Positions 1 to 64,000 of a stretch of DNA of 64,000 bases are shown one piece after another (position 1 is the first letter of the stretch; each line of letters begins with the position of its first letter). A program made the translations under genes and the position numbers. Below the pieces are notes generated by a model that did no database searches, was not told the DNA's origin, and saw nothing but the letters and a program-made list of their open reading frames with translations. Origin of the DNA: Planctomycetota bacterium (GTDB taxonomy: Bacteria; Planctomycetota; Planctomycetia; Planctomycetales; Planctomycetaceae); NCBI GenBank assembly GCA_003388505.1, contig QQVO01000013.1:1-64000 (forward strand), written 5' to 3'.

Positions 1-2
1 GG

Positions 3-146
3 ATTGTGGAACGAACCTTCGCCTGGATCGGCCGTTGCCGGCGACACAGCAAAGACTACGAACGCAATCCCGAAACAAGCGAGACCATGATCTACATCAG
101 TATGGTCCACTTGATGACCAAACGCCTTGCACGTGCCAATTCATGA
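3..146 (+). CDS. IS5-family transposase, C-terminal end (gene begins before the window)
   Basis: The frame open from the first bases to the TGA at 144-146 encodes about 47 residues beginning with [20 protein letters not shown] and containing [13 protein letters not shown]. This is the characteristic C-terminus of IS5-group DDE transposases, in which the E of VERTF is the last catalytic acidic residue and the YER block is conserved. The start lies outside the window, so it cannot be said whether the element is intact. The right terminal inverted repeat should lie within about 30 bases after the stop, but I could not define it with only one end visible. Confidence 0.8.
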
Positions 147-345
147 ATTAGAAGACACGCTCTGAGAGACAACGTTCGGTGCGGTACATAGAACGGGCGC
201 AACTGCGTCCCCTCAATGTGCCCGATGCGTGCTGCGCCTTCGCCGTGTCCACTCCAGTCGCGATCATCGGCCCCGCTCTTCAACACTTCGCGGGACTGGA
301 CGACCAGGGACTTCACGAACTGATCGACACCCGAATTCGCTGAGA
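147..345 (-). pseudogene. possible remnant of an unknown protein next to the IS end
   Basis: On the minus strand an open frame without a convincing start reads through about 50 residues containing SREVLKSGADDRDWSGHGEG and IGHIEGTQLRPFYV before running into IS-derived sequence. Its composition is protein-like, with few of the runs of arginine or serine seen in shadow frames, so it may be the tail of a gene cut by the IS insertion. I do not recognise the family, and the call rests on composition only. Confidence 0.25.
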
Positions 346-436
346 TGGGGCCTCATTGTACTTCAAGAGGCCCGGCCGGAATGTGAGATCGTCCACAAGG
401 GTGATTGACCTCGGTGGGTCCCAATAGAGGCGAGAC

Positions 437-2647
437 TCACTCCACCCAGAAGGCACTCAACTTCGCGCCATCAAGAATGAAGTGAATGCGGACTGGGTCT
501 TCCGGAAGTTGATCTTGGCCGTTGAATGCGACGGTCGCGTCCAGACTAGAGGCGTCCGCGATCGGGCGGCAGTCTTTACGGCTGTAGCCGGGGAGCACGT
601 CGCCGTCGATGGTGAGCAGTTCCACGCGGAGTTCGCCGCCGGTGGCGTCGGCGTTGATGTGCAAGGCTTTGCCGTCGAGTTGCAGCGGGACAGTCGTCAG
701 CGCGGCCTCGTATGATGCATCAGCGGGAGCGAGCGACACGAACCGATCTTTGGAAAGAGCGGAGACGCCGATGCAACGCTGCTTGCCGGTGCGGTCGCCG
801 CCACTGTGGTCGTAATCGGCTCCGTCGTAGAAGAACCAGAGTTTATCATCCAGCAGGACAGGGGGAGAATTGGCCATCATCTGGATGCCACTGTTCCATG
901 ATCCGTCGTCGCCATGGTCGATGAACGGTTCTGGTGCAGACATCTGATTCCAGGTTTTGAGGTCGCGGCTGCTGATCACGCGGAAGTGCATGCAGCTCGT
1001 AAGGTCGTCGAGGACTTCGAGCAAGCCGACATACTGGTTTCCATACGGGAAGGCGACCATGCCGTAGTAGTGCGTGCCCGGTGGATCGACCTGGCTGTCG
1101 GGGTCGTCCATCCACTGTGGTGTGAGTGAGCGGGTGGCTGGCGTCCATTCGAGGAGATCGTCCGACTCGGCGTACATACGGCTGCGGACCCCTTGGTAGC
1201 TCGATTTCCAGAATCCCATGTACTTGTCGCGACGGGAGTCGTAGGCGGCGCTGGAGCGGTCGGAACCCCAGACGGGGTCCGGGTCGTCCTGAATGTATTC
1301 CCAGTGGAGGCCGTCGACCGAGCGAAACGGGAAGTGGCCATGCTCCTTGATCTTGAACTCATACCCCTTGGCCTTGATCGCCGCGTCATCGTAGGGCCAG
1401 CGGCCCTGGTAGATGAGCATGCGGAACGGGTCTTCCTTCTGCGGATGATAGAAGACTGAAAAGCTGTCGAAGTGACTGCCGTCATGGCGGAGGACGATGT
1501 TGTTGCGTGTGGAGCCCTGGAACTCGACCAACCCGAGAACTGGCCGCTGCCAGTGAATGCCATCCGTGCTGGTGGCGTAACAGAGGAACGAACTGTCTCT
1601 GATAGGAACCTCACCATCGCGCGCGGCGTAATTCCAGCCCCAACTCAAGTACCACATGCGGAGTTGCCCGTCGATGCGATACACCGACGGAAAGGCCAGT
1701 TGGTTGTGCTCCCACTCGGCCGAACCGCGGAGCAGAGGGTTGTCCGGATGAGGCTCGGGCTTGTTCAGCCGGCGGCTGAGATTCTGGGTCTCGGCGATGA
1801 GGTAATCATCCAAGAACAGTTCGGCTTCGCTGGTCACCACAAACGGACCGTCGGGATGGGGATGGTCGGTCTGGCCGGGGTCGCGCCAGAGTTCAGCGGG
1901 GGACGGGCCGCTGAGGGCGGGGAGTTCTGCGGGGGTGAAGGAATCGTTCGGAGGAGTTTCTCCCGGTTTAAGGGCGACCACTTTGACGTTACGGAACTCG
2001 CTGGTGACGGGTTTGGTGACGAGGCCGTAGTCACGAAACTCCACGTAGTTCGCCGCCGGTTTCTCCGGATCAGGCTGCAGTCGCATGTCGCGGCCGGTTT
2101 CGCGGAAGAGCGGCTGGGACATCTCGTCGACGTAGAACGCCTGCAACTCTTCGTCGATGTCAACCAGGATGCGATACTTGTGCCATGTCGCGCTGCGGAT
2201 TGCGACCGGCACCGTTTGCCAGCCGAAACCCAGTGCCTTGTTTGGCAGCACTTTCCAGAGGATCGTCTTCCCCGAGCCATAGAACGCGGTACCTGTCCGT
2301 CCGGACGCTGCCACCAGGCTGAACCCGGCGTGCTCGGGGAACCGGGCTTCAAAATCCATGTAGTACCGCTGCGGCAACTCCACGCTACGACGCAGCGTGT
2401 CCTGTGCATATGGCTTGACGGCATGCGTGACGCGGCACGTTGCGTCTTCCGTCACGACCCAGGTGCTGTTGCCGCGCGAGGTGTCGAGCGACCAACCGGC
2501 TGCTTCGGGAGATTCGCCGGGTTTGGCGTTTGAGAAGTGGTCCTCCAGCAGGGGAGACGGAGGGGTGGGATCATCATCGGATCTGATCGCACAAAGAGCG
2601 ATCGTTGAGATGAGGATCGTTGGGCCGAGCGCTGATTGAAGTTGCAT
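437..2647 (-). CDS. exported glycoside-hydrolase-like beta-propeller protein
   Basis: The 736-residue product starts MQLQSALGPTILISTIALCA, a signal peptide. An upstream ATG at 2749 would add 34 residues, but they would put a charged stretch before the signal, so the ATG at 2647 is preferred. Residues about 30-220 form a beta-sandwich, laminin-G or lectin-like module (YYMDFEARFPEHAGFSLV). The second half reads like the five-bladed propeller of GH32/GH43-type enzymes: a FLDDYLIA lead-in, FPSVYRIDGQLRMWYLSW, CYATSTDGIHWQRP, RSVDGLHWEYI and GMVAFPYGNQYVGLLE. Such proteins are frequent in planctomycetes and probably act on polysaccharides outside the cytoplasm. Substrate and catalytic acids cannot be assigned by eye. 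It stands alone, divergent from the CocE-type gene. Confidence 0.7.
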   Translation of the reverse strand: MQLQSALGPTILISTIALCAIRSDDDPTPPSPLLEDHFSNAKPGESPEAAGWSLDTSRGNSTWVVTEDATCRVTHAVKPYAQDTLRRSVELPQRYYMDFEARFPEHAGFSLVAASGRTGTAFYGSGKTILWKVLPNKALGFGWQTVPVAIRSATWHKYRILVDIDEELQAFYVDEMSQPLFRETGRDMRLQPDPEKPAANYVEFRDYGLVTKPVTSEFRNVKVVALKPGETPPNDSFTPAELPALSGPSPAELWRDPGQTDHPHPDGPFVVTSEAELFLDDYLIAETQNLSRRLNKPEPHPDNPLLRGSAEWEHNQLAFPSVYRIDGQLRMWYLSWGWNYAARDGEVPIRDSSFLCYATSTDGIHWQRPVLGLVEFQGSTRNNIVLRHDGSHFDSFSVFYHPQKEDPFRMLIYQGRWPYDDAAIKAKGYEFKIKEHGHFPFRSVDGLHWEYIQDDPDPVWGSDRSSAAYDSRRDKYMGFWKSSYQGVRSRMYAESDDLLEWTPATRSLTPQWMDDPDSQVDPPGTHYYGMVAFPYGNQYVGLLEVLDDLTSCMHFRVISSRDLKTWNQMSAPEPFIDHGDDGSWNSGIQMMANSPPVLLDDKLWFFYDGADYDHSGGDRTGKQRCIGVSALSKDRFVSLAPADASYEAALTTVPLQLDGKALHINADATGGELRVELLTIDGDVLPGYSRKDCRPIADASSLDATVAFNGQDQLPEDPVRIHFILDGAKLSAFWVE

Positions 2648-2862
2648 GATGAATGCGATCCTCTCAGGTCGCCTGCGGTACGACGGATTTACGGGACGTA
2701 TCCACGCACGCTGCCAGTCACTGTGCCCATCAATGATAAGGCTTACCACGATTCAATCCACGAACCTTCGGAAGAGTCCGGGAAGTTCGCTGTGATCGTG
2801 AAGGCGTCCATGTCCCAGAACGGAAGTAGCACCGAACTGCGGCTTCGACAGCACACACGCCA

Positions 2863-2883
2863 GCGGGTGTCACTGACACCCGC
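2863..2883. repeat. 9-bp perfect inverted repeat with a 3-nt loop
   Basis: Arms GCGGGTGTC (2863-2871) and GACACCCGC (2875-2883) flank ACT. There is no T-tract on either side, so an intrinsic terminator is unlikely. A protein-binding site or a REP-like palindrome fits better. Confidence 0.6.
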
Positions 2884-2990
2884 AAGCAGGTATTTCAGGG
2901 TGTTTTCGGCGGTTTTGAGCAGGACGCCGAAAGTGCGTTTCAGCCGAGAAAACAAGCGGTTTTCGGGGATTCGGCCTGATTGGCAGGAAC

Positions 2991-3031
2991 GATTAGCAAT
3001 CCGGCGCTTTCGGCCACTCAGCCATCTCTCC
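2991..3031 (-). pseudogene. tRNA-Ser(GCU) 5'-half fragment
   Basis: Read on the minus strand from 3031, the sequence gives a serine-tRNA acceptor 5' arm (GGAGAGA), the TGGCTGAGTGGCCGAAAGC D-arm, and an anticodon stem-loop start CCGGATTGCTAA with GCT as the anticodon. The match stops just after the anticodon loop: the 3' anticodon strand should be TCCGG but reads TCGTT. I find no variable arm, GGTTCGAATCCC T-arm or TCTCTCC acceptor 3' strand in the next 300 bases. It therefore cannot make a normal tRNA and looks like a scar of recombination inside a tRNA-Ser gene. Confidence 0.7.
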
Positions 3032-3309
3032 GATTGCCTTGAAACAAGGCTACACTCTGCATTACACCATCGCAATTCCGCTCATCCCGGAGCGACCCAC
3101 CGCGCCTCAGACACGCCTGCGAACGCCCCGGAAAGCCGAATTGGACGGGAGATTCTACCACGAAGCCCCGCTCTCGCAAATCGAACGCGAACGGCGCCAC
3201 AACCCCCTGCGCAGACGTCGATCTTCAAGACCATCCGATGCTTCGTGACACGACGTCGTGCCAATCGGCTGCTGCCGCGTCGTCATCCCACGCAGAGAGA
3301 AATCCAGAC

Positions 3310-5127
3310 ATGCGCGTTCCCGGAATGCTGAAATCCTCGATCGCATTCGCGGCCCTCTGTCTGACGGCCGCGCTGCTTCCGGCCCAACCGCCCGCAGCAG
3401 GCGACATCTCGCCGGCGGAGCACGAAGTTCGCGCGGAACTCGATCAACAGGCGCCGATGCGGGACGGCGTCGAACTGATGGTCGATATCTACCGGCCTGA
3501 CGCCGACGGAAAGTTCCCCGCCATCGTCTACCTCACCCCTTACAACAAATCGGGGAACAGGCCGCGAGCCGAACTGTTCGCATCCCGCGGCTACGTCGTC
3601 GTCAACGCCGACACACGAGGCCGTTTCGAATCGGGGGGAGAATGGGACCCGTTCTCACCTCTGCATAAATCCGACGGCTACGATCTCGTCGAATGGGCCG
3701 CACAGCAGCCCTGGTGCACCGGCCGCGTCGGGATGTTCGGACTGTCGTACATGGGCTGGACGCAGTGGTGGACCGCCACCCAAGCCCCGCCCTCGCTCAA
3801 GGCGATTGTTCCCGAAGTCGCCCCGCCCGATCACTTCCTGAACTGTCCCTATCAGAACGGCATCTTCGTCTGCTGGATGATGGACTGGGCCGGCACGATG
3901 TCCGGACGCACTCCGCACAGCGCCGGTCCCGGTCCCTACGGCGGATTTGCGGTCGATCGCGAGGCCGCCTACCGGAATCTGCCCTACATCGAATTCGACA
4001 AGTCGCGCAACTATCTGCCGGCCGAATGGTGGAGCAAATGGATTCTGCAGAACACGGCCGAAGGCGAATACTGGAAGTCAATCGCCTATCAAACGCCGGA
4101 GCACTTCGCCCGCGTCGAGGTTCCCTCGCTGGCGGCCACCGGATGGTTCGACGCCAATTTCCCCGGAACTCCGGCCAACTACCTGGGAGTGCAGAAGTAT
4201 GCCGCCACGCCCGAGGCCCGGCGCCCCAGAATGGTGATCGGTCCCTGGGAACACATCATCAACCGGCACCGGGAAGCCGCCGGCGTCGACTTCGGTGAGC
4301 AGGCGCTGATCGACTGGGACGGCTACGTCTGTCGCTGGTTCGATCATCACCTCAAACAGATCGACAACGGCATCGAATCCGATCCGCCCGTGCATCTGTT
4401 TGTGATGGGATGCAATGAATGGAGAACCGCTCCCGATTGGCCGCTGCCTGAAACAGAGTGGACAACCTACTACCTCCACAGCGGCGGACACGCCAACTCT
4501 TCAGCAGGCGACGGCACATTGGACAACCAGCCCCCCGGAGAAGAACCCGCGGACCGCTACACCTACGATCCGGACGATCCGACGCCGTCAGCCGATTTTC
4601 AAAACGGCCACATCGACGGGCCGCGAGACATTCAGGAATCCGCGAAACGCGACGACGTTCTGGTCTACACAACGCCCGTCCTGGAATCGGACGTCGAGAT
4701 CATCGGCCCGATCACCGCAGAGATCTACGCCGCCACCAGCGCCCGGGACACCGACTGGATGGTCCGTCTCTCGGATGTCCATCCCGACGGACGCGCGCTG
4801 TTTCTCGCCGAAGGCGTCATGCGCGCCAGACATCGGGACCCCGAACAAGATGGCGCCTTCAACGCCCGCCGGCTCAGCACGATCGAACCGGACCAGGTCT
4901 ACCGTTACGCCATTGATTTCTGGAGACCGACCGGCAACCGCTTCCTTGCCGGGCATCGCATACGAATCGAAATCTCCAGCAGCTACTACCCCTACTATCT
5001 CAGAAATCTGAACACGGGCGAGGACAACCTCGGGCTGGCCACCAACCCCGTTGTGGCCAAGCAGACGATCCGCCACGATAGAGACCATCCCTCCTGCATC
5101 GTTCTCCCCGTCATTCCGATTCAATGA
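3310..5127 (+). CDS. exported CocE/NonD-family hydrolase (X-Pro dipeptidyl-peptidase S15 type)
   Basis: This 605-residue serine hydrolase is probably secreted: the signal peptide is around KSSIAFAALCLTAALLPAQ. The ATG at 3310 follows an AGAGAG stretch and is preferred to the in-frame ATG at 3238, which would precede the signal by 24 residues. The alpha/beta-hydrolase core has the nucleophile elbow GLSYMG, a preceding NADTRGRFESGGEWDPF and the His region VIGPWEHIINRHR. The C-terminal galactose-binding-like beta domain (DWMVRLSDVHPDGRALFL, GHRIRIEISSSYYPYY) is typical of the CocE/GAA family. Members cleave acyl esters or amides, including N-terminal acyl groups; the substrate here is unknown. 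No operon partner. Confidence 0.85.
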   Translation: MRVPGMLKSSIAFAALCLTAALLPAQPPAAGDISPAEHEVRAELDQQAPMRDGVELMVDIYRPDADGKFPAIVYLTPYNKSGNRPRAELFASRGYVVVNADTRGRFESGGEWDPFSPLHKSDGYDLVEWAAQQPWCTGRVGMFGLSYMGWTQWWTATQAPPSLKAIVPEVAPPDHFLNCPYQNGIFVCWMMDWAGTMSGRTPHSAGPGPYGGFAVDREAAYRNLPYIEFDKSRNYLPAEWWSKWILQNTAEGEYWKSIAYQTPEHFARVEVPSLAATGWFDANFPGTPANYLGVQKYAATPEARRPRMVIGPWEHIINRHREAAGVDFGEQALIDWDGYVCRWFDHHLKQIDNGIESDPPVHLFVMGCNEWRTAPDWPLPETEWTTYYLHSGGHANSSAGDGTLDNQPPGEEPADRYTYDPDDPTPSADFQNGHIDGPRDIQESAKRDDVLVYTTPVLESDVEIIGPITAEIYAATSARDTDWMVRLSDVHPDGRALFLAEGVMRARHRDPEQDGAFNARRLSTIEPDQVYRYAIDFWRPTGNRFLAGHRIRIEISSSYYPYYLRNLNTGEDNLGLATNPVVAKQTIRHDRDHPSCIVLPVIPIQ

Positions 5128-5164
5128 ACACATCAAGGCAGAACCACAAACTGGCCTGTCTCGC

Positions 5165-5273
5165 GGATTATAGCGCTTTGCAAATCAGCGTCGGCGATCA
5201 GTCTCGCGGATTCTCGTCCTCGACAGTCCAAACACCGCTCGACGCGGACACATGGTCGGGCAATTTGCTCTAG
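5165..5273 (-). repeat. dispersed repeat family B, copy 1
   Basis: About 109 bases that match, in reverse complement and at roughly 85-90% by eye, the sequence at 24703-24809. One end carries TATAGCGCTTTG and the other CAATTTGCTCTAG. In the second copy that end is a perfect palindrome, TAGAGCAA-A-TTGCTCTA. No coding potential; it behaves like a small non-autonomous mobile or structural-RNA-like repeat. Confidence 0.7.
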
Positions 5274-5299
5274 CTCACGCTCTCGTGTCGACGCGGCGA

Positions 5300-5690
5300 T
5301 CATGTTCCGCCCAGAAGGGGGAGCGCCCGGAGAGGAGTGGGGCGCCCTTCGACGAAGATGAGGCGAGCGCCCGTCGGCAAGTTGGAGAATGTCTCGCGCC
5401 GACCGCTGGGCCAGACGACTTCGAGGCGGCTGACGGAATCGGCGCTTCCGACCCCGATCGTAAAGACGCGTTCGTTCGACGCAAAGAATCCATCGCCGCC
5501 CGTCAACTGGAATGTCCGGGTGTCGTCGCCTGTTCGGACAGTCAGTCGCGCTCCGATGGCGTCGCGGTTGGACTCGACGCCGTACAGCGCCACGGTCAAG
5601 CAGTTGCCGGCCGGCGCCTCGACCTCCCATGAGCGAGTCTCTCCACTTTGAATCAACGGATCACCCTGTCTGCCAGCGTCGACTGATTTT
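5300..5690 (-). pseudogene. UnbV/ASPIC-domain (CRTAC1-like) protein remnant, C-terminal piece
   Basis: On the minus strand, residues reading NRDAIGARLTVRTGDDTRTF, then LTGGDGFFASNERVFTIGVG and RLEVVWPSGRRETFSNLPTG, form a textbook ASPIC/UnbV domain. In intact planctomycete proteins this domain follows 400 or more residues of FG-GAP propeller. Here the frame is closed by a stop just upstream (around 5690) and the only start is a TTG at 5656, so the propeller is missing. The likely explanation is a truncated, non-functional remnant abutting repeat B at 5165-5273. Confidence 0.75.
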
Positions 5691-5824
5691 CCCGCTCACG
5701 AATTCGCGAACACGGATCGACCATGCATCAGAGCGTGTCGGCCCAGCGCTCTCCGGGATTCCTCCGGGCGAATGTGGGGGATTCCCTGTCGGACGGCGAC
5801 CGACGATCGTCGTACGTTGGCGAC

Positions 5825-7096
5825 ATGTGGCAGGTGATCGGCATAATCGTCGCCGCGGGGCTCGCAGGCTCGTTGCTGCTGCTGGCCGCGTTTCTCGTCA
5901 ACCTGCCGCAGCGAGGCATCAACTACCGGTTCGACGAGGCGCCGGCTGCGGACGAGTCCGGCTTTCTCCGTTTTCTGCAAAGCCTGATTCCCTTGCGGTT
6001 CAGCGACGGGAACCACGTTCGCCTCCTGCTGAACGGAGAGGCTTTCGACGCCATGCTGCGGGCGGTTGAGCAGGCGCGGCACACGATTACGTTTGAGAAC
6101 TACATCTACTGGTCCGGGGGGATCGGCCGCCGGTTTGCCGAGGCCTTCGCCGAGAAAGCACGGGCCGGCGTGCAGGTCCATCTGGTGCTCGACTGGGTCG
6201 GTTCCTGGAAGCTGGATGCGTCCTCTCTGGAGTTGATGCGGAAAGCGGGTGTGGAGATCCACCTCTACCACCGGCCGCGCTTCGGCGGCATGCACCGCCT
6301 CAATCATCGCACCCATCGCCGGGAACTCGTCATCGACGGACGCACCGCGTTCACAGGAGGGATCGGCCTCGGCGACAAATGGCTTGGCGACGGGCGGCAA
6401 GCCGGGAACTGGCGCGACAATCATTACCTCGTAGAAGGCCCGCTGGTCGGCGCGGTCCAGTCCGCCTTTCTGGACAACTGGCTCAAGACCTCCGGCGCAG
6501 TGCTCGCCAGCGAACTCTATTTCCCCGAACTGTCGTCTCGCGGGGATTGCCATGCCGGGTTTCTCCCGGGCTCGCCCGGCGAGCGCATCAGCACGGGCCG
6601 TCTCATGATCCACTCTTTCCTGAAGGCCGCGCGGCATTCCATCCGGATCGAGCAGGCCTATTTCGTCCCCGACCGCGCCCTCCGCGACGCCCTGGTCGAA
6701 GCCGTCGAGCGCGGCGTCTCCGTCGAAATTCTGCTCCCCGGGGAGCATATGGATTACCCGATCGTCCGCCGCGCCTCCCGTTCCCTCTGGGGTCCGCTGC
6801 TGCAAGCGGGCGTCAAACTCTACGAGTATCAGCCCTCCATGCTGCACGTCAAAACACTCGTGATTGACGATCATTGGGTCGTCACCGGCTCTGCCAACTT
6901 CGACTTCCGTTCCCTCTATCGCAACGACGAGGTCTATCTCATCGTCCGCGACAAGGAGTTCGCCCGGTTGCATCTCGACGTGTTCGGCTCCGACAAAGAG
7001 AAATCCCACGAAATCACGTGGGAGGCTTGGAACAACCGTTCCCCCGCCGAGAAGTTGCTGGACAACGCGGCGGCCCTCATGCGAACCCAACTGTGA
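5825..7096 (+). CDS. cardiolipin-synthase-like phospholipase D family protein
   Basis: This 423-residue protein has an N-terminal membrane anchor (MWQVIGIIVAAGLAGSLLLL) and two PLD halves. Cardiolipin synthases of this type condense two phosphatidylglycerols at the inner membrane. The second HKD motif is canonical (HVKTLVID with the GSANFD follow-on). The first reads HRRELVIDGRTAFTGGIG, so its lysine is replaced by arginine. FENYIYWSGGIG and YFVPDRALRDAL are family blocks. The ATG at 5825 is chosen because it begins at the anchor; an in-frame ATG at 5723 adds 34 unconserved residues. It is followed at once by a decayed PAP2-phosphatase fragment, hinting at a former phospholipid gene pair. Confidence 0.85.
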   Translation: MWQVIGIIVAAGLAGSLLLLAAFLVNLPQRGINYRFDEAPAADESGFLRFLQSLIPLRFSDGNHVRLLLNGEAFDAMLRAVEQARHTITFENYIYWSGGIGRRFAEAFAEKARAGVQVHLVLDWVGSWKLDASSLELMRKAGVEIHLYHRPRFGGMHRLNHRTHRRELVIDGRTAFTGGIGLGDKWLGDGRQAGNWRDNHYLVEGPLVGAVQSAFLDNWLKTSGAVLASELYFPELSSRGDCHAGFLPGSPGERISTGRLMIHSFLKAARHSIRIEQAYFVPDRALRDALVEAVERGVSVEILLPGEHMDYPIVRRASRSLWGPLLQAGVKLYEYQPSMLHVKTLVIDDHWVVTGSANFDFRSLYRNDEVYLIVRDKEFARLHLDVFGSDKEKSHEITWEAWNNRSPAEKLLDNAAALMRTQL

Positions 7097-7433
7097 GCAA
7101 GCGGAGGCCGCGAGCGGTCCGGCGCGCGGCCGAGGGGATGCGCGCCGTATTCGGGCCTACGTTCTCCATCAGGCGGCGGTCATCGCTGATCTCCGGCTCC
7201 ACCTCTCCGCAGCGCTGCACGTAGAATGCGACGGTCCGGCCTCAGCCCACCTCCGGCGTCCAACCCGCCAGGACGTCACTCACCACTCACGGACAGCAGG
7301 CGGACGAAATCCCACGTCCGCTGACCCAGAACAGACCGACTTCCGCGATGGTTGCAATTTTCGACTGGCTGCCTTCGAATTCACGACCCTTGGAGTCACT
7401 CAACCCTCTGCGAAACATCTGGAATCGAGCAAA
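7097..7433. other. gap containing a decayed PAP2 fragment
   Basis: A 337-base gap. Most of it (7155-7285) is the minus-strand PAP2 remnant described separately. The last 150 bases hold the leader of the HEAT-repeat gene, with no recognisable promoter box. Confidence 0.5.
7155..7285 (-). pseudogene. PAP2-family phosphatase remnant (C-terminal end)
   Basis: On the minus strand the sequence reads DVLAGWTPEVG, a stop, then GRTVAFYVQRCGEVEPEIS. The intact PAP2 gene at 16627-17382 ends ...TDVLAGWTLGACW...VALQLQRRGEVEPEISSG. DNA identity is also evident by eye: both carry a GATCTCCGG-TCCACCTCTCCGC block, AATGCGAC, and GCGTCCA-CCCGCCAG. There is an in-frame stop and a ~10-base deletion. This is a dead 130-base partial copy, or a degenerate paralogue, 9 kb from the intact gene. 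Confidence 0.75.
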
Positions 7434-8393
7434 ATGAGAAAACGAGCCGGAATCCTGCTGGCAATGGGGATCGCGTTGATCCTGCTGTATGTCTTGCTCG
7501 ATCCAACGCAAGTCGTCGTCGGCCGGTTGATGGGGGACGCATTCTACGACGGCCGTCCCGCACGCTATTGGGCTGCGCAGTTGACCGGCGGGCCGGCCGA
7601 GCAGGCGGACGCCCGCGAGAAACTCTCGAACGGACAGGCCGACGCCTGGCCGGTCCTGCGAGACATGTCCGAGTCCACGGCAGATGCCGAGTTACAGATC
7701 GTGCTTCTCGAACTGATCGCCGACTGCGGCGCTCCCACCGCAGAAGTGGAAAGCACACTGCTGGCCGCGCTCCAGACGGATGACCCGCATGTCAAGGGCG
7801 TCGCCTTGGCGGCGATTCCCAAAGCCGGCGTCGCGCCCGATGTCGCCGTGCCCGCGATCGTCGAATTCCTTCCTACGGAGAATTCAGTCATCGCCTCCCG
7901 CGCGCTCAGTGAATATAAGGCCGCCGCCGCTCCCGCGTTGCCCGACCTGCTGGCCGTCATGCAGGATGAATCGATGGACACCGAAGCCCGCTGGAATGCC
8001 ATTCGCACGATTGGAAAGATCGGTCCCGCTGCGATCAGCAGTCTGCCGCAGTTGATCGCCGCGCTCGACGACGAAGAAGACACCATCCGCGAGCATTCGG
8101 CCGAAGCGATCGGCGACATCGGGCCCACCACCGCGGAGCAAGGTGTGCCGGCCCTGATTCCGATGCTGGAAGACCCGGCCACTCGAGTCCGCCGGGACGC
8201 CGTCCGCTCCCTGGGTTACATCGGAGAACCGGCCCGCGTCGCAATTCCGCAGATCAAGGAGTTGCTCGACGATCCGGAAGAAATCGTCCGCGACGCCGCG
8301 CAGACGGCGCTCGAAACGATCGCGCCGGAGAAAGCGGCACAACTCGAAGCGGAAGCCGGCAGCGAAGCCGAGCCGGCGACCCAGACGCCCTAA
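7434..8393 (+). CDS. HEAT-repeat protein with an N-terminal membrane anchor
   Basis: The product is 319 residues. A start at the ATG 7434 gives MRKRAGILLAMGIALILLYVL, a single membrane segment or signal anchor. The remainder is a run of HEAT/PBS-lyase-type helical repeats of about 35-40 residues: ALQTDDPHVKGVALAAIPKA, AIRTIGKIGPAAISSLPQL, DEEDTIREHSAEAIGDIG, DPATRVRRDAVRSLGYIGEP and DPEEIVRDAAQTALETI. These form a scaffold for protein contacts; no catalytic domain is present. The stop codon overlaps the stop of the convergent lipoprotein gene. The frame extends far upstream of 7434, but that part overlaps the PLD gene and is not coding. Confidence 0.85.
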   Translation: MRKRAGILLAMGIALILLYVLLDPTQVVVGRLMGDAFYDGRPARYWAAQLTGGPAEQADAREKLSNGQADAWPVLRDMSESTADAELQIVLLELIADCGAPTAEVESTLLAALQTDDPHVKGVALAAIPKAGVAPDVAVPAIVEFLPTENSVIASRALSEYKAAAAPALPDLLAVMQDESMDTEARWNAIRTIGKIGPAAISSLPQLIAALDDEEDTIREHSAEAIGDIGPTTAEQGVPALIPMLEDPATRVRRDAVRSLGYIGEPARVAIPQIKELLDDPEEIVRDAAQTALETIAPEKAAQLEAEAGSEAEPATQTP

Positions 8394-8929
8394 TCCCAGA
8401 TGACGCTCTCAACCGCACGGCTCAGTTGTTGCTGCGCCTTTTCGTCGGTCGACCAGTACAGGCCGATGAACGAGTAGACACGCCCGTTCTTCCAGAAACA
8501 AAGGACATCCTTGCTCATCTCGTTCTTGTCCAGCGTCGCTTTGAAGAGCCCGCGGTGACCGGCCGTCTCGTTGATGATCACCTCTTCCATCGGGGAGACG
8601 ACCTCCCAACTCGGAGCGCGAAACGACGCCTCGCTGTGATACTGCTCCAGATCCAGTGACGCATCGTCATTGAAACAGACGACGTAGAGCATCGCCCCCA
8701 TTTCGGGTGAACGGACCCGGTATCGCGTCAGGAAGACCTCTTTGTCCAACTCCCCGGGCGGCAGGCTCGCGTTGGCGATTTGAGTCCACCCGTCGGGCAC
8801 GAGGAATCGGAAACCCTCAGACGCGCTGCGGTACACCGGGGAGTCGCGCAGTTCCGGGGCACTGGGCCCGCCGCCGCACCCAACAAGGACGACCAGCATC
8901 GCCGGCCCGAAAAACCATCGAACATGCAC
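8390..8929 (-). CDS. putative lipoprotein of unknown function
   Basis: This 179-residue product has a lipoprotein signal, WFFGPAMLVVLVGCGGG, with Cys18 as the lipidated residue. The body (EGFRFLVPDGWTQIANASLP, SWEVVSPMEEVIINETAGHR) resembles the PsbP/Mog1-like alpha-beta sandwich found in many small bacterial lipoproteins. That assignment is a fold guess, not a recognised family. It converges on the HEAT gene with a 4-base overlap of the two stop codons. No operon partner. Confidence 0.75.
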   Translation of the reverse strand: MHVRWFFGPAMLVVLVGCGGGPSAPELRDSPVYRSASEGFRFLVPDGWTQIANASLPPGELDKEVFLTRYRVRSPEMGAMLYVVCFNDDASLDLEQYHSEASFRAPSWEVVSPMEEVIINETAGHRGLFKATLDKNEMSKDVLCFWKNGRVYSFIGLYWSTDEKAQQQLSRAVESVIWD

Positions 8930-9077
8930 GAAAGATTGCTCCCACGCCGCGCAGGATGCCGCGGCTCGTAGAGTTGCCTGTTTTCCGGAAGTTGTTGCCC
9001 TGGAGTCTCAGCGACCAACGGGAGCGGCTTCCCGCTTTCGAGCGGCAGCTCGCATAGTCTGAGGCACTGCCTCCTCG

Positions 9078-10058
9078 CTATTGAACTGAGACGACTTCCC
9101 CCTCGGCACGCGTTGCCATCGCGTGCAACAGCGAATGATCGGTCGATCCTGTCAACGACCGCACCGAGCCATCCGCAAACAGAAAATACACCACTTGCCC
9201 ATGCCCCGAGAAATAGTCGTACGGTTCGCTGAACGGGCTGTTGAGACTGCGGTTGCCCATCCGCGAGAGCGCCATCGCCGGCGCCAGTTCGACCGTTGCA
9301 GTAAACACAGGCGCGCCCGGAGTCGTCCTCACCGTTCCCCCGGAAATCACACCGGCCCACGGCGCCTTCGCGAACAACGCGGCCCTTTCACCAACGGCTA
9401 TCGTCATGCTCTGCCCGTCGACAATGTCCCGCATGCGGATGCGGCTGTTCCGCTGAAACAGCCCGTTGCCGAAATCGGGATCCGTGTTGATCAATCCGAA
9501 CGAGCCGAAAGACGCCGCGTAACTGGTCGTGTGCGCCTGGCCCATGCTTTCGTTCACCTCATTCAGCACGGTAAACACTCCGCTTCCGTAATCGGACGGA
9601 CAATTCGCAACGGGGATGCTCCGCGTGCGGATCGGGATGTGTGCATCGACGCCCACTGCCTGGTTGAAGTCGATCTGGTTGTGCAACGCGCCCTGGTCGA
9701 TGTATGGCAGTGTCAGAGCCAGCCAACTCCAGCCCGGGTCGTTCGGGTCCATCTGAATGCCCGGCGGGGGCGCGTCAAAGATGTACATCTTGTCCACGCC
9801 AACGGCCGACGGTGCGGCCGACGGCGCTCCCGGAGGCGTCCCGGCCGTCCCGAAGAACAGGTAGCCCGGCGGCAAGGTCGCGTGCGTGTCATGGTAGATG
9901 TGCAGCGCCAGGCCGATCTGCTTCAAATTGTTGCGGCACTGCGTGCGACGCGCCGCCTCGCGCGCAGATTGCACGGCAGGCAGCAGGATCGCGATCAGCA
10001 CGCCCATGATGGCAATCACCACCAGGACTTCGATCAAAGTAAACCCCCGGCGACGCAT
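9078..10058 (-). CDS. DUF1559 (H-X9-DG) pseudopilin-like protein
   Basis: A 326-residue member of the planctomycete DUF1559 family. It begins with a type IV prepilin-type leader and helix (MRRRGFTLIEVLVVIAIMG, cleavage expected at G^F), followed by LLPAVQSAREAARRTQCRNN and KQIGLALHIYHDTHATLPPG. The C-terminal tail has the signature H-GQVVYFLFA-DG spacing (nine residues between H and DG). Members are thought to be exported and assembled or surface-attached by type IV pilus or type II secretion machinery; none has a proven function to my knowledge. It stands alone, divergent from the PQQ-propeller gene across a 221-base gap. Confidence 0.92.
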   Translation of the reverse strand: MRRRGFTLIEVLVVIAIMGVLIAILLPAVQSAREAARRTQCRNNLKQIGLALHIYHDTHATLPPGYLFFGTAGTPPGAPSAAPSAVGVDKMYIFDAPPPGIQMDPNDPGWSWLALTLPYIDQGALHNQIDFNQAVGVDAHIPIRTRSIPVANCPSDYGSGVFTVLNEVNESMGQAHTTSYAASFGSFGLINTDPDFGNGLFQRNSRIRMRDIVDGQSMTIAVGERAALFAKAPWAGVISGGTVRTTPGAPVFTATVELAPAMALSRMGNRSLNSPFSEPYDYFSGHGQVVYFLFADGSVRSLTGSTDHSLLHAMATRAEGEVVSVQ

Positions 10059-10279
10059 GGCGGCACCCTCCCCTCATTCTTCGTGCGCGATTGGTCAACG
10101 GTCGCTCCCGTATAGTAATCTAGGCCATAACCACTGAGAACGGGAAATCTGCACGGTCCGTTTCGCATCGATCCGGTCTGTGCCGGCACAAACTTCGCTC
10201 ATTGTCCCGCAAGAACGTCCCCCTCTTCCAGCGGTTTCGTTCAGCTTGATCCCATTCGCCGCCCCGCGCCGGTCTGCCA

Positions 10280-11779
10280 GTGATGATGTGGCTCCACGAG
10301 TTCAGCGATCTTGCGGTGGTGCCCATTCTGCCGGTCGTCGGCAGTCTGCTGGTGTTCATCATCGGCGGCGTACTCACTCTGCTCGCCGGCCTGTTCACCA
10401 TGCGCCGCGAAACACTGCGTCAGGTGCGGGCCTTCTTGTGGACCCAGAAGTGGGGACTGCTCGTGCTCATCCTCCTGGGGTTCGTCCTGATGCAGGGCGT
10501 CGCAGCCGTCTGGGAGTGGCGTCGAAACAAAGATGTGCCGCCGATTGCCGTGACGGGCGAGTGGCGTCTGTTTCGCGGCTCACTCGCACGCGCCGGCTGG
10601 GCCGATTCCCGCCCCGGCCCACACGGCGGAGGTGTCCAATGGACGGCGGAGAGGAGCACACAATGCTACTCCTCTCCCGCGATTGTTGGTGACTACGTCC
10701 TGGCCACGATTTCCGACGGCCGGGACGCCCGAATTGTCTCCGTCGACGCGCGCAGCGGCGAACGAATCTGGAGCGCGGCGCCGTCGGGTTACAGAACGAC
10801 CTTCTCCTCGCCGGTTGTGGCAAGAGCCCGTCTTGTTTGCGGCGAAGGCCTGCATCACACTCCGAATTCGCGCGTTGTCTGTTTCGACTTGTCGCAGGGA
10901 TTCCCGCGACTGGCGTGGGAATTCGCCACAGACAGTCACGTCGAATGCACGCCGGTCATCGATGGGGACCGCGTTTTCGTGAATGCGGGGGACGACGGCG
11001 TCTACTGCCTGAATCTCTTCGGCGACGGAGACCAGCGAATCGCATGGCATCTCTCCGGAACCGATTTTCCAGACGCAGAAACGGCCCTGGCGGTCGCACA
11101 CGAACGCGTCTACGTGGGGCTCGGCCGCGGGGGCTCGGCGCTCTGTGTTCTCGATGCCGGGACAGGTCGCGAATTGCGCCGTTTGCCGATGCCGTTTTTG
11201 GTTTTCGCCCCCCCTGCGATTGATGGAGATCGCCTGCTGATCGGGATGGGCAACGGAAACTACCTCGAGCAGCCGACCGGTGCAGCGGGTGAAGTCCGCT
11301 GTCTCGATCGGCACACACTCGAAACGCTGTGGAGTGTTTCCACATCCTCACCCGTGCTCGCCTCCGTCGTCATCGATCGGGACCAGGTCATCTTCACCTG
11401 CACCGACGGCGCCCTGCACTGCGTGCAAATCGACGGCGCCCCCGTTGCGCAGTGGACCGCGCCGGCGACCGTGCTGGCGGCTCCGGCCGTCACAGACGTC
11501 ATGGTCTATTGCATCTCCAGCGACGGCGTCCTGACCGGGCTCGATCGCGCGCGGCTCATGCCGGTCTGGCAGACAAGGCTCGGCGCTCCGGGTCACTATG
11601 TCAGTTCTCCGGTCATCGCGCACGGGCACATCTATGTCGGCACGCCTCACGACGGTCTGGTCTGCGTCGGCGATCCGTCCACATCCGCAGACAGCGATTC
11701 CACGCTGGGAGGCAACCAGATCGTTCCGGAAACGAAGCGCATCCACCTGCTCTGCTCCGCCGCGAAAAACCGCGACTGA
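10280..11779 (+). CDS. membrane-anchored PQQ-type beta-propeller protein
   Basis: The protein has 499 residues. Two N-terminal membrane segments (VVPILPVVGSLLVFIIGG and WGLLVLILLGFVLMQGVAA, within the first 80 residues) precede an outward-facing propeller of PQQ-like repeats. These include VSVDARSGERIWSAAPSGY, VVCFDLSQGFPRLAWEFATD, CLDRHTLETLWSVSTSSP and LTGLDRARLMPVWQTRLG. There are no dehydrogenase catalytic residues, so it is more likely a structural or sensing propeller like BamB than an enzyme. The next gene starts one base after its stop, so the two are almost certainly co-transcribed and translationally coupled. Confidence 0.82.
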   Translation: MMMWLHEFSDLAVVPILPVVGSLLVFIIGGVLTLLAGLFTMRRETLRQVRAFLWTQKWGLLVLILLGFVLMQGVAAVWEWRRNKDVPPIAVTGEWRLFRGSLARAGWADSRPGPHGGGVQWTAERSTQCYSSPAIVGDYVLATISDGRDARIVSVDARSGERIWSAAPSGYRTTFSSPVVARARLVCGEGLHHTPNSRVVCFDLSQGFPRLAWEFATDSHVECTPVIDGDRVFVNAGDDGVYCLNLFGDGDQRIAWHLSGTDFPDAETALAVAHERVYVGLGRGGSALCVLDAGTGRELRRLPMPFLVFAPPAIDGDRLLIGMGNGNYLEQPTGAAGEVRCLDRHTLETLWSVSTSSPVLASVVIDRDQVIFTCTDGALHCVQIDGAPVAQWTAPATVLAAPAVTDVMVYCISSDGVLTGLDRARLMPVWQTRLGAPGHYVSSPVIAHGHIYVGTPHDGLVCVGDPSTSADSDSTLGGNQIVPETKRIHLLCSAAKNRD

Positions 11780-11780
11780 A

Positions 11781-14465
11781 ATGCCCGACGCACCTCGCTG
11801 GGTCTATCGATTCTCCGACAAGCTGCCGGTTCAGGGCGCCGCCGCGACGCTCGACCTGATCGGACAAAAAGGAGCCTCGCTGTGGTCGCTTGCAGAGGCC
11901 GGATTCGCGGTTGCGCCGGGATTCACGATCACAACCGACGCGTGCAACGCCTATCACCGGCACGGCCAGTGGCCCGCAGGACTCCAAGAACAGCTCGCCG
12001 CGTCAATTCGGATGCTGGAGTCGGAAACCGGCCGCAAGCTGGGAGACACCGCAAGCCCCCTCACGCTCGCAGTCCGCAGTGGAGCGGCCGCATCGATGCC
12101 CGGGATGCTGGCGACATGTCTCCATTGCGGTCTCACGATCGATCAGGTGGAGCGGATCGAAACGGAGGAAACCTGGGAAGCGTTCGAAACCTACCTGTCA
12201 CATCTCGGTTGGCTTCCCCAACCACCAGCCGCGCACACCGACAACCGCGAGACGGCTCGCGATCGTTGCCGTGCTCTGGCCCGCCGGTTCGGGACGGAAG
12301 CCGGCCGAGCCTTCCCCGCCAGTCCACTCGATTCTGTTGCCTCGGCCGTCACGACTGTTTTCAATTCCTGGAACCGCCACTCCGCGATTCGCTATCGCAA
12401 CTTGCACGGAATCACATCGGCCACCGGGACGGCCGTCACGGTCCAGGCCATGTTTCCCAGCCGCGTCGCGGGCGTTGTCTTCACGCGTGATCCGGCCGAA
12501 CCGCACAGCAATCTGCTGCGCGTCGAGGCCCAGCGAGGACTGGGGACGAGCGTCGTTCTCGGCCGCGAAACTCCGTTCTGCTGGCAGGTCGATCGCGATT
12601 CCCTCGCTATCGTGAACTCTCCATCAGGCGACGCTCCACCCGAATTGCAGAAACTCGCAGAACACCAACTCGGCGTACTCGCCCGTGATTGCCTGAAGAT
12701 CGAAGAGATCTTCCGGGCGCCGGTCGACGTTGAATGGGGTTTCGACCGCGACGCCCTGACGTTTTTCCAGGCCCGCCCCATCCCCGTGCCGATTTCCAGC
12801 GTGCAGATCGCTTCGCTTGAGCACCGGGAGCATGCCAGGCTGGCGGACTGGAGCCGTACCGGGCGTCGATACTGGGTCGCTCACAATCTCGGCGAAACAC
12901 TCCCGTATCCCACTCCCATGACGTGGTCCCTGTGGCGTCAGTTTCTCACCGGGCGGGGAGGTCTGGGACGCCTCTACCGTCGACTCGGGTTCAGACCGTC
13001 GCGGCGGGCCGGCAAGGAAGGCGTCGCCGAGTTGATCTGCGGCCGGATCTACGCCGACGCCGACCGATACACCGAACTCTTCTGTGCAGGATATCCGTTT
13101 CGGTTCGATATCGAGTCGTTGCGTTCGGACCCGGCCGCGCTGGAACGACCCCCGCAGCGATTCGACGCGGCTCGGCTCGATCCCTGGTTCCTGCTTCGTT
13201 TGCCTGCGACAGTTGCCACGCTCCTCCGTTCCCGGCGACGAATTCGCAATCTGTCGCGAACGGCTGTGGAGTCGTTTCAACACGAGGTCCAGACCGATCT
13301 GGCAGCCGCCCTGGAGCGCGAGCAGCAACCGGTATTGGCCTCGTTGCACGATGAGGAATTGCTTGAACACTTCGAGCGCCGCTGCCGATTTGTGTTCGAT
13401 CAACTCGCTGCTGCCGCGTTCCTCCCGGGAACGCTCGCAAGCGGCGCCTGGTCGTCACTGGAGCGGATTCTGGAAGAGTCTCTCGATCCGGATGTTGCGG
13501 CGTCGATGCGTCGCGAAATTCTGGCGGCCGTTCCCAATCCACTCGTCGATCGCCGGCAGCATCTTCTGCAAAGGTTGACGTGCGACGAGGACGCCCGTCA
13601 CGCGTATCTCGCTGAGTTTGGTCACCGCGGACCTGATGAAATGGAACTCGCATCGCCGCGCTGGCGGGAACTGCCCGCCATGCTCAATGCTCATCATCAG
13701 ATTCACCCGACTACGGAAGGTTCGAGTCCGCCATCGGCGGAAGACCTGCGCGATCGTCTCTGTCAGATGCTGGCCGGTGCCGGCGCGGATTACCTGGAGC
13801 CTCGCATCCGACCTCGGTGGGAAACCGTCCTCGCGCTGACACCGTATCGAGAACTTGGGAAACACGAATTCCTGCGAGGATACGCCCTGCTCCGGGAAAC
13901 TCTTCAGGAATTCAGCGCACGCCTTGGAATCGGTGACGACGTCTATTTCCTCCACTGCGCAGAACTCGCGACATCCCGGCTGCATTCGATCCCGGTTGAC
14001 GAAATCGCCCATCGCAAGGCGGAACGCCCTCTGCTGCTTCGCTCCAGGCCCCCCTCTCTGATCGACGCCGCGCGACCTCCGCATCTGTTCCGACGCTCCG
14101 AAGAGCCCACAGGCGCACCGGTTCACACGCCGGCTTCGACCTGCGCCTGCCGGATGCTGGCGCCCGGCCGCGCTGCCGGCGCCGCCCGGATCATCAGAGA
14201 CGACGCACTGCCGGACCGGATCAGTCCGGAGACAATCCTCGTCGCCTCAACAGTCGACCCCGACGCCCTGCCCGGTCTCTGCGAAGCAGCCGCGCTTATC
14301 GTTGAACGCGGCGGAGCGCTCTCCCATCTTGCCCTGTTGGCGCGACAGTTCGGCATCCCCACCGTCGTCTGCCCCGAAGCCACCGATCGATTCACCAACG
14401 GACAGTCTCTCAGCGTAAACGCGGATTCCGGCAAGATTCAACTTCGCGACGGCGCCCTGGACTAG
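11781..14465 (+). CDS. PEP/pyruvate-binding dikinase-like phosphotransferase
   Basis: The 894-residue product has the ATP-grasp PEP/pyruvate-binding domain at about 20-340: IGQKGASLWSLAEAGFAVAP, the PPDK-type SGAAASMPGMLATC, and VEWGFDRDALTFFQARPIP. A long helical middle follows, then a C-terminal phosphohistidine swivel domain (ERGGALSHLALLARQFGIP, with the His of GGALSH). The PEP-binding TIM barrel of true PPDK/PEP synthase is absent. That order (ATP-grasp, central domain, swivelling His domain) is the architecture of rifampicin-phosphotransferase-type enzymes, which move a phosphate from ATP via His to a small molecule. The acceptor is unknown. The start at 11781 sits one base past the upstream stop. 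The stop codon TAG lies in the left end of a repeat element (14463-15120). Confidence 0.8.
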   Translation: MPDAPRWVYRFSDKLPVQGAAATLDLIGQKGASLWSLAEAGFAVAPGFTITTDACNAYHRHGQWPAGLQEQLAASIRMLESETGRKLGDTASPLTLAVRSGAAASMPGMLATCLHCGLTIDQVERIETEETWEAFETYLSHLGWLPQPPAAHTDNRETARDRCRALARRFGTEAGRAFPASPLDSVASAVTTVFNSWNRHSAIRYRNLHGITSATGTAVTVQAMFPSRVAGVVFTRDPAEPHSNLLRVEAQRGLGTSVVLGRETPFCWQVDRDSLAIVNSPSGDAPPELQKLAEHQLGVLARDCLKIEEIFRAPVDVEWGFDRDALTFFQARPIPVPISSVQIASLEHREHARLADWSRTGRRYWVAHNLGETLPYPTPMTWSLWRQFLTGRGGLGRLYRRLGFRPSRRAGKEGVAELICGRIYADADRYTELFCAGYPFRFDIESLRSDPAALERPPQRFDAARLDPWFLLRLPATVATLLRSRRRIRNLSRTAVESFQHEVQTDLAAALEREQQPVLASLHDEELLEHFERRCRFVFDQLAAAAFLPGTLASGAWSSLERILEESLDPDVAASMRREILAAVPNPLVDRRQHLLQRLTCDEDARHAYLAEFGHRGPDEMELASPRWRELPAMLNAHHQIHPTTEGSSPPSAEDLRDRLCQMLAGAGADYLEPRIRPRWETVLALTPYRELGKHEFLRGYALLRETLQEFSARLGIGDDVYFLHCAELATSRLHSIPVDEIAHRKAERPLLLRSRPPSLIDAARPPHLFRRSEEPTGAPVHTPASTCACRMLAPGRAAGAARIIRDDALPDRISPETILVASTVDPDALPGLCEAAALIVERGGALSHLALLARQFGIPTVVCPEATDRFTNGQSLSVNADSGKIQLRDGALD

Positions 14466-14664
14466 CCCGGATTATTCATCGAGTCTTGCGCCACTGAGGC
14501 ACAGAGCGCCCAGCGAGGGCGTCGTCAGCAGAACTCTTGACGACCACGATCGTTGCCCAAGACCCGGAGCATGTCGTAGGAACCACCGAATACCCAGTGC
14601 GGGGACCGGCCACGACGCAACCGGAGCGAATGGAAACGGAGCGGCGAAGCTGCGCCATCATTTA

Positions 14665-14686
14665 ACTGCGGGCGTCAGCCCGCAGT
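14665..14686. repeat. 9-bp palindrome, 4-nt loop
   Basis: Arms ACTGCGGGC and GCCCGCAGT enclose GTCA. One of several unrelated-sequence but same-shaped palindromes in the gaps of this window. Confidence 0.6.
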
Positions 14687-14841
14687 CTACCAGCGAGCCG
14701 AAAACCGAGCCGCGAATGCGGCGACAGCAACCTCTCTGCCGGAACAGTCCTGTCGAACGGCGACCCGTGGAGTCTTCGTTGTCCGGAACATAGCGCCCAT
14801 CGGTGGTGAACCACGAAGACACAAAGGACACCAAGCCAAAG

Positions 14842-14940
14842 GTCCGGGTCAGTCCTCGAACCTCTCGGCCATTGGAATTCCCCTTCTCTGACTCTTCTTG
14901 GTGCTCTTCGTGCCTTTGTGGTCGTCCAATCGAGCACTCA
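14842..14940 (+). repeat. dispersed repeat family C, copy 1
   Basis: Ninety-nine bases from GTCCGGGTCAGTCCTCGAAC to CCAATCGAGCACTC that recur in the same orientation at 16468-16566 with about eight differences. The core reads, in reverse complement, ACCACAAAGGCACGAAGAGC followed by ACCAAG, the purine-rich CACGAAG-type repeat often met in planctomycete gaps. It lies inside the 14463-15120 element. Confidence 0.8.
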
Positions 14941-15147
14941 AATGCGAAACAGGCTGGCAGAATTTCCGCACCATACGGATTGATACCGCGAGTCGCACGG
15001 AATCGAGTCAGGAAATCTCCGACCGTTTCTCAGGTGTGTTGCTCGCTCACGCGGTGCAGAACCGAAGGAACCTCTTGCCACTTCTCCCTTTCCGTGATTT
15101 CCGTGGTGAATAATCCGGGCCACCCCGACCGGATTCTGCCGTGCACT

Positions 15148-16191
15148 TCAAAACGCGCTGTTCGACTCCAGTTCCTGGCCGGCGCGCGTCCCGATGGCCC
15201 GCCAGACGTTCAGGTCGATGTTCTCCGAAATCCCCTGCACCGAACCGTCCATCATCAGCACGTGCACCATCCCCTCGTGGTAACTGCGTGCTGTGATCGC
15301 CGCGTACGTCGGTTGGGTGCCGCTCTTGCCTTCCTGCTGAGACGTGTAGTCGATGCTGTACGTCGTCCCACCCAGGTCATAAGGCACAACTGTTGATGGT
15401 GAGAAGAGCGTCGTAAAGCCCGCGTGGTGGACGCGCCCGTCAGGCCACACAGTGTGTCCGGTATTGAGCGTAAGATCCGGCCCCATCCGCGTATCCCCCG
15501 GCATCCCGTCAAATGTTGACGGGCTGGATGGCTGCAAGGCGCCGGGATCGGCCGTGTTCCGCAGATACGGTTGATAGGCTTTGACTTCTGCAGCGGCCAT
15601 CGTGTGCGAGAGTCCATCGACGAAATCGGCCGGCCTGAATTTCGAATTGACTCCAAACGCCCCGTTGCCGATCGCCCCGCTCACCGGATCGTAAACCAGC
15701 CACGTTCCCATGTTGAAGCCGTAGGTAATCGGCCGCACATACGGCAATCCTCCCAGCGTGCGATAGTGATCGTTCGGATCGCTCGGGCAGAGATACAACG
15801 CCTGCTTCATGGCGGTCACCCCGCTGCTGACCTGCACGTGCCAGTCGACGCTCAGGTCAACCTGATTGAATGCGGCCGCCTGTTCAATGTAGGGCAACAA
15901 CCTCCCATGAATCGACCACGATGCGCCGCCGCCGGCTGCGTTTTCTTCCGGCGTCGTGCAGAAACTCGGTGGAAAGACGGAATTCACGTCGAGATAGTTG
16001 TGCAGCGCAATCCCTATCTGGCGCATTCGGCTGCGGCACTGAGTGCGCCGCGCCGCTTCTCGCGCCGACTGCACGGCGGGCAGCAGAAGCGCGACGAGAA
16101 TCCCGATGACGCCGATCACGACGAGCAGCTCGACCAGCGAAAACGCCGTTCGACCTCTCACGCGACCGTGCAAGTTCGCACCCATTGACAT
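15148..16191 (-). CDS. DUF1559 (H-X9-DG) pseudopilin-like protein
   Basis: This 347-residue second copy of the family has a 14-residue charged leader and then RTAFSLVELLVVIGVIGILV. The residue before the expected cleavage site is Ala rather than the usual Gly. LLPAVQSAREAARRTQCRSR and MRQIGIALHNYLDVNSVFPP follow. The tail has H-EGMVHVLMM-DG with exact nine-residue spacing and ends in NVWRAIGTRAGQELE. Like the copy at 9078-10058 it stands alone. It is bracketed by two direct copies of repeat C, so the whole cassette (about 14.8-16.6 kb) could be deleted or duplicated by recombination. Confidence 0.92.
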   Translation of the reverse strand: MSMGANLHGRVRGRTAFSLVELLVVIGVIGILVALLLPAVQSAREAARRTQCRSRMRQIGIALHNYLDVNSVFPPSFCTTPEENAAGGGASWSIHGRLLPYIEQAAAFNQVDLSVDWHVQVSSGVTAMKQALYLCPSDPNDHYRTLGGLPYVRPITYGFNMGTWLVYDPVSGAIGNGAFGVNSKFRPADFVDGLSHTMAAAEVKAYQPYLRNTADPGALQPSSPSTFDGMPGDTRMGPDLTLNTGHTVWPDGRVHHAGFTTLFSPSTVVPYDLGGTTYSIDYTSQQEGKSGTQPTYAAITARSYHEGMVHVLMMDGSVQGISENIDLNVWRAIGTRAGQELESNSAF

Positions 16192-16360
16192 ACCCGGGAT
16201 CTTGGAAGCATTGCGCGGTTTGTTACGAAATGCAGGCTGCGGAGCCCGCCGGCGATCAAGCAGAATCCGCGTCGAGTTCGCCGTAGTCTAACCCACAGCC
16301 AGAGCCCAGGCGAAGAAAAAACGGGGGCAGGTCTCTCTGACGTCCGTCGCCGCCGAGGCA

Positions 16361-16467
16361 ATGCCGAAGGCTGGTAAGCCGGCTCAGACCCAGGCGGAAC
16401 TGGATGCCCTGCGTCACAGCCCGCGGCGGGGCACTCCGTTCGGCGACGACAAGTGGACGAGCCATCA
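16361..16467 (+). pseudogene. REP-associated tyrosine transposase (RAYT, Y1 type) C-terminal fragment
   Basis: The + frame reads KPAQTQAELDALRHSPRRGT then PFGDDKWTSH, closely matching the C-terminal RAYT block (Q-T-x-A-E-L-x-A-L-R-x-S-x-x-R-G-x-P-F-G-x-x-x-W). The usual continuation (ARRLGLESTLRPRGRPRK) is missing: the frame runs into repeat C. The catalytic HUH and Tyr parts are also absent. RAYTs mobilise REP palindromes, so this fragment ties in with the many palindromes nearby. Confidence 0.6.
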
Positions 16468-16566
16468 GTCCGGGTCAGTCCTCGAACCTGTCGGTCATTG
16501 GAACTCCCCTTCTCTGACTCCTCTTGGTGCTCTTTGTGCCTTTGTGGTGGACTAATCGAGCACTCG
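16468..16566 (+). repeat. dispersed repeat family C, copy 2
   Basis: Same-orientation copy of 14842-14940, about nine-tenths identical by eye. It interrupts the RAYT fragment and ends 60 bases before the PAP2 gene's stop codon. Confidence 0.8.
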
Positions 16567-16626
16567 GAGGCAAGAACGCTCTCAATTTAGTCTTAGCGAT
16601 TTTGGCGGCGTAAAATGCCGCCAAGA

Positions 16627-17382
16627 TCAGGTGCCGCTGGCGCCCGGCGGCCCGCTGCTGATCTCCGGTTCCACCTCTCCGCGGCGTTGCAGTTGCAATG
16701 CGACAAACCAGCACAAAACGGCCCAGCAAGCTCCCAGCGTCCAGCCCGCCAGCACGTCGGTCGGCCAGTGAACTCCGAGATAAACGCGGCTTGCCCCCAC
16801 CATCAGCGAGAGCAACGCGGCGAGGACGAGAAAGTAAGCCTTCTGCTTCCACTGGGTGTGCATCCGCGCCAGCAGTGCGCCCAGAGAGAGGTAAGTGGCC
16901 GTCGACATCATCGCATGCCCGCTGGGAAAACTGGCGGTGTAAACGATCGATCCGTGCGGCACGAGGTCCGGTCGCGGACGATCAAAAACTCCTTTGAGCG
17001 TTTGGCTCACGACAAACCCTCCCGCGATCGCCGCCAGCACCAGCAGCGCTGCCCGGTATCTGGACTGCAACAGCAGATAGCCGATTACAGCGACGCTGAT
17101 AAACGTCAGCACGCCCACCCCGCCCAGTGCAGTAAAGTCCCGGCCCAGTTCTTCCATCCAGCCCGGACCCAACGGATCCGAAACGTCGTCACGTGTTCGC
17201 ATCGACAGCAGGATCATCTCGTCGATCGGCTGGCTCTCCCCTTCCAGAACCTCGTCGGTGATTTCCGCAAACAGCCATAATCCCGCCGGCAGCAGGATCA
17301 GCGCCGCGAGCGTCGAACGCTCATGCTTCCCGACCCACGCAGCAAATCGCGTGAAATTGCTGAGCACACCGGAATTCTTCAC
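16627..17382 (-). CDS. PAP2-family membrane phosphatase
   Basis: This 251-residue integral membrane enzyme has the three phosphatase signatures: KGVFDRPRPD (about 135-145), PSGHAMMSTATYLSLG (about 158-173) and SRVYLGVHWPTDVLAG (about 205-220), with the catalytic His pair in PSGH and GVHW. About five to six membrane helices surround them. Family members dephosphorylate phosphatidic acid, phosphatidylglycerol-phosphate or undecaprenyl pyrophosphate at the outer face of the membrane. Which one this is cannot be told. Single gene, flanked by repeat-rich gaps. A dead partial copy lies at 7155-7285. Confidence 0.9.
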   Translation of the reverse strand: MKNSGVLSNFTRFAAWVGKHERSTLAALILLPAGLWLFAEITDEVLEGESQPIDEMILLSMRTRDDVSDPLGPGWMEELGRDFTALGGVGVLTFISVAVIGYLLLQSRYRAALLVLAAIAGGFVVSQTLKGVFDRPRPDLVPHGSIVYTASFPSGHAMMSTATYLSLGALLARMHTQWKQKAYFLVLAALLSLMVGASRVYLGVHWPTDVLAGWTLGACWAVLCWFVALQLQRRGEVEPEISSGPPGASGT

Positions 17383-17477
17383 TCGTCTGCCTCTCTCTCA
17401 CTCTTGCGATTCGAGTCGCCTTCTATTCCTCGTGGTCCGTCAATTCGGGCTATTGGGGTGAGGCGCTCTCACGGGAG

Positions 17478-17500
17478 CACGAAACCCGCAGGGTTTCGTG
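17478..17500. repeat. 10-bp perfect palindrome, GCA loop
   Basis: Arms CACGAAACCC and GGGTTTCGTG enclose GCA. No T-tract follows, so it is not an obvious terminator. Part of the palindrome cluster. Confidence 0.65.
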
Positions 17501-17573
17501 CGACGAACGTATGAAATCTTGTCTTCCTGCGCAGGTCTCTCGGCGATCAGCGGAGGGACATTCTAGTATGGAG

Positions 17574-17628
17574 CCACGGCCTTGGAAGGCCGTGGTACGG
17601 ACATTGTAGAACGGCCTTCCAAGGCCGT
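17574..17628. repeat. paired GGCCTTGGAAGG / GGCCTTCCAAGG palindromes
   Basis: The first palindrome (17574-17595) has arms CCACGGCCTT and AAGGCCGTGG around GG. The second (17611-17628) is ACGGCCTTCCAAGGCCGT, fully self-complementary. The two are close relatives of each other in tandem, 15 bases apart. Confidence 0.7.
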
Positions 17629-17691
17629 CGTTTACGCGCAACTCGATCGCGCACTGGCGGTGTCCACGCGGTCCACGCGGGTGCAGCCGGT

Positions 17692-17831
17692 ACGCTGAAG
17701 GCGTATGACAATCAGAGCCCAGGGTCAGCCTGTCGAACGCCTTCAGCGTTCTTGCAAATGCGCGGCCCGTCGACCGGGGGTGCGCTCCTGTCGTCGCGAC
17801 CCCCGGCTTTGCTGTACGACGCCTTCAGCGT
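17692..17831. repeat. three copies of an ACGCYTTCAGCGT palindrome
   Basis: ACGCTGAAGGCGT at 17692-17704 is the reverse complement of ACGCCTTCAGCGT, which occurs at 17737-17749 and 17819-17831. Three copies in 140 bases is far above chance and matches the arrangement of REP or REP-derived clusters. Confidence 0.65.
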
Positions 17832-18214
17832 CGTCCCCGGTGGGCGTGCCCCATCCCCACCGCAGGGGGGTGTCGGAACGACTTGTGTGTCATGGACAGG
17901 CCCCCAAATCCGTGCTGCTCCGCCAAGTCCGCGAAAATCCGTGTCCTGTTCGAGGGTCCCCTGGGCCCGGTTCCTTGGGGCGAGCCCTCATGCGACAGGT
18001 TGAAGCCGAGTTGTTTGTAAGCGACAGCCTCAAAACCCTCTCTCGTTGCCCCCTCTGTGCTGAGCCCGTCGGACCGACGACAAGGAGCCCAGCGCAACCA
18101 ATCAACCTTGTATGGAGAACCAGGCAAGCTCACCGTAAAGACGGCCCAGCCGGCGAAGCTCCCTCCTCAAACAGCCATCACCTCGATTCATGACGCGCAT
18201 TTTTTTCAAAGACT

Positions 18215-18260
18215 TAAAGAGTTGCCTCAATCACCGGGAAAAACCGCAACCAACTCTTTA
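18215..18260. repeat. inverted repeat upstream of the ceramidase-like gene
   Basis: TAAAGAGTTG (18215-18224) and CAACTCTTTA (18251-18260) are perfect inverse 10-mers around a 26-base loop, in an A/T-rich stretch unlike the surroundings. They lie about 130 bases before the chosen start. This could be an operator or an RNA leader hairpin. Confidence 0.5.
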
Positions 18261-18392
18261 GTCGCACTCCTGAACCTCAAACAACTCCGCCCACCCCGTG
18301 TCTCTCAACCCTCAACCAACCCAACGCATTCCAAAACCCCACCCCCGCGCGATAGCATGCCGGAAGCATCCGCATCAACCGAGGTCGCCCCG

Positions 18393-19793
18393 ATGAAATC
18401 GCTCACGCGCCGCAGCTTTGTTCAAACCGCCGCCGCAGGACTCGCCGCGCCGTGGGCGCTCCGCGCCGGGCTCGCCGAGATCTCGACTCCGCCCGATCTC
18501 TCCCTCGCGCCGTTTCGCTTCGACGTCTCCCCGCCGATCGGCCACGGCTGCTGCGGAGGCTGGATCAAGCCGATCGAAGCCTACGACGACCCGCAGGAAG
18601 CGATCGGGTTCGTGCTGCTCGGCGCCGGCCGGCCGATCGTCATCTGCACCGTCGACTGGACCGGAATCCTCAACAGCGCCCACGTCCAGTTCCGCTCGGC
18701 ACTGGCGGACGCCGCCGGCACCACCCCCGAGCGCGTCGCCGTGCAGTGCGTCCATCAGCACAATGCGCCGTTCGTCTGTCTGGAGGCGCAACGGATCGTC
18801 GACGAGCAGGGCGACCTCCCGCACATCATGGACGTCGACTTCTTCAACCGCTGCCTCGATGCGGGCCGCCGGTCGATCAGGACCGCCCTGCCCCGCGCGC
18901 GTCCGGTGACGCACATCGCGACGGGACAGGCCCGGGTCGAAAAAGTCGCCGGCAACCGCCGGATGATCGGACCCGACGGCCGCGTGCAGGCGATGCGGGG
19001 CAGCAGTTCCACGGACCCCGTGCTCCGCGCGCTTCCCGAAGGCCTGATCGATCCGTTCCTCAAAACGGTCGCCTTCTACGACGGCGAGACGAAGCTCGCC
19101 GCCTGCCACTACTACGCCTGCCATCCCATGAGCTACTACGGCGACGGCCGCGCCAGCGCCGATTTCTGCGGACTCGCCCGCCGTCAGCGCGAGCAGGAAG
19201 AACCCGGTTGCACGCACATCTATTTCAACGGCTGCGGCGGCAACATCGGGGCCGGCAAGTACAACGACGGCTCGAAGGAGATGCGGCCGGTCCTCACCCA
19301 GCGAATGTACGACGCCATCGTCGCCTCCGAAAAAACCCTCGAGCGCGAACGGATCACGACAGCAAATTGGACGACACGAGAAATCCTGCCCCCGACCGAT
19401 CCCCGCTGGGACGCGGAGGCCATCATGCGGCAGATCTCCGACAAGAGTCAGGCGGTCGTCAATCGCAACCGCCCCGCCTACACGGTCGCCTGGATTCGAC
19501 GGCGGGAGGAAGGAATCCCGATCGTCCTCAACGGACTGCACCTCAACGAAACCTCGCTGCTGCACCTGCCGGCTGAATCGTTCGTCGAATATCAACTCGA
19601 AGCCCAAGCCTCGGCCCCGGACCGTTTCATCACCTGCGCGGCCTATGGCGACGGCGGACCGTGGTACATCCCTACGGAAGAGTCCTACCCGCAGGGCGGC
19701 TACGAAGTCAGCGTTGCCTGGTGCGCCCCGCAGGTCGACCCCATCCTCAGCGAGGGCGTGCAAACGCTTCTGGAAGCGAGCCGGCAGTCGTAG
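18393..19793 (+). CDS. Tat-exported neutral/alkaline ceramidase-like hydrolase
   Basis: The 466-residue product starts MKSLTRRSFVQTAAAGLAAP, a twin-arginine signal with the RRSFVQ motif. The ATG at 18393 follows GAGG and is preferred to the ATG at 18357. The body matches the neutral/alkaline non-lysosomal ceramidase N-terminal domain used widely in planctomycetes: FRFDVSPPIGHGCCGGWIKP, VQCVHQHNAPFVCLEAQ (zinc-site His residues), CHYYACHPMSYYGDGRASAD and FNGCGGNIGAGKYNDG. It probably hydrolyses an amide outside the cytoplasm. The substrate is unknown, and true ceramide is doubtful. It stands alone. Confidence 0.82.
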   Translation: MKSLTRRSFVQTAAAGLAAPWALRAGLAEISTPPDLSLAPFRFDVSPPIGHGCCGGWIKPIEAYDDPQEAIGFVLLGAGRPIVICTVDWTGILNSAHVQFRSALADAAGTTPERVAVQCVHQHNAPFVCLEAQRIVDEQGDLPHIMDVDFFNRCLDAGRRSIRTALPRARPVTHIATGQARVEKVAGNRRMIGPDGRVQAMRGSSSTDPVLRALPEGLIDPFLKTVAFYDGETKLAACHYYACHPMSYYGDGRASADFCGLARRQREQEEPGCTHIYFNGCGGNIGAGKYNDGSKEMRPVLTQRMYDAIVASEKTLERERITTANWTTREILPPTDPRWDAEAIMRQISDKSQAVVNRNRPAYTVAWIRRREEGIPIVLNGLHLNETSLLHLPAESFVEYQLEAQASAPDRFITCAAYGDGGPWYIPTEESYPQGGYEVSVAWCAPQVDPILSEGVQTLLEASRQS

Positions 19794-20014
19794 CCTTCCA
19801 AATTGCGGAATGGGCAAGTCGGCTGAAAAACGCGCCTGCGGTTGTGAAAAGGCCTTGCGGCGAAATGGGGCGGTTGATAGTGTCCCCGCCCCCTCACGTT
19901 CTCAAGCTTCCCCCCAGGACTTTGCGGTCCGCCCGGGCGACCACTCGCCTGTTGGCCGATCCCCTGTTGCCACAATACATTCCGTCAACCTGCCTCTTGC
20001 GTAGGGTCGCCGAA

Positions 20015-20989
20015 ATGCGCGCCGTCACATACCGTCTCTCGCTCGGTCTGGCTTGTCTCGTCTGGATCTGCATTGCCTCCACGCTGTGCGGATGCAACCA
20101 GACGAGCGGATACATGAACAACCAGGCCGGCCGCGCCTACTACGAGCAGGGGAATTACACCGCCGCCCGACATTCGTTTGAACGGGCCATGATGGACAAC
20201 CCGCAACGCGCCGATTACGCGTTCAACGTCGCCGCTTCCATGAAGAAGCAGGGCGATATCCTCGCCGCCGAGCGGATGTACAAACACGCCATGCTGCTCG
20301 ATCCGAGCCACCAGCCCGCCTACCACGGGTTGGCGGAAATGCTCAAGGAGCAGGGCCGCACCGCCGAGGCCCAGGACCTTTTGACCGCCTGGAATCAGAC
20401 GCAGCCGTACGACGCCGAGTCTTACGTGGAAATGGCCTGGTTGCAGCAGGAGCAGGGCGACCTGCAGGGGGCCGAGCAGTCGCTCACCCGCGCCCTCCGC
20501 ATGAACCCGCGGCATCCGACCGCTCTGGCGCACCTGGGCAGGATCTACCATCAAACCGGTCGAACTGGAGAGGCGTCGGGGATGTACCGTCGTTCTCTGC
20601 AGATGAACCCGTATCAACCCGAGGTGCAGTCGAGTCTGGCCCAACTGGCCGAACCGAACATGCCCTCGGCCTCGATGCAGATGGCAACCGCCATGCCGCA
20701 CGCCGACCCCACGCTCGCGCCGGCTCAGCATGTCGCTTACATGCCTTCGGCACAATCTGCCGGACCGCACCCGTCGGGCGTCATTCCGGCGCAGGCCGTC
20801 ATGATGCACCCCGGACAGGAGTGGTCATCGCATCCGCAGATGCTCGGATCTCCTCACGTTTCGAGTCCGTACTACGGATCGATGCCGGCTCCGCAACCGG
20901 TTCAGATGGGCGCGCCGATGCCCGTCGGCAACGCCGATCCGGCCCACGCCCCGACAGTCGGCAGCGTTCCGGCCGTGCAACCGTTCTAG
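20015..20989 (+). CDS. TPR-repeat lipoprotein
   Basis: This 324-residue product begins MRAVTYRLSLGLACLVWICI, with a lipobox ending STLCGC (lipidated Cys about 28). Residues about 38-205 hold five tetratricopeptide repeats: AGRAYYEQGNYTAARHSFER, NVAASMKKQGDILAAERMYK, GLAEMLKEQGRTAEAQDLL, EMAWLQQEQGDLQGAEQSL and HLGRIYHQTGRTGEASGMY. A 100-residue Met/Pro/Ala/His-rich tail (MQMATAMPHADP, MGAPMPVGN) follows and is probably disordered. TPR lipoproteins such as PilF act as assembly factors for pili or secretins. That role is only a suggestion here, though two pseudopilin-like genes are nearby. Repeat A begins at the last base of its stop codon. Confidence 0.82.
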   Translation: MRAVTYRLSLGLACLVWICIASTLCGCNQTSGYMNNQAGRAYYEQGNYTAARHSFERAMMDNPQRADYAFNVAASMKKQGDILAAERMYKHAMLLDPSHQPAYHGLAEMLKEQGRTAEAQDLLTAWNQTQPYDAESYVEMAWLQQEQGDLQGAEQSLTRALRMNPRHPTALAHLGRIYHQTGRTGEASGMYRRSLQMNPYQPEVQSSLAQLAEPNMPSASMQMATAMPHADPTLAPAQHVAYMPSAQSAGPHPSGVIPAQAVMMHPGQEWSSHPQMLGSPHVSSPYYGSMPAPQPVQMGAPMPVGNADPAHAPTVGSVPAVQPF

Positions 20990-21088
20990 TGCCAGCGGCA
21001 CTCAATCGTGGCGGCGTTTGGCCGCGTTTTCGCCTTTGATTGCGGCACTCTACGCCGCCAGAACCGCTACAGTTCAATGAAAGGCGCT
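20989..21088 (+). repeat. dispersed repeat family A, copy 1
   Basis: About 100 bases starting GTGCCAGCGGCAC, with TGGCGGCGTTTGG near the front, TACGCCGCCAGAACCGCTAC in the second half, and ending TTCAATGAA. TGGCGGCGT and ACGCCGCCA are inverse, so the unit can fold into a long hairpin. Other copies are at 26195-26284 and 27415-27513, with a truncated one at 26144-26192. Confidence 0.75.
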
Positions 21089-21172
21089 CGAAAGCAAGCC
21101 GGACCTTGGACGCCGCTCAGTCCCCGCCGAACGAATCGTTCGTGATTCGGGATTCGACCAACGGTTGTGTGC

Positions 21173-21235
21173 CACTGGCTTTGCCAGTGCGCTGGTGGGT
21201 CGACGTCCACGCTGATTCAAACTGGCGGAGCCAGT
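21173..21235. repeat. two related palindromes with a CACTGGC stem
   Basis: CACTGGC-TTT-GCCAGTG (21173-21189) and ACTGGC-GGA-GCCAGT (21221-21235) share the same stem in tandem. This is the same design as the tandem pair at 17574-17628. Confidence 0.65.
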
Positions 21236-21260
21236 GGCGCCCGTCAGCGCACCCCGCTCG

Positions 21261-22496
21261 CTATGAATGGACGCCGTTGACGAGTCGGACTGACGCATGA
21301 TGGGCGCCCGAGACGATGGCGCAGGGCTCGTTGCCTTCGACGACGCGGGCCGCTTCGTCGGGCCCCGCCAGCGGAATCATGAACAGGTCCTCCACGAGCT
21401 GCGGATCGAGACGGCTCAGCAGATAGACGTTCATCCATTCGAGCGCCTTGGCGATCTGCGTGGCGGCGAGCAGGTCGGGAGGCGCCGCTTTGCGAAGCGG
21501 TTTGAGCGCCTCGTGGGGCGACCGGGTCTCGCGAATCATCCGCACCCCGTCGCCCGGATCGGTCGCCAGTTCTGTCAGAACGACGACCCTTCCGTCGCGG
21601 ACGACCATCCGCCGCGCCGTGTCGAGCGCGGCCGCTAGTTGGTCCCAGTCGTGGCCGGCAGCGTCGGCGTCGATGCCCGCCACAACAAGTTCGGGGCGAG
21701 ACGAGAGTTCGAACTTCCAGCAGTCGGAGAGAACCTGCTTGCCGCGTCGCAACACCGACTCCGCCTGCCCGGCGATCACGGCGGCCGCGCCTGCCCCGCA
21801 CGCCGGGATGACCTGAATCGAGAATTGCGCGCCGAGCAGCCAGGCGATCTCGTCGACCATCTGCCGCAGCGGACGAGGATCGTCGGCGGTCAGTTCATCA
21901 TGGCCCTGTCCATGGGCCTTACGCATCGCTTCGGTCGTGGACAGCCCCGGGTAAATCGCGCTGTGCGTCCCGCGATAACCGAGCAGCGAGTCGAATTGGA
22001 TCGGACCGATCGAAATCATCATGTCGGCGTCGACGAGTTCCTTCGACAGGTACACCCGCTCGCCCGACGCCGTCGCGGCCAGATACCGGCAACCCCCTTT
22101 GACAGTCGGGTCGTGGATCTGCCGGGAGACCAACCGGGATACTTCGTCCGGCAGAAGTCCGCGCGGGTCCGGCGGCGTCATCCCGAGAAAGTGGGCCGGC
22201 TGCAGCACAATCACGTCGGACGGAGAAACTCCCCGCTGCGCCAGAACCGACCAGACCTCAGCCAGAATCTCCGGCGCACAGGGGGTATGCCGATCCACGA
22301 CGATCGCAATGCGGTCGTCCGGAAACACACATTGGGCCAGCGGCGGGAACTCGAGCGGTTTCTTAAGGGCATCGGCGACGCGGGACCGGATGTCGGCCAC
22401 TTCGGGAGGCGGCGCGTGCACACCGACGAGCCGCGCGTCGTCGACGTCGCACGAGAAGCGACCGCTCGCTCCGTAAGTGATGGGCCAACCGCGCAT
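21261..22496 (-). CDS. LarA-like nickel-pincer racemase-family protein (DUF2088)
   Basis: A 411-residue protein with the lactate-racemase N-terminal fold. Blocks seen are FPDDRIAIVVDRHTPCAPEI, SGERVYLSKELVDADMMISI, IGPIQFDSLLGYRGTHSAIY, PGLSTTEAMRKAHGQGHDEL and CGAGAAAVIAGQAE. LarA epimerises 2-hydroxy acids using a nickel-pincer nucleotide tethered to a lysine, with two catalytic histidines. The K in YLSKEL and H in GTHSAI or KAHGQGH are candidates, but I cannot prove they align. No larB, larC or larE cofactor genes are in the window. An AGGA stretch precedes the ATG. The small membrane-protein gene at 22536-22700 lies 39 bases upstream on the same strand. Confidence 0.75.
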   Translation of the reverse strand: MRGWPITYGASGRFSCDVDDARLVGVHAPPPEVADIRSRVADALKKPLEFPPLAQCVFPDDRIAIVVDRHTPCAPEILAEVWSVLAQRGVSPSDVIVLQPAHFLGMTPPDPRGLLPDEVSRLVSRQIHDPTVKGGCRYLAATASGERVYLSKELVDADMMISIGPIQFDSLLGYRGTHSAIYPGLSTTEAMRKAHGQGHDELTADDPRPLRQMVDEIAWLLGAQFSIQVIPACGAGAAAVIAGQAESVLRRGKQVLSDCWKFELSSRPELVVAGIDADAAGHDWDQLAAALDTARRMVVRDGRVVVLTELATDPGDGVRMIRETRSPHEALKPLRKAAPPDLLAATQIAKALEWMNVYLLSRLDPQLVEDLFMIPLAGPDEAARVVEGNEPCAIVSGAHHASVRLVNGVHS

Positions 22497-22535
22497 CGGA
22501 TCCTGCTGGGTTGAAGGGCGCGCCGCGTTGTTCGT

Positions 22536-22700
22536 TCACGACTGTTCCAGCGGGCCTCCTGTCGCGGAGGACTCATGCACTGAGAGCGGTCGCAGAATCG
22601 ACTCACGACTCGCCAGTCGTTGCAGGAATCGAATATATTGGCCGTTGCCGAAGAGGGTCAACCAGCCACCGAGTGCGCCCACGGCAATCGACCCGACCAT
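22536..22700 (-). CDS. small single-pass membrane protein, 54 residues
   Basis: The minus-strand frame MVGSIAVGALGGWLTLFGNG continues QYIRFLQRLASRESILRPLS and ends GGPLEQS. One membrane helix with a soluble, basic-then-polar tail is what a real short protein looks like, and the amino-acid mix is unlike the neighbouring shadow frames. In-frame coding potential extends upstream to a TTG (about 22718). It sits between the divergent sigma-factor gene (start 22742) and the LarA-like gene, with which it is probably co-transcribed. Function unknown. A sigma-linked membrane peptide or a LarA partner are guesses. Confidence 0.5.
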   Translation of the reverse strand: MVGSIAVGALGGWLTLFGNGQYIRFLQRLASRESILRPLSVHESSATGGPLEQS

Positions 22701-22741
22701 GAATACGCGAATCAACCAGTGCCGGGGAGTTTCCGAGCGAC

Positions 22742-23335
22742 GTGGACCAGGTCACCGACGATGATCTCATGATCCGCCTGCAGAGCGGCGACGGCGACGC
22801 GTTCACATTGCTCGTCGAACGCCATCAGGGCCCGCTGACCGGTTTCTTCGTCCGGAACACCCGAGACGTCCAACTGGCGGAGGATCTGACCCAGGAAACG
22901 CTGCTGAAGGTGTACAATCAGGCGTGGGATTATCTTCCACTTGGGCAGTTTCGTGCCTGGATGTATCGCATTGCCCGCAATCTTCTGATCGACGACTACC
23001 GCCGCAGATCCCACGATGCGCTGATCCGAGCGTCCAAAGGCCGCAAGGAGGAGGATGAAGACGCCATGGCTCGTCTGGCGGGCGATTTTGCAGCTCCCGG
23101 CGACCTCGTGCAGCGACGTGAACTGGCGGCGCTGGTCGATCGTCTGCTGGCAGAAATCCCGGAAGAGCAACGGATCACCTTTACGCTGCACCATTACGCC
23201 GACCTCCGGCTGGCCGAGGTCGCGCAGATCATGGAAATTCCCGTCGCAACCTGTAAGAGTCGGCTGCGATTGGCCCGTGAAAAACTGAGCGAGAAGCTGA
23301 GAGCACGCGGACTTCAGCCGGTTGGGCAAGATTGA
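22742..23335 (+). CDS. ECF-type RNA polymerase sigma factor
   Basis: This 197-residue factor has region 2 at about 20-90 (LVERHQGPLTGFFVRNTRDV, LAEDLTQETLLKVYNQAWDY, FRAWMYRIARNLLIDDYRR) and region 4 at about 125-185 (LLAEIPEEQRITFTLHHYAD, LRLAEVAQIMEIPVATCKSR, LRLAREKLSEKL). It starts with GTG; the sequence before it shows no strong ribosome site. There is no recognisable anti-sigma factor; the nearest membrane protein is the 54-residue frame transcribed away from it. The PspA-like gene follows 161 bases downstream on the same strand, which suggests an envelope-stress theme. Confidence 0.9.
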   Translation: MDQVTDDDLMIRLQSGDGDAFTLLVERHQGPLTGFFVRNTRDVQLAEDLTQETLLKVYNQAWDYLPLGQFRAWMYRIARNLLIDDYRRRSHDALIRASKGRKEEDEDAMARLAGDFAAPGDLVQRRELAALVDRLLAEIPEEQRITFTLHHYADLRLAEVAQIMEIPVATCKSRLRLAREKLSEKLRARGLQPVGQD

Positions 23336-23496
23336 GTGCATGTGCAGACCGACACATATTTCGAAGTCCCGGAAAGAGTCGCAAATCACTGTGATCCACC
23401 ACGCGAATTCAACCGTTCACCAGTCGCAACCGGCGGACGACCATTGCTGACGTCGGATCATCCGCGGCGGAGCGTTGATTTCACGAGAGACAGAGC

Positions 23497-24042
23497 ATGC
23501 CGTACTTCAACCGTTTGACTGACATTGTCACGTGCAGTCTGACCAACCTGCTCAACGACGCCGACGACCCCCAGGCGGCGCTGGCCGAGATCATTGCCGA
23601 GATCCGGGAGGGAGTGGCCGGGGCCGAACGAAGCAGCCGAACCGCCGCCAGAAACGTCGAACGGATGACGTCCGAGATCGAAGAGCAGGGCCGCGAGGTG
23701 ACGCGGTGGGTTGAAGCGGCGCGCCAGCACCTCGAAGAAGGACAAGAGGATCAGGCGCGGCAGTCGCTGCTCAGAAAACGGGAGGTCGAGGATCTGATTG
23801 CGGCTCTGGAGGAACAGCGGCGTGCGGCCGAAGCGACTCACCTGCATCTCCAGACGACGTTGAGCGCCCTCCAGGCGCGTCTGGCGGACGCCGAGCGACG
23901 GCTCTCCGGGTTACAGGGAGAGGCCGAAGAGCCCGAGGCGGTCGTCACAACATCAAACAGAGAAAACACTTCCAGCGATCCACGGATGGCGGCCGTGGAA
24001 GCCGAACTCTCGGAACTGCGAAAGTCGCTCCGTAAGTCCTGA
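23497..24042 (+). CDS. PspA/IM30-family membrane-associated protein
   Basis: The 181-residue product opens MPYFNRLTDIVTCSLTNLLN, then DADDPQAALAEIIAEIREGV. This is the amphipathic membrane-binding helix and the DP-xxx-L block of PspA/IM30/Vipp1 proteins. The rest is a long coiled coil (residues about 25-145, Glu/Arg/Gln-rich) with a short C-terminal helix AAVEAELSELRKSLRK. It is somewhat shorter than E. coli PspA (222 residues). Proteins of this ESCRT-III-like family polymerise on damaged inner membranes. Its position after an ECF sigma factor and before a DksA-type protein fits a stress response. Confidence 0.85.
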   Translation: MPYFNRLTDIVTCSLTNLLNDADDPQAALAEIIAEIREGVAGAERSSRTAARNVERMTSEIEEQGREVTRWVEAARQHLEEGQEDQARQSLLRKREVEDLIAALEEQRRAAEATHLHLQTTLSALQARLADAERRLSGLQGEAEEPEAVVTTSNRENTSSDPRMAAVEAELSELRKSLRKS

Positions 24043-24247
24043 TCGCGGAGCGGCGCTCGCGCTATTGAGCGTAAGTGTTTGGTTCAAAATCGGTTAAGAA
24101 GCCCTCGTGGCGCGGGATCACGCTGGAAAGACAACATTCGGGCGACAAATCGGCATACGGTGCGGCTTGATTTCGGCGGAACGCCCCTTGATAATCAGGG
24201 GTCTGCACAGACCTCGATGACCTTCAATCTGCCAGCGGGAGCCGCCG

Positions 24248-24631
24248 ATGAAAAAGTCCGACCTCGACCAGTTTAAGGTGCTGTTGACGCAACTTCGGGC
24301 GCAAATTCGCGGAGATGTGCGGCAATTGACCAGCGAGGCACTTGAGGGCGGACACGACTCGAAGAGCCCCACGCATATGGCGGAATTGGGCACCGAGACG
24401 TTTGAGCAGGATTTCTCGCTCGGCGTCGTCGAGCGCGACCAGAGCGTGCTCGAAAAGATTAACGACGCCTTAAGCCGCATCGACGATGGGACTTACGGGC
24501 TCTGCAAGAGCTGCCTTGCGGACGGCAAACCGCCCTCCCGGTCGGGGATCCCGAAAATGCGCCTCAAAGCCGTCCCTTACGCCGACGAGTGCGTCGCCTG
24601 CGCGCGGAAGAAGGAGCAGATGGCGTATTGA
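24248..24631 (+). CDS. TraR/DksA-family zinc-finger protein
   Basis: A 127-residue protein with an N-terminal helical hairpin (about 1-75) and a C-terminal four-Cys zinc finger: CKSC at about 80-83 and CVAC at about 115-118. DGTYGLCKSC is the family signature. DksA-type proteins enter the RNA-polymerase secondary channel and, with ppGpp, adjust stress and rRNA transcription. The spacer between Cys pairs (about 31 residues, with IPKMRLKAVPYADEC) is the normal form. SPTHMAELGTETFEQD carries the conserved acidic stretch. Third gene in the sigma/PspA group; 205 bases separate it from pspA, so it may have its own promoter. Confidence 0.88.
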   Translation: MKKSDLDQFKVLLTQLRAQIRGDVRQLTSEALEGGHDSKSPTHMAELGTETFEQDFSLGVVERDQSVLEKINDALSRIDDGTYGLCKSCLADGKPPSRSGIPKMRLKAVPYADECVACARKKEQMAY

Positions 24632-24702
24632 GTGGTTGGTTCGAGAACTGACGCACCGGTTGTGTTGCAATTCGACGCAGAGCGCTCCCCTGTGGGTCGC
24701 GG

Positions 24703-24809
24703 CTAGAGCAAATTGCTCTACCATGTGTCCGCGTCGAGCGGTGTTTAGACTGTCGAGGGCGAGAATCCACGAGACAGACCGCCAACACTGATTACAAAGC
24801 GCTATAAAC
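24703..24809 (+). repeat. dispersed repeat family B, copy 2
   Basis: The inverse of 5165-5273. It starts CTAGAGCAAATTGCTCTA, whose arms TAGAGCAA/TTGCTCTA are a perfect palindrome, passes through CGCGTCGAGCGGTGTTT and GAATCCACGAGACAG, and ends CAAAGCGCTATA. A weaker, shorter resemblance is seen near 41228-41275. Confidence 0.7.
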
Positions 24810-24877
24810 GGGACGATCGAATCCATGCGGCGTTCTTGAACCGGACCACTACGTGCGCGGCGCTCTTGCCTGGCCGG

Positions 24878-26056
24878 TCATGGCGCGGGGGGGAGTTCAA
24901 AGTAGCGGGGATCTCCGCCCGACTCCGCTGGTTCATCGGGGGGAGGAGGCAGGAGTTGGACGTAGCCGCGGCTTCCGTCGGGACCTGTCGTCGACTCCAG
25001 TTTCCCTGTGAACGTGGCCGGCCCGCTGCGATTTGAGGGTTGCGCAGCGATCGGCGCGTCTGATTCGTTGCTGGGAGGACGCTGCAACGAATCTGGGGCG
25101 ATTCCGCCGTGAATTGCGGCCAGCAACAGACGCCCCCGTTCGCTGCTCGCGTTCGGCTCCTCGGCAGGAATGTCGATTGTGACCATGTCGGCTTTCAGGC
25201 GGGCGGTCGTAAACTCTTCCAGTGACCCGGCCTTGTAGACCCCTTGGAAACTGGTCAGATCGCAATTCGCGCTCTGACGCAGGTTCGCAAACTGGGAGAT
25301 TGAGGCGTCGGTGGTCGTGATCAGGCAGCGGCGCTGGATTTTCGAGCGCACGTGAATGACGCGTTGAGGTCGTTCGTCGCCCAGAATCCGCAACAGCGCA
25401 CGGGTTTCCGCTTCGCTCGCCGGACGCGGTCCGGTCCGGCTTGTCGGTGCGGCGGTGAAGCGGGCGGACGGGAAGTTGCGGTTGATGTCGACGCCGCGGG
25501 CATTGACCGAGAGATGTTCGGCGAGGGCGTCGGGATTGGGATTGCGGACAAGCGTGACTTTCAGACCGGAGGCATAAGCGGGGTCGCTCGCGAGCAGCCG
25601 CGCCAGGTAATCGATCGTCTCCACGCTGGGGGGATCGTCGCCAGCCAGGCTGGCGGTCACCAGTACGGAAACCGAGCCGTCGCCGATCTGCATCGTCTGA
25701 ATCGGCCGCCCCTGAGTGCTCCGGAACGAATCTCTCCACTGCGGATCAACCGCGGTCTGGGCCACCACAGACTCGCTCTGCACAGCGCGGGGAGTATTCG
25801 TCGCCAGCGACGGTGGATCGAACGAGGGTGCGCCGAGGCTGATCCGCGGCGGAAGGTAGGCGTTGGGGTCGGGAATGACCGGCGCGCCCTTAAACTGCGA
25901 GTCGTCCCTGTCCGGTGCGAACTCGGGTGTGATGGGCCGCTCGGACTTGTGGGGCGCGGCGCTGCGGTCGAACTGACTGCGCGTCGACTGTGAGAACCAG
26001 GAGCAGCCGAACGAAGCCAGCGCCACTCCGGCGAGAAGCAGGGGGAGAGCTCTCAT
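24878..26056 (-). CDS. M14 carboxypeptidase-like lipoprotein, probably inactive
   Basis: This 392-residue product has a lipoprotein signal (MRALPLLLAGVALASFGCSW, lipidated Cys18), a Pro-rich linker, and at about 115-300 a fold recognisable as the M14/MpaA zinc peptidase, most clearly by GVDINRNFPSARF (normally GVDLNRNFP). The zinc-binding H-x-x-E, usually HGDEP, reads AGDDPPSVETIDYL: both ligands have changed (His to Ala, Glu to Asp). The usual catalytic Glu block (TLELP) reads TIDIPAEE. A His remains in RVIHVRSKI. It is therefore probably a non-catalytic, substrate-binding relative of murein-peptide peptidases. The tail is Pro-rich. The ATG at 26056 starts the signal directly; the longer frame to 26242 runs into repeat A. 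Confidence 0.75.
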   Translation of the reverse strand: MRALPLLLAGVALASFGCSWFSQSTRSQFDRSAAPHKSERPITPEFAPDRDDSQFKGAPVIPDPNAYLPPRISLGAPSFDPPSLATNTPRAVQSESVVAQTAVDPQWRDSFRSTQGRPIQTMQIGDGSVSVLVTASLAGDDPPSVETIDYLARLLASDPAYASGLKVTLVRNPNPDALAEHLSVNARGVDINRNFPSARFTAAPTSRTGPRPASEAETRALLRILGDERPQRVIHVRSKIQRRCLITTTDASISQFANLRQSANCDLTSFQGVYKAGSLEEFTTARLKADMVTIDIPAEEPNASSERGRLLLAAIHGGIAPDSLQRPPSNESDAPIAAQPSNRSGPATFTGKLESTTGPDGSRGYVQLLPPPPDEPAESGGDPRYFELPPAP

Positions 26057-26143
26057 CGGGTGAAATTTCCAGCGAGATGTCTGGCACCGCGGAAACGTCG
26101 ACTCTTCGCCCGGGGGCGACTGTTCCCGCGTTGCGGATTCTTC

Positions 26144-26192
26144 GTGCCGCGGGCACTTCGGTGTGGCGGCGTTTTGGATGCGTTTTCGCCTC
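26144..26192 (+). repeat. dispersed repeat family A, truncated copy
   Basis: GTGCCGCGGGCAC, then GTGTGGCGGCGTTTTGG and GCGTTTTCGCC match the first half of repeat A. The second half is missing, and a full copy starts at once after it. Confidence 0.65.
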
Positions 26193-26194
26193 TC

Positions 26195-26284
26195 GTGCCA
26201 GTGGCACTTGATTGTGGCGGCGTCTGGTCGCGTGTTCGCCATTGCGTGCCGCCAGAACCGCTACGGCTCAATGAAATGCGCTTT
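26195..26284 (+). repeat. dispersed repeat family A, copy 2
   Basis: GTGCCAGTGGCACTTGATTG at the front, GTGCCGCCAGAACCGCTAC in the middle and CTCAATGAAATGCGC at the end, in the same orientation as copies 1 and 3. Confidence 0.75.
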
Positions 26285-26330
26285 AGTGGTGCGCTAATTT
26301 CGCGTGCAGCAAGTTCCTTGTCTTGGACAT

Positions 26331-26377
26331 CCGACTCGCGGAGCGAGTCGGCTACATTGTTTGCGGCCGGAGGCCGC
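26331..26377. repeat. two palindromes with GGA loops
   Basis: CCGACTCGC-GGA-GCGAGTCGG (26331-26351) and GCGGCC-GGA-GGCCGC (26363-26377). Both stems differ in sequence but share the GGA loop, as does 21221-21235. Confidence 0.7.
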
Positions 26378-26389
26378 GCTGGGCGACAT

Positions 26390-27076
26390 TCAGTCCTGTT
26401 CCACGCCCAGTTGGTATTTCAGTTCTTCGAGTTGTCGAGCGTACTCTTCGCTCGATGAATGTACGTGTTCGCCTTCGGTGATGAAGCGTATGGTTTCGCT
26501 GGTGGGGACCCGGTGGTCGGCCAGGATCTCCTCAAACGGCGCGAGATCGTGTCCGTACATGATGAGCAGTTTGTGCTCGTCGAACTGGACCTCCATCGGG
26601 ATGCGGGGGTTCAGCACGGCGATTCCGGTGCACCCGTCGTTCATCAACAGGTCTTCGTAGTCGTACAGGGTGCTCTTGAGGATCGGGAGATCGATGTGTT
26701 CCCGGTAGAGGTCGTCGTGCGTGCCGACGTCGACGTCATGGCTCGTTTCGAGGACGACGTCAACTTCCTCACCCAGCGGATCGAGCAGATCGATGAACAG
26801 CTCGAACAGCCTTTCGGAGGTCTGAGAGGCCATCAGAACGGGGACGTCGATCGACGTTTCCTGATCGCGATAGACGTCGCGTCTGACGCCGGCGCTGGGA
26901 ACGACCTCGAGATTGAAGGAGGGGCGCACCGCGTCGGTCAGCAGAAAGCTGCCGTACCGCGCGACGGCGAGGTGCTCTTCCAACTGCGTCTCGGTAATGT
27001 CTTCGAAGCTGCTGTGGGGCTGAGCCTGAAACCCGTCCCGGAACTTCGTTTTGATGACGCGCTTGAGAAAACCCAT
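26390..27076 (-). CDS. conserved protein of unknown function
   Basis: This 228-residue product, starting MGFLKRVIKTKFRDGFQAQP, has no signal peptide or membrane segment. It is acidic and evenly mixed, as in a soluble cytoplasmic protein (ERLFELFIDLLDPLGEEVDV, GCTGIAVLNPRIPMEVQFDE, HKLLIMYGHDLAPFEEILAD). I do not recognise the family. The complete frame, normal composition and good start support a real gene. It is transcribed alone, away from the transglutaminase gene. Confidence 0.7.
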   Translation of the reverse strand: MGFLKRVIKTKFRDGFQAQPHSSFEDITETQLEEHLAVARYGSFLLTDAVRPSFNLEVVPSAGVRRDVYRDQETSIDVPVLMASQTSERLFELFIDLLDPLGEEVDVVLETSHDVDVGTHDDLYREHIDLPILKSTLYDYEDLLMNDGCTGIAVLNPRIPMEVQFDEHKLLIMYGHDLAPFEEILADHRVPTSETIRFITEGEHVHSSSEEYARQLEELKYQLGVEQD

Positions 27077-27629
27077 ACCTGTTCTTCCCGAGAGTTTCGT
27101 GACGTGTGCGATTGGTGGAGCGGGATTCCGCCGGCGACTGATCCAACTCTAGCACGCGAACGATGGGAGTCAGGAAGCGGGTCAATCGCGCGGCGCGAAT
27201 TCCGGAACTCGCCCCGGAGATCGTCCGGGCGAGCACGATTCGGAGTTTCGGCAAGGGCGGGGAGAACTTCCGGTTGTACCGGTTGAACGGCGATGCGACC
27301 GGTGCAATCAGCGATCTCGTTTCGACTGCTCCGTCGATCAATCGATTCCGGGGTTGAGTTCAGGATCGGCTTCAGCAAGCCCGCCGGGGGACGAATGGGT
27401 ATAATCGCTGACTCGTGCCAGTGGCACTTGACCGTGGCGGCGTTTGGGCGTGTTCTTGCCTTTGGATGCGGTGTCTTACGCCGCCAGAGTCGCTGCGGTT
27501 CAATGAAACGCCATCTAGAAACCGTGCCTGACCGAGGACACTTCAATGACGCCCATCGCCCGCAGCAGATTCGCACTGGTCCACCTCACCTCGCCGTGGC
27601 CGGCCGTATTACACGATCAACGAACGGTG
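27077..27629. other. gap with repeat A copy 3
   Basis: A 550-base gap between divergent genes. The first 330 bases show no feature I can name. Repeat A copy 3 is at 27415-27513, about 115 bases before the transglutaminase start. Confidence 0.5.
27415..27513 (+). repeat. dispersed repeat family A, copy 3
   Basis: GTGCCAGTGGCACTTGACCG, TGGCGGCGTTTGGGCG, TACGCCGCCAGAGTCGCTGC and TTCAATGAAACGCC. A full-length copy in the same orientation as the others. Confidence 0.75.
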
Positions 27630-29129
27630 ATGCCGGGGTGGGTCCGCAGCAGCCTGACCGCTTTGCTGTGCCTGGCGGCCCTCGATTCGACTCTGATTGC
27701 CGAGGAGAAAGCTTCCAGAAAGGAGGGGCGCGACGAGTCGTGGCAGGTGATCTACATGCAGGGGGCCCGGATCGGATACGGCCATGTGGCGACCGAGACC
27801 CGAACGGACGGCGAAGGGAACACGATCATCGCCACCGACGTGCTGAATCACATGGTGATCAGCCGTTTCGGCCAGAAATTGACGATCACGGTGCGGCAGC
27901 ACACGGAAGAGACCGAGGACGGCCGGTTGCTGGGCTTTCGCATGGTGATGGACAACCCGCCGCTGGCGAGCACAACGACGACCGGCCGCGTCGAGGGCGA
28001 CGTGATTCACGTCACCACGAAGACTGGCGAGAAGACGACGGAATCGACCACGGAGTTCGACCCCGAGGTCAAGTCCCCGGCGTGGCAGGATCGGCAACTG
28101 GCCGAGAATCCGCTCGGCAAGGGGGATCAGAAGTCGTTCGACATGTATGACCCGAGCATGAACCGGACGGTGACGGTGACCCTGACCGGTCACGGCGTGG
28201 TTGAGACGGAACTGCTCGACGGGACGATCGTCGAGGCGGAGAAAGTGACGATCAAGAATTCCGTGGTTCCCGGCCTGGTGATTTCCAACTTCGTCGACGA
28301 AGACGGGGAGGTCTTGAAATCGGAAATGAACCTGCTGCAGACGGTGACCTATACCGTCGACAAGGAGACGGCGCTAGAGGAACTGGGGAGCGAGACGCTC
28401 GACCTGGCCATCGAAACGCTGGTGCGGGTCGACCCGATCCAGAACGCCGCTGAGGCGACCGAAATTGTCTATCGCATACAGGTGGCGGGGGGGGACGCGG
28501 CCTCGCATTTTGCGTCGGGCAACACGCAGAGCATTGAGGAGATCAGTGACGACGAGATTGAATTGACGGTGAAGTCGATCAAACCTGAAAGCGCGAAAGG
28601 CGACGAGGCAGCGCCGGACGCGGGGTATCTGGAATCGACCCGGTTTCTGGAATGCACCGACCCGCGGGTCGCGGAGCATGCGGCTCAGGCGGCCGGCGAC
28701 CTGGAGGATCCGGTGAGGATCGCGGTTGCGATGGAGACGTACGTTTATTCGGAAATGCGAGAAAAGAATTACGAGACCGGACTCGCGACAGCGGCCGAAG
28801 TGGCGGAATCTATGGCGGGTGATTGCACCGAGCATTCCGTGTTGCTGGCGGCCATGCTGCGCGCCAAGGAGATTCCCTCCCGCGTTGCGGTCGGCCTGGT
28901 GTATTCGCCGAAGGTGTCGGCGTTCGCCGGGCACATGTGGACCGAAGCGTTCTTGAACGGTGAGTGGGTGCCGCTGGACGCGACTTTGGGCCGGGGCGGG
29001 ATCGGGGCGACGCACATCAAGGTGACCGATTCCAGCCTTGATGAAGACGCTCCGACGCCGGTCACCGCGTTTCTGCCGATGATGCACCTGCTCGGGCAGA
29101 TGACGATCGAGGTCGTCTCTGCCGAGTAG
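27630..29129 (+). CDS. exported transglutaminase-like (papain-fold) protein
   Basis: The 499-residue product has a start at ATG 27630 that gives the signal peptide VRSSLTALLCLAALDSTLIA. An upstream ATG at 27546 would bury it. Residues 30-360 are beta-rich with no family I can name. The transglutaminase core is at about 385-470: the Cys in AGDCTEHSVLLAAMLRAKEI, the His in AGHMWTEAFLNGEWVPLDAT, and the Asp of that same block, a complete Cys-His-Asp triad. Such proteins are predicted amidases or proteases in the periplasm. It stands about 100 bases upstream of the TAXI gene on the same strand and may be co-transcribed with it. Confidence 0.85.
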   Translation: MPGWVRSSLTALLCLAALDSTLIAEEKASRKEGRDESWQVIYMQGARIGYGHVATETRTDGEGNTIIATDVLNHMVISRFGQKLTITVRQHTEETEDGRLLGFRMVMDNPPLASTTTTGRVEGDVIHVTTKTGEKTTESTTEFDPEVKSPAWQDRQLAENPLGKGDQKSFDMYDPSMNRTVTVTLTGHGVVETELLDGTIVEAEKVTIKNSVVPGLVISNFVDEDGEVLKSEMNLLQTVTYTVDKETALEELGSETLDLAIETLVRVDPIQNAAEATEIVYRIQVAGGDAASHFASGNTQSIEEISDDEIELTVKSIKPESAKGDEAAPDAGYLESTRFLECTDPRVAEHAAQAAGDLEDPVRIAVAMETYVYSEMREKNYETGLATAAEVAESMAGDCTEHSVLLAAMLRAKEIPSRVAVGLVYSPKVSAFAGHMWTEAFLNGEWVPLDATLGRGGIGATHIKVTDSSLDEDAPTPVTAFLPMMHLLGQMTIEVVSAE

Positions 29130-29229
29130 CGATGCACGGATTGGGAGACGACAGTCCGACGTTGCCGGACGAGGGCGATTCCATTATGAGACGGACCGTT
29201 GCTTTCGAGTTGCAGCAGGGAGCAGGCAG

Positions 29230-30594
29230 ATGACTCGGTCGACGTCGCTGATGCCGGATCGGACGAAGTGGTGGTGGCGGTGGCGGTGGACCACCTGGTC
29301 GCCTGTGATTCTGGTTCTGCTGCTCACGATTGCGGCGGCACCGTGGCTGATTTCCCCGAAGGTTCCGTCTCGGGTGGTGATCGCGACCGGCCGGCCGGAC
29401 GGCGCGTACTTCGCGTTCGCGACGCGGTATCAGGAGATTCTGGCACGGGACGGCATCGAACTCGTCATCCGCGAAACGGCGGGTTCGATCGAGAACCGGG
29501 CGTTGCTGGAGTCGGACGATTCCGGCGTCACGCTGGCGTTTATCCAGGGCGGAACGATTGCGGACGCCGCCGATGCGAACCTCGTCTCGCTGGCAAGCCT
29601 GTATCACGAACCGATCTGGGTGTTCTACCGGGGCGAGGAACCGGTGACCCGGCTGACGGAATTGAGCGGTGAACGGATCGCCGTGGGCCCCGAGGGAAGC
29701 GGGACGCGGGCGGTGGCCGAGACGCTGTTGTGGCAGAACGGCGTTGAGGACGAGAGCGAACAATCAGCGAAGTTGCTCAACCTCACCGGTCGAGAAGCGG
29801 CCGATGCGCTGCGGGCCGGGCGGATCGACGCGGCTTTTTTCGTCGTGTCGCCGGAATCACCTTTGATTCTCGAACTGCTCGAGGACGAGTCGGTGCGGTT
29901 GATGAACTTCTCGCGTGCTGCGGCGTACGAGCGTCGCTTTTCTTTTCTTGATCGAGTGGTTCTGCATCAGGGGATGGTCGATTTCGAGCGCGACCTGCCG
30001 GCGAGAGACGTATCGCTCATCGCTCCGACGGCGAACCTCGTCGCCCGCAGCGATATCCACCCGGCGCTGATTCCTCTGATGCTCAGTGCGGCGGAGAAAG
30101 TCCATGAAGGCGGGGGGTTGCTGGAGGAGCCGGGGGAGTTTCCCTCGGCGTTGCATGTGGACGCGCCGCTGCATGCCGATGCGGCCCGGTACCTCAAGTC
30201 GGGGCCGTCGATCCTGTTCAAGTATCTGCCGTTCTCGGTCGCCGCCACGCTGGACCGGATGAAACTGATGCTGTTGCCGTTCTGCACATTGCTGTTTCCC
30301 CTGATCAAGGCGGCGCCTCCCGTTTACCGCTGGCGGATCCGCTATCGCATTTACCGGTGGTATCACGTGCTGCGCGAGATCGACCAGAAGTTGAAGAACG
30401 CCGACCCGGCGGCCGATTTCAGCGACGACATCGAACGTTTGAAGACTCTGGAGTCGGAACTGACGGAGGTCTCGGTTCCGCTTTCTTACATGGAGGAGTT
30501 CTACAACCTCCATCTGCACATTGCGTTCGTGCGCGGCCGGCTGGAAGAGCGGCGAAAGCAGAGGCTCGAACGCCAGTCTCGCCGTTCGGCGTGA
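29230..30594 (+). CDS. TAXI-family solute-binding protein with a C-terminal membrane segment
   Basis: This 454-residue product has an N-terminal anchor (WSPVILVLLLTIAAAPWLIS) and a TAXI-type periplasmic binding domain at about 45-330: IATGRPDGAYFAFATRYQEI, TAGSIENRALLESDDSGVTL, AFIQGGTIADAADANLVSLA, VGPEGSGTRAVAETLL and AGRIDAAFFVVSPESP. A membrane segment MLLPFCTLLFPLIKAAPPVY and a basic cytoplasmic helical tail follow. Ordinary TAXI proteins feed TRAP transporters, but no TRAP membrane subunits are nearby. The tethered form with a cytoplasmic tail is known in sensor-like family members; this is an inference. Confidence 0.85.
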   Translation: MTRSTSLMPDRTKWWWRWRWTTWSPVILVLLLTIAAAPWLISPKVPSRVVIATGRPDGAYFAFATRYQEILARDGIELVIRETAGSIENRALLESDDSGVTLAFIQGGTIADAADANLVSLASLYHEPIWVFYRGEEPVTRLTELSGERIAVGPEGSGTRAVAETLLWQNGVEDESEQSAKLLNLTGREAADALRAGRIDAAFFVVSPESPLILELLEDESVRLMNFSRAAAYERRFSFLDRVVLHQGMVDFERDLPARDVSLIAPTANLVARSDIHPALIPLMLSAAEKVHEGGGLLEEPGEFPSALHVDAPLHADAARYLKSGPSILFKYLPFSVAATLDRMKLMLLPFCTLLFPLIKAAPPVYRWRIRYRIYRWYHVLREIDQKLKNADPAADFSDDIERLKTLESELTEVSVPLSYMEEFYNLHLHIAFVRGRLEERRKQRLERQSRRSA

Positions 30595-30691
30595 TCGCCT
30601 CTGACGGCCAGAGAGCGTGCATGCTGTTTCTTTCGGCAGCGCTCCGGTTATCCTCCGGCGACCTCCTGCCGCGCGTCTGACGGAAACGGCC

Positions 30692-32140
30692 ATGACCGAC
30701 CCTTCGCCCTCCGATGCAGTTCCCGGGCCCGAGCTGCCTTACGCCCACACCTTGCCGCGGTTGCTGGGCCCCTTCGACGCCATTGCGCTGGTGGTGGGAT
30801 CGATCATCGGCAGCGGCATCTTTCTGAAAGTCGACGCGATCGCGCGGGAGATGGTGAGCTTCGGGCCGATCATTGCGGTCTGGGCGGCGGGGGGGCTGGC
30901 GGCGATGTGCGGGTCGCTGGCGCTGGCGGAACTCTCGGCGATGCTGCCGCACGCTGGGGGGCCGTATGTCTATCTGCGGCAGGCTTACGGGCGATGTTGC
31001 GCGTTCCTGTGGGGGTGGACTGAGTTTTCGGTCATTCGCACCGGTTCGCTGGGGAGCCTGGCCTGCGGGACGGTGATCTATTTCGACCGGTTTCTGCAGG
31101 CGCTGGCGGAGCAGGGGGCGTTGCCGGAATGGTTGAGGGGCATGGTGCCGTTATCTCATTTCGGGCAGGCCGTTTTGACGCTGTTGGCGGTGCTGCTGCT
31201 GTCGACGATCAACATCGTCGGGACGCGGTGGGGAGCATGGATGCAGAACGTCACGACCGTGATCAAAGTGGCGTTTCTGGGCTTTTTGATCTGCGGCCCG
31301 TTTCTGCTGGGGAAAGCGGAGTCTGGAAACTTTCAGCCGGTCGGCGCTGCGGATTATGGCTTCGGCTTCTGGAAGCACTTCGGGCTGGCGATGGTCGCCG
31401 TCTTCTGGGCGTATGACGGCTGGATCAACATCGGGCCGGTGGCGGAGGAAATTCGCGATCCGCAACGGAACGTTCCGCTGGGGCTGGTTGTCGGGATGCT
31501 GGTCATCATCGCCGTCTACGTGCTGACGATCATCGGTTACCACTCGGTGCTGCCGATGCGGACGATTCAGGCGACGCAGACGGTGGCGGCGGATGCGATG
31601 GGGGTGTTGATCGGCGCATGGGGGCCGGCGATCGCGTCGCTGGGGGTGATGGTGTCGACCTTTGGAGCGCTCAACTCGAATCTGCTGAGCGGGCCGCGTG
31701 TCTACTTCGCGATGGCGCGCGACGGGCTGTTTCCCGCGAAGATCCGGCAGGTCCATGCGACGTTTCGGACGCCCGCCTATGCGATCGCGATCCAGAGCGG
31801 CTGGTCGCTGGTTCAGATCATGCTGGTGTTTCTGTTCACCCAGGATCCCGGAGACGCGTTCGGGACGCTGACCGACTTTGTCATTCTGGGAGGGACCGTG
31901 TTTTACGGGCTGACGGTGGGCGCCGTGATGCTGCTCCGATTCCAGCAACCCGATCTGGAGAGGCCGTACCGCACGCTCGGTTATCCGCTCACTCCGTTGA
32001 TTTATCTCGTCTCGGTGGTGGTTGTTGTCGGGAGCATGATTGTCGAGACGCCGCTGCAGGTGGCTGCGGTGGGGGGGCTGATGGCGGTGGGCGTGGGCGC
32101 GTACTACTACTTCCGTCGCGGCGGACTCACCCGGTCATGA
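30692..32140 (+). CDS. APC-superfamily amino-acid permease
   Basis: A 482-residue protein with about 12 membrane helices. The helix 1 signature is DAIALVVGSIIGSGIFLKVD, followed by GPYVYLRQAYGRCCAFLWGW, FWAYDGWINIGPVAEEIRDP and NVPLGLVVGMLVI, as in the LAT/SLC7-like branch of the amino acid-polyamine-organocation family. Substrate not assignable. The start at ATG 30692 is preferred to a longer frame from 30617. It follows the TAXI gene by about 100 bases on the same strand and converges on the AAA+ activator gene at 32198. Confidence 0.87.
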   Translation: MTDPSPSDAVPGPELPYAHTLPRLLGPFDAIALVVGSIIGSGIFLKVDAIAREMVSFGPIIAVWAAGGLAAMCGSLALAELSAMLPHAGGPYVYLRQAYGRCCAFLWGWTEFSVIRTGSLGSLACGTVIYFDRFLQALAEQGALPEWLRGMVPLSHFGQAVLTLLAVLLLSTINIVGTRWGAWMQNVTTVIKVAFLGFLICGPFLLGKAESGNFQPVGAADYGFGFWKHFGLAMVAVFWAYDGWINIGPVAEEIRDPQRNVPLGLVVGMLVIIAVYVLTIIGYHSVLPMRTIQATQTVAADAMGVLIGAWGPAIASLGVMVSTFGALNSNLLSGPRVYFAMARDGLFPAKIRQVHATFRTPAYAIAIQSGWSLVQIMLVFLFTQDPGDAFGTLTDFVILGGTVFYGLTVGAVMLLRFQQPDLERPYRTLGYPLTPLIYLVSVVVVVGSMIVETPLQVAAVGGLMAVGVGAYYYFRRGGLTRS

Positions 32141-32197
32141 GCGGACGGTCGATGACGGTTCGGCCGGAGTGGCGTCCGGTTGAGCGGGACGCCGCTG

Positions 32198-35100
32198 TCA
32201 TGACAGCCCGTACTTTTTGAGCTTGCTGTAGTAGGTGCTGCGAGGCATGTTCAGTCGGCGGGCGGCCTGGGCCTTGTTGCCCCCGCATTCGTTGAGGGCC
32301 GCCAGCAATCGTGCCGCTTCGTCGGCCTCATCAGATGCCTGCGGGGCGGCTGGGATCGGCTGCGGTTTCACAGCCGTTGCGCGGGGGGCGAGGATCGGGG
32401 AAGGGAGTCGCGGAGCCGTCGCCGTGGAGGATGCGACTTGCGTCTCCGGCCCTTTCAGAGAGAGGTCCTCCAGGGTGATTCGTTCCCCGTCGGCCAGGAC
32501 GACGGCCCGCTCGATGCAGTTCTCCAGTTCCCGGACGTTGCCCGGCCAGGTGTGATGCAGCATGGCGTCCACGGCCGCTTCGTCGAATCCGACAAGCCGT
32601 TTTCCCATGCGATCCGCAGCGCGGCGGATGAAGAACAGCGCCAGTTCGAAGATGTCTTCGGGCCGTTCGCGGAGCGGAGGCAGCATGATGCTGACGACGT
32701 TGAGGCGGTAGTAGAGGTCTTCCCGGAAACGCCCTTCCGCGATCATCTGCTCCAGATTGCGGTGTGTGGCGGCGATCACACGGACGTCGACCTGGATGGG
32801 CTTTGTCGCTCCCACCGGCTCGATGGTCCGTTCCTGCAGGACGCGGAGGAGTTTGACCTGGATATCGAGCGGGATGTCTCCCACTTCGTCGAGGAACAGG
32901 GATCCGCCGTCGGCGAGTTCGAAACGGCCTTGGCGGTCTTCTCGGGCGTCGGTGAACGCGCCGCGCACGTGGCCGAACAATTCGCTTTCCAGCAGGCTGG
33001 GCGCGAGCGCGGCGCAGTGCACGGAGACGAGCGGTTGCTCGGCGCGGCGGCTGTTTTCGTGGATGGCGCGCGCGAGCAGTTCCTTTCCGGTTCCGCTTTC
33101 TCCGCGAACCAGCACGGTGGCGTCGCTGGGAGCGACTTTTCTGACCGTTTCCAGGACGTGGAGCACGGCGGGGCTGTTTCCCCGAATCAGGCCGCGCCGC
33201 ACCTGCTGGGGGAGCACGTGTGGTTCGGCGACCCCGGTTTGCTGGGCGAGTTCGCTCTGCAGGACAGCGATTTGCCTGCGTTGCTCGGAAATCGTCTCGG
33301 CCTGATGGTTCAGGTTGGAGTTCAGCCGGGACAGGTCTTCGTGAACCTTCGCGGAATGCAGGGCGACACTGGTGATGCGACTGACGGCGGTGAGGAACGT
33401 GACGTCCTCCGCGGTGTAGGCGGCGCCGTTGGGCTTGGCGCCGAACACGACGACGCCTGTCATTTCGCCGTCCACGTCGAGGCCGTGAATCAGTTCGGCG
33501 TTGAGCCGCCGCAGTGTGAGTTGCGCGGGGGAGGCCCCACTGGGGACGCGCTGGAGTGAAACGCCCTGTTCCAGTTGGTCCGTCATCTCTTGGCCCGCTC
33601 GAAACTGCAATGGAAAGCGGGACTTCCCGACGGCCGTGGTCAGCCGGAAGCGGTCGGTGCCTTCGTCTCGCAAATAGAGAGCGGCCTGTTCGACGCGGAG
33701 CACTTCGCAGCAGGTGTAGAGCATGTTGTCGGCGACGTCGTCCCGCTCCAGCAGGCTGCTGACGGCCCGGTTCATTCGCTGCAGAGCGCGGTCGAGTGAA
33801 TACTTTTCGCGGAAGAACCAGCGATCAATGGCGCGTTGCAGACGGTCGCGCAGCCATCCGAGCGCCATGACGCCGACCGCCACCAGCACGATAAACGGCA
33901 CCGCGTAACCGTAGGCGGAGGTTCCCTCCTGCCAGGCGGCAATCCCCGCGCCGGCGATGAGGAACGCGAAGACAAGCGTCATTCCAAAACTCAGCACATA
34001 ATAGAGCGTTCCCCGGCTGACGACCTCGTGAATCAACATCAGCTTGTAGCGGGCGATGCCGACTGCGTAGGCGAGGGTGAACAACAGGCTGGCGATGCAC
34101 ATCGGCAACCGCGCTTCGCCGAACGCGAATTCCACAGGGTCGATGTAGGCGAGAGCCAGCGTGTAGGTCACGGGGATCGCCGCCAGCAGTCCCGCCCAGA
34201 GAATCCACTTGACCTGATTCTCCTCCAACGGATTGCGGGCGTGGCGGTAACTCTGAATCAACACCGCCAATGACACCGCGAAATAGGCGGCCGCGATAAC
34301 GAAGTAGGCGTAGATGGCATGTCGCAGCCACGGCATGACATCGGCTGCCCCGATGTGGTAGGCCTGCTGCACGGCCCCGACGAACTCTCCTCCGTGACTC
34401 AGCCAGCGCCCCAGGCCAAGCACGGCCAGCATCGTGCCAATCGCCACTGCCGGAGGGCCGTAGACGGCGGACAACACCACGCGCGGCCAGCGAGGCAGGA
34501 TCGGCACCGGCATCGGGTAGACGAGGAAGAAGTGCAACAGCACGGCCGGCAGCACAATCGCGCAGGCTGCGAACGGAATCAGAAACCAGAGACTGCCCGC
34601 GAGCACCCACCAGTGATTGCCCCCCACGTAGGCCACGGCGGTGACCGCGCACAACGCGAAGTATGTGCGTAGCGGGCGGTCATACGGTCGTTGCCAGAAC
34701 GCGAGCCCGCTGAGGATGAAGATCGCTGAGTGCAGGATGAACCACCCGAGAGAGAGCACGAGGCCCCCGAGCGGCTGCCGTCGCAAGAGAACCCACCCGC
34801 GTTGCGGCTCGGACACACCCGCCGGCAAATAGCGGACTTTGACCAGGCGGCCGAAGTCGGGATGGTCAATCAGTACGAACGTCGATTCCGGGTTGAACTC
34901 ATCCGGATCGTCTCCGGAGAACTGTGTCCCGATATCTGACTTCGGCGGCGATCGCAGCCAGACCATCGCTGCCGCGAAGTCGGTAAAGGTTCTTGTGCGG
35001 CGGCCGGCGACTTCCACGAGACGGTCGCCGGTCTGCGGAGAGGTGAGTCCTGCCGGGGACTTGGGCATCTTGCGAATTGTGAGGACGCCCGCCTCGCGGG

Positions 35101-35254
35101 CTGCGACGTCGTCTTCAGCGATGAAGCAACGGATACCGAGGTCGGGTGTTGTGGCGAGAAATGCCAGTGCACAGAGGCAATACGCGGCCGCCCAGACAGC
35201 GAGACTGGTGAGTAGAATCTTCGCCGCACGAAACTCTCGCATCGAAATTGCCAT
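32198..35254 (-). CDS. membrane-bound sigma-54-type enhancer-binding activator (PDZ-8TM-GAF-AAA+-Fis)
   Basis: This 1018-residue regulator starts with one helix (about 10-33), then a PDZ-like module ([32 protein letters not shown]). About eight membrane helices follow between 160 and 480, then a GAF domain at 500-650. The AAA+ core at about 680-920 has [18 protein letters not shown] (the GAFTGA loop with D for the second G), [11 protein letters not shown] and [15 protein letters not shown] Fis-type HTH closes the protein ([20 protein letters not shown]). It probably senses something at the membrane and activates RpoN promoters. Divergent from the dehydratase gene, with five direct repeats and a good -24/-12 element in the 518-base gap between them. 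Confidence 0.9.
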
Positions 35255-35271
35255 AGGGGCCGGCCGGAAAC

Positions 35272-35434
35272 AGCGCCGAAAACATGCCAGCAGAGCGCCG
35301 AAAACAGCGCCGAACCTAATGCATCAGCGCCGAAACCACAAGCGTACCGTCTCTTCAACAATCGCCACAAAGCCAATTTTCTAGAACAGTTACGGAAAAC
35401 AGACTTGAACAGGAGGTGGTCAAAAAGCGCCGAA
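35272..35434 (+). promoter_or_regulatory. cluster of five AGCGCCGAA direct repeats, candidate activator-binding sites
   Basis: AGCGCCGAA occurs at 35272-35280, 35294-35302, 35306-35314, 35326-35334 and 35426-35434, with four copies followed by A or C-rich tails. A 9-mer five times in 163 bases is not expected by chance. Four copies lie 100-160 bases upstream of the -24/-12 element and the fifth abuts it, as enhancer sites of NtrC-type activators often do. The activator encoded next door is the natural candidate protein. Confidence 0.6.
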
Positions 35435-35450
35435 TGGCACGATTGATGCA
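35435..35450 (+). promoter_or_regulatory. candidate sigma-54 (-24/-12) promoter
   Basis: TGGCACGATTGATGCA against the consensus TGGCACG-N4-TTGCW: all seven -24 bases match and the -12 box has one mismatch (A for T), with the GG and GC pairs at the right spacing. It points at the dehydratase gene, 322 bases from its start codon. Confidence 0.6.
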
Positions 35451-35772
35451 ATTCCAAACACTGTTCAAAGCCGAATTCGGCATCTTGAACCAAAAGGTTA
35501 CCCAGCCTGACCCCCGCATCTTGGAGTGTACGACCCCCCGTCAATACCATGCAGGTTCTGACTGCAGCCTGACCCACTCTGCCTTCAGATTTCTCGACTT
35601 TTGAGCCCCCTGCGTGTTGACGGCCACTCCGAGTTCGGGGGTTATTTCTGCGCGCTGCGGGCCTTGATGACTTGCTCCCCATCGCATGAAGCTCGATGCT
35701 GAGAGCTTCCAGGCCGGTTGTCACTCAATTGGTGGACGGTCGATTTCCTCACGCGATGGAGCGGACGCAGTA

Positions 35773-37767
35773 ATGCCAATTGATCTTGATACGCTGCTGG
35801 GCAACGGAGTCGGCGCGGCGGCGGAAGTGAAGACGACCTCGGCGGGGCCGGCCGGGCAATTGCCGCTCGATGACGAAACTCTCCGAAACAGCCCGAGCGG
35901 CGACCTGTTCGGGATGACGCAGAGCGCTGGAATGGGGTGGAACCCTCAGCAGTTGCTCCGCGACCAGATCCTGATTCTCAGCACGCAGGGTGGGGTGCGG
36001 GCCGAGGACGGCCGACCGATCGCACTCGGCTACCATACCGGCCACTGGGAGGTCGGCCTGCTGGTGCAGGAGGCGGCGAGGGAACTCGATCAACTGGAGC
36101 AGTTGCCGTTCGCGGCGTTCGTTTCCGACCCGTGCGACGGTCGTTCACAGGGCACGACCGCGATGATGGACAGTCTGCCGTACCGGAATGATGCGGCGAC
36201 GGTGCTGAAGCGGTTGATTCGGTCGCTCCCGTTGCGAAAGGGAGTGATCGGGGTGGCCACGTGTGATAAAGGTCTGCCCGCGATGATGATGGCGCTCGCC
36301 GCGTGTCGGCATCTACCGGCGGTCATCGTGCCGGGCGGCGTGACGCTGCCTCCGGCTGAGGGAGAAGACGCCGGGAAGGTGCAATCGATCGGCGCCCGCT
36401 ACGCGCATGGTGAAATCGACCTGCAGTATGCGGCCGACATGGGTTGCCGGGCCTGCGCCACGCCGGGCGGGGGATGCCAGTTTCTCGGCACGGCGGCGAC
36501 GTCACAAGTGGTGGCCGAGGCGCTGGGGATGGCATTGCCGCACAGTGCATTGGCGCCTTCGGGACAGCCGATCTGGCTGCAGACGGCCCAGGCCTCCGCC
36601 ACAGCGATCGTCGAACAGAAGCGGGCCGGCCTGACGATCGGCGACGTGCTGTCGGACGACGCACTGCACAACGCGATGGTGGTCCACGCCGCCGTCGGGG
36701 GGTCGACGAACCTGCTGCTGCATATCCCTGCCATCGCGTTTTCCGCCGGCCTGACTCGGCCGACTGTCGACGACTGGAACCGCATCAATCGGCAAGTGCC
36801 GCGCCTGGTTGACGTGCTCCCGAACGGACCGATTGGCCATCCGACAGTGCGAATGTTTCTGGCGGGGGGAGTTCCCGAGGTGATGTTGCACCTGCGTGAG
36901 AGGGGATTGCTTCGTCTCGGAGCGCTGACGGCGACCGGAGCGCCGCTGGAAGACGTGTTGGATTGGTGGGAAGGTTCGTCGCGCAGGCGTGAGTTGAAGC
37001 AGGTTCTGCAGCAGCAGGACGGAATCGACGCGGATCAGGTCATCACGTCACCGGAACGGGCCCGCGCACGAAAGATGACGAGCACGGTCACCTTCCCGGT
37101 CGGCAACATCGCTCCGGAAGGATCGGTCATCAAGAGCACGGCGATCGATCCGGAGGTCGTCGGTGAAGACGGGGTTTATCGCAAGACCGGTCCGGCCCGC
37201 GTGTTCACTTCCGAGCGCGAGGCGATCGCGGCGATCAAAGGGCAGCATGAAGCGCCGATCCAGGCGGGCGACGTTCTGGTGCTGATCGGCCGGGGACCGC
37301 TGGGCGCGGGGATGGAAGAGACGTACCAGATCACATCGGCGCTGCGGTATCTGCCGTTCGGCAAGCATGTCGCCGTCGTGACCGACGCGCGGTTCTCCGG
37401 AGTCTCGACCGGCGCGTGCATCGGTCACGTGGGCCCGGAAGCACTCGCGGGCGGACCGGTCGGGAAGCTGCGGGACGGCGATCTGATCGAAATCGAGGTC
37501 GATCGGGTCAACTTGACGGGACGGCTGAACTTCGTCGGATCGAAAGACCATCCGGTTTCACCCGAAGAGGGCGCACAAATCCTTGCCGCGCGTGAGGAAA
37601 ACCCGACGCTGACGCCGGACCCGGACTTGCCGGACGACACCCGCATCTGGGCGCTGCTCCAACAACTGGGAGGCGGCACGTGGGGCGGCTGTGTTTACGA
37701 CGCCGACGCCATTGAGGCGGCCCTGCGGGATGTCGCCTTACGAGCAACTTCGACGGCAGTGCCGTGA
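35773..37767 (+). CDS. yjhG: D-xylonate dehydratase-family enzyme (YjhG/YagF type, IlvD/Edd superfamily)
   Basis: The 664-residue product aligns by eye along its whole length with E. coli YjhG/YagF (about 655 residues): [100 protein letters not shown] and [20 protein letters not shown]. The conserved cysteines in DPCDGR, ATCDKG and GGGCQF are the expected iron-sulfur cluster ligands. The reaction is dehydration of D-xylonate or a related sugar acid to the 2-keto-3-deoxy acid. No aldolase or xylose dehydrogenase gene adjoins it. The start at ATG 35773 is chosen by alignment. It probably depends on RpoN through the divergent activator. Confidence 0.9.
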
Positions 37768-37923
37768 CGCGGACGCCTCGCGTGGAGCGGATGAATTGGC
37801 TGCCGATGAAGCTGATGTTGCAGGTAGTCGCGGATTCCGGTGATGAGATCGCGGGTGCTCGATCAGATCCGCAGCGATCCGCCGGATTCCCTGTACAGGC
37901 GGCCGATGTGAAACGGGAATCGC

Positions 37924-38970
37924 TCAGACACCGGCGGCGTCCGACGGGATAAACCGTTCGAAGTCGGCCAGTTCCATCCGGCTGCCGACGACGAGGGGCG
38001 TGCGCTGATGGATGCTGTCGGGCTCGATGTCGAGCACGCGGCGTTCGCCGTCGATCGCCATGCCGCCGGCCTGTTCGGCGAGAAAGGCGACGGGATTCGC
38101 TTCGTAGAGCAGTCGAAGTTTCCCTTGCGGGTTGTCGGTGGTGGGGGGATAGAGAAACACGCCCCCTTTGAGCAGGGTTCTGTGAACGTCGGCGACCATG
38201 GAACCGATATAGCGCGAAGCGTACCTTTGCCCCAGCGTGCCGGCCCGAAGCCGATCGATGAACTGGGCGTAACGCGGCGGAAAACTGTCCCGGTAGGACT
38301 CGTTGACCGAGTAGTATTTGCCCTGTTCCGGCATTCGGATATTCGGATGGCTCAGCATGTAGGCTCCGATGGACGGGTCGAGCGTGAAACCGTGCACGCC
38401 GTTGCCGACGCTGTAGACCAGGATCGTCGACGAACCGTAAACCACGTAACCGGCGGCAATCTGTTTGTTGCCCGGTTGCAGCACCCACTTTTCCGGCTCG
38501 TGGAGTTCAACTCCCTCCGGGCGGCGGAGGATTGAGAAGGTGGTTCCGACACTGACATTCACGTCGATGTTGGACGAGCCGTCGAGCGGGTCGAAGACCA
38601 CGGCGTAATTGGCGTTCTCAGAGCCGCGGTGGACAAGGATTGGTTGCTCGTTCTCCTCGGAGGCCAGCACGCCGATGCTTTCCCGAACGCTCAAACACTG
38701 TGCGAGCACCTCGTTGGAGTAGATGTCGAGTTTCTGCTGCACCTCTCCCTGCACGTTGACGGCTCCGTCGGCACCGAGCAGATCCGTCAGACCGGCCCTG
38801 CGGACTTGCGCCTGGATCAGCTTCGTCGCCAGTGTGATCCCCGAGAGCAGCCAGGAGAACTCGCCCGAAGCGCCGGGAAAGCGCTTCTGTTCCTGGAGAA
38901 TGTGTTGCTGGACGGTGATCCGGGTCGGAGTGCGCAGATGCGGTGAGCCGCCGGGGTGGGGAGCCGTCAT
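37924..38970 (-). CDS. fbp: fructose-1,6-bisphosphatase, class I
   Basis: The 348-residue product has FBPase-I hallmarks: ASEENEQPILVHRGSENANY, AVVFDPLDGSSNIDVNVSVG (metal-binding DPLDGSSN), KWVLQPGNKQIAAGYVVYGS, YIGSMVADVHRTLLKGGVFL and YPPTTDNPQGKLRLLYEANP. It hydrolyses fructose-1,6-bisphosphate to fructose-6-phosphate in gluconeogenesis and is a cytoplasmic tetramer. The usual bacterial form is 330-340 residues. Transcribed alone, divergent from hslV. Confidence 0.95.
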   Translation of the reverse strand: MTAPHPGGSPHLRTPTRITVQQHILQEQKRFPGASGEFSWLLSGITLATKLIQAQVRRAGLTDLLGADGAVNVQGEVQQKLDIYSNEVLAQCLSVRESIGVLASEENEQPILVHRGSENANYAVVFDPLDGSSNIDVNVSVGTTFSILRRPEGVELHEPEKWVLQPGNKQIAAGYVVYGSSTILVYSVGNGVHGFTLDPSIGAYMLSHPNIRMPEQGKYYSVNESYRDSFPPRYAQFIDRLRAGTLGQRYASRYIGSMVADVHRTLLKGGVFLYPPTTDNPQGKLRLLYEANPVAFLAEQAGGMAIDGERRVLDIEPDSIHQRTPLVVGSRMELADFERFIPSDAAGV

Positions 38971-39222
38971 TGAACTGTGGTCCAGTCGTGTGGGGACGCA
39001 TCGCTGCGCCGTCGTTCCTCGAGCGGCGCTGATTCTAGTGTTGTCGACCCCACTGCACGACTGTGTGTTGCTCCCGTCCGGATTGCGACCTCAAAGCGGC
39101 GCGGATGCAGGGTCGCGCCCCTTTTCTCCCCGGCGACAGCCAATAGAATGCAAGCATTCTGCGCCGATGACGAATTCCCGGTGACAGTCGCCGACAGGCG
39201 GCATAACAGGAGTCGGACCACC

Positions 39223-39798
39223 TTGAACCACGCCAGCAGTTCCGGCGGCCGGAAGCAGATTGCGCGCTCGACGACCGTCCTCGCCGTGCGGCACGAGGGG
39301 ACGATCGCTCTCGGGAGCGACGGGCAGGTGACCTACGGATCGAACGTGCTCAAGCACGATACGCGCAAGCTGCGGCGATTGCTGAATGACCAGGTGCTGG
39401 TCGGCTTCGCCGGGTCGACGGCGGACGCCTTCGCGCTGCTAGAGCGGTTCGAGGCCAAGGCGAAGGACTTTCCCGGCAACCTGCCCCGCGCTGCGACTGA
39501 GTTGGCGCGCGACTGGCGGACCGACCGCGTGCTGCGGCGGCTGGAAGCGATGATGATCGTCGCCTCGGCGGAGCACAGTCTGCTCATCACAGGGCAGGGG
39601 GACGTGGTCCAGCCGTCCGACGGTGTGCTGGGCATCGGGTCAGGCGGTCAATACGCCGTTTCGGCGGCGCGGGCGCTGCTGAAGCATTCGTCTCTTTCGG
39701 CCGGCGAGATTGTGCGCGAGTCGCTGCAGATCGCGGCCGGGATCGACGTGTACACCAATACCAACATCCTCATCGAGGAACTTCCGTGCAAGAACTGA
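39223..39798 (+). CDS. hslV: ATP-dependent protease peptidase subunit HslV
   Basis: The proteolytic half of HslVU. Mature HslV starts at the catalytic Thr; here that is the first Thr of STTVLAVRHEGTIALGSDGQ. The rest is standard: LRRLLNDQVLVGFAGSTADA, LARDWRTDRVLRRLEAMMIV, GQGDVVQPSDGVLGIGSGGQ and AALKHSS-like helices ending IAAGIDVYTNTNILIEELPC. No ATG lies close upstream. A TTG at 39223 is preceded by AGGAG at 39209-39213 and gives a 16-residue propeptide, while an ATG at 39148 would give 41. I prefer the TTG. It overlaps hslU by 13 bases. Confidence 0.92.
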   Translation: MNHASSSGGRKQIARSTTVLAVRHEGTIALGSDGQVTYGSNVLKHDTRKLRRLLNDQVLVGFAGSTADAFALLERFEAKAKDFPGNLPRAATELARDWRTDRVLRRLEAMMIVASAEHSLLITGQGDVVQPSDGVLGIGSGGQYAVSAARALLKHSSLSAGEIVRESLQIAAGIDVYTNTNILIEELPCKN

Positions 39799-41129
39799 CT
39801 CCCCGTCAGATCGTCGAAAAGCTCGACGAACATATTGTCGGCCAGGACGATGCCAAGCGGGCCGTCGCGATCGCGCTGCGTAATCGCTGGCGGTGGAAGC
39901 AACTGCCCGACGACATCCGCCGTGAGGTGACGCCCAAGAACATCATCATGATCGGCCCGACCGGTGTCGGAAAGACCGAGATTACTCGGCGGCTGGCGTT
40001 TTTGACCGGTGCGCCGCTGGTCAAGGTCGAGGCGACGAAATTCACGGAGGTGGGCTACGTCGGGCGCGACGTGGAAAGCATGATCCGCGATCTGCTCGAC
40101 GTCGCCATTCGTCTCGTGAAGACGAAACAGCGGGACGAAGTGGCGCCCCGCGCGCAGCACCGGGTCGAGGACCGGTTGCTCGATCTGCTGCTGCCGAAGC
40201 CCGATCGTCTCAATCGTGATGAGGATGCCAGGGAAGCGGAGGCCCGGCACGCCCGCACGCGTGAGAAGTTCCGCGAGATGCTCCGCTCGGGGCAGATGGA
40301 AGACCGCAAAGTCGAACTGAGCGTCGAGCAGCGGAATGTGCCGGTGCAGATTTTCTCCAACATGGGCATGGAACAGATGGACGTCGATTTCCAGAACATG
40401 TTCGAGAAGATCATGCCCAAGACGCAGCAGAAACGGGAACTGCCGGTCAGCGAAGCGCGAAAGCTGCTCATGGATCAGGAAATCGACGCCTTGATCGATC
40501 AGGACGCGGTGAATGCGGAAGCGATCGAACTGGCCGAACAACAGGGGATCGTCTTTGTCGACGAGATCGACAAGGTCTGCGGACCAGACGAAAGCTCGAA
40601 GTCGGTCGACGTCAGCCGGCAGGGCGTCCAGCGGGATCTGCTGCCGATTGTCGAAGGCACCACCGTGCAGACCCGGTACGGGAACGTCAAGACCGACCAC
40701 ATGCTGTTTATCGCGGCCGGGGCGTTTCATCGCGCGCGGCCGGCGGATCTGATGCCCGAGCTGCAGGGCCGCTTTCCGATCCGGGTGGAACTGCAGCCGC
40801 TCACACGCGACGACTTCCTGCGGATTCTGACCGAACCGACGGGTTCCATCACACGGCAGTACCAGGCGCTGCTGGAAACGGACGGCGTGAAGGTGGTCTT
40901 CGAGCAGGATGGTCTGGAAGCGATCGCCGACATCGGGTGGCAGGTCAATCAGACGACGCAGAACATCGGCGCGCGCCGGTTGCACACGATTCTCGAACGT
41001 CTGCTGGAAGACGCGAGCTTTGAGGGGCCGGAGATCAAGGGGCAGACCATCACGGTGAATGCGGAGTACGTGCACGAGAAGCTCGACGCCATCACGCAGG
41101 TTGAGGATCTGTCGAAGTTCATCCTGTAA
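39786..41129 (+). CDS. hslU: ATP-dependent protease ATPase subunit HslU
   Basis: This 447-residue unfoldase partner of HslV starts with GTG inside the end of hslV, so the two are translationally coupled. Walker A is IMIGPTGVGKTEITRRLAFL; EVGYVGRDVESMIRDLLDVA carries the pore motif GYVG; the inserted I domain spans about 110-240; Walker B is GIVFVDEIDKVCG. Sensor and arginine-finger regions (LQGRFPIRVELQPLTRDDFL, TQNIGARRLHTILERLLEDA) are intact. The C-terminus ends EDLSKFIL, the conserved tail that docks into HslV. Confidence 0.95.
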   Translation: MQELTPRQIVEKLDEHIVGQDDAKRAVAIALRNRWRWKQLPDDIRREVTPKNIIMIGPTGVGKTEITRRLAFLTGAPLVKVEATKFTEVGYVGRDVESMIRDLLDVAIRLVKTKQRDEVAPRAQHRVEDRLLDLLLPKPDRLNRDEDAREAEARHARTREKFREMLRSGQMEDRKVELSVEQRNVPVQIFSNMGMEQMDVDFQNMFEKIMPKTQQKRELPVSEARKLLMDQEIDALIDQDAVNAEAIELAEQQGIVFVDEIDKVCGPDESSKSVDVSRQGVQRDLLPIVEGTTVQTRYGNVKTDHMLFIAAGAFHRARPADLMPELQGRFPIRVELQPLTRDDFLRILTEPTGSITRQYQALLETDGVKVVFEQDGLEAIADIGWQVNQTTQNIGARRLHTILERLLEDASFEGPEIKGQTITVNAEYVHEKLDAITQVEDLSKFIL

Positions 41130-41227
41130 CCATCGGGACAGGTAACACAGAGGCGCTGAGGGGGCACGGAGGACGCACGGAGAGCAAACGAGGAAAGGGC
41201 CGCGCCACGAACGGCGCGGTCGCGTTA

Positions 41228-41275
41228 CCGTGTCGAGCGCATCCGGTTGTCGAGGAGCACGGCGACAATCCACGG
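41228..41275 (+). repeat. possible diverged copy of repeat B
   Basis: CGTGTCGAGCGCATCCGG, TTGTCGAGGAGCACGGCGAC and AATCCACGGATGGC echo the middle of repeat B copy 2 in the same order and orientation (GCGTCGAGCGG, CTGTCGAGGGCGAG, AATCCACGAGAC). Just upstream (41142-41190) a purine-rich ACACAGAGGCGCTGAGG and CACGGAGGACGCACGGAGAG stretch resembles the CACGAAG-type repeats. The match is weak. Confidence 0.35.
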
Positions 41276-41355
41276 ATGGCAGGAAAGATCGCTCGAGCTC
41301 GCGATCTTCGAGTACAATCGGTGTCGACGCAAACTCTGTGCTCCAGGAGTTTCCA

Positions 41356-42045
41356 ATGTCCACTGCCGCTCCCCCGATCTGCGACATGACGGTGGTCGAG
41401 CTGGCCGCCCGCGTCGGACCTGTTCCGTTTTATCGGGTCCGCACCGACCCTTCGCCTGGGACGGCGACAGAGGAGGATGTGCTGCGAATCCAATGCGAAG
41501 AGGACCGGATTTGTGAATTGATCGACGGCGTCCTGGTGGAGAAAGCCGTGAGCGACCAAACTGCGGGACTGGCGTCTGAGATTGTTCGTATGCTGGGCAA
41601 CGTTGTCGTCCCTGGTCGACTTGGTTGGATTCGCGGTCCGGACGGCTTCGTCCGTTTGTTCGGCACGCAGCTTCGCGCTCCGGACGTGTCCTTTGTGCGG
41701 CGTGACCAGCGGGCGGAACAGCCGTTACTCGACGAGGGTTTTTCCGACGTCGCTCCCGCGCTCGCCGTTGAGGTGTGCAGTTCGGGGAACAATGTTGAAG
41801 AGCTGGAGCAGAAGCGGACCGAGTTTTTCACCGCCGGCACGGAACTGTTCTGGATCGTCTACCCAGACCGCCAGGTGATCGAAGTTTCGACGTCCTCGGA
41901 GGGGCATACGATCCTCGGCCGCGACGACACGCTCGACGACGGAGCCGTGCTGCCCGGGTTCTCCGTCAGGGTGGGGGACGTTTTCGACGCGATCGATCTC
42001 CGCCCGGCTCAAAAATCGGGCGGCGAATCCGCGCCGCAGAATTGA
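41356..42045 (+). CDS. Uma2-family (DUF820) endonuclease-like protein
   Basis: The 229-residue product has the PD-(D/E)XK-type core of the Uma2/DUF820 family: CELIDGVLVEKAVSDQTAGL, LRAPDVSFVRRDQRAEQPLL, APALAVEVCSSGNNVEELEQ and KRTEFFTAGTELFWIVYPDR. The catalytic set reads D in APDVSF, then E-V-C in AVEVCS, where the usual signature is (V/I)E(V/I)-S-x-S. The Lys is in QKRTEFF. Biological role is unknown; the family is very common in planctomycetes and cyanobacteria. CAGGAG lies 10 bases before the ATG, a strong ribosome site. Confidence 0.85.
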   Translation: MSTAAPPICDMTVVELAARVGPVPFYRVRTDPSPGTATEEDVLRIQCEEDRICELIDGVLVEKAVSDQTAGLASEIVRMLGNVVVPGRLGWIRGPDGFVRLFGTQLRAPDVSFVRRDQRAEQPLLDEGFSDVAPALAVEVCSSGNNVEELEQKRTEFFTAGTELFWIVYPDRQVIEVSTSSEGHTILGRDDTLDDGAVLPGFSVRVGDVFDAIDLRPAQKSGGESAPQN

Positions 42046-42132
42046 GATGTCTCATACCCACCCGGAGGGGCTGCGCGCCAGTCGTTGGTTGGAATGCCTC
42101 TGCTTGCCTGCACCGATCACAACGCGGTAGCC

Positions 42133-42298
42133 TAACCCGGATTATTCATGACGAGGGCCCGGTTCACTATAAGTGTTTGCCAAACAGCAGGTTATCAAGA
42201 AGTTGCCCAAAGCGCCGCGCTTTTCGAACGCATTGCACGCCGACGCCAAGTCAACGGTGACGCACGCTGGCAGCGTGCGCTACGAATAATCCGGGCTA
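42133..42298. mobile_element. 166-bp MITE-like element with CCCGGATTATTC inverted ends
   Basis: TAACCCGGATTATTC (42133-42147) and GAATAATCCGGGCTA (42284-42298) are inverse with one mismatch and begin and end with TA, as for elements that duplicate a TA target. The interior carries the palindrome CGCACGCTG-G-CAGCGTGCG (42261-42279) and no gene. The same ends bound the 658-bp element at 14463-15120, whose interior is different. Confidence 0.65.
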
Positions 42299-42338
42299 AC
42301 GGTGTTCACTTTTCCATGACTGCCGAAAGGTTTGATCG

Positions 42339-44492
42339 ATGCGCGTCTCCTTTGTTGCCGTCTCGTGGGTGATGTTGTGCGGCCTGAGTCCGGCCGCTCA
42401 ACCGATGACGAGTGTGTCGCCGCCTGACGGAAATCCGCGCACGGTTTACCTGAGCACCGGGGACAACCAGGATGTGCTCGAGTTCTCTCCACTCGATTCC
42501 CCCGCTACCGTGCATGCCTTCTTCGACGCGCTCCAGCGGTACGGCGTGAACCGTATCTGGTGGCGCGGGGGTCAGGACGAGGTGTGGGGGAAGGAATTCG
42601 TCATTCGCGAAGAGAACCGGATTTTCGCGCGGGTCTGGGATTGGTGGAAAGACAACCAGTACCGCAAGCAGGATCTCAACCGCGTCGCCGTCGACGCCGC
42701 ACACGAGCGCGGCATGGAGATCTGGTTGACGTACGGTCTGTTTGATAATGGATCGCAGGCCGACGTGGGGTATTCCGGCTTTCCGTACGCCGCTGAAGAC
42801 AGGTTGCGGGTCGAGCATCCCGAATGGGCGCCGGTCAACCGGTGGGGGACGTGGCGACAGGGCGGACCGCTGGAGTTCGCCTACCCCGAAGCCCGCCGTG
42901 CCATGGCCGAGTATCTGACGAAGTATGTTGTTGAAGGCGGCTACGACGGACTCAGTTTTCTCACATACGCCGAGAATTTCTCCCAGCGCTATGAGACGGA
43001 ATTCGGGTTTGGCGAACCGGTTGTTGCGGAGTACCGGCGACGACACGGCGTCGACATTCTGCGGGAGCCGTTCGATCGATCGGAGTGGTCGCGTCTCCGA
43101 GGCGAGTACGTCGAGGAATTCCTGCGGGAGTTGCGTTCTCGACTCGCCGAGCACGGCAAGAAGCTGGCAATCGTCGTCGACGGCGAAGACCCGACGCGGC
43201 CGGTGTTATGGAACGTCGACGGTGGCGTTCGCACGGCCGGGTCGATGCAGTGGTCGCCGCGCGAGTGGCTGACGACGGAGACGGTGGACGAACTCTGCCT
43301 GCACGCGAACGCCGAAGACGCCGAAATCCGGAAGTGGGAAGAGTTGCGGGAAGAAGCGGATTCCCCCATGACGATTTCGGCTTTCCGCACGCGCGGCGAT
43401 CTGCCGCCCGGCATGCCCCGCGTCATGTGGCTGGGGAGGGACGTCGAAACCGGTTACGCATGGGAATCGTGGGTCGACTGGCCGGACGAGAATCTGGAAG
43501 TTGAGCCGGCGTCGAGTCTCTCCAGCGATGACGAGTTCGCTCGCCGCCGGGTGCTGACTTCCGCATTGAAAGGCGAACTTGAGCTGCCGCTGGAGGACGT
43601 CATGTCGTCGGTTCGGGATCCGGATGTGTTTGTGCGGCGGATGGCCTTACGAGTTCTGGCGGAGCGAGGAGATGCGGAAGCCGTTCCCGTCGTCGCGGCG
43701 GCATTGGAAGACCCGGAAAACTCGGTGCGCATCCGTGCGGTGCTGGCTCTGGGAGAACTCGACGATCCCCAGGCTGTCGAGAGGATTCTCGCTGCAATCT
43801 CCCGGGACGACAGCACGTTTCAATTCCACTTCCGCGCCGTACCGGAGGTTCTGAAAAAGCTGGCCGCCGAGGGCCGCTTGTCGAAGCGTGACAAGGATCT
43901 GATGATCGCACGCCTCACCGATCCTCAGCCGCGCGTGCGGGAACTGGTGCTGTACTACTTCACTCTGGTCGGCGCTCCGGCGACGCCGGAAGTCCTGTCC
44001 CGGCTGCTGGAGATCGTCGGAGACGATCCGAATCCGTACGCGCGCGAACTGGCGATGGTCAACCTGAGAAGCAGCTTCGGCGCGATCCCGGATGTCACCA
44101 ACGCCTTCCGGGAGGCCATGGCGGGCGACCCGGACGACGCTGTCCAGGTTCGGGGGGCTGTGGCGCTGGCCACGATGTACGCCGGGACGGATCCGGGTTC
44201 GACGCGAAGCGCGATTCTGGACGACGTGGTTGAGTTCTTCCGCCGATACGGGGACGGCTGTGAACGGACAGACTGTGACTGGGGCTGGCGGCCGGTGGGC
44301 AACGCGATCCTTCTGTTTCAGGAGGCCGGCGAAGCGCAAATGGAGTCGTTGATGTCCGAAACCGATGATCGCACCCTGTCGGACCGGGCCTGGCGAATCT
44401 TGCACCTCAGGCAAGGCGACCGCTTCTTTTCCGTCACCGAAGAAGAGGATCTCGCCGCGCACCGATTGCACCCGTGGTTGTCGATTGAATAG
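42339..44492 (+). CDS. exported TIM-barrel glycosidase-like protein with HEAT repeats
   Basis: The 717-residue product has a signal peptide (MRVSFVAVSWVMLCGLSPAA) and an AAAGG stretch before its ATG. Residues about 40-390 look like a TIM-barrel of the GHL10/DUF187 or alpha-amylase-like sort: TVHAFFDALQRYGVNRIWWR, VDAAHERGMEIWLTYGLFDN, YVVEGGYDGLSFLTYAENF and LREWLTTETVDELCLH-like strands. From about 405 to 650 come HEAT repeats (DPDVFVRRMALRVLAERGDA, DPENSVRIRAVLALGELDDP). A catalytic pair is not assignable. A fusion of glycosidase-like and HEAT modules is typical for planctomycetes. Its 3' end overlaps the convergent marR-like gene by 59 bases. Confidence 0.72.
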   Translation: MRVSFVAVSWVMLCGLSPAAQPMTSVSPPDGNPRTVYLSTGDNQDVLEFSPLDSPATVHAFFDALQRYGVNRIWWRGGQDEVWGKEFVIREENRIFARVWDWWKDNQYRKQDLNRVAVDAAHERGMEIWLTYGLFDNGSQADVGYSGFPYAAEDRLRVEHPEWAPVNRWGTWRQGGPLEFAYPEARRAMAEYLTKYVVEGGYDGLSFLTYAENFSQRYETEFGFGEPVVAEYRRRHGVDILREPFDRSEWSRLRGEYVEEFLRELRSRLAEHGKKLAIVVDGEDPTRPVLWNVDGGVRTAGSMQWSPREWLTTETVDELCLHANAEDAEIRKWEELREEADSPMTISAFRTRGDLPPGMPRVMWLGRDVETGYAWESWVDWPDENLEVEPASSLSSDDEFARRRVLTSALKGELELPLEDVMSSVRDPDVFVRRMALRVLAERGDAEAVPVVAAALEDPENSVRIRAVLALGELDDPQAVERILAAISRDDSTFQFHFRAVPEVLKKLAAEGRLSKRDKDLMIARLTDPQPRVRELVLYYFTLVGAPATPEVLSRLLEIVGDDPNPYARELAMVNLRSSFGAIPDVTNAFREAMAGDPDDAVQVRGAVALATMYAGTDPGSTRSAILDDVVEFFRRYGDGCERTDCDWGWRPVGNAILLFQEAGEAQMESLMSETDDRTLSDRAWRILHLRQGDRFFSVTEEEDLAAHRLHPWLSIE

Positions 44493-45027
44493 GCGGGTCG
44501 ATGCCTGCAGGGTCGCCGCCCTCGAGCGGCGACTCCTGCGGCATGGCCGGTGGGGAGGCATCGCCCGATGCGAGCACGGGCGCGGCATCGAGTTGGTCGG
44601 CGTCCATCATCGAGGCGATCCGCTGAAGGGCGGCGAGCATCTGCGTCTGCTCCCATTGCTGAAGCTGGAGCAATTCCCTGCGGAAGCGGTCCTGCAGCAG
44701 CGAGGGAGCCGACTGCAGGAGTGTCTTGCCGGCATCGGTGAGTTCGATGACGATCGCTCTGCGGTCCGTCTGGCTGCGGGAGCGCGAGACGAGGGCCCGC
44801 TTTTCCAGGCGGCTGAGGATGCCGGTGATGGTTGCCTGACTCAGGTGGATCGATCGGGCGAGTGCTCCTGCTGTGATGGGCTGCAGCGTCTCGACGGCGC
44901 GCAGCGCGGCCAGTTGGGGAGCCGTGAGTCCGAAGTCCTGCATCAGCCCGCGGGAGTGGAGGTCGATTGCGCGGGTGATGCGGCGGAGGGCGACGATCAC
45001 CTGGTCTTCAAGGGAAAGTGCGGACAT
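44434..45027 (-). CDS. MarR-family transcriptional regulator
   Basis: This 197-residue product has a start at ATG 45027 (MSALSLEDQVIVALRRITRA), preferred to the ATG at 45066. The winged helix is at about 35-125: GLTAPQLAALRAVETLQPIT, GALARSIHLSQATITGILSR, LEKRALVSRSRSQTDRRAIV and ELTDAGKTLLQSAPSLL, all standard. The effector is unknown. The last about 50 residues are not family-like and are partly encoded by a GTCGCCGC/GCGGCGAC palindrome (44512-44533), so the original stop may have been lost. It converges on the TIM-barrel gene with a 59-base overlap. Confidence 0.85.
   Translation of the reverse strand: MSALSLEDQVIVALRRITRAIDLHSRGLMQDFGLTAPQLAALRAVETLQPITAGALARSIHLSQATITGILSRLEKRALVSRSRSQTDRRAIVIELTDAGKTLLQSAPSLLQDRFRRELLQLQQWEQTQMLAALQRIASMMDADQLDAAPVLASGDASPPAMPQESPLEGGDPAGIDPPIQSTTTGAIGARRDPLLR
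44512..44533. repeat. 8-bp palindrome inside the marR-like coding tail
   Basis: Arms GTCGCCGC (44512-44519) and GCGGCGAC (44526-44533) surround CCTCGA. The same style as the intergenic palindromes, but here it is translated. Confidence 0.6.
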
Positions 45028-45510
45028 GTTGGGACCGAGACTCCGAATGCCGAGCGACATGACCACAGAGTACTTGGAGCACGAAGGATTTTGTACCGCG
45101 TTCGGGAGCGAATCCTCTGAATCGCCGCGCGACGGGTGGTTCGTGGCGAGACGTCTCCTTTGATCGCTAAGGGAAATCCTGCGGCGTGCTCAAGGAGAAA
45201 CCGCACTCCGGCGTGGGCGAATGTCGTCCTTCTTGAGGTCAAGCGACCAGTTGATGGCTTTGCAGACGTCGAATGCATCGGAACGCGGAGCCCTTCTTGT
45301 CCAGATGTGGCCGGCGAGGCGCGGTTCGCTGCCGATCGAGTACGTTGTCCTGACGCCTCTCGCCGGCGGAACCTCGTTGCCGTTGGTCGTCGAAGCATGT
45401 CTCAGGTGCAACAACGTTGGGGGAAAAGGTAACCTGACCTGTCGACCGGCGGCGTTCGCGGGATTCGTTGTTCTGGTCTTTGAGGGGGCAAAGCCGGGGA
45501 GAAGACGCCG
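45028..45510. other. 483-base gap, nothing recognised
   Basis: Divergent promoter region of the marR-like gene and an ECF sigma factor. One plus-strand frame (45221-45535) overlaps the sigma gene start, has mixed but not convincing composition, and is not called. No palindrome or promoter box stood out. Confidence 0.5.
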
Positions 45511-46110
45511 ATGTCGGACATTGACGGTTCGGTGACGCGGGTGTTCCGTCAGATGGCGGGCGGCGATCGGGAGGCCGCTGCGTTGTTGTGGCGGCGTTTT
45601 TTTCCTCGTTTGAACCGGGTTGCGGCGGCGACCCTGGCGAAGTCCCCGATCCCTGCGGTCGGCGCAGAAGACGCCGTGCAGAGCGCCTTCGTCAGTTTCT
45701 GGCAGCGGGTCGAGTCAGGACAGATTGGCGACGATCTTTCGCGTGACGATCTGTGGTCGCTGCTGGCGGTTATCACAAAACGAAAGGCCCTCAGATCGAT
45801 TGCGCGTGAACACGCCCAGAAGCGGGGAGGCGGGAAGGTCCGTGTTGCGGCGGATTTGAAAGGCGCGGAGGGACAATCGTTCCGCCTGAACGAGGTTGTC
45901 GCGGAGTTTCCGACGCAGGAGTTCGACCTCGTCTGCGAGGAACTTCTGCGCTTGCTCGACGAGGAGATCCGGGTAATTGTGCTGCTGAGGTTCATGGGAC
46001 ACACCAACAAGGAAGCCGCCCGGTTGCTGGAATCGACCGAACGGCGAATCGAGCGCAAGCTGGATCTGGCGCGGCAGATCTGGCGGAGAGAACTCGCCTG
46101 CGAGGAGTAG
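45511..46110 (+). CDS. ECF-type RNA polymerase sigma factor (planctomycete group)
   Basis: The 199-residue product is preceded by GGGGAGAAG about 8 bases before the ATG, a good ribosome site. Region 2 is at about 25-105 (AAALLWRRFFPRLNRVAAAT, AEDAVQSAFVSFWQRVESGQ, DDLWSLLAVITKRKALRSIA) and region 4 at about 145-195 (EELLRLLDEEIRVIVLLRFM, GHTNKEAARLLESTERRIER). This is the planctomycete ECF type often paired with large Ser/Thr kinases that have WD40 or other C-terminal sensor domains; here such a kinase lies 1.2 kb away on the opposite strand. No anti-sigma factor is visible. Confidence 0.87.
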   Translation: MSDIDGSVTRVFRQMAGGDREAAALLWRRFFPRLNRVAAATLAKSPIPAVGAEDAVQSAFVSFWQRVESGQIGDDLSRDDLWSLLAVITKRKALRSIAREHAQKRGGGKVRVAADLKGAEGQSFRLNEVVAEFPTQEFDLVCEELLRLLDEEIRVIVLLRFMGHTNKEAARLLESTERRIERKLDLARQIWRRELACEE

Positions 46111-46141
46111 CGCCCCTCTGCGGCGGTTGCCGTTTGCCGGA

Positions 46142-47218
46142 TTACGGCGTGACCGGCGAAAAGGCACGGATCCGACCGGACTTCAGATCAGCCAGATTGA
46201 TCTCGCCGAATTGGACGCGACGAATTCGGTTGAAGTTCTGGTGCAGGTATGTGATTCGATCGCCGTTGCGCCCTGTCACAATCGCCGTGTGGTGGGGCGA
46301 GCCAAGCTGCATCCAGTATTGGCGGCCCTGAAACCGGGCGTTGTGGAAGTAAAGCAGGTCGCCCGGTTCGACGGACTCGATCGGAACCTCGCTGCCGAGG
46401 CGATATCCGCTTGCAGGCCGCGCTCCAGCCGCCTGCAGCGCTTCACGTGTCAGCGAGGCGCATTCCCCGTCGCCGACCTGCTGGTTGAGGTGTTCACAGG
46501 CGAACCGGAGTACGGCGTCGCGCAGGGACGACTCATTGCCGTTGGGGCTCGGCTTCGACTGGCCCGCAGCGGTTGATCGGCCAGCCGTCGTCGAAGCGGG
46601 AACGTAAACCGCCGCCTGCTGCGATTCTGAACAAGTGGAATGGACGCAATCGGCGATGTTGTAGACGCGGAAGGGAAGGTGCTTCCGGTCGGCATGTTGC
46701 GCGGGGAGCCGAGGAGCTGTGGAGGCGGCGTCGGAATCGGACTGCAAAACGACGCGCTCGGTCCAGACGGTGCGTCGCGTCGTCGAGAGCGCAAACAGGA
46801 CGGTCGGGCGTCTGCGGTATTCGCGGTAGGAGATTGTCAGCATGAGGTCTGAATCACCGATCGCTGCGAGCTGCCTGGCTTCCGGCGGACCCGGGCGGCG
46901 GGTCTTGCAGTTGTCGGCGACGAAGCGGTCAATCTCCGCGTCATATCGAGTTTCGATCCCGGCAGACCGCAGGTCCGCGATGACCGAATCCCGGACCTGT
47001 TCCAGCGTCTCGGAGACTGCGTCCCGGTCGCGCGACCAGGGGTGAATCCACTTCGTGACCCAGACTGTTGCGCTGTTTGAGTGCCTTTCGAGATGAGTGC
47101 CGATGCGGTCGGCCAGCGTCGATTGCGCGTGCAGACTGGATTGGTGACAGGCAATCACGGCGATGATCACCGTAGCGAACGGGAGGAGTTTTCGGGCGAT
47201 TCGGTTGATGGTCGACAT
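46142..47218 (-). CDS. exported protein with a NlpC/CHAP-like cysteine-peptidase C-terminus
   Basis: This 358-residue product has a strong ribosome site (AGGAGA) and a signal peptide, KLLPFATVIIAVIACHQSSL. Residues 35-230 have no family I know. From about 245 the sequence resembles papain-fold cell-wall hydrolases: GDGECASLTREALQAAGARP (nucleophile Cys), GDLLYFHNARF, SPHHTAIVTGRNGDRITYLH (catalytic His) and HQNF (polar third residue). Likely cleaves peptidoglycan peptides or a related amide. It converges on the sigma factor gene (31 bases between stops) and follows the WD40 kinase gene by 136 bases on the same strand. Confidence 0.72.
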   Translation of the reverse strand: MSTINRIARKLLPFATVIIAVIACHQSSLHAQSTLADRIGTHLERHSNSATVWVTKWIHPWSRDRDAVSETLEQVRDSVIADLRSAGIETRYDAEIDRFVADNCKTRRPGPPEARQLAAIGDSDLMLTISYREYRRRPTVLFALSTTRRTVWTERVVLQSDSDAASTAPRLPAQHADRKHLPFRVYNIADCVHSTCSESQQAAVYVPASTTAGRSTAAGQSKPSPNGNESSLRDAVLRFACEHLNQQVGDGECASLTREALQAAGARPASGYRLGSEVPIESVEPGDLLYFHNARFQGRQYWMQLGSPHHTAIVTGRNGDRITYLHQNFNRIRRVQFGEINLADLKSGRIRAFSPVTP

Positions 47219-47354
47219 GTTCGTCTCCTGATGCAGGGTGAATGACGGGACGACCGTTCGTCCCGTCCCTCCATGCAGAAAACGAAGAGGTTTCCACCGA
47301 AAAATTCGGATTTATTCTCGGTGTGCAGCAAGAAACCGGGGCGGCCCGAATCGA

Positions 47355-50300
47355 TCAGCGGATTTCGTCGCCGTCTCGTTGCGACTCCGGATCAGCGCTC
47401 GTCCAGTCTTCGAGGCGGATGAGGTAGGCGGTCCCGTTGGAATTCGCGGTCAGCAGGTGCCGTTGGTCCGCGAGAAATCTGAGTTCGCGAACAGATGATC
47501 GCTGCGTGGGTGCGATCTGGATGGTGTCCGGCGGGCCGGTGAGTTCGCCGTCCCAGAGACGGATTGCACCGTTGGAGCCCGTGGACGCGATCCGCCGACC
47601 GTCGGGGCTGAATGTAAGGAAACCGCTTTTCCCGTGGTCCGCTTCGCGACGGACAACCGTCGCCTCGGCTTCGAAGTCAACGAGTTCGATGGCGCGTGCC
47701 TCTCGTCCGTAAATCGCGACGATCGGTCGATCGGGGGCGATCGCCAAAGCGGTGACGCGATTCGTTGTCGAGAAACCCCATTCAAGTTTCTTCGAGGCCG
47801 TGTCGAGAATGAGCACATCGGTGCGTTTGGAGTTCACCAGGCTTATCGCGGCGATCCACCGGCCGTCAGCGCTGACATCGAGGCAATCACATTCGCCGAG
47901 TGACGCATGTGGTTCGAGCCAATCGATCAATTGCTGTTCGTTGCCGGGAAAAGTCGCGTCGCAAAGCGCAACGAACTCCGTAGGCTGTGTCACCGCCAGC
48001 AACCGACCTGCCGGGTGGAACTCGATATCTCTGTGAGAGCCGGTCGTCGAGACTTCGAGACGCCAGAGGAACTGTTCAGACAGAGAGTTCGAATCGCGGA
48101 CGACCAGGTTCCCCATTTCATCGATGGTCGCCAGCCGTTGGCCATCCGGGCTGAACCGCACGGCCTGTCCCCATGAGTTCTTGGCGGGGATCGAACGGCT
48201 TCTGTTCGGACCAACGAGCTGTCGGATTGTTACTCTGGTTTCCGCGCCCATCATCGCCAGCGCTTCGCCGTTCGGTGCGACATCAACAGATGTCGTAGCC
48301 GAGTGATGAGACTCGATCCCGGTGACGTCTTCGCCGGTCTGTGCGTTCCACAGTCGAATCGCACAGTCGCGGCTGGCTGTCGCAATCAGAGAGCCGTCCG
48401 GACTGAAGGCAACGTCATGGACGGTCAACCGATGACCGGTCAGTTGCAGCAGGCGTTCGCCGGAATCGATATGGACGACCGCAGCGGCCATATAGTCCGA
48501 AAAGACGACGAGTTCCCCGTCGGCATCTGCCGCAACGGCCATGGTCAACGGATTGCGTCTCCGTTGGTGCAGGACTCTCGCTTGAGTTCCGGTCGCCGTC
48601 GACCAGAGGCGGACCGCGCCGTCATCGCCGGCGGAAATGAGGCTGTTGCCGTCCTGTGCGAACGTCAAACTGTTGACCGCGCCTGAGTCACCGGCGAACT
48701 CTCGAATCAAATCGCCTGATTGAAGATCCCAGAGGCGGATCGCTGCATCGCGGTGGCCCGTCGCGAGGAAGCGATCGTTCGCATCGACCGCGATGGCGCT
48801 GACGGCGGCCGCGCCGGCGCGGAAGGATTTTTCCGGATCGGTCGAGTCGAGCTTCCAGTAGCAGATCGCGCCGCCGGTGTCGGAGGAGAGGAGAGTCTCG
48901 CCCTCATTGATCCAGCACAGGCCGCTGACCGATGAGTCCCGCTGGAATTCGATCAGTCGCTCCCGTTTCTGCAGGTTGTAGACGACGATTCGCCCTCCTC
49001 TGTCGCAGGAGGCGATGAGCGTGCCATCGGGGTGGAAGGCGACGCCTTCGACGGCATCTGCGTGAGCGATGAATTCGACCTGTTCTCTCGAAGGGACGTC
49101 CCAGATTCTGACGGCCCCGTCGTGTCCGCCGGAGGCGAGCAGGGCGCCGTCGGGGCTGAAGTCGAGGGAACTGACGGTGCCCCAGTGTTTCAGCCGGCTG
49201 TCGCCGAGAATGGCGACGATCCTGCTGTTTGCTTCTGCGGCCTCACCGTCGGCGGCGACTGTTCGTTCGTACTCGGGGATGTCTTCGCGGCGGAGTGCGT
49301 CGGCGGGCCAGGGGACGCGGGGCATGAGCCGGGCGGCTTCCACGGCTGCCGCGGAGGTGTCATGGCGGCTGTGGATATCGATCAGCTCGCGGCGCAGTCT
49401 GTCGTTCTGTTCGGCCTCAGGATCGGGATCGAGCCCGGTCTCGATCTGTTTCGCGACGGAGTCGAGCCGCTCTCGTAACTTCTGCGGGATTGCGTACGGG
49501 TCGCGGCTGTCCCTCGAGATGTCCGGATCGCCGGGTTCGCTCGGCGTGAAGCGGGCCTTCACGACGGTCGTTTCGTCATCCTCGATTTCAAATTCGTCGG
49601 TGTAACTGGTGAGGCCGCGGTGCTTGACTTCGAGAGTATGCCGGCCCTCGCGGACGACGAGACTGGCGAAGGTTCTGTCGTTGCGTGTGACGATCTCGAA
49701 GTCGGACCGCCGCTCCTCGTCGATGATAATCTCGACGTCGGGGCTCGCGACCTCGATCTCAACGGTTCCCGCGTCGGTCCGGATTCGCAGCAGGACCGCA
49801 CACGCGATGAATGCGGCGACGCCGGTCAACAGCCACGGAATGAGATTCTTCGGCCGGCGTCGTGCCGGCAAGCGGCTGTCGGTCGGAAACAGGGGAGGCT
49901 GTTCCTCGGTGATTTCACCGCGCCGGCTGGCCGTTGATTCGTCGCTCCGGCTCGCAGAGCCACCGGATCGAGTGACACGCGTCACGAGCGCGGCGAGATT
50001 GCTGTCTGCACAGAACGGCTCCAGTTCTTCGATGAGTTCTGCTGGATGCGAGAATCGCTGGTCGGGGTGTTTCGCGAGCAGTTGGCCGAAGATCTGCGAA
50101 AGCCGGAATTGCTCGATCGGGTGGGGCAGGATGTCGGGAGGCAAGGCCGGCTGGGGTTCGGAGGCATGCGCCTGAATCACCTGGACCATGTTCCGACGGT
50201 CGGCGCCGCCGAAGGGGGGCGATCCGGTGAGCAGGAAGAAGAGCGTGCATCCGAGACTGTAGAGGTCGGCGCGAACGTCGGCGTGATGCGAGTCGCCGCT

Positions 50301-51641
50301 CTGTTCCGGCGCCATGTAATGGACGGTCCCGAGCATCTGGCCGGTCGCGGTCAATTCACCTTCCGGAAGTCTTTCGGAGCCGAGGCGACTCAGACCGAAA
50401 TCGAGAATCTTGACCTGACCCTCGCGGGTGATCATGAGATTCGACGGTTTGACGTCGCGGTGGACAAAGTCGTGTTCGAAGGCGTGCTGGAGTCCGATCG
50501 CCGCTTGCCGGACGACCTCGCAAGCGTCCGCGACACGGAGCGGGCCGCAAGTTCGGACAAGTTCCGAGAGATCGACGCCGTCGAGGAGTTCCATCGCAAG
50601 ATAGCACTGCCCGTCGTCTTCTCCGGCATCGTAGGCTTGAACGATGTTGGGGTGCTGGAGACGACCAACCGCCGCCATCTCCCGCCGAAACCGCAGAACT
50701 GCTTCCGGATTGTGCGCCAATTCATCCGGGAGCAACTTCAGGGCGACCATGCGCTTTAGCGAAGTGTGTTCGGCTCGATAGACCATTCCCATTCCGCCGC
50801 GCCCGATTGGCTCGATGATGCGATAGCCGCCGACTTTGGTCGGGACGCCGAGTTCGTTCGGCCCGGTTGCCACAGGTTCGGGACTCTCCGTGAGGATGGT
50901 CTTTCCGAATTCCTGCTGCAGATGAGCGACGAGGTCTTTGCACTCGCTCTCCAGAGTGAAGGGAGTCGCATGGTGATCGTCGCTCGCATCGTGGGACTGT
51001 TCTTCGACCGGCGCGGCGACGGCGGCGACTGCCAATTGATTGACGTGCTCTTCAAGTTGTTCGGCCCGCCCGAGAGCCGACTCATGACCGAGTTCACGAA
51101 CGCCGGCGACATGAGCGCGAAGAGAACTTACGACACGGTCTCGTAGTTGAGTGGCCGCGTCTTCCGGGAGGATCGAATCCTGCGGGGCGCTGTCCGGCGA
51201 CTTGAGGAATTCGCGGAGGACTGCGGACGCGATGTGATACGAGTCTTCCGTCGAGACGCCGCATTGGCGGCACCAGGCGTAAACGAGAGGGCCGGCTGTG
51301 CGGAGAAAACGACCGGGGTCGGTGCGCTTTGCCTGATCGAAGCGCTCCGGCTCAGGATCGGATCGTGGCTGTTCGTAGATCTCGCCGATCAGCTCTGCGT
51401 AGTCCGGCAGTCGCTGCTGGTAATGTTCCGGTTCGGGGATGCGGCCGGTCCCGCCGAGAAGTTCCAGTTCGACCGGGAGCAGGTAACGCAAGAATCGGGG
51501 ACGGTCTGCCTCGTCCACCCGGAGCAGATAGTCTTCAATCCTTGGCGTCCGCCCGTCGCGGTACGCCTTCTCAAACTCATCGCACAACTCATCGAAACGA
51601 CGAGCGCTGCGCAATGACTCGTTGACCGGCGGTTGATGCAT
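47355..51641 (-). CDS. membrane-anchored Ser/Thr protein kinase with WD40 repeats
   Basis: The 1428-residue product has an N-terminal region (1-250) with DELCDEFEKAYRDGRTPRIE, typical of planctomycete kinases, and a sigma-region-like stretch. The kinase domain is at about 270-530: P-loop IGRGGMGMVYRAEH, Lys in MVALKLL, HRDVKPSNLM, KILDFGLSR and HYMAPEQSG. All catalytic residues are intact. A membrane segment (about 600, IPWLLTGVAAFIACAVLL) and a PEGA-like beta domain (EVASPDVEIIIDEERRS, GRHTLEVKHRGLTSYTDEFE) follow, then WD40 repeats at about 800-1420 (WDVPSREQVEFIAHADAVEG, SDTGGAICYWKLDST, IRLWNAQTGEDVTGIE, FSPDGSLIATASRDCAIRLW). Probably signals by phosphorylation across the membrane; targets unknown. 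Confidence 0.93.
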   Translation of the reverse strand: MHQPPVNESLRSARRFDELCDEFEKAYRDGRTPRIEDYLLRVDEADRPRFLRYLLPVELELLGGTGRIPEPEHYQQRLPDYAELIGEIYEQPRSDPEPERFDQAKRTDPGRFLRTAGPLVYAWCRQCGVSTEDSYHIASAVLREFLKSPDSAPQDSILPEDAATQLRDRVVSSLRAHVAGVRELGHESALGRAEQLEEHVNQLAVAAVAAPVEEQSHDASDDHHATPFTLESECKDLVAHLQQEFGKTILTESPEPVATGPNELGVPTKVGGYRIIEPIGRGGMGMVYRAEHTSLKRMVALKLLPDELAHNPEAVLRFRREMAAVGRLQHPNIVQAYDAGEDDGQCYLAMELLDGVDLSELVRTCGPLRVADACEVVRQAAIGLQHAFEHDFVHRDVKPSNLMITREGQVKILDFGLSRLGSERLPEGELTATGQMLGTVHYMAPEQSGDSHHADVRADLYSLGCTLFFLLTGSPPFGGADRRNMVQVIQAHASEPQPALPPDILPHPIEQFRLSQIFGQLLAKHPDQRFSHPAELIEELEPFCADSNLAALVTRVTRSGGSASRSDESTASRRGEITEEQPPLFPTDSRLPARRRPKNLIPWLLTGVAAFIACAVLLRIRTDAGTVEIEVASPDVEIIIDEERRSDFEIVTRNDRTFASLVVREGRHTLEVKHRGLTSYTDEFEIEDDETTVVKARFTPSEPGDPDISRDSRDPYAIPQKLRERLDSVAKQIETGLDPDPEAEQNDRLRRELIDIHSRHDTSAAAVEAARLMPRVPWPADALRREDIPEYERTVAADGEAAEANSRIVAILGDSRLKHWGTVSSLDFSPDGALLASGGHDGAVRIWDVPSREQVEFIAHADAVEGVAFHPDGTLIASCDRGGRIVVYNLQKRERLIEFQRDSSVSGLCWINEGETLLSSDTGGAICYWKLDSTDPEKSFRAGAAAVSAIAVDANDRFLATGHRDAAIRLWDLQSGDLIREFAGDSGAVNSLTFAQDGNSLISAGDDGAVRLWSTATGTQARVLHQRRRNPLTMAVAADADGELVVFSDYMAAAVVHIDSGERLLQLTGHRLTVHDVAFSPDGSLIATASRDCAIRLWNAQTGEDVTGIESHHSATTSVDVAPNGEALAMMGAETRVTIRQLVGPNRSRSIPAKNSWGQAVRFSPDGQRLATIDEMGNLVVRDSNSLSEQFLWRLEVSTTGSHRDIEFHPAGRLLAVTQPTEFVALCDATFPGNEQQLIDWLEPHASLGECDCLDVSADGRWIAAISLVNSKRTDVLILDTASKKLEWGFSTTNRVTALAIAPDRPIVAIYGREARAIELVDFEAEATVVRREADHGKSGFLTFSPDGRRIASTGSNGAIRLWDGELTGPPDTIQIAPTQRSSVRELRFLADQRHLLTANSNGTAYLIRLEDWTSADPESQRDGDEIR

Positions 51642-51914
51642 TTCCGGATCCCGTCGGCTGGCAATGGCCGCCTCGCACCGACCTGCCGGGATACGACCCG
51701 GGGCGGTGACGGCTGAGCGCGACAGCGCTCATCCTTTCGGCCCATGACGCGCAGCCGTTAAGGCAGGCGCTGTTCTCTTCGCAGACTTGAGACGCCAGCC
51801 CTGTTTCCATGCACGAAAATACCGCACAGCCACCGGAAAAAACCACATCAGGCCAGAATTTCCGGGATTCGTGATCGGATTGCGAAACCGTGCATTGCCG
51901 CCGTGCCGGCGCTA
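51642..51914. other. gap between regulator and kinase genes
   Basis: A 273-base gap on the minus-strand transcription line. A CCGGCACGGCGGC stretch right after the regulator's stop could fold, but there is no T-tract, so no terminator is called. No gene seen. Confidence 0.4.
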
Positions 51915-53249
51915 TCACGTCTCGATGCCGAGTTCTTCGATCTTGCGGTAGAGGCTGGAGAGGCCGAGGCGGAGGCGTTTGGCGGCTTCGCGTTTGTCGG
52001 GCCACTGGCGGAGGACGCGCGTGATGTGCAGACGCTCGTAATGCCTGAGCGCGGAGCGGAGGTCGTCGGTGTCCGGCAGTGGTTGTCCCAGACCGAGCAG
52101 GTCGGGAGGGAGGTCGGAGGGTTCGATGGCGGTGCCGTCGCACATCATGACGGCGCGTTCGACGGCGTTGTCGAGCTGGCGGACGTTGCCTTTCCACTGG
52201 GCCGACATGAGGAGGCGGATGGTTTCGCTGGTGGCGCCGGTGACGCGCTTGCCCATTGTGCGGGAGTGCCGGGCGATGAAGTAGTCGACGAGTTCGGGGA
52301 TGTCGTCGAGGCGTTCTCTGAGGGGCGGGATGCGGATCTTGACGCCGTCGAGCCGGTAGAAGAGGTCTTCCTGGAATGTTCCCTCGCCGACGAGGCGCAT
52401 GAGATCCTGGCTGGTGGAGGCGATGATGCGGCAGGCGACCGTGTAGGTTTCGGAACCGCCGGCCGGCATGCTTTCTCCGTACTCGATGGCGCGGAGCAGC
52501 TTGGTTTGCGTGCCGGAAGGAAGCTGCGCGATCTCATCGAGATAGACGGTGCCCTCGCCGGCGCTGCGAAGGATGCCGGGCTGGCTTCCGTTCGCCGCTT
52601 CGCTGCCGAAGAGTTCGTTCTCCAGCAGTTCGGCGGGACGGGTGCCGCAGTTGACGGCGAGGAACTTGCCGTCTTTGCGGGGGCCGGCGGCGTGGATGGC
52701 CCGTGCGAAGAGTTCCTTGCCGGTGCCGGTTTCGCCGACGAGCAGGACGTTGGAATGCGCCATGGCGACCTTGGCGATGGCGTCCTGCAGTTCCTGCAGC
52801 GGTTTGGAGGAGCCGATGATCTGGTCGAAGTTGCGCGGCTGGGAGAGTTCGCGGCGGAGTTGCTGGTTCTCGAGGTACAGGTCGCGGTAATCGAAGACGC
52901 GCTGCAGCTTGTGCTCCAGGTCCTCGAAAATGACCGGCTTGACCAGATAGTCGAACGCGCCGGCCTTGAAGGCCTCGACGGAGTTCTCGACGGTGGCGTA
53001 GGCGGTGATGATCAACACGAAGGTGGACGGGTTGATCTTGTGCAGGCTGCGGAGGAGGGCGATGCCGTCGCCGTCCGGGAGTTGGACGTCGCAGACGGCG
53101 ACCTGAAAGTCCTCATCGCGGGCGAGGCTGAGCGCCTCGGCGACGGTGGCGGCTTCGGCGACGGTGTAATCTTCGCCGACGAGGAATTCGCGCAGGGTGC
53201 TGCGGATGACTTCTTCGTCTTCGACGATGAGGACGCGGCGCTGCGACAC
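51915..53249 (-). CDS. NtrC-family response regulator lacking the GAFTGA loop
   Basis: The 444-residue product starts with GTG. The receiver domain (1-118) has Asp54 in VCDVQLPDG, D11/E12 and Lys104, so it is phosphorylatable. The AAA+ domain (about 140-365) has Walker A GETGTGKE (172-179), Walker B GTVYLDEI (233-240) and QEDLFYRLDGVKI. A Fis-type HTH closes it (AAKRLRLGLSSLYRKIEELG). Between LFG (213-215) and Walker B, where GAFTGA should sit, the sequence is SEAANGSQPGILRSAGEG, about five residues short. It probably cannot engage sigma-54 and may work at sigma-70-type promoters like some NtrC relatives. No histidine kinase is adjacent. Confidence 0.9.
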   Translation of the reverse strand: MSQRRVLIVEDEEVIRSTLREFLVGEDYTVAEAATVAEALSLARDEDFQVAVCDVQLPDGDGIALLRSLHKINPSTFVLIITAYATVENSVEAFKAGAFDYLVKPVIFEDLEHKLQRVFDYRDLYLENQQLRRELSQPRNFDQIIGSSKPLQELQDAIAKVAMAHSNVLLVGETGTGKELFARAIHAAGPRKDGKFLAVNCGTRPAELLENELFGSEAANGSQPGILRSAGEGTVYLDEIAQLPSGTQTKLLRAIEYGESMPAGGSETYTVACRIIASTSQDLMRLVGEGTFQEDLFYRLDGVKIRIPPLRERLDDIPELVDYFIARHSRTMGKRVTGATSETIRLLMSAQWKGNVRQLDNAVERAVMMCDGTAIEPSDLPPDLLGLGQPLPDTDDLRSALRHYERLHITRVLRQWPDKREAAKRLRLGLSSLYRKIEELGIET

Positions 53250-53444
53250 GTTTTTAGTGGGTAGGAGACAGGGGGTCGTGGGTAGGGAATTCTAGGGCGC
53301 GAGGGGGCGGGAACCAAGGACGAGAAGCCCGGCGAGCCGGGAGACGTCAGTCCCCGGATACGACCGATCGAAAACGGACGCACATTGTCGGACGACGCAT
53401 CGGACGGCTGACGCCAGGCCGCTCGCCTGCGGGCGCGGTGCGTG

Positions 53445-56400
53445 CTACGCGGCGGGGCGGCGTTGCCAGGCGAAGGCGGCGGCGCCGAGGACGAAGAGGA
53501 CGAACATCAGCCAGCGGAGGGGGCCGGGGACGAGGAAGAAGCCGATGAGGCCCAAGGCGATGAGCAGTCTGGGGATGGCGCGGGCGGCGTTGCCGGCGGA
53601 GCTTGCGCGGGAGACGGCGATCGCGGCCCAGATGCCGCCGACGATCCAGAGCAGGGTCCAGAGCACGCCGAAGCCGAGGGTGAGGGTGCGGCGGGGGCGG
53701 AGGGCGAGCGTGAGTTTTGGTTCTCCGCCGACCTTGCTGAAGGTGAGTTCCTGGTTGTGGCGGGGGATGTCGATCGGGAGAGAGAGTCCGCCGGCCGCGG
53801 TCCAGGTGGGCATGGCGCCGGGTCCGGGGCCGCTGGCGTCGATGCCGGCGGCAAATTCGTCGGGTTGGACGAGACCGGCAATGGTGTGACCGGGCCAATC
53901 GTCGCGACTGATGCGTCCAGTGGCACGGTCTGGAAAGAATTGCACGTCGTCGCGCATGTAGGTGGCCGCGGGGAGTCGGGAATCAGTTTGACCGGGGACA
54001 AAAGCTTCCGTGCTATTGTGTACTGTATTCGGGTCCATTCCTGCCCCTTGTCCGCCGCCGATGCCGGCTCCGCCCCAGAACCCACCACCGCCAGGGCTGC
54101 CCGGTTGCGGTTGCCCGAACAATCTATTCTGTGCTTCCTGCTGGGCCATCTCGGCGTCGAGTTCGCCCATTCGGTCCTGCAGTTGTCTCCGCGCTTCCTC
54201 CTCGGTGAGTGCTCGGTTCTGAAACTCTTCCTGGACGACGCTCTGTTCCATCAGTTGGCGTTTGAGGTCGGAGCGGCCGGCCGATTTTTCTTTGGCCGCG
54301 GCTTCGCCCCCTTCTGCTTGCGCGGCGGCTTCGGTCTGGGCGCCGTCGAGGAAGTTGAACTTTCCTTCGAGGGCTTCCTCATCACCGGCGCTGAGGACCG
54401 GGTTGTCTTCGATGATGGCGGTGTTGTTGCCGATGACGTAGCGGCGGCCGAGGGTCTGCTCGGACATCGATTGTGATTCGTCGACGATGATCGTGCCTGA
54501 GTCGCCGTCGGTTGCTTCGAACTCGGCGATTGCTTCATTGATCGTTTCGATTTGCTCGCTGGTTTTCGCCCGGTACATCTCCCGCTGCTGCTGCTCTCTC
54601 TGGAAAACCTGATCCGTCCCCCCCTGCAGTTCGACATTCAACTGCTTGAGACTGCTGAGCGCCTGCGCTTTCTGGCGGTAACTCGCGAAGGGATCCCGGA
54701 GTTTCTTGACGAACGCGTCGATGTCGGCGTCGCGTTGGCGCTGGAGCAGCAAGAACGCTTCGACGTCGAAGTTGACATTGGTGCGGCCGGTGTCGTCGAC
54801 GGGGGAGGCGTCGAGGTCTTCGGGCAGCAGAACGCTCCAGACGGTCTGGACGACCGGCATGAAGAGGTCGGGCCGGCCGGCGGTTTCGGCTTCTTCGCGG
54901 GAGACGACGCGCGGCGCGGGGATGGAGAGTTCGCGGGCGGTGAGGTGGAAACTCTCGGGGAGGGTTTTTCCAAGCCGGCCGGCAAGGACCAGTTTGACGT
55001 CGAAAGAGAGATCGGCGGCGCTGGTCTGCGGGAGCGCGATGAGATGGACGGTCTGCTCGCCGAGCGTTGTTTTGACGGTGCGCGAGGGGACGCCCCGGAC
55101 AAAGACCGACAGGACGCGGGAGTCTTCAGGAAGATGGAGGGCGAGGAACTGATGCCCGCGATTGCGGATGGTGTAGACGGCCTGCATGCGGTAGCTGCCG
55201 TCGTATTCGAGGACCGACGTGAGGTTCGCCCCGGTGACGGTGGCGGTGGCGGCGTCGGCCTGTTGCAACCGCTGCATGCTCCACATCGGCTGCTTTCCAT
55301 CGCGGATGCGGACGATCTCGACGGCCTGGCGGAGGAGGTCGTCGCGGAGTGACAGAGGGAGTTCGTCGCGGGAGACGGGATCGATCTGGTCGGCGTCGAC
55401 CGGTGTGAGTTGCGATCCGGAGAGATTGACGAGGACGGCGTATTCGGTTTGTGCTTCCAGCGGTGCAAAAGCGCCGCCGCTGGCCGGTTGTTCCAGAACC
55501 AAGTCGGGCGAGAGCACCTGGTCGTCTTCGGGGGGCGGGAGCGAGGCGACGGCGGTGACGAGGTATTCGCCACGAACTGGGTCGAGCAGGGAGAGGGTCC
55601 AGCGGACCCGGCCGTCTTCGGTCTCTTCGGTGGTGACGCGGCGGATGCCTTCGCCGGTGAACTCCATGAGGCCGCTGAGCCAGTCGGGGCCGGTGACGAC
55701 GAAGGTGTCGGCGGCGGCGCGGGTGATCTTCCAGCGGAAGGTGAAGCCGTAGTCGATCGAAGTGTCGCTGACGACGATGAGCGAGATCGAATCGGCGGCG
55801 AGTTGGGCGACGGCGCGGGTGAGACCGAAGACGACCGGGCCGGGACTGGTTGCGTCTGATGTGAAGGCGAACTGGGCGGCCCGCGGTTCGAGGGACTTCA
55901 TCCGGTCGGAGAGGCGGGAGGGATCGGTGGTCTTCCAGCCGTCGAAGTTCTGCAATGCGGGTTCGTACGACGAATCGATCCAGACGGCGAGCGTGGTATT
56001 GAGCCGTTCGAGGTCGAGAGGCTGCGGGAGATTGACTTGCGCGGCGGCGTCGCCCGGTTCGCGGGAAATCTGACCCTGCAGTAAGACCTCGACCCGTCCG
56101 GTGCGGGGTTGGTCGAGTTCGATCGTGAGGATGCGGGGGCCTTCGGCGGGGTCGGTGATGTACCAGTCCGAGAGAAACGCCGCGGCGACGTCGGTGGCGA
56201 GATAGCCCTCGGGCAGAGCGAGCGAGACGGCCGGTCTCGGAGCGCCGCTGAGGTTGAACTCAATGCGGCTGGCGAGGATCTGTTTTCTGAGGCCGATCCG
56301 CGCGCCGTGCTCGGCTGTGGCTCTGGTTTCGGGTTCGCGGCGGGTGACGGTGATCTTCGCGGTCGCGGGCCGGGAGATGTAACGGTAAGCGGAGTGCGCC

Positions 56401-59400
56401 AGTTCGGGGACGTAGGCCGGGGCGTGCGGCATCACCTGGGCCGTGAACTGGGTGAGGTTGGTTTGTGAGAGGCCGGTCGTCGAGTCGACGCGGAGCGAGA
56501 GGTAGTCGGCTGTGTAGAGTGCGATGCGGCCGGTCTCGTGTGTGGCGTCCTGCGGGACGATCTGGGGGAGTTCGAAGCTGACGGGATCGTCCGCGACCGG
56601 GGCGGCGCGGTAGAGGTTGAGGACGAGGCTGGTCTGGTCGCCGTCTTCGATGGCCCGGCGAAGAAAGACGCGGAGGATGCGGGACTGCCCCTCTTCGTTG
56701 AGTTCCCAGCCCCCGACGTCGGGACCGACGATCTTCTGGATGTTGAGTCCGACGGGGAGCGTGAAGGAGACGTCGTTGAGGACGCCCTGCCGCACGCGGT
56801 AGAGAAGTCCCGTGCTGACGTGCAGGCCGGCGTCGTCGATATTGAAGGCGGTGGCCGCTTCGACCTCGACGACGTTGGTCACGTCGCCGCGCATGGTGCG
56901 CGGCTGCCAGGCGAGCGTGACGTCGCCGCCGCGGGCGATGGGGGTTTCGACGACGGACGCGCCGTCTTCGTCCCGCAAACGGTAAGTACCTGCGCCGCCG
57001 TTGACCCGGACGGTGAGGTTTTCGGCGGCGGGCAGCGTGAAGGAGAGGCGACCCGCCGGGACGGGCCGGAGCGGGAGGGTGAACTGGCCGGCGGGGCCGG
57101 TCATCCGTGCGGGAACCTGGAATTCGACATCGAGGACGTGCGGGCCGGGATCGCTGAGGACGATTTTGAGTGATCCGTCGGCGTAACTGAGCGGCGCCGG
57201 CTGGCCGTCGAGCGTGGATGAGGTGACGGCCACCTGGCCGAGGGGCAACGGCAGGGCCACCTGGCCGTCGCGGAGGTTGTGGACGACGTAGCGGGCGGTG
57301 ACGTTGACGGTCGGCTCGTCCTCTTCGGTGCTGAGCGAGGCGGCGTAGAGGGCTTCGGAGACCATGCCGTCGATCGGAGCGGACTCGATGCGGCGGTCTT
57401 CGGGATGGGCCTTGTTCCAGAGTCTCAAGAACTGCTGGAAGGGGAGGTAGACGCGGTCTGCCGTCGATGGGTCGGTGCCCGCTTCGTAGGGGATGACGAC
57501 GTATGGCCGGTCGTCGAGCGAGGGTTCAACCGGGACGAGCGGGGGCGCCTCCGCTGCGGGTCGAGACTCAGCTTCCGCTGGTTGTTGTTCCTCCGCGTGG
57601 GCGGCAGCGGCTGTCAAGGAGACGGCGAACAGGATGAGGCTGGCTTTGGCGGCTGATTTGGGTGCCTGTTTCGGCAGGCAACATTTGCAGTTGGCGGCGC
57701 ACCAGTGGCAGCAGCCGCGGCCGGCCCAGAGGATGGCTCCGGCGACGCCGCCGAGGAACAGACCGTCGAGCAGCGGCAGCCAGGAGACGGGGGCGATCGT
57801 CATGAGGGCGAGCGGCCCGGCCAGCAGGAGGATTGCCAGCCGGATGCGCGAGGCGAGGGTACGGCCCCGCATCAGCCAGCAGAGAAACAGCACGGCGGCC
57901 GCGACGACGAGGGAGAACATCTGCCCGGTGGTGCGGTCGGCATAGGTAAGATCGAGCGCGGCCCCGCTTTCGCCATCGCCTGCGCCGAGGTAGCGAAAGA
58001 CGCGCTCAACGGAACCCTGCGGCGGATGGACGGCGATGGAGAGGGAGAGGAGCGCGCCGCGCGCGGTGGGACGGCCGAACAACTGTTGCTGAGCTGCCAG
58101 GTCATCCACGTGCGTCTCCAGCGTCGTGCTTTCCGTCGGCTGTCGAGAATCGGCGGTGGGCGTCTGGGTTCCGTCTTGCCCGGGAGCGGAATCTTCTCCT
58201 GCGGCAGCCGGTTCTCCTTCAGGCGTTGCGGCGGTTGTCGGCGGCGGAGGCTCTGCCGGCGGCGGCGCATCCCCCGGCTTGGCTATTTCGTCGACGCGAT
58301 TCTGTGCTCCGGTGTTCTGACGCAGCAGTTCATCCCTCTGTTCGTTCGACATCGGGGCGTCGCCGAAGGGGTCGGGTGCTGCGCCGTCGACTTTGTCACC
58401 CATGTCACCGGAGATTTGCCCTTCCGCGAAATCAGTTTCCAGGTCAGCGATTGACCCTTCCGTAACGGACAGCGTCTGCGAGACCGTCGAATCAAGCTCA
58501 ACGCTCTCCGCTGCAGGCATTCCGGCGCCACCAACCATCGGCGATGTCGCATCCGTATCATAGTCGTGCGTCGCAGTTCCCCTTTGCCAGTAATCGTTTT
58601 CAACCTGCGTACGTTGTGCGGCTTCGCGGGCTTGTTGCGTGGCTGGCAAGAGAAGCACGAAGAGGACGCAGCCGAGAATGAGAACCCCCACCACAACACC
58701 CAAGATGCGGTAGTTCCGGAAACCGAGCGAGAGAACCCAGAGGACAACGATGGTAATCGCCACCGCGATGACGCCGGACCAGATGTCGCGGGGGGAGGGG
58801 GCGGAGAAGGTCTGTTCGAGGCGGCCGAGGAGGCTGCCCCGGTCGAGTTCGCCCGTCGGGTGGAAACGGCCGTCGCTTTCGACGATGAGGGTTTCGCCGG
58901 AGTGGTAGAGCGTCCACTGCTGGTCGAGAATGACCAGCGGTTGTTCCTTGCCGTTTCCGCTGATGGCCGAGAGTTGCGGCGGCGATTGGCGGAGGTGGCC
59001 GGACGACTCATCGAGGGGCGCGACTTTGGTGTGGTAGGAGAGGGTGACGGTGCGCTGCTGTTCCGGGTCGCTGACCGGGGGGAGGGTGATCAGCACCCCG
59101 TCTGCGGCGCGGCGGACTTCGACCGGGTTGCCGTCGACGAGGGTGGCCCAGAGTTCGGCTGGCGCGCCGTCATCGCTGCCGGGGAGCCGGAGTTTGAGGT
59201 TCTGCACGCCGACGGCGGTGAGGGTGAGGTCGGCCTGATGCTGGAAGTCGCCCGTCTTTCCGAGGACGCTCTTGATCTCGGCCCGGTGGACCACGGCGGT
59301 GGGGACGGGTTCGCGGTCGTCGCGGTAGGAGGTGGGGGCGATCGACATCTGCCAGCCCGCGTGAACGTACTGGTAACCGGCGACGACCCGCTCGGCGGGA

Positions 59401-61703
59401 ATGTAGTAGGAGGGGGGAAAGTCGACGGGGTCCACGGTCTGGAGCGGTCGGCCGTCGGCGGTCGTGGCGGTGATTTCCAGGTATTGCTCGTTGCCGGCTT
59501 CGATGGCGACGTGTCCGGTTTGCCGGTCGGCGGTGAGGACGTTGAGCCGGAAGGGGCTGTAGGTTTCGGCTGCCGCATCGCGCGGGGTTTGCACGTCAAC
59601 GAGGAGGACGAGGTCGCCCCGCGCACGGCGATCGAGGGCGAGAGTCCAGGTGCGCATGCCGTCGGCCGGGTCGGCGGGCCGCTGCTCGACAATGCGGACG
59701 GCATCGACGGGCGGATAGATGGACGATTGGACTTGCCCTGCCTGGATCACAAATGGTCGGATCAACTGGAAGCGGAGATCGGTCCCGGCCGATTCGGAGA
59801 CGGCGACCTGAAGCTCGCGGACGCCGCCCCCTTCGATGGTCAGGTGCGCTTCGAGATGTGAGAAGAGGGTTTCGGGATCGATGCGGAAGAACGTGACCGT
59901 TCCCGCCGAGATGCGGGACGGCTTGCGGGAGGCTTCGAGTTGCCCGGTGAAGACGGTGTCCTGATAGGTGAACCCGAGCCGGACCTGTTTACCGAGCGGG
60001 GCGAGTTTGGAGTTGAGGAGCGCGACGTCTTCGGAGCCGGCGGGGTCGAGGCCGTTGATTTCGATGGGAGCGATTTCGAGGTCGCCGTCGGCGGTGACGC
60101 CGTACAGCGCTTCGATGACGCCGGCCTGCGGGAGGCGGACTTCCGGCAGCGCGAAGCGAACCGGTTCCTGCTCGACGGGCCAGTTGTCGAGGTCGCGGTG
60201 TGCGGCGATGGTGATCTGCCGTGTCTCGTTGATGCCGAGGGGAGTCGTGAGCGGGATGCGGATGTCGTGCACCCCGGCCTCGAGAGGGACGGTGCGCCAG
60301 TCGGCCTGCTGGCCGGCGATTGCGGCCGAGGTGACGATCCAATCGGCCGGGATTCGCAGGCGGACGTCAAAGAGCGGGGCGAAGAGGGTGCGGACATCGA
60401 GCGTGACATAGAGATCGAGGCCTTCCGCATTGACGTCGAGCAGGGTCGTCATCGCCGCGTGGACTTCGCGTTCTTTGGAGGCGGTGATGAAGCTGAGGAG
60501 AAAGTCCTGCTCCCACACTTCGTATTCCAGCGAGGGGGCAGCCGGGTCCATGGCGGTTTCCGGCAGGACGGGCCGGACGCCGCTCGACTGCGTCAACTGG
60601 ACGCGGGTTCCCGGGTTGTAGTTGACGACCGCGCGGCCGACGTGGGAGGCGACGCTGCCGATGATGAGGTTGGGAACGGTCCAGGGCTGGCCGGGGGAGG
60701 TGGTGACGACGCCGCTGAAGGTGACGGAGCGGTTCTCGCTGAACGGCTGGCGGTAGGTGAGGGTGATCTCGATCCGCTCACCGTCCTCCGAGTCGGCCAG
60801 TTCCCACGATTCGAGACCGTTCGATTGGACGTCGGTGATTTCGAGCGTATTCGGCACCGAGCACACGAGACGATCGATCGTCCGGCCGAAGACCTGCAGT
60901 GAGGTCAGCGCCCGCCAGGTGACTTCGCCCGGTGCGACGTAGACGCCGAACGCGGTGTTGGCGAGTACGAAGGCATCTCCGGAGGCGGTTGACTGCCGAT
61001 CGGAGAGGCGGAGTTCGATGCGGCGGTCGCCGCTGACCGAACCGCCGATGGGGACTTCGTAGACGGCTTCTTCTTCGACGGGGGCGGGCCGTTCGATTTC
61101 GAGGCCGCCGATGGAGAGATAGCTGCCGGCGGGCACGGTCATGCGGAGTTGCCCGGTGGGGGTGGCGAAGGTGGCGAAGCCGGCGACCTTGTCGCTGCCG
61201 ATCGAATTGAGGACTGCGGCCGCTTCGATCGTGACCGAGTGCGGGCCGGGTTCACTGATGTAGAGGAGGAGGTTATCGCCGTTTTCGGGAGGGCGGGCGA
61301 TGCGGGCCGGTTCTCCGTCGAGCGCGACGCTTTCGACGCCCAGCCCCGCGGCGGGGATGGTGAGCCGCATCCAGCCGTCGGCGAAGTTCGTGAACCGGGC
61401 AGTGATGGTGACGAGCAGTTGTTCGCCGTCGACGCGGGCTTCGTAATCAGCGGCGGAGAGGACGAGTCCTTCCGGCGTATTGGGGGAATCGCCGGCATTT
61501 TCGGCGGCGAGGGTTTCGAGTTCCTCCAGTTCGTCGAGCGGCAGGAGGACGCCCTTGTTGTCGCGGTTGAGGACGGCGTCGAGGTCTTCGACCGGGACGT
61601 AGATGCGTCGCACCGTCGGTTGCCCGGCGTTGTCCTGCGCGTGGACGGCTGTGCCCAGGAGGAGCAGAGTTGCCAGGAGTGGTTTGAGGAATCGATCGAG
61701 CAT
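53445..61703 (-). CDS. giant two-half envelope membrane protein of unknown function
   Basis: This 2752-residue protein starts with a signal peptide (FLKPLLATLLLLGTAVHA). Half 1 (about 25-960) and half 2 (about 1375-2300) are beta-rich and similar in order: a LPLDELEEL / LPFQQFLRL lead, a TITARFTNFADG / NVTARYVVHNLRDG strand, then ISEPGPHSVTIE / LSDPGPHVLDVE. Between them lie two helices (about 970-1020) with LLLPATQQAREAAQRTQ, a Pro-rich linker, about three helices (1260-1325), a Cys cluster CCHWCAANCKCC (about 1330-1341) and LILFAVSLTAAAAHAEEQ, an internal signal-peptide-like segment (about 1350-1368). The tail has Gln-rich coiled coil (2335-2520), a Gly stretch and two helices. It looks like two exported proteins fused; no known family is recognised. 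Confidence 0.8.
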   Translation of the reverse strand: MLDRFLKPLLATLLLLGTAVHAQDNAGQPTVRRIYVPVEDLDAVLNRDNKGVLLPLDELEELETLAAENAGDSPNTPEGLVLSAADYEARVDGEQLLVTITARFTNFADGWMRLTIPAAGLGVESVALDGEPARIARPPENGDNLLLYISEPGPHSVTIEAAAVLNSIGSDKVAGFATFATPTGQLRMTVPAGSYLSIGGLEIERPAPVEEEAVYEVPIGGSVSGDRRIELRLSDRQSTASGDAFVLANTAFGVYVAPGEVTWRALTSLQVFGRTIDRLVCSVPNTLEITDVQSNGLESWELADSEDGERIEITLTYRQPFSENRSVTFSGVVTTSPGQPWTVPNLIIGSVASHVGRAVVNYNPGTRVQLTQSSGVRPVLPETAMDPAAPSLEYEVWEQDFLLSFITASKEREVHAAMTTLLDVNAEGLDLYVTLDVRTLFAPLFDVRLRIPADWIVTSAAIAGQQADWRTVPLEAGVHDIRIPLTTPLGINETRQITIAAHRDLDNWPVEQEPVRFALPEVRLPQAGVIEALYGVTADGDLEIAPIEINGLDPAGSEDVALLNSKLAPLGKQVRLGFTYQDTVFTGQLEASRKPSRISAGTVTFFRIDPETLFSHLEAHLTIEGGGVRELQVAVSESAGTDLRFQLIRPFVIQAGQVQSSIYPPVDAVRIVEQRPADPADGMRTWTLALDRRARGDLVLLVDVQTPRDAAAETYSPFRLNVLTADRQTGHVAIEAGNEQYLEITATTADGRPLQTVDPVDFPPSYYIPAERVVAGYQYVHAGWQMSIAPTSYRDDREPVPTAVVHRAEIKSVLGKTGDFQHQADLTLTAVGVQNLKLRLPGSDDGAPAELWATLVDGNPVEVRRAADGVLITLPPVSDPEQQRTVTLSYHTKVAPLDESSGHLRQSPPQLSAISGNGKEQPLVILDQQWTLYHSGETLIVESDGRFHPTGELDRGSLLGRLEQTFSAPSPRDIWSGVIAVAITIVVLWVLSLGFRNYRILGVVVGVLILGCVLFVLLLPATQQAREAAQRTQVENDYWQRGTATHDYDTDATSPMVGGAGMPAAESVELDSTVSQTLSVTEGSIADLETDFAEGQISGDMGDKVDGAAPDPFGDAPMSNEQRDELLRQNTGAQNRVDEIAKPGDAPPPAEPPPPTTAATPEGEPAAAGEDSAPGQDGTQTPTADSRQPTESTTLETHVDDLAAQQQLFGRPTARGALLSLSIAVHPPQGSVERVFRYLGAGDGESGAALDLTYADRTTGQMFSLVVAAAVLFLCWLMRGRTLASRIRLAILLLAGPLALMTIAPVSWLPLLDGLFLGGVAGAILWAGRGCCHWCAANCKCCLPKQAPKSAAKASLILFAVSLTAAAAHAEEQQPAEAESRPAAEAPPLVPVEPSLDDRPYVVIPYEAGTDPSTADRVYLPFQQFLRLWNKAHPEDRRIESAPIDGMVSEALYAASLSTEEDEPTVNVTARYVVHNLRDGQVALPLPLGQVAVTSSTLDGQPAPLSYADGSLKIVLSDPGPHVLDVEFQVPARMTGPAGQFTLPLRPVPAGRLSFTLPAAENLTVRVNGGAGTYRLRDEDGASVVETPIARGGDVTLAWQPRTMRGDVTNVVEVEAATAFNIDDAGLHVSTGLLYRVRQGVLNDVSFTLPVGLNIQKIVGPDVGGWELNEEGQSRILRVFLRRAIEDGDQTSLVLNLYRAAPVADDPVSFELPQIVPQDATHETGRIALYTADYLSLRVDSTTGLSQTNLTQFTAQVMPHAPAYVPELAHSAYRYISRPATAKITVTRREPETRATAEHGARIGLRKQILASRIEFNLSGAPRPAVSLALPEGYLATDVAAAFLSDWYITDPAEGPRILTIELDQPRTGRVEVLLQGQISREPGDAAAQVNLPQPLDLERLNTTLAVWIDSSYEPALQNFDGWKTTDPSRLSDRMKSLEPRAAQFAFTSDATSPGPVVFGLTRAVAQLAADSISLIVVSDTSIDYGFTFRWKITRAAADTFVVTGPDWLSGLMEFTGEGIRRVTTEETEDGRVRWTLSLLDPVRGEYLVTAVASLPPPEDDQVLSPDLVLEQPASGGAFAPLEAQTEYAVLVNLSGSQLTPVDADQIDPVSRDELPLSLRDDLLRQAVEIVRIRDGKQPMWSMQRLQQADAATATVTGANLTSVLEYDGSYRMQAVYTIRNRGHQFLALHLPEDSRVLSVFVRGVPSRTVKTTLGEQTVHLIALPQTSAADLSFDVKLVLAGRLGKTLPESFHLTARELSIPAPRVVSREEAETAGRPDLFMPVVQTVWSVLLPEDLDASPVDDTGRTNVNFDVEAFLLLQRQRDADIDAFVKKLRDPFASYRQKAQALSSLKQLNVELQGGTDQVFQREQQQREMYRAKTSEQIETINEAIAEFEATDGDSGTIIVDESQSMSEQTLGRRYVIGNNTAIIEDNPVLSAGDEEALEGKFNFLDGAQTEAAAQAEGGEAAAKEKSAGRSDLKRQLMEQSVVQEEFQNRALTEEEARRQLQDRMGELDAEMAQQEAQNRLFGQPQPGSPGGGGFWGGAGIGGGQGAGMDPNTVHNSTEAFVPGQTDSRLPAATYMRDDVQFFPDRATGRISRDDWPGHTIAGLVQPDEFAAGIDASGPGPGAMPTWTAAGGLSLPIDIPRHNQELTFSKVGGEPKLTLALRPRRTLTLGFGVLWTLLWIVGGIWAAIAVSRASSAGNAARAIPRLLIALGLIGFFLVPGPLRWLMFVLFVLGAAAFAWQRRPAA

Positions 61704-61768
61704 TTCAAGACGCCGCGAAGTCGGAAATCGGAATAGGGAAGTCGGAAGTCAGCCAGCAGATCGCGCCG

Positions 61769-64000
61769 TCAAGTCTGATCTTTGTCGTCTGGCTTCTGAC
61801 CTCCGGATTCCGGTGGTTTATTGTCGGGGTCGGGGGAAGTGGTCGGTTTCGATTCGGCGGGGGCCCGGGCGGACTCGGTGACAACGGGTTCTGTGGTTTT
61901 GCCGGTGGGGGTTCCTGCGCCGGCGAAGGCCGGCAGTGAGGCGAGGCCGCCTCGTCCGAAGATGCCCGCCACCAGCCAGAGCCCGACGAGGAACGCCAGC
62001 CCGAACCGCGCGGCGGAGACGATGTGGGCGGCGCGATCGGCGTCGTCGAGTGCAGCGAACGCCGCAGCGAGGGCCACGAGCAACAGGATGCCGAGCTTGT
62101 TCTCCCAGGTTGTATGTCGCAGGATCCAAGCGATAACCACGAGGGCCAGGCTGACGATGAGGGTCATCTTGAGCCGGTTCCACCAGACGACGTGAATCCT
62201 GCGTTCGCCGCCGAGGTTGCTGTAGACGTAGCCCACGAGTCCCTTCTTCTCGAGCGGGAGTCCTGCGTCGCCGCCGCCGATCCAGTTGTTCAGATCGCTC
62301 TCGTCGACTTGCGAGGCGGTGTTGGTGAGCGATGAGAAGAGGCGGGGCTGGCGTTCGATGACGAAGTCGGACGGTTCGCCGACCAGCGCGAACTCCTGAG
62401 GAATCCAGACGGCGACGCGCTGCTCCTGGACGGCGACGGTGGTCTCGCCTCCCGGCCGCACGTTGCCGATGCCGCCCAGAATCGGGAGCGGGAGTTCCAT
62501 CGAACCCCTTGGGTATTCACTTTCTCCGGGGGGCGGGGCGACGTTCCAGCGGAACTGAAACGCGATGAGAAATTCCTCATCGACCGACATCGTGCGGGAG
62601 ACGGGGATGTAATAGCTCTCGAAGTTCTCGGTATCGCTCTGCTCGGTCGCTTTCTCGAGTTTGACGTCGCGGCCGGCGACGGTGACTCCCAAGAGTTCGA
62701 GATTGACCGGGAGATCGACGAGCAGCCGCTGCCGCTCGGTCGTCTTGACGCGCATTCGCACGCGATAGTTGGCCATGCCGTCTTTGCCGTTGACGATTTC
62801 GATCAGAGCCCGGCGGACGACGGTCGCAACGACTTCTTCGATGGCGTTGCGGGTGCGCGTCAGCGTGAGTTGAACGGCCGCGTCGTCAGGCTGCTCGAAA
62901 TAGCGGAACGCGAGAGTTCCGCTTTGCGGGAGCAGGACGAGTTCGCGGATGTCGATGGCTTCGACGTCGCCGCCTTCAGCGGATGCCGCGACGGAGAGCG
63001 TTTCATCGCGCGTGACGACGGCTTCTCCGCGCAGACGGGAGAGTTGGACTTCTTCCCGGCCTTCCGCGGCGGGGGTCGGCAGCGGTTTGAAGAGGGAGAT
63101 GACGATTTCATCGGAGGCGGACGATTCGGTTTCGTCCTCTTCACCGTCGGCTGCGTCCGCTTCCGCATCGTCAGCACCGGATTCTTCCAATTTGAGATCG
63201 TAAGTGACGGAGAGCCTGAGTGTGCCGAGCACCTCGCGCTGCATCACGACGGTCCAGGTCACCCACCCGTCTTCCGGGTCGGACGGGGTCTTCTGCATGA
63301 TGTCGGGCGCGGTGGGGTCGGGGCGGACTGCTTCGATCTGGATCAGCGGCGAGACGGCCTCGGGCACTTGGAACTGGAACGTATCGAGCCCGGAGAACTG
63401 GACGCGGTAATCGAGCAGCGTGACGACCTCGGCGGATTGCGGCAGCACATTGACCGAGGTGGCGACGTCCGCGCTGAGGCGGGCCGCCTTGCGTTTGGTG
63501 GTGACGGGAATCGTCACCGGCCGGCGGGTGAAACTCCAGGCGGCCGTGAGCGGCGCGTTTTCCATTTTCCAGTCGGGCGGCGCAGGTAGGGGCTGCGCGG
63601 CGACGACGGCCTCTTCGTTGGTGACGACTTCAATCGATTCGCGGGAGTAGAGGTAGACGCGTCCCGTTTCGCGTTCGGTGTTCTGCGGTTCGAGCAGCGG
63701 CAGGACGACTTCGGACTGGTCGACGCCGGCCTGGAAGTCGCGCTGGGCGGTGACCGAGACGGCGATCTGTCCCTGCCGTTTCTCCGCGAGCGAGATGAGG
63801 AGTGTGCGGGAGGCTTCGTCGAAGTTGAATTCCTTCATGCCGTCGCACTGGACGTCGTCGATCGCGAGTTCTTCCGGGACCGTGAGACTGAGCTGGAAGA
63901 CGCCGGCCCGTTCGACCGTGTAGTTCAGCGATGCGGTGAGCCTGATTTCGTCCTCCATGAAGACGACCTGGGCCGTGTGGTCGATGGTGATCCTCGGTTC
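61769..64000 (-). CDS. large envelope membrane protein, paralogue of the giant protein (5' end outside window)
   Basis: The frame is open to the window edge, so at least 743 residues are visible. Beta-rich modules (SLNYTVERAGVFQLSLTVPE, VVTLLDYRVQFSGLDTFQFQ, VPEAVSPLIQIEAV) resemble those of the giant protein downstream. An acidic stretch DDAEADAADGEEDETESSAS is mid-way. The C-terminal third has four membrane helices (TLIVSLALVVIAWIL, LGILLLVALAAAFAAL, FGLAFLVGLWLVAGIFG) and a Pro/Thr/Lys-rich tail. No enzyme motif is seen. Its stop lies 65 bases before the giant protein's start, on the same strand, so both are probably co-transcribed. Confidence 0.82.
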   Translation of the reverse strand, partial: EPRITIDHTAQVVFMEDEIRLTASLNYTVERAGVFQLSLTVPEELAIDDVQCDGMKEFNFDEASRTLLISLAEKRQGQIAVSVTAQRDFQAGVDQSEVVLPLLEPQNTERETGRVYLYSRESIEVVTNEEAVVAAQPLPAPPDWKMENAPLTAAWSFTRRPVTIPVTTKRKAARLSADVATSVNVLPQSAEVVTLLDYRVQFSGLDTFQFQVPEAVSPLIQIEAVRPDPTAPDIMQKTPSDPEDGWVTWTVVMQREVLGTLRLSVTYDLKLEESGADDAEADAADGEEDETESSASDEIVISLFKPLPTPAAEGREEVQLSRLRGEAVVTRDETLSVAASAEGGDVEAIDIRELVLLPQSGTLAFRYFEQPDDAAVQLTLTRTRNAIEEVVATVVRRALIEIVNGKDGMANYRVRMRVKTTERQRLLVDLPVNLELLGVTVAGRDVKLEKATEQSDTENFESYYIPVSRTMSVDEEFLIAFQFRWNVAPPPGESEYPRGSMELPLPILGGIGNVRPGGETTVAVQEQRVAVWIPQEFALVGEPSDFVIERQPRLFSSLTNTASQVDESDLNNWIGGGDAGLPLEKKGLVGYVYSNLGGERRIHVVWWNRLKMTLIVSLALVVIAWILRHTTWENKLGILLLVALAAAFAALDDADRAAHIVSAARFGLAFLVGLWLVAGIFGRGGLASLPAFAGAGTPTGKTTEPVVTESARAPAESKPTTSPDPDNKPPESGGQKPDDKDQT

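Follow-up and report, generated by a model that had tools for sequence, protein, structure and literature searches.

The window, the whole 64,000-nucleotide stretch analysed here (contig QQVO01000013.1, assembly GCA_003388505.1, a bacterium of the Planctomycetaceae), includes an open reading frame (53445..61703) on the minus strand, which also carries all features listed below, encoding a giant protein of 2752 aa. From its start, which resembles a signal peptide by eye, the giant is composed of a first ectodomain, a hairpin of two membrane helices (TM1-TM2), a linker, a second pair of helices (TM3-TM4), a second ectodomain, a helical segment, and a last pair of helices (TM5-TM6). Ectodomain 2 (residues 1452-2312, 54768..57350) is a homologue of ectodomain 1 (residues 62-962, 58818..61520) over almost its entire length (hhalign probability 100, E 1.8e-40, 816 columns). 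Ectodomain 1 is all-beta in the AlphaFold model, and a Foldseek search relates this model only to strings of beta domains such as those of integrin alpha chains, ribophorin I of OST, and alpha-2-macroglobulin, with low TM-scores (at most 0.36 by target among the matches listed) that would indicate an analogy of fold only. A search for function with the ectodomain sequence returned a single PDB match, with an E-value of 0.25.

Two homologous ectodomains, accompanied on the same strand by a directly upstream ORF longer than 1100 residues, define what is called here a twin-ectodomain giant of the class Planctomycetia, and the window gene displays both, its upstream ORF encoding 1176 aa. This ORF ranges from 1118 to 1598 aa in all 26 loci having a 5' flank, the count leaving out L069, L070, L071, and L090, which are without one; its homology was apparent as matches to the ectodomain profile. 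Around the giant and its partner, a Pfam scan of 15 ORFs found no pilus or type II secretion gene. A secretion operon context was rejected, as the scanned neighbours are of other kinds, including a phosphotransferase, an esterase-like hydrolase, a porphobilinogen deaminase, a sigma-54 response regulator, a WD40-kinase, and a HEAT-repeat protein. The genome has 15 places matching a T2SS-type ATPase, all of them outside the window; the nearest among the matches listed is at C10:85750.

The hairpin contains the pseudopilin-like helix. TM1 (residues 973-995, 58719..58787), delineated by hydropathy and by a model helix spanning residues 971-997, is not DUF1559-like. The DUF1559-like stretch runs in its full extent from residue 999 to 1051 (58551..58709) and covers TM2, the stalk, and a weaker continuation to HDYDTD. 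It includes the block GVLILGCVLFVLLLPATQQAREAAQRTQ (residues 1006-1033, 58605..58688), a probable vestige of the DUF1559 N-terminal helix. In the AlphaFold model, residues 999-1042 form a single continuous helix of modest confidence, so that TM2 and stalk are modelled as one helix, like in pilins, with a pLDDT of only about 55-76 for the hairpin helices.

The original prediction placed a pseudopilin-like helix at 58600-58712, in the middle of the protein and not at a cleavable N-terminus. The helix is real, and the DNA of the block falls inside this interval. Its position is indeed internal (residue 1006 of 2752), and no prepilin cleavage motif is detected by TIGR02532 in the site-1 piece of the window giant; as a control, the window's own two free DUF1559 genes scored 33.6 and 17.7, above the cut-off of the same model. 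The window giant also has no glutamate at the pilin position.

The resemblance between the mid-protein block and the N-terminal helix of pseudopilins of the DUF1559 family (PF07596) is far stronger than chance would give. A profile of DUF1559 N-termini, made from 30 sequences of the window's genome, where 49 Pfam matches exist, gives residues 1003-1051 a score of 38.2 bits (i-E 1.5e-12 in a search of 31 sequences); no motif could be read in L007, L009, L074, and L075 among the DUF1559 genes of this genome. The likeness extends beyond the block first noted (VENDYWQRGTATHDY in the giant versus CKNNLKQIGLALHNY in DUF1559), and the membrane helix is followed by an LPA-Q-AREAA stalk as in DUF1559. 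ORFs of the window and of 31 additional loci, 715,115 residues in total, yielded 17 matches of at least 8 bits. Four of them are true DUF1559 genes and 13 lie in the giant, where they occupy two equivalent sites, at about residues 1000-1080 (site 1) and 2300-2480 (site 2), or 1321 in the longer open frame of L091. Reversed sequences gave one match reaching 8 bits, which scored 9.0 and fell in an ORF that runs antisense to a DUF1559 gene, and a scan of 134 giants produced no match of at least 8 bits away from these two sites. At site 1, a profile of 89 giants aligns with DUF1559 (hhalign probability 97.6, P 3.3e-12), including the arginine loop before TM2, which is aligned to the prepilin RR-G.

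Alignment to the DUF1559 HMM, put forward as a check of the prediction, thus succeeded with our own N-terminal profile and with the family profile, and failed with Pfam PF07596, which does not report the window protein, either whole or as a 125-residue piece. The giants scanned with PF07596 for site 1 were the window giant, L236, L231, L208, L301, L302, L317, L342, and L343; as 125-residue pieces, the strong orthologues L236, L231, and L208 scored 37.5, 26.8, and 23.1 bits, respectively, for a cut-off of 23.3. The DUF1559 globular domain is absent from the window giant, in which the full-length profile matches only model positions 13-61, with a further stretch of 1.1 bits near residue 2365.

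The second check concerned the conservation of the block in orthologues, and its absence from all of them would have pointed to chance. The block is kept in the same place in 27 of 100 Planctomycetaceae giants, belonging to 15 genera. These giants represent a subset of 170 family genomes, 102 sequences being reduced to 100 after dropping L069 and L071 (C-terminal fragments of genomes otherwise counted), and eight giant sequences are contig-edge fragments. Site 1 scores below 8 bits in 73 of the 100, and below 3 bits in ten giants of genera g56, g57, and g73. A membrane helix is present within 110 residues of ectodomain 1 in all 100 Planctomycetaceae giants, in the four giants with embedded domains described below, and in none of 26 typical giants of other families, L360 and L361 having no usable ectodomain-1 end in this hairpin survey. 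Among the 69 free DUF1559 domains with a readable motif, 68 read PAV and one PAI; the 27 block-bearing giants include 16 with PAV, like the free domains, and seven with PAT. The form LLLPAT, with T, is found in the window giant, six further Planctomycetaceae giants, and L342-L344, and in none of 77 free DUF1559 domains.

Descent from DUF1559 proteins, also proposed in the original prediction, is supported by giants of other families. Four of them (L342, L343, L344, and L301) hold a whole in-frame DUF1559 domain at the site-1 position. Full-domain scores reach 213.7 bits for L343 (model 2-282 of 285), 212.7 for L342, and 211.6 for L344, and the diverged domain of L301 obtains 55.3 bits over model 8-263. 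On whole proteins, PF07596 gives 175.6 (L343), 167.8 (L342), and 71.2 bits (L301), and its cut-off is not reached in the giants L302 and L317. The H-X9-DG C-terminal signature scores above cut-off in L342, L343, and L344. Moreover, L343 displays a near-intact prepilin motif, KKGSFTLVE, just below the cut-offs (13.8 versus 16.3 for TIGR02532, 18.9 versus 21.2 for N_methyl). In the further other-family loci scanned with the N-terminal profile, only L304 reaches 8 bits besides L301 and L317.

In a domain tree including, out of the 77 free DUF1559 domains, only those above 100 bits, the four embedded domains cluster as a single clade (support 0.996), separate from the free ones. In trees of the giants themselves, with the typical other-family giants as outgroup, the whole-domain giants branch next to those of the Planctomycetaceae, as two successive sister lineages. 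UFBoot values, from a tree of 38 of 124 sequences in which the outgroup is not one clade, are 100 for the Planctomycetaceae, 90 with L342-L344, and 100 with L301 added. FastTree, run with L357 and L361 excluded, gives the same branching order, with only 0.68 for the Planctomycetaceae clade without L342-L344. The genomes of L342-L344 are drafts split into 440 to 720 contigs, contamination is 9% in one genome, and a second, typical giant is present in two, so the family placing of these three could be wrong.

The block is, with high likelihood, what remains of a DUF1559 pseudopilin that an ancestral giant carried whole at mid-length. This ancestor would have had two homologous ectodomains of about 870 residues separated by TM1 and then a complete pseudopilin, made of a TM helix (TM2), an amphipathic stalk, and a globular domain. 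Whole copies persist in L342, L343, and L344, with a diverged copy in L301, and the globular part would have been lost in the stem of the Planctomycetaceae giants, the TM helix and the start of the stalk being retained. Parsimony on the four giants favours such a loss in the stem rather than two outside gains of a whole domain. Coming from outside, the chain would reach the cytoplasmic face through TM1, turn in a short basic loop, and go back out through TM2 in the pseudopilin orientation, the LPA-Q-AREAA stalk leaving the membrane into the long linker; beyond hydropathy and the model, this topology is presumed. In many genera, the stalk would have drifted with both membrane helices kept, and others, most clearly Gimesia, retain it under purifying selection, the constraint being shown for part of Gimesia. 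Concerning its role, chances are balanced that the unit acts as a membrane anchor and stalk keeping both ectodomains on one membrane face, with the AREAA face packing against another helix. Descent would explain a block that otherwise resembles mimicry, and would illustrate the fate of a pilin unit locked inside another protein, in which the head goes and the membrane helix stays. Two typical giants of family f7 (L347 and L351) contain relics such as LLLPSIQCSREAARE and no membrane helices; the insertion may therefore predate the account proposed here.

In lineages that retain the block, its present role could also be docking, the AREAA stalk packing with DUF1559 pseudopilins or the assembly platform and thereby holding the giant beside pseudopilin assemblies. 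This idea, compatible with descent, is unlikely. Packing with DUF1559 proteins was the other option of the original prediction, and the gene neighbourhood neither favours nor contradicts it. Docking agrees with the constraint observed in Gimesia where, among pairs chosen because both members carry the block, no other compared stretch surpasses the 17-residue block in conservation in six out of seven. The same comparison bears on the remnant reading. In its favour, block identity is 94% and linker identity 41-53% for the five Gimesia pairs whose synonymous sites are saturated; against it, one pair (L237, L240) shows 82% for the block and 96% for the ectodomain, and in Schlesneria, with pairs chosen in the same way, identity of the block is 76-88%, with a dN/dS of 0.05-0.32. 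The pilin-like single helix modelled for TM2 and stalk also fits docking, as does the equivalent helix of free DUF1559 proteins, which matches PilA and GspG chains of solved structures. However, neither the scanned neighbour ORFs nor the T2SS-type ATPase search places a pilus or secretion gene near the giant, the window protein has neither a cleavable N-terminus nor the pilin-position glutamate, and 73 of the 100 Planctomycetaceae giants are under 8 bits at site 1.

Recurrent gene conversion, by which DUF1559 genes would overwrite short stretches of the giants so that the likeness is borrowed and not inherited, is very unlikely. Templates are abundant, with dozens to more than 100 DUF1559 genes per genome (the 49 matches of the window's genome, 38 to 133 in five others), and the block is scattered across the tree and, in individual taxa, shows very high local identity, as with STLIQAVVVTGIIGILVFLMLPAVQQSREAARRS in L079. 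Nevertheless, when each genome was compared with 4 to 27 of its own DUF1559 genes, codon agreement at identical residues was within 0.02 of, or below, the prediction from codon usage in six out of six genomes (0.28 versus 0.50 predicted in the window). The copy is therefore old, and recent conversion was rejected on this comparison. Furthermore, QQSR is common to Gimesia (8/8 with the block), L079, L221, and L083, whereas its S is replaced by A in 28 out of 28 DUF1559 N-termini from five genomes and occurs in only one of 67 free domains. Whole embedded domains forming one clade also argue against conversion. A last rival, in which a membrane helix with a charged helix after it resembles DUF1559 by chance or convergence, is suggested by a window sequence that alone stays under the Pfam cut-off and by the weak matches that hydrophobic segments make to many families; it is extremely improbable and was rejected given the specific position, the reversed-sequence and ORF controls, the family-wide profile match, and the whole domains at the same place in L342-L344.

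Descent from an embedded pseudopilin gives a precise prediction, namely internal prepilin cleavage in giants of the L343 type. There, KKGSFTLVE lies on the predicted cytoplasmic TM1-TM2 loop, on the face of the prepilin peptidase, and the embedded pseudopilin might still be processed, a rather unlikely event. Cleavage would yield an anchored ectodomain-1 chain and a new chain starting as a mature pseudopilin and bearing ectodomain 2. A pilin-like subunit would thus arise from a polyprotein, of which the window protein would be a descendant without the cut, with the hairpin kept.

A second DUF1559-like helix is located at site 2 (residues 2342-2362, YRQKAQALSSLKQLNVELQGG, 54618..54680). It is too weak to score in the window and strong in some orthologues, e.g., RMQATNNLKQIGLALHNYHEGN in L084. 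The event proposed for site 1 does not explain this helix. The possibility that sites 1 and 2 are halves of one split helix was rejected as they overlap in the profile, and a direct comparison of the site-1 and site-2 profiles gave no match. Because site-2-like matches are found in the hairpin-less L355 (15.7 bits) and in the other-family fragment L304 (8.4 bits), site 2 looks separate and perhaps older.

Among known systems, the closest are the DUF1559/SBP_bac_10 (PF07596) proteins with an N-terminal prepilin motif, with which the giants share the TM helix and the stalk (LLLPA-Q-AREAA-R-TQ); L342-L344 also share the whole domain, including H-X9-DG. Unlike the giants, the best 30 of this genome are encoded in frames of 306-482 aa, nearly all starting with the prepilin motif, whereas in the giants the unit lies mid-way along a chain of 2700-2900 aa that contains several membrane helices, the window giant keeping the helix only. 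In modular pilins, the pilin unit comes first, at the N-terminus, with the extra domain after it; in contrast, the giant has an ectodomain on either side of the unit. The fusion of a pilin unit to unrelated domains, as described in PMC10191384, is nonetheless common to both. In Planctopirus limnophila, 68 DUF1559 paralogues are the biggest group and two are essential, according to PMC10632474. A giant with a whole DUF1559 domain inside links this very large paralogue family of pseudopilins with another set of very large envelope proteins, which has members in several families of the class.

DUF1559 proteins with other N-termini, combining a Sec signal peptide and SBP_bac_10, are described in PMC8567305. 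L072 and L073 are non-prepilin DUF1559 proteins of this genome and, like the giant, have the unit without a cleavable prepilin N-terminus. In contrast to the giants, no duplicated ectodomains were seen around the unit in these proteins; L073 has 842 aa with the unit near residue 616. Among the matches listed for the DUF1559 proteins of this genome, the one closest to the window block, with 57% identity, falls on the L072 segment VVGGTLLLGCGGLILLLLPAVQQAREAARRTQ.

The giant membrane protein of the window (2752 amino acids; ORF at 53445-61703, minus strand) carries after its first ectodomain the block GVLILGCVLFVLLLPATQQAREAAQRTQ (residues 1006-1033; 58605-58688, minus strand), which resembles the N-terminal helix of DUF1559 proteins (PF07596). 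The window also encodes two ordinary DUF1559 pseudopilins, at about 9.1-10.1 kb and about 15.1-16.2 kb. As both exceed the cut-off of 16.3 bits of the NCBI prepilin domain model, with 33.6 and 17.7 bits, and the N-terminal helix of the first matches the PDB chains PilA and GspG by phmmer, the pseudopilin name of the family is borne out here. Two further DUF1559 proteins of the genome are non-classical: the first has an ordinary membrane helix replacing the prepilin signal (L072:9419-10273, minus strand), and in the second, of 842 residues, the DUF1559 unit starts near residue 616 (L073:7705-10230, minus strand).

The pseudopilin-like helix of the original prediction is real and the likeness extends past the stretch first noticed, residues 1003-1051 scoring 38.2 bits with a profile built from 30 DUF1559 N-termini of the window's own genome. 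As a control, the profile was run over every ORF of at least 60 amino acids from the window plus 31 other loci, 715,115 residues in total. It gave 17 matches of at least 8 bits, four of them to true DUF1559 genes and the other 13 to the giant, where they are confined to two equivalent sites (residues ~1000-1080, site 1, and ~2300-2480, site 2; 1321 in L091, where the open frame is longer). Reversed sequences gave a single match of at least 8 bits, scoring 9.0, from an ORF that runs antisense to one of the DUF1559 genes. The alignment to a DUF1559 model holds with the genome-derived profile but not with Pfam's DUF1559 model, which reports the window giant neither whole nor as a piece; the copy in the window is therefore partial.

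A search of 170 genomes of the family with a 205-residue piece recovers the giant in 125, including Schlesneria, Gimesia, Planctomicrobium, Fuerstiella and further Planctomycetaceae. Among the 100 Planctomycetaceae giants whose ectodomain 1 is real, every one has a membrane helix no more than 110 residues beyond it, and 27, from 15 genera, retain the block, with at least 8 bits against the DUF1559 profile at site 1. Top scores come from L231 (Gimesia, 59.0 bits) and L236 (Schlesneria, 53.6 bits), and L140 from an uncultured Schlesneria (71.6 bits) is the strongest among the named loci. Site-1 pieces of L236 (37.5) and L231 (26.8) pass the Pfam cut-off of 23.3, L208 (23.1) being narrowly below, and profile-profile alignment of site 1 from 89 giants to DUF1559 gives a probability of 97.6 (P 3.3e-12). 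In L236, the likeness extends to GLPSHYY, at the position of the FPP loop of DUF1559 proteins. A short LPSxYYLxD-like motif, which may be the last trace of that loop, also occurs in the linker of L195, L196, L240, L242, L192 and L381, the helix being gone from most of these giants.

Across the class, 127 of 397 genomes have a giant at an E of 1e-80 or lower, and 16 of these genomes lie outside the family. Typical giants of other families are devoid of the hairpin, no membrane helix lying 110 residues or less from ectodomain 1 in any of 26. Four others carry a DUF1559 domain, namely L343 (2816 amino acids), with a complete in-frame domain at residues 1110-1355 (213.7 bits), L342 and L344, with equally complete in-frame ones (212.7 and 211.6 bits), and L301, with a diverged one (55.3 bits, model positions 8-263; 71.2 bits with PF07596). 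Family f7, from which 20 giants were retrieved, contributes the first three, and L301 comes from the sole f6 genome sampled. The H-X9-DG signature is above cut-off in L342-L344 and the prepilin motif fades (KKGSFTLVE in L343, GGTLVE in L342, QLKLAE in L344), L343 being slightly below the curated cut-offs (13.8 vs 16.3; 18.9 vs 21.2). In a tree including those of the 77 free DUF1559 domains found that exceed 100 bits, the four embedded domains group as a single clade (support 0.996), separate from the free ones. When typical other-family giants serve as outgroup, the Planctomycetaceae giants have L342-L344 as their nearest branch and L301 as the next one out (UFBoot 100, 90 and 100, the outgroup not being one clade there; FastTree support for the split between L342-L344 and the Planctomycetaceae giants, 0.68). 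LLLPAT, with T, is shared by the window, six other Planctomycetaceae giants and L342-L344 and is absent from all free DUF1559 domains examined; PAV occurs in 16 of the 27 block-bearing giants.

These embedded domains uphold the descent of the helix from DUF1559, and the simplest account is that the block is the leftover of a whole pseudopilin between the ectodomains of an ancestral giant. The ancestor would have held a whole pseudopilin unit there, preceded by one extra membrane helix (TM1); the pseudopilin head would have been lost on the Planctomycetaceae stem, leaving TM2 and the first stalk turns still recognisable in the window and about a quarter of its relatives. The insertion may be even older, as hinted by LLLPSIQCSREAARE and LLTPASQYSRESARR in the f7 giants L347 and L351, stretches that score 9.9 and 10.7 bits and have no membrane helices. 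The organism assignment of L342-L344 is less certain than their sequence, the three assemblies being drafts of 440-720 contigs and one of them 9% contaminated. Genomes G272 (L343/L352) and G291 (L344/L348) each hold two giants, one that bears the embedded pseudopilin and is closer to the Planctomycetaceae giants, the other typical of f7, which may reflect transfer or misbinning.

Within Gimesia, LMLPAVQQSREAA is kept in 8 of 15 giants, the seven without the block reading LMLPSAQKAR, LLLPALDSPR, LLMPVLNSKR or LLMPALNSKR or bearing no resemblance, and on an 84-giant tree the block is scattered over many clades. QQSR is common to the eight Gimesia blocks, L079, L221 and L083, while free DUF1559 N-termini have A at that place (28/28 from five genomes; 66/67 readable in a wider set). 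At residues identical between giant and DUF1559, codon agreement is within 0.02 of, or below, the codon-usage prediction in six genomes (window giant, 108/386 = 0.28 vs 0.50 expected). Together, the shared QQSR and the codon agreement show the block to be old and inherited. Among pairs all chosen as block-bearing, a selection biased toward block conservation, five Gimesia pairs with saturated synonymous sites have a 17-residue block 94% identical, against 17-70% for TM1 and 41-53% for the following linker. Among the other pairs so chosen, L219/L215, a close Gimesia pair, has 100% against 72%, and L237/L240, likewise Gimesia, is an exception, with the ectodomain at 96% and the block at 82%; in those of Schlesneria, block identity is 76-88% and dN/dS 0.05-0.32, compared with 0.33-0.40 in the linker.

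Site 2, a second DUF1559-like helix (54618-54680, residues 2342-2362 in the window; 2433-2454 in L084, 2327-2349 in L085), comes after ectodomain 2 in roughly the way that site 1 follows ectodomain 1. Its family consensus is A..NLKQL...L, with RRxQAxNNLKQIGLALHNY in the best cases. The window copy has no score against the DUF1559 profile; 22 of the 98 Planctomycetaceae sequences that could be tested reach at least 8 bits, L084 (36.0) and L085 (29.2) exceed the Pfam cut-off as pieces, and a site-2 profile of 86 giants matches DUF1559 with P 1.5e-8. As L355, a giant without the hairpin, also has it (15.7 bits), site 2 may be either an older DUF1559 relic or a convergence. In L084 it is followed by NYTGVVDGTSNTLQSG, resembling the DUF1559 DGTSNT motif (2.5 bits).

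The two halves of the giant are homologous nearly end to end (816 aligned columns, E 1.8e-40, probability 100). An AlphaFold model of residues 40-1075 (mean pLDDT 82, pTM 0.44) has an all-beta ectodomain 1 and helices at residues 971-997 and, unbroken and containing the block, 999-1042, with modest confidence (~55-76); its Foldseek matches to integrin alpha chains, ribophorin I and alpha-2-macroglobulin have low TM-scores. In PMC8567305, proteins with a prepilin motif and SBP_bac_10 are described as heavily expanded, some with Sec signal peptides, and PMC10191384 describes modular pilins and a prepilin peptidase cleaving on the cytoplasmic side. By title or abstract start, no publication on a DUF1559 unit inside a giant protein was found, most subscription papers lying outside the search.

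An ORF of 1118-1598 amino acids stands directly upstream on the same strand in all 26 loci with a covered flank; for the window giant it encodes 1176 amino acids (L077:1770-5300, about 61.8-65.3 kb of contig C10, whose positions 1-64000 are the window; minus strand). Pfam has no family for it or for the giant. The ectodomain-1 profile finds such ORFs as paralogues, and the 1176-residue product looks paralogous to the ectodomains of the giant. Immediately downstream of the giant lies an NtrC-type sigma-54 response regulator (51915-53249, minus strand), and a 1428-amino-acid protein kinase with WD40 propeller repeats is encoded at 47355-51641 (minus strand).
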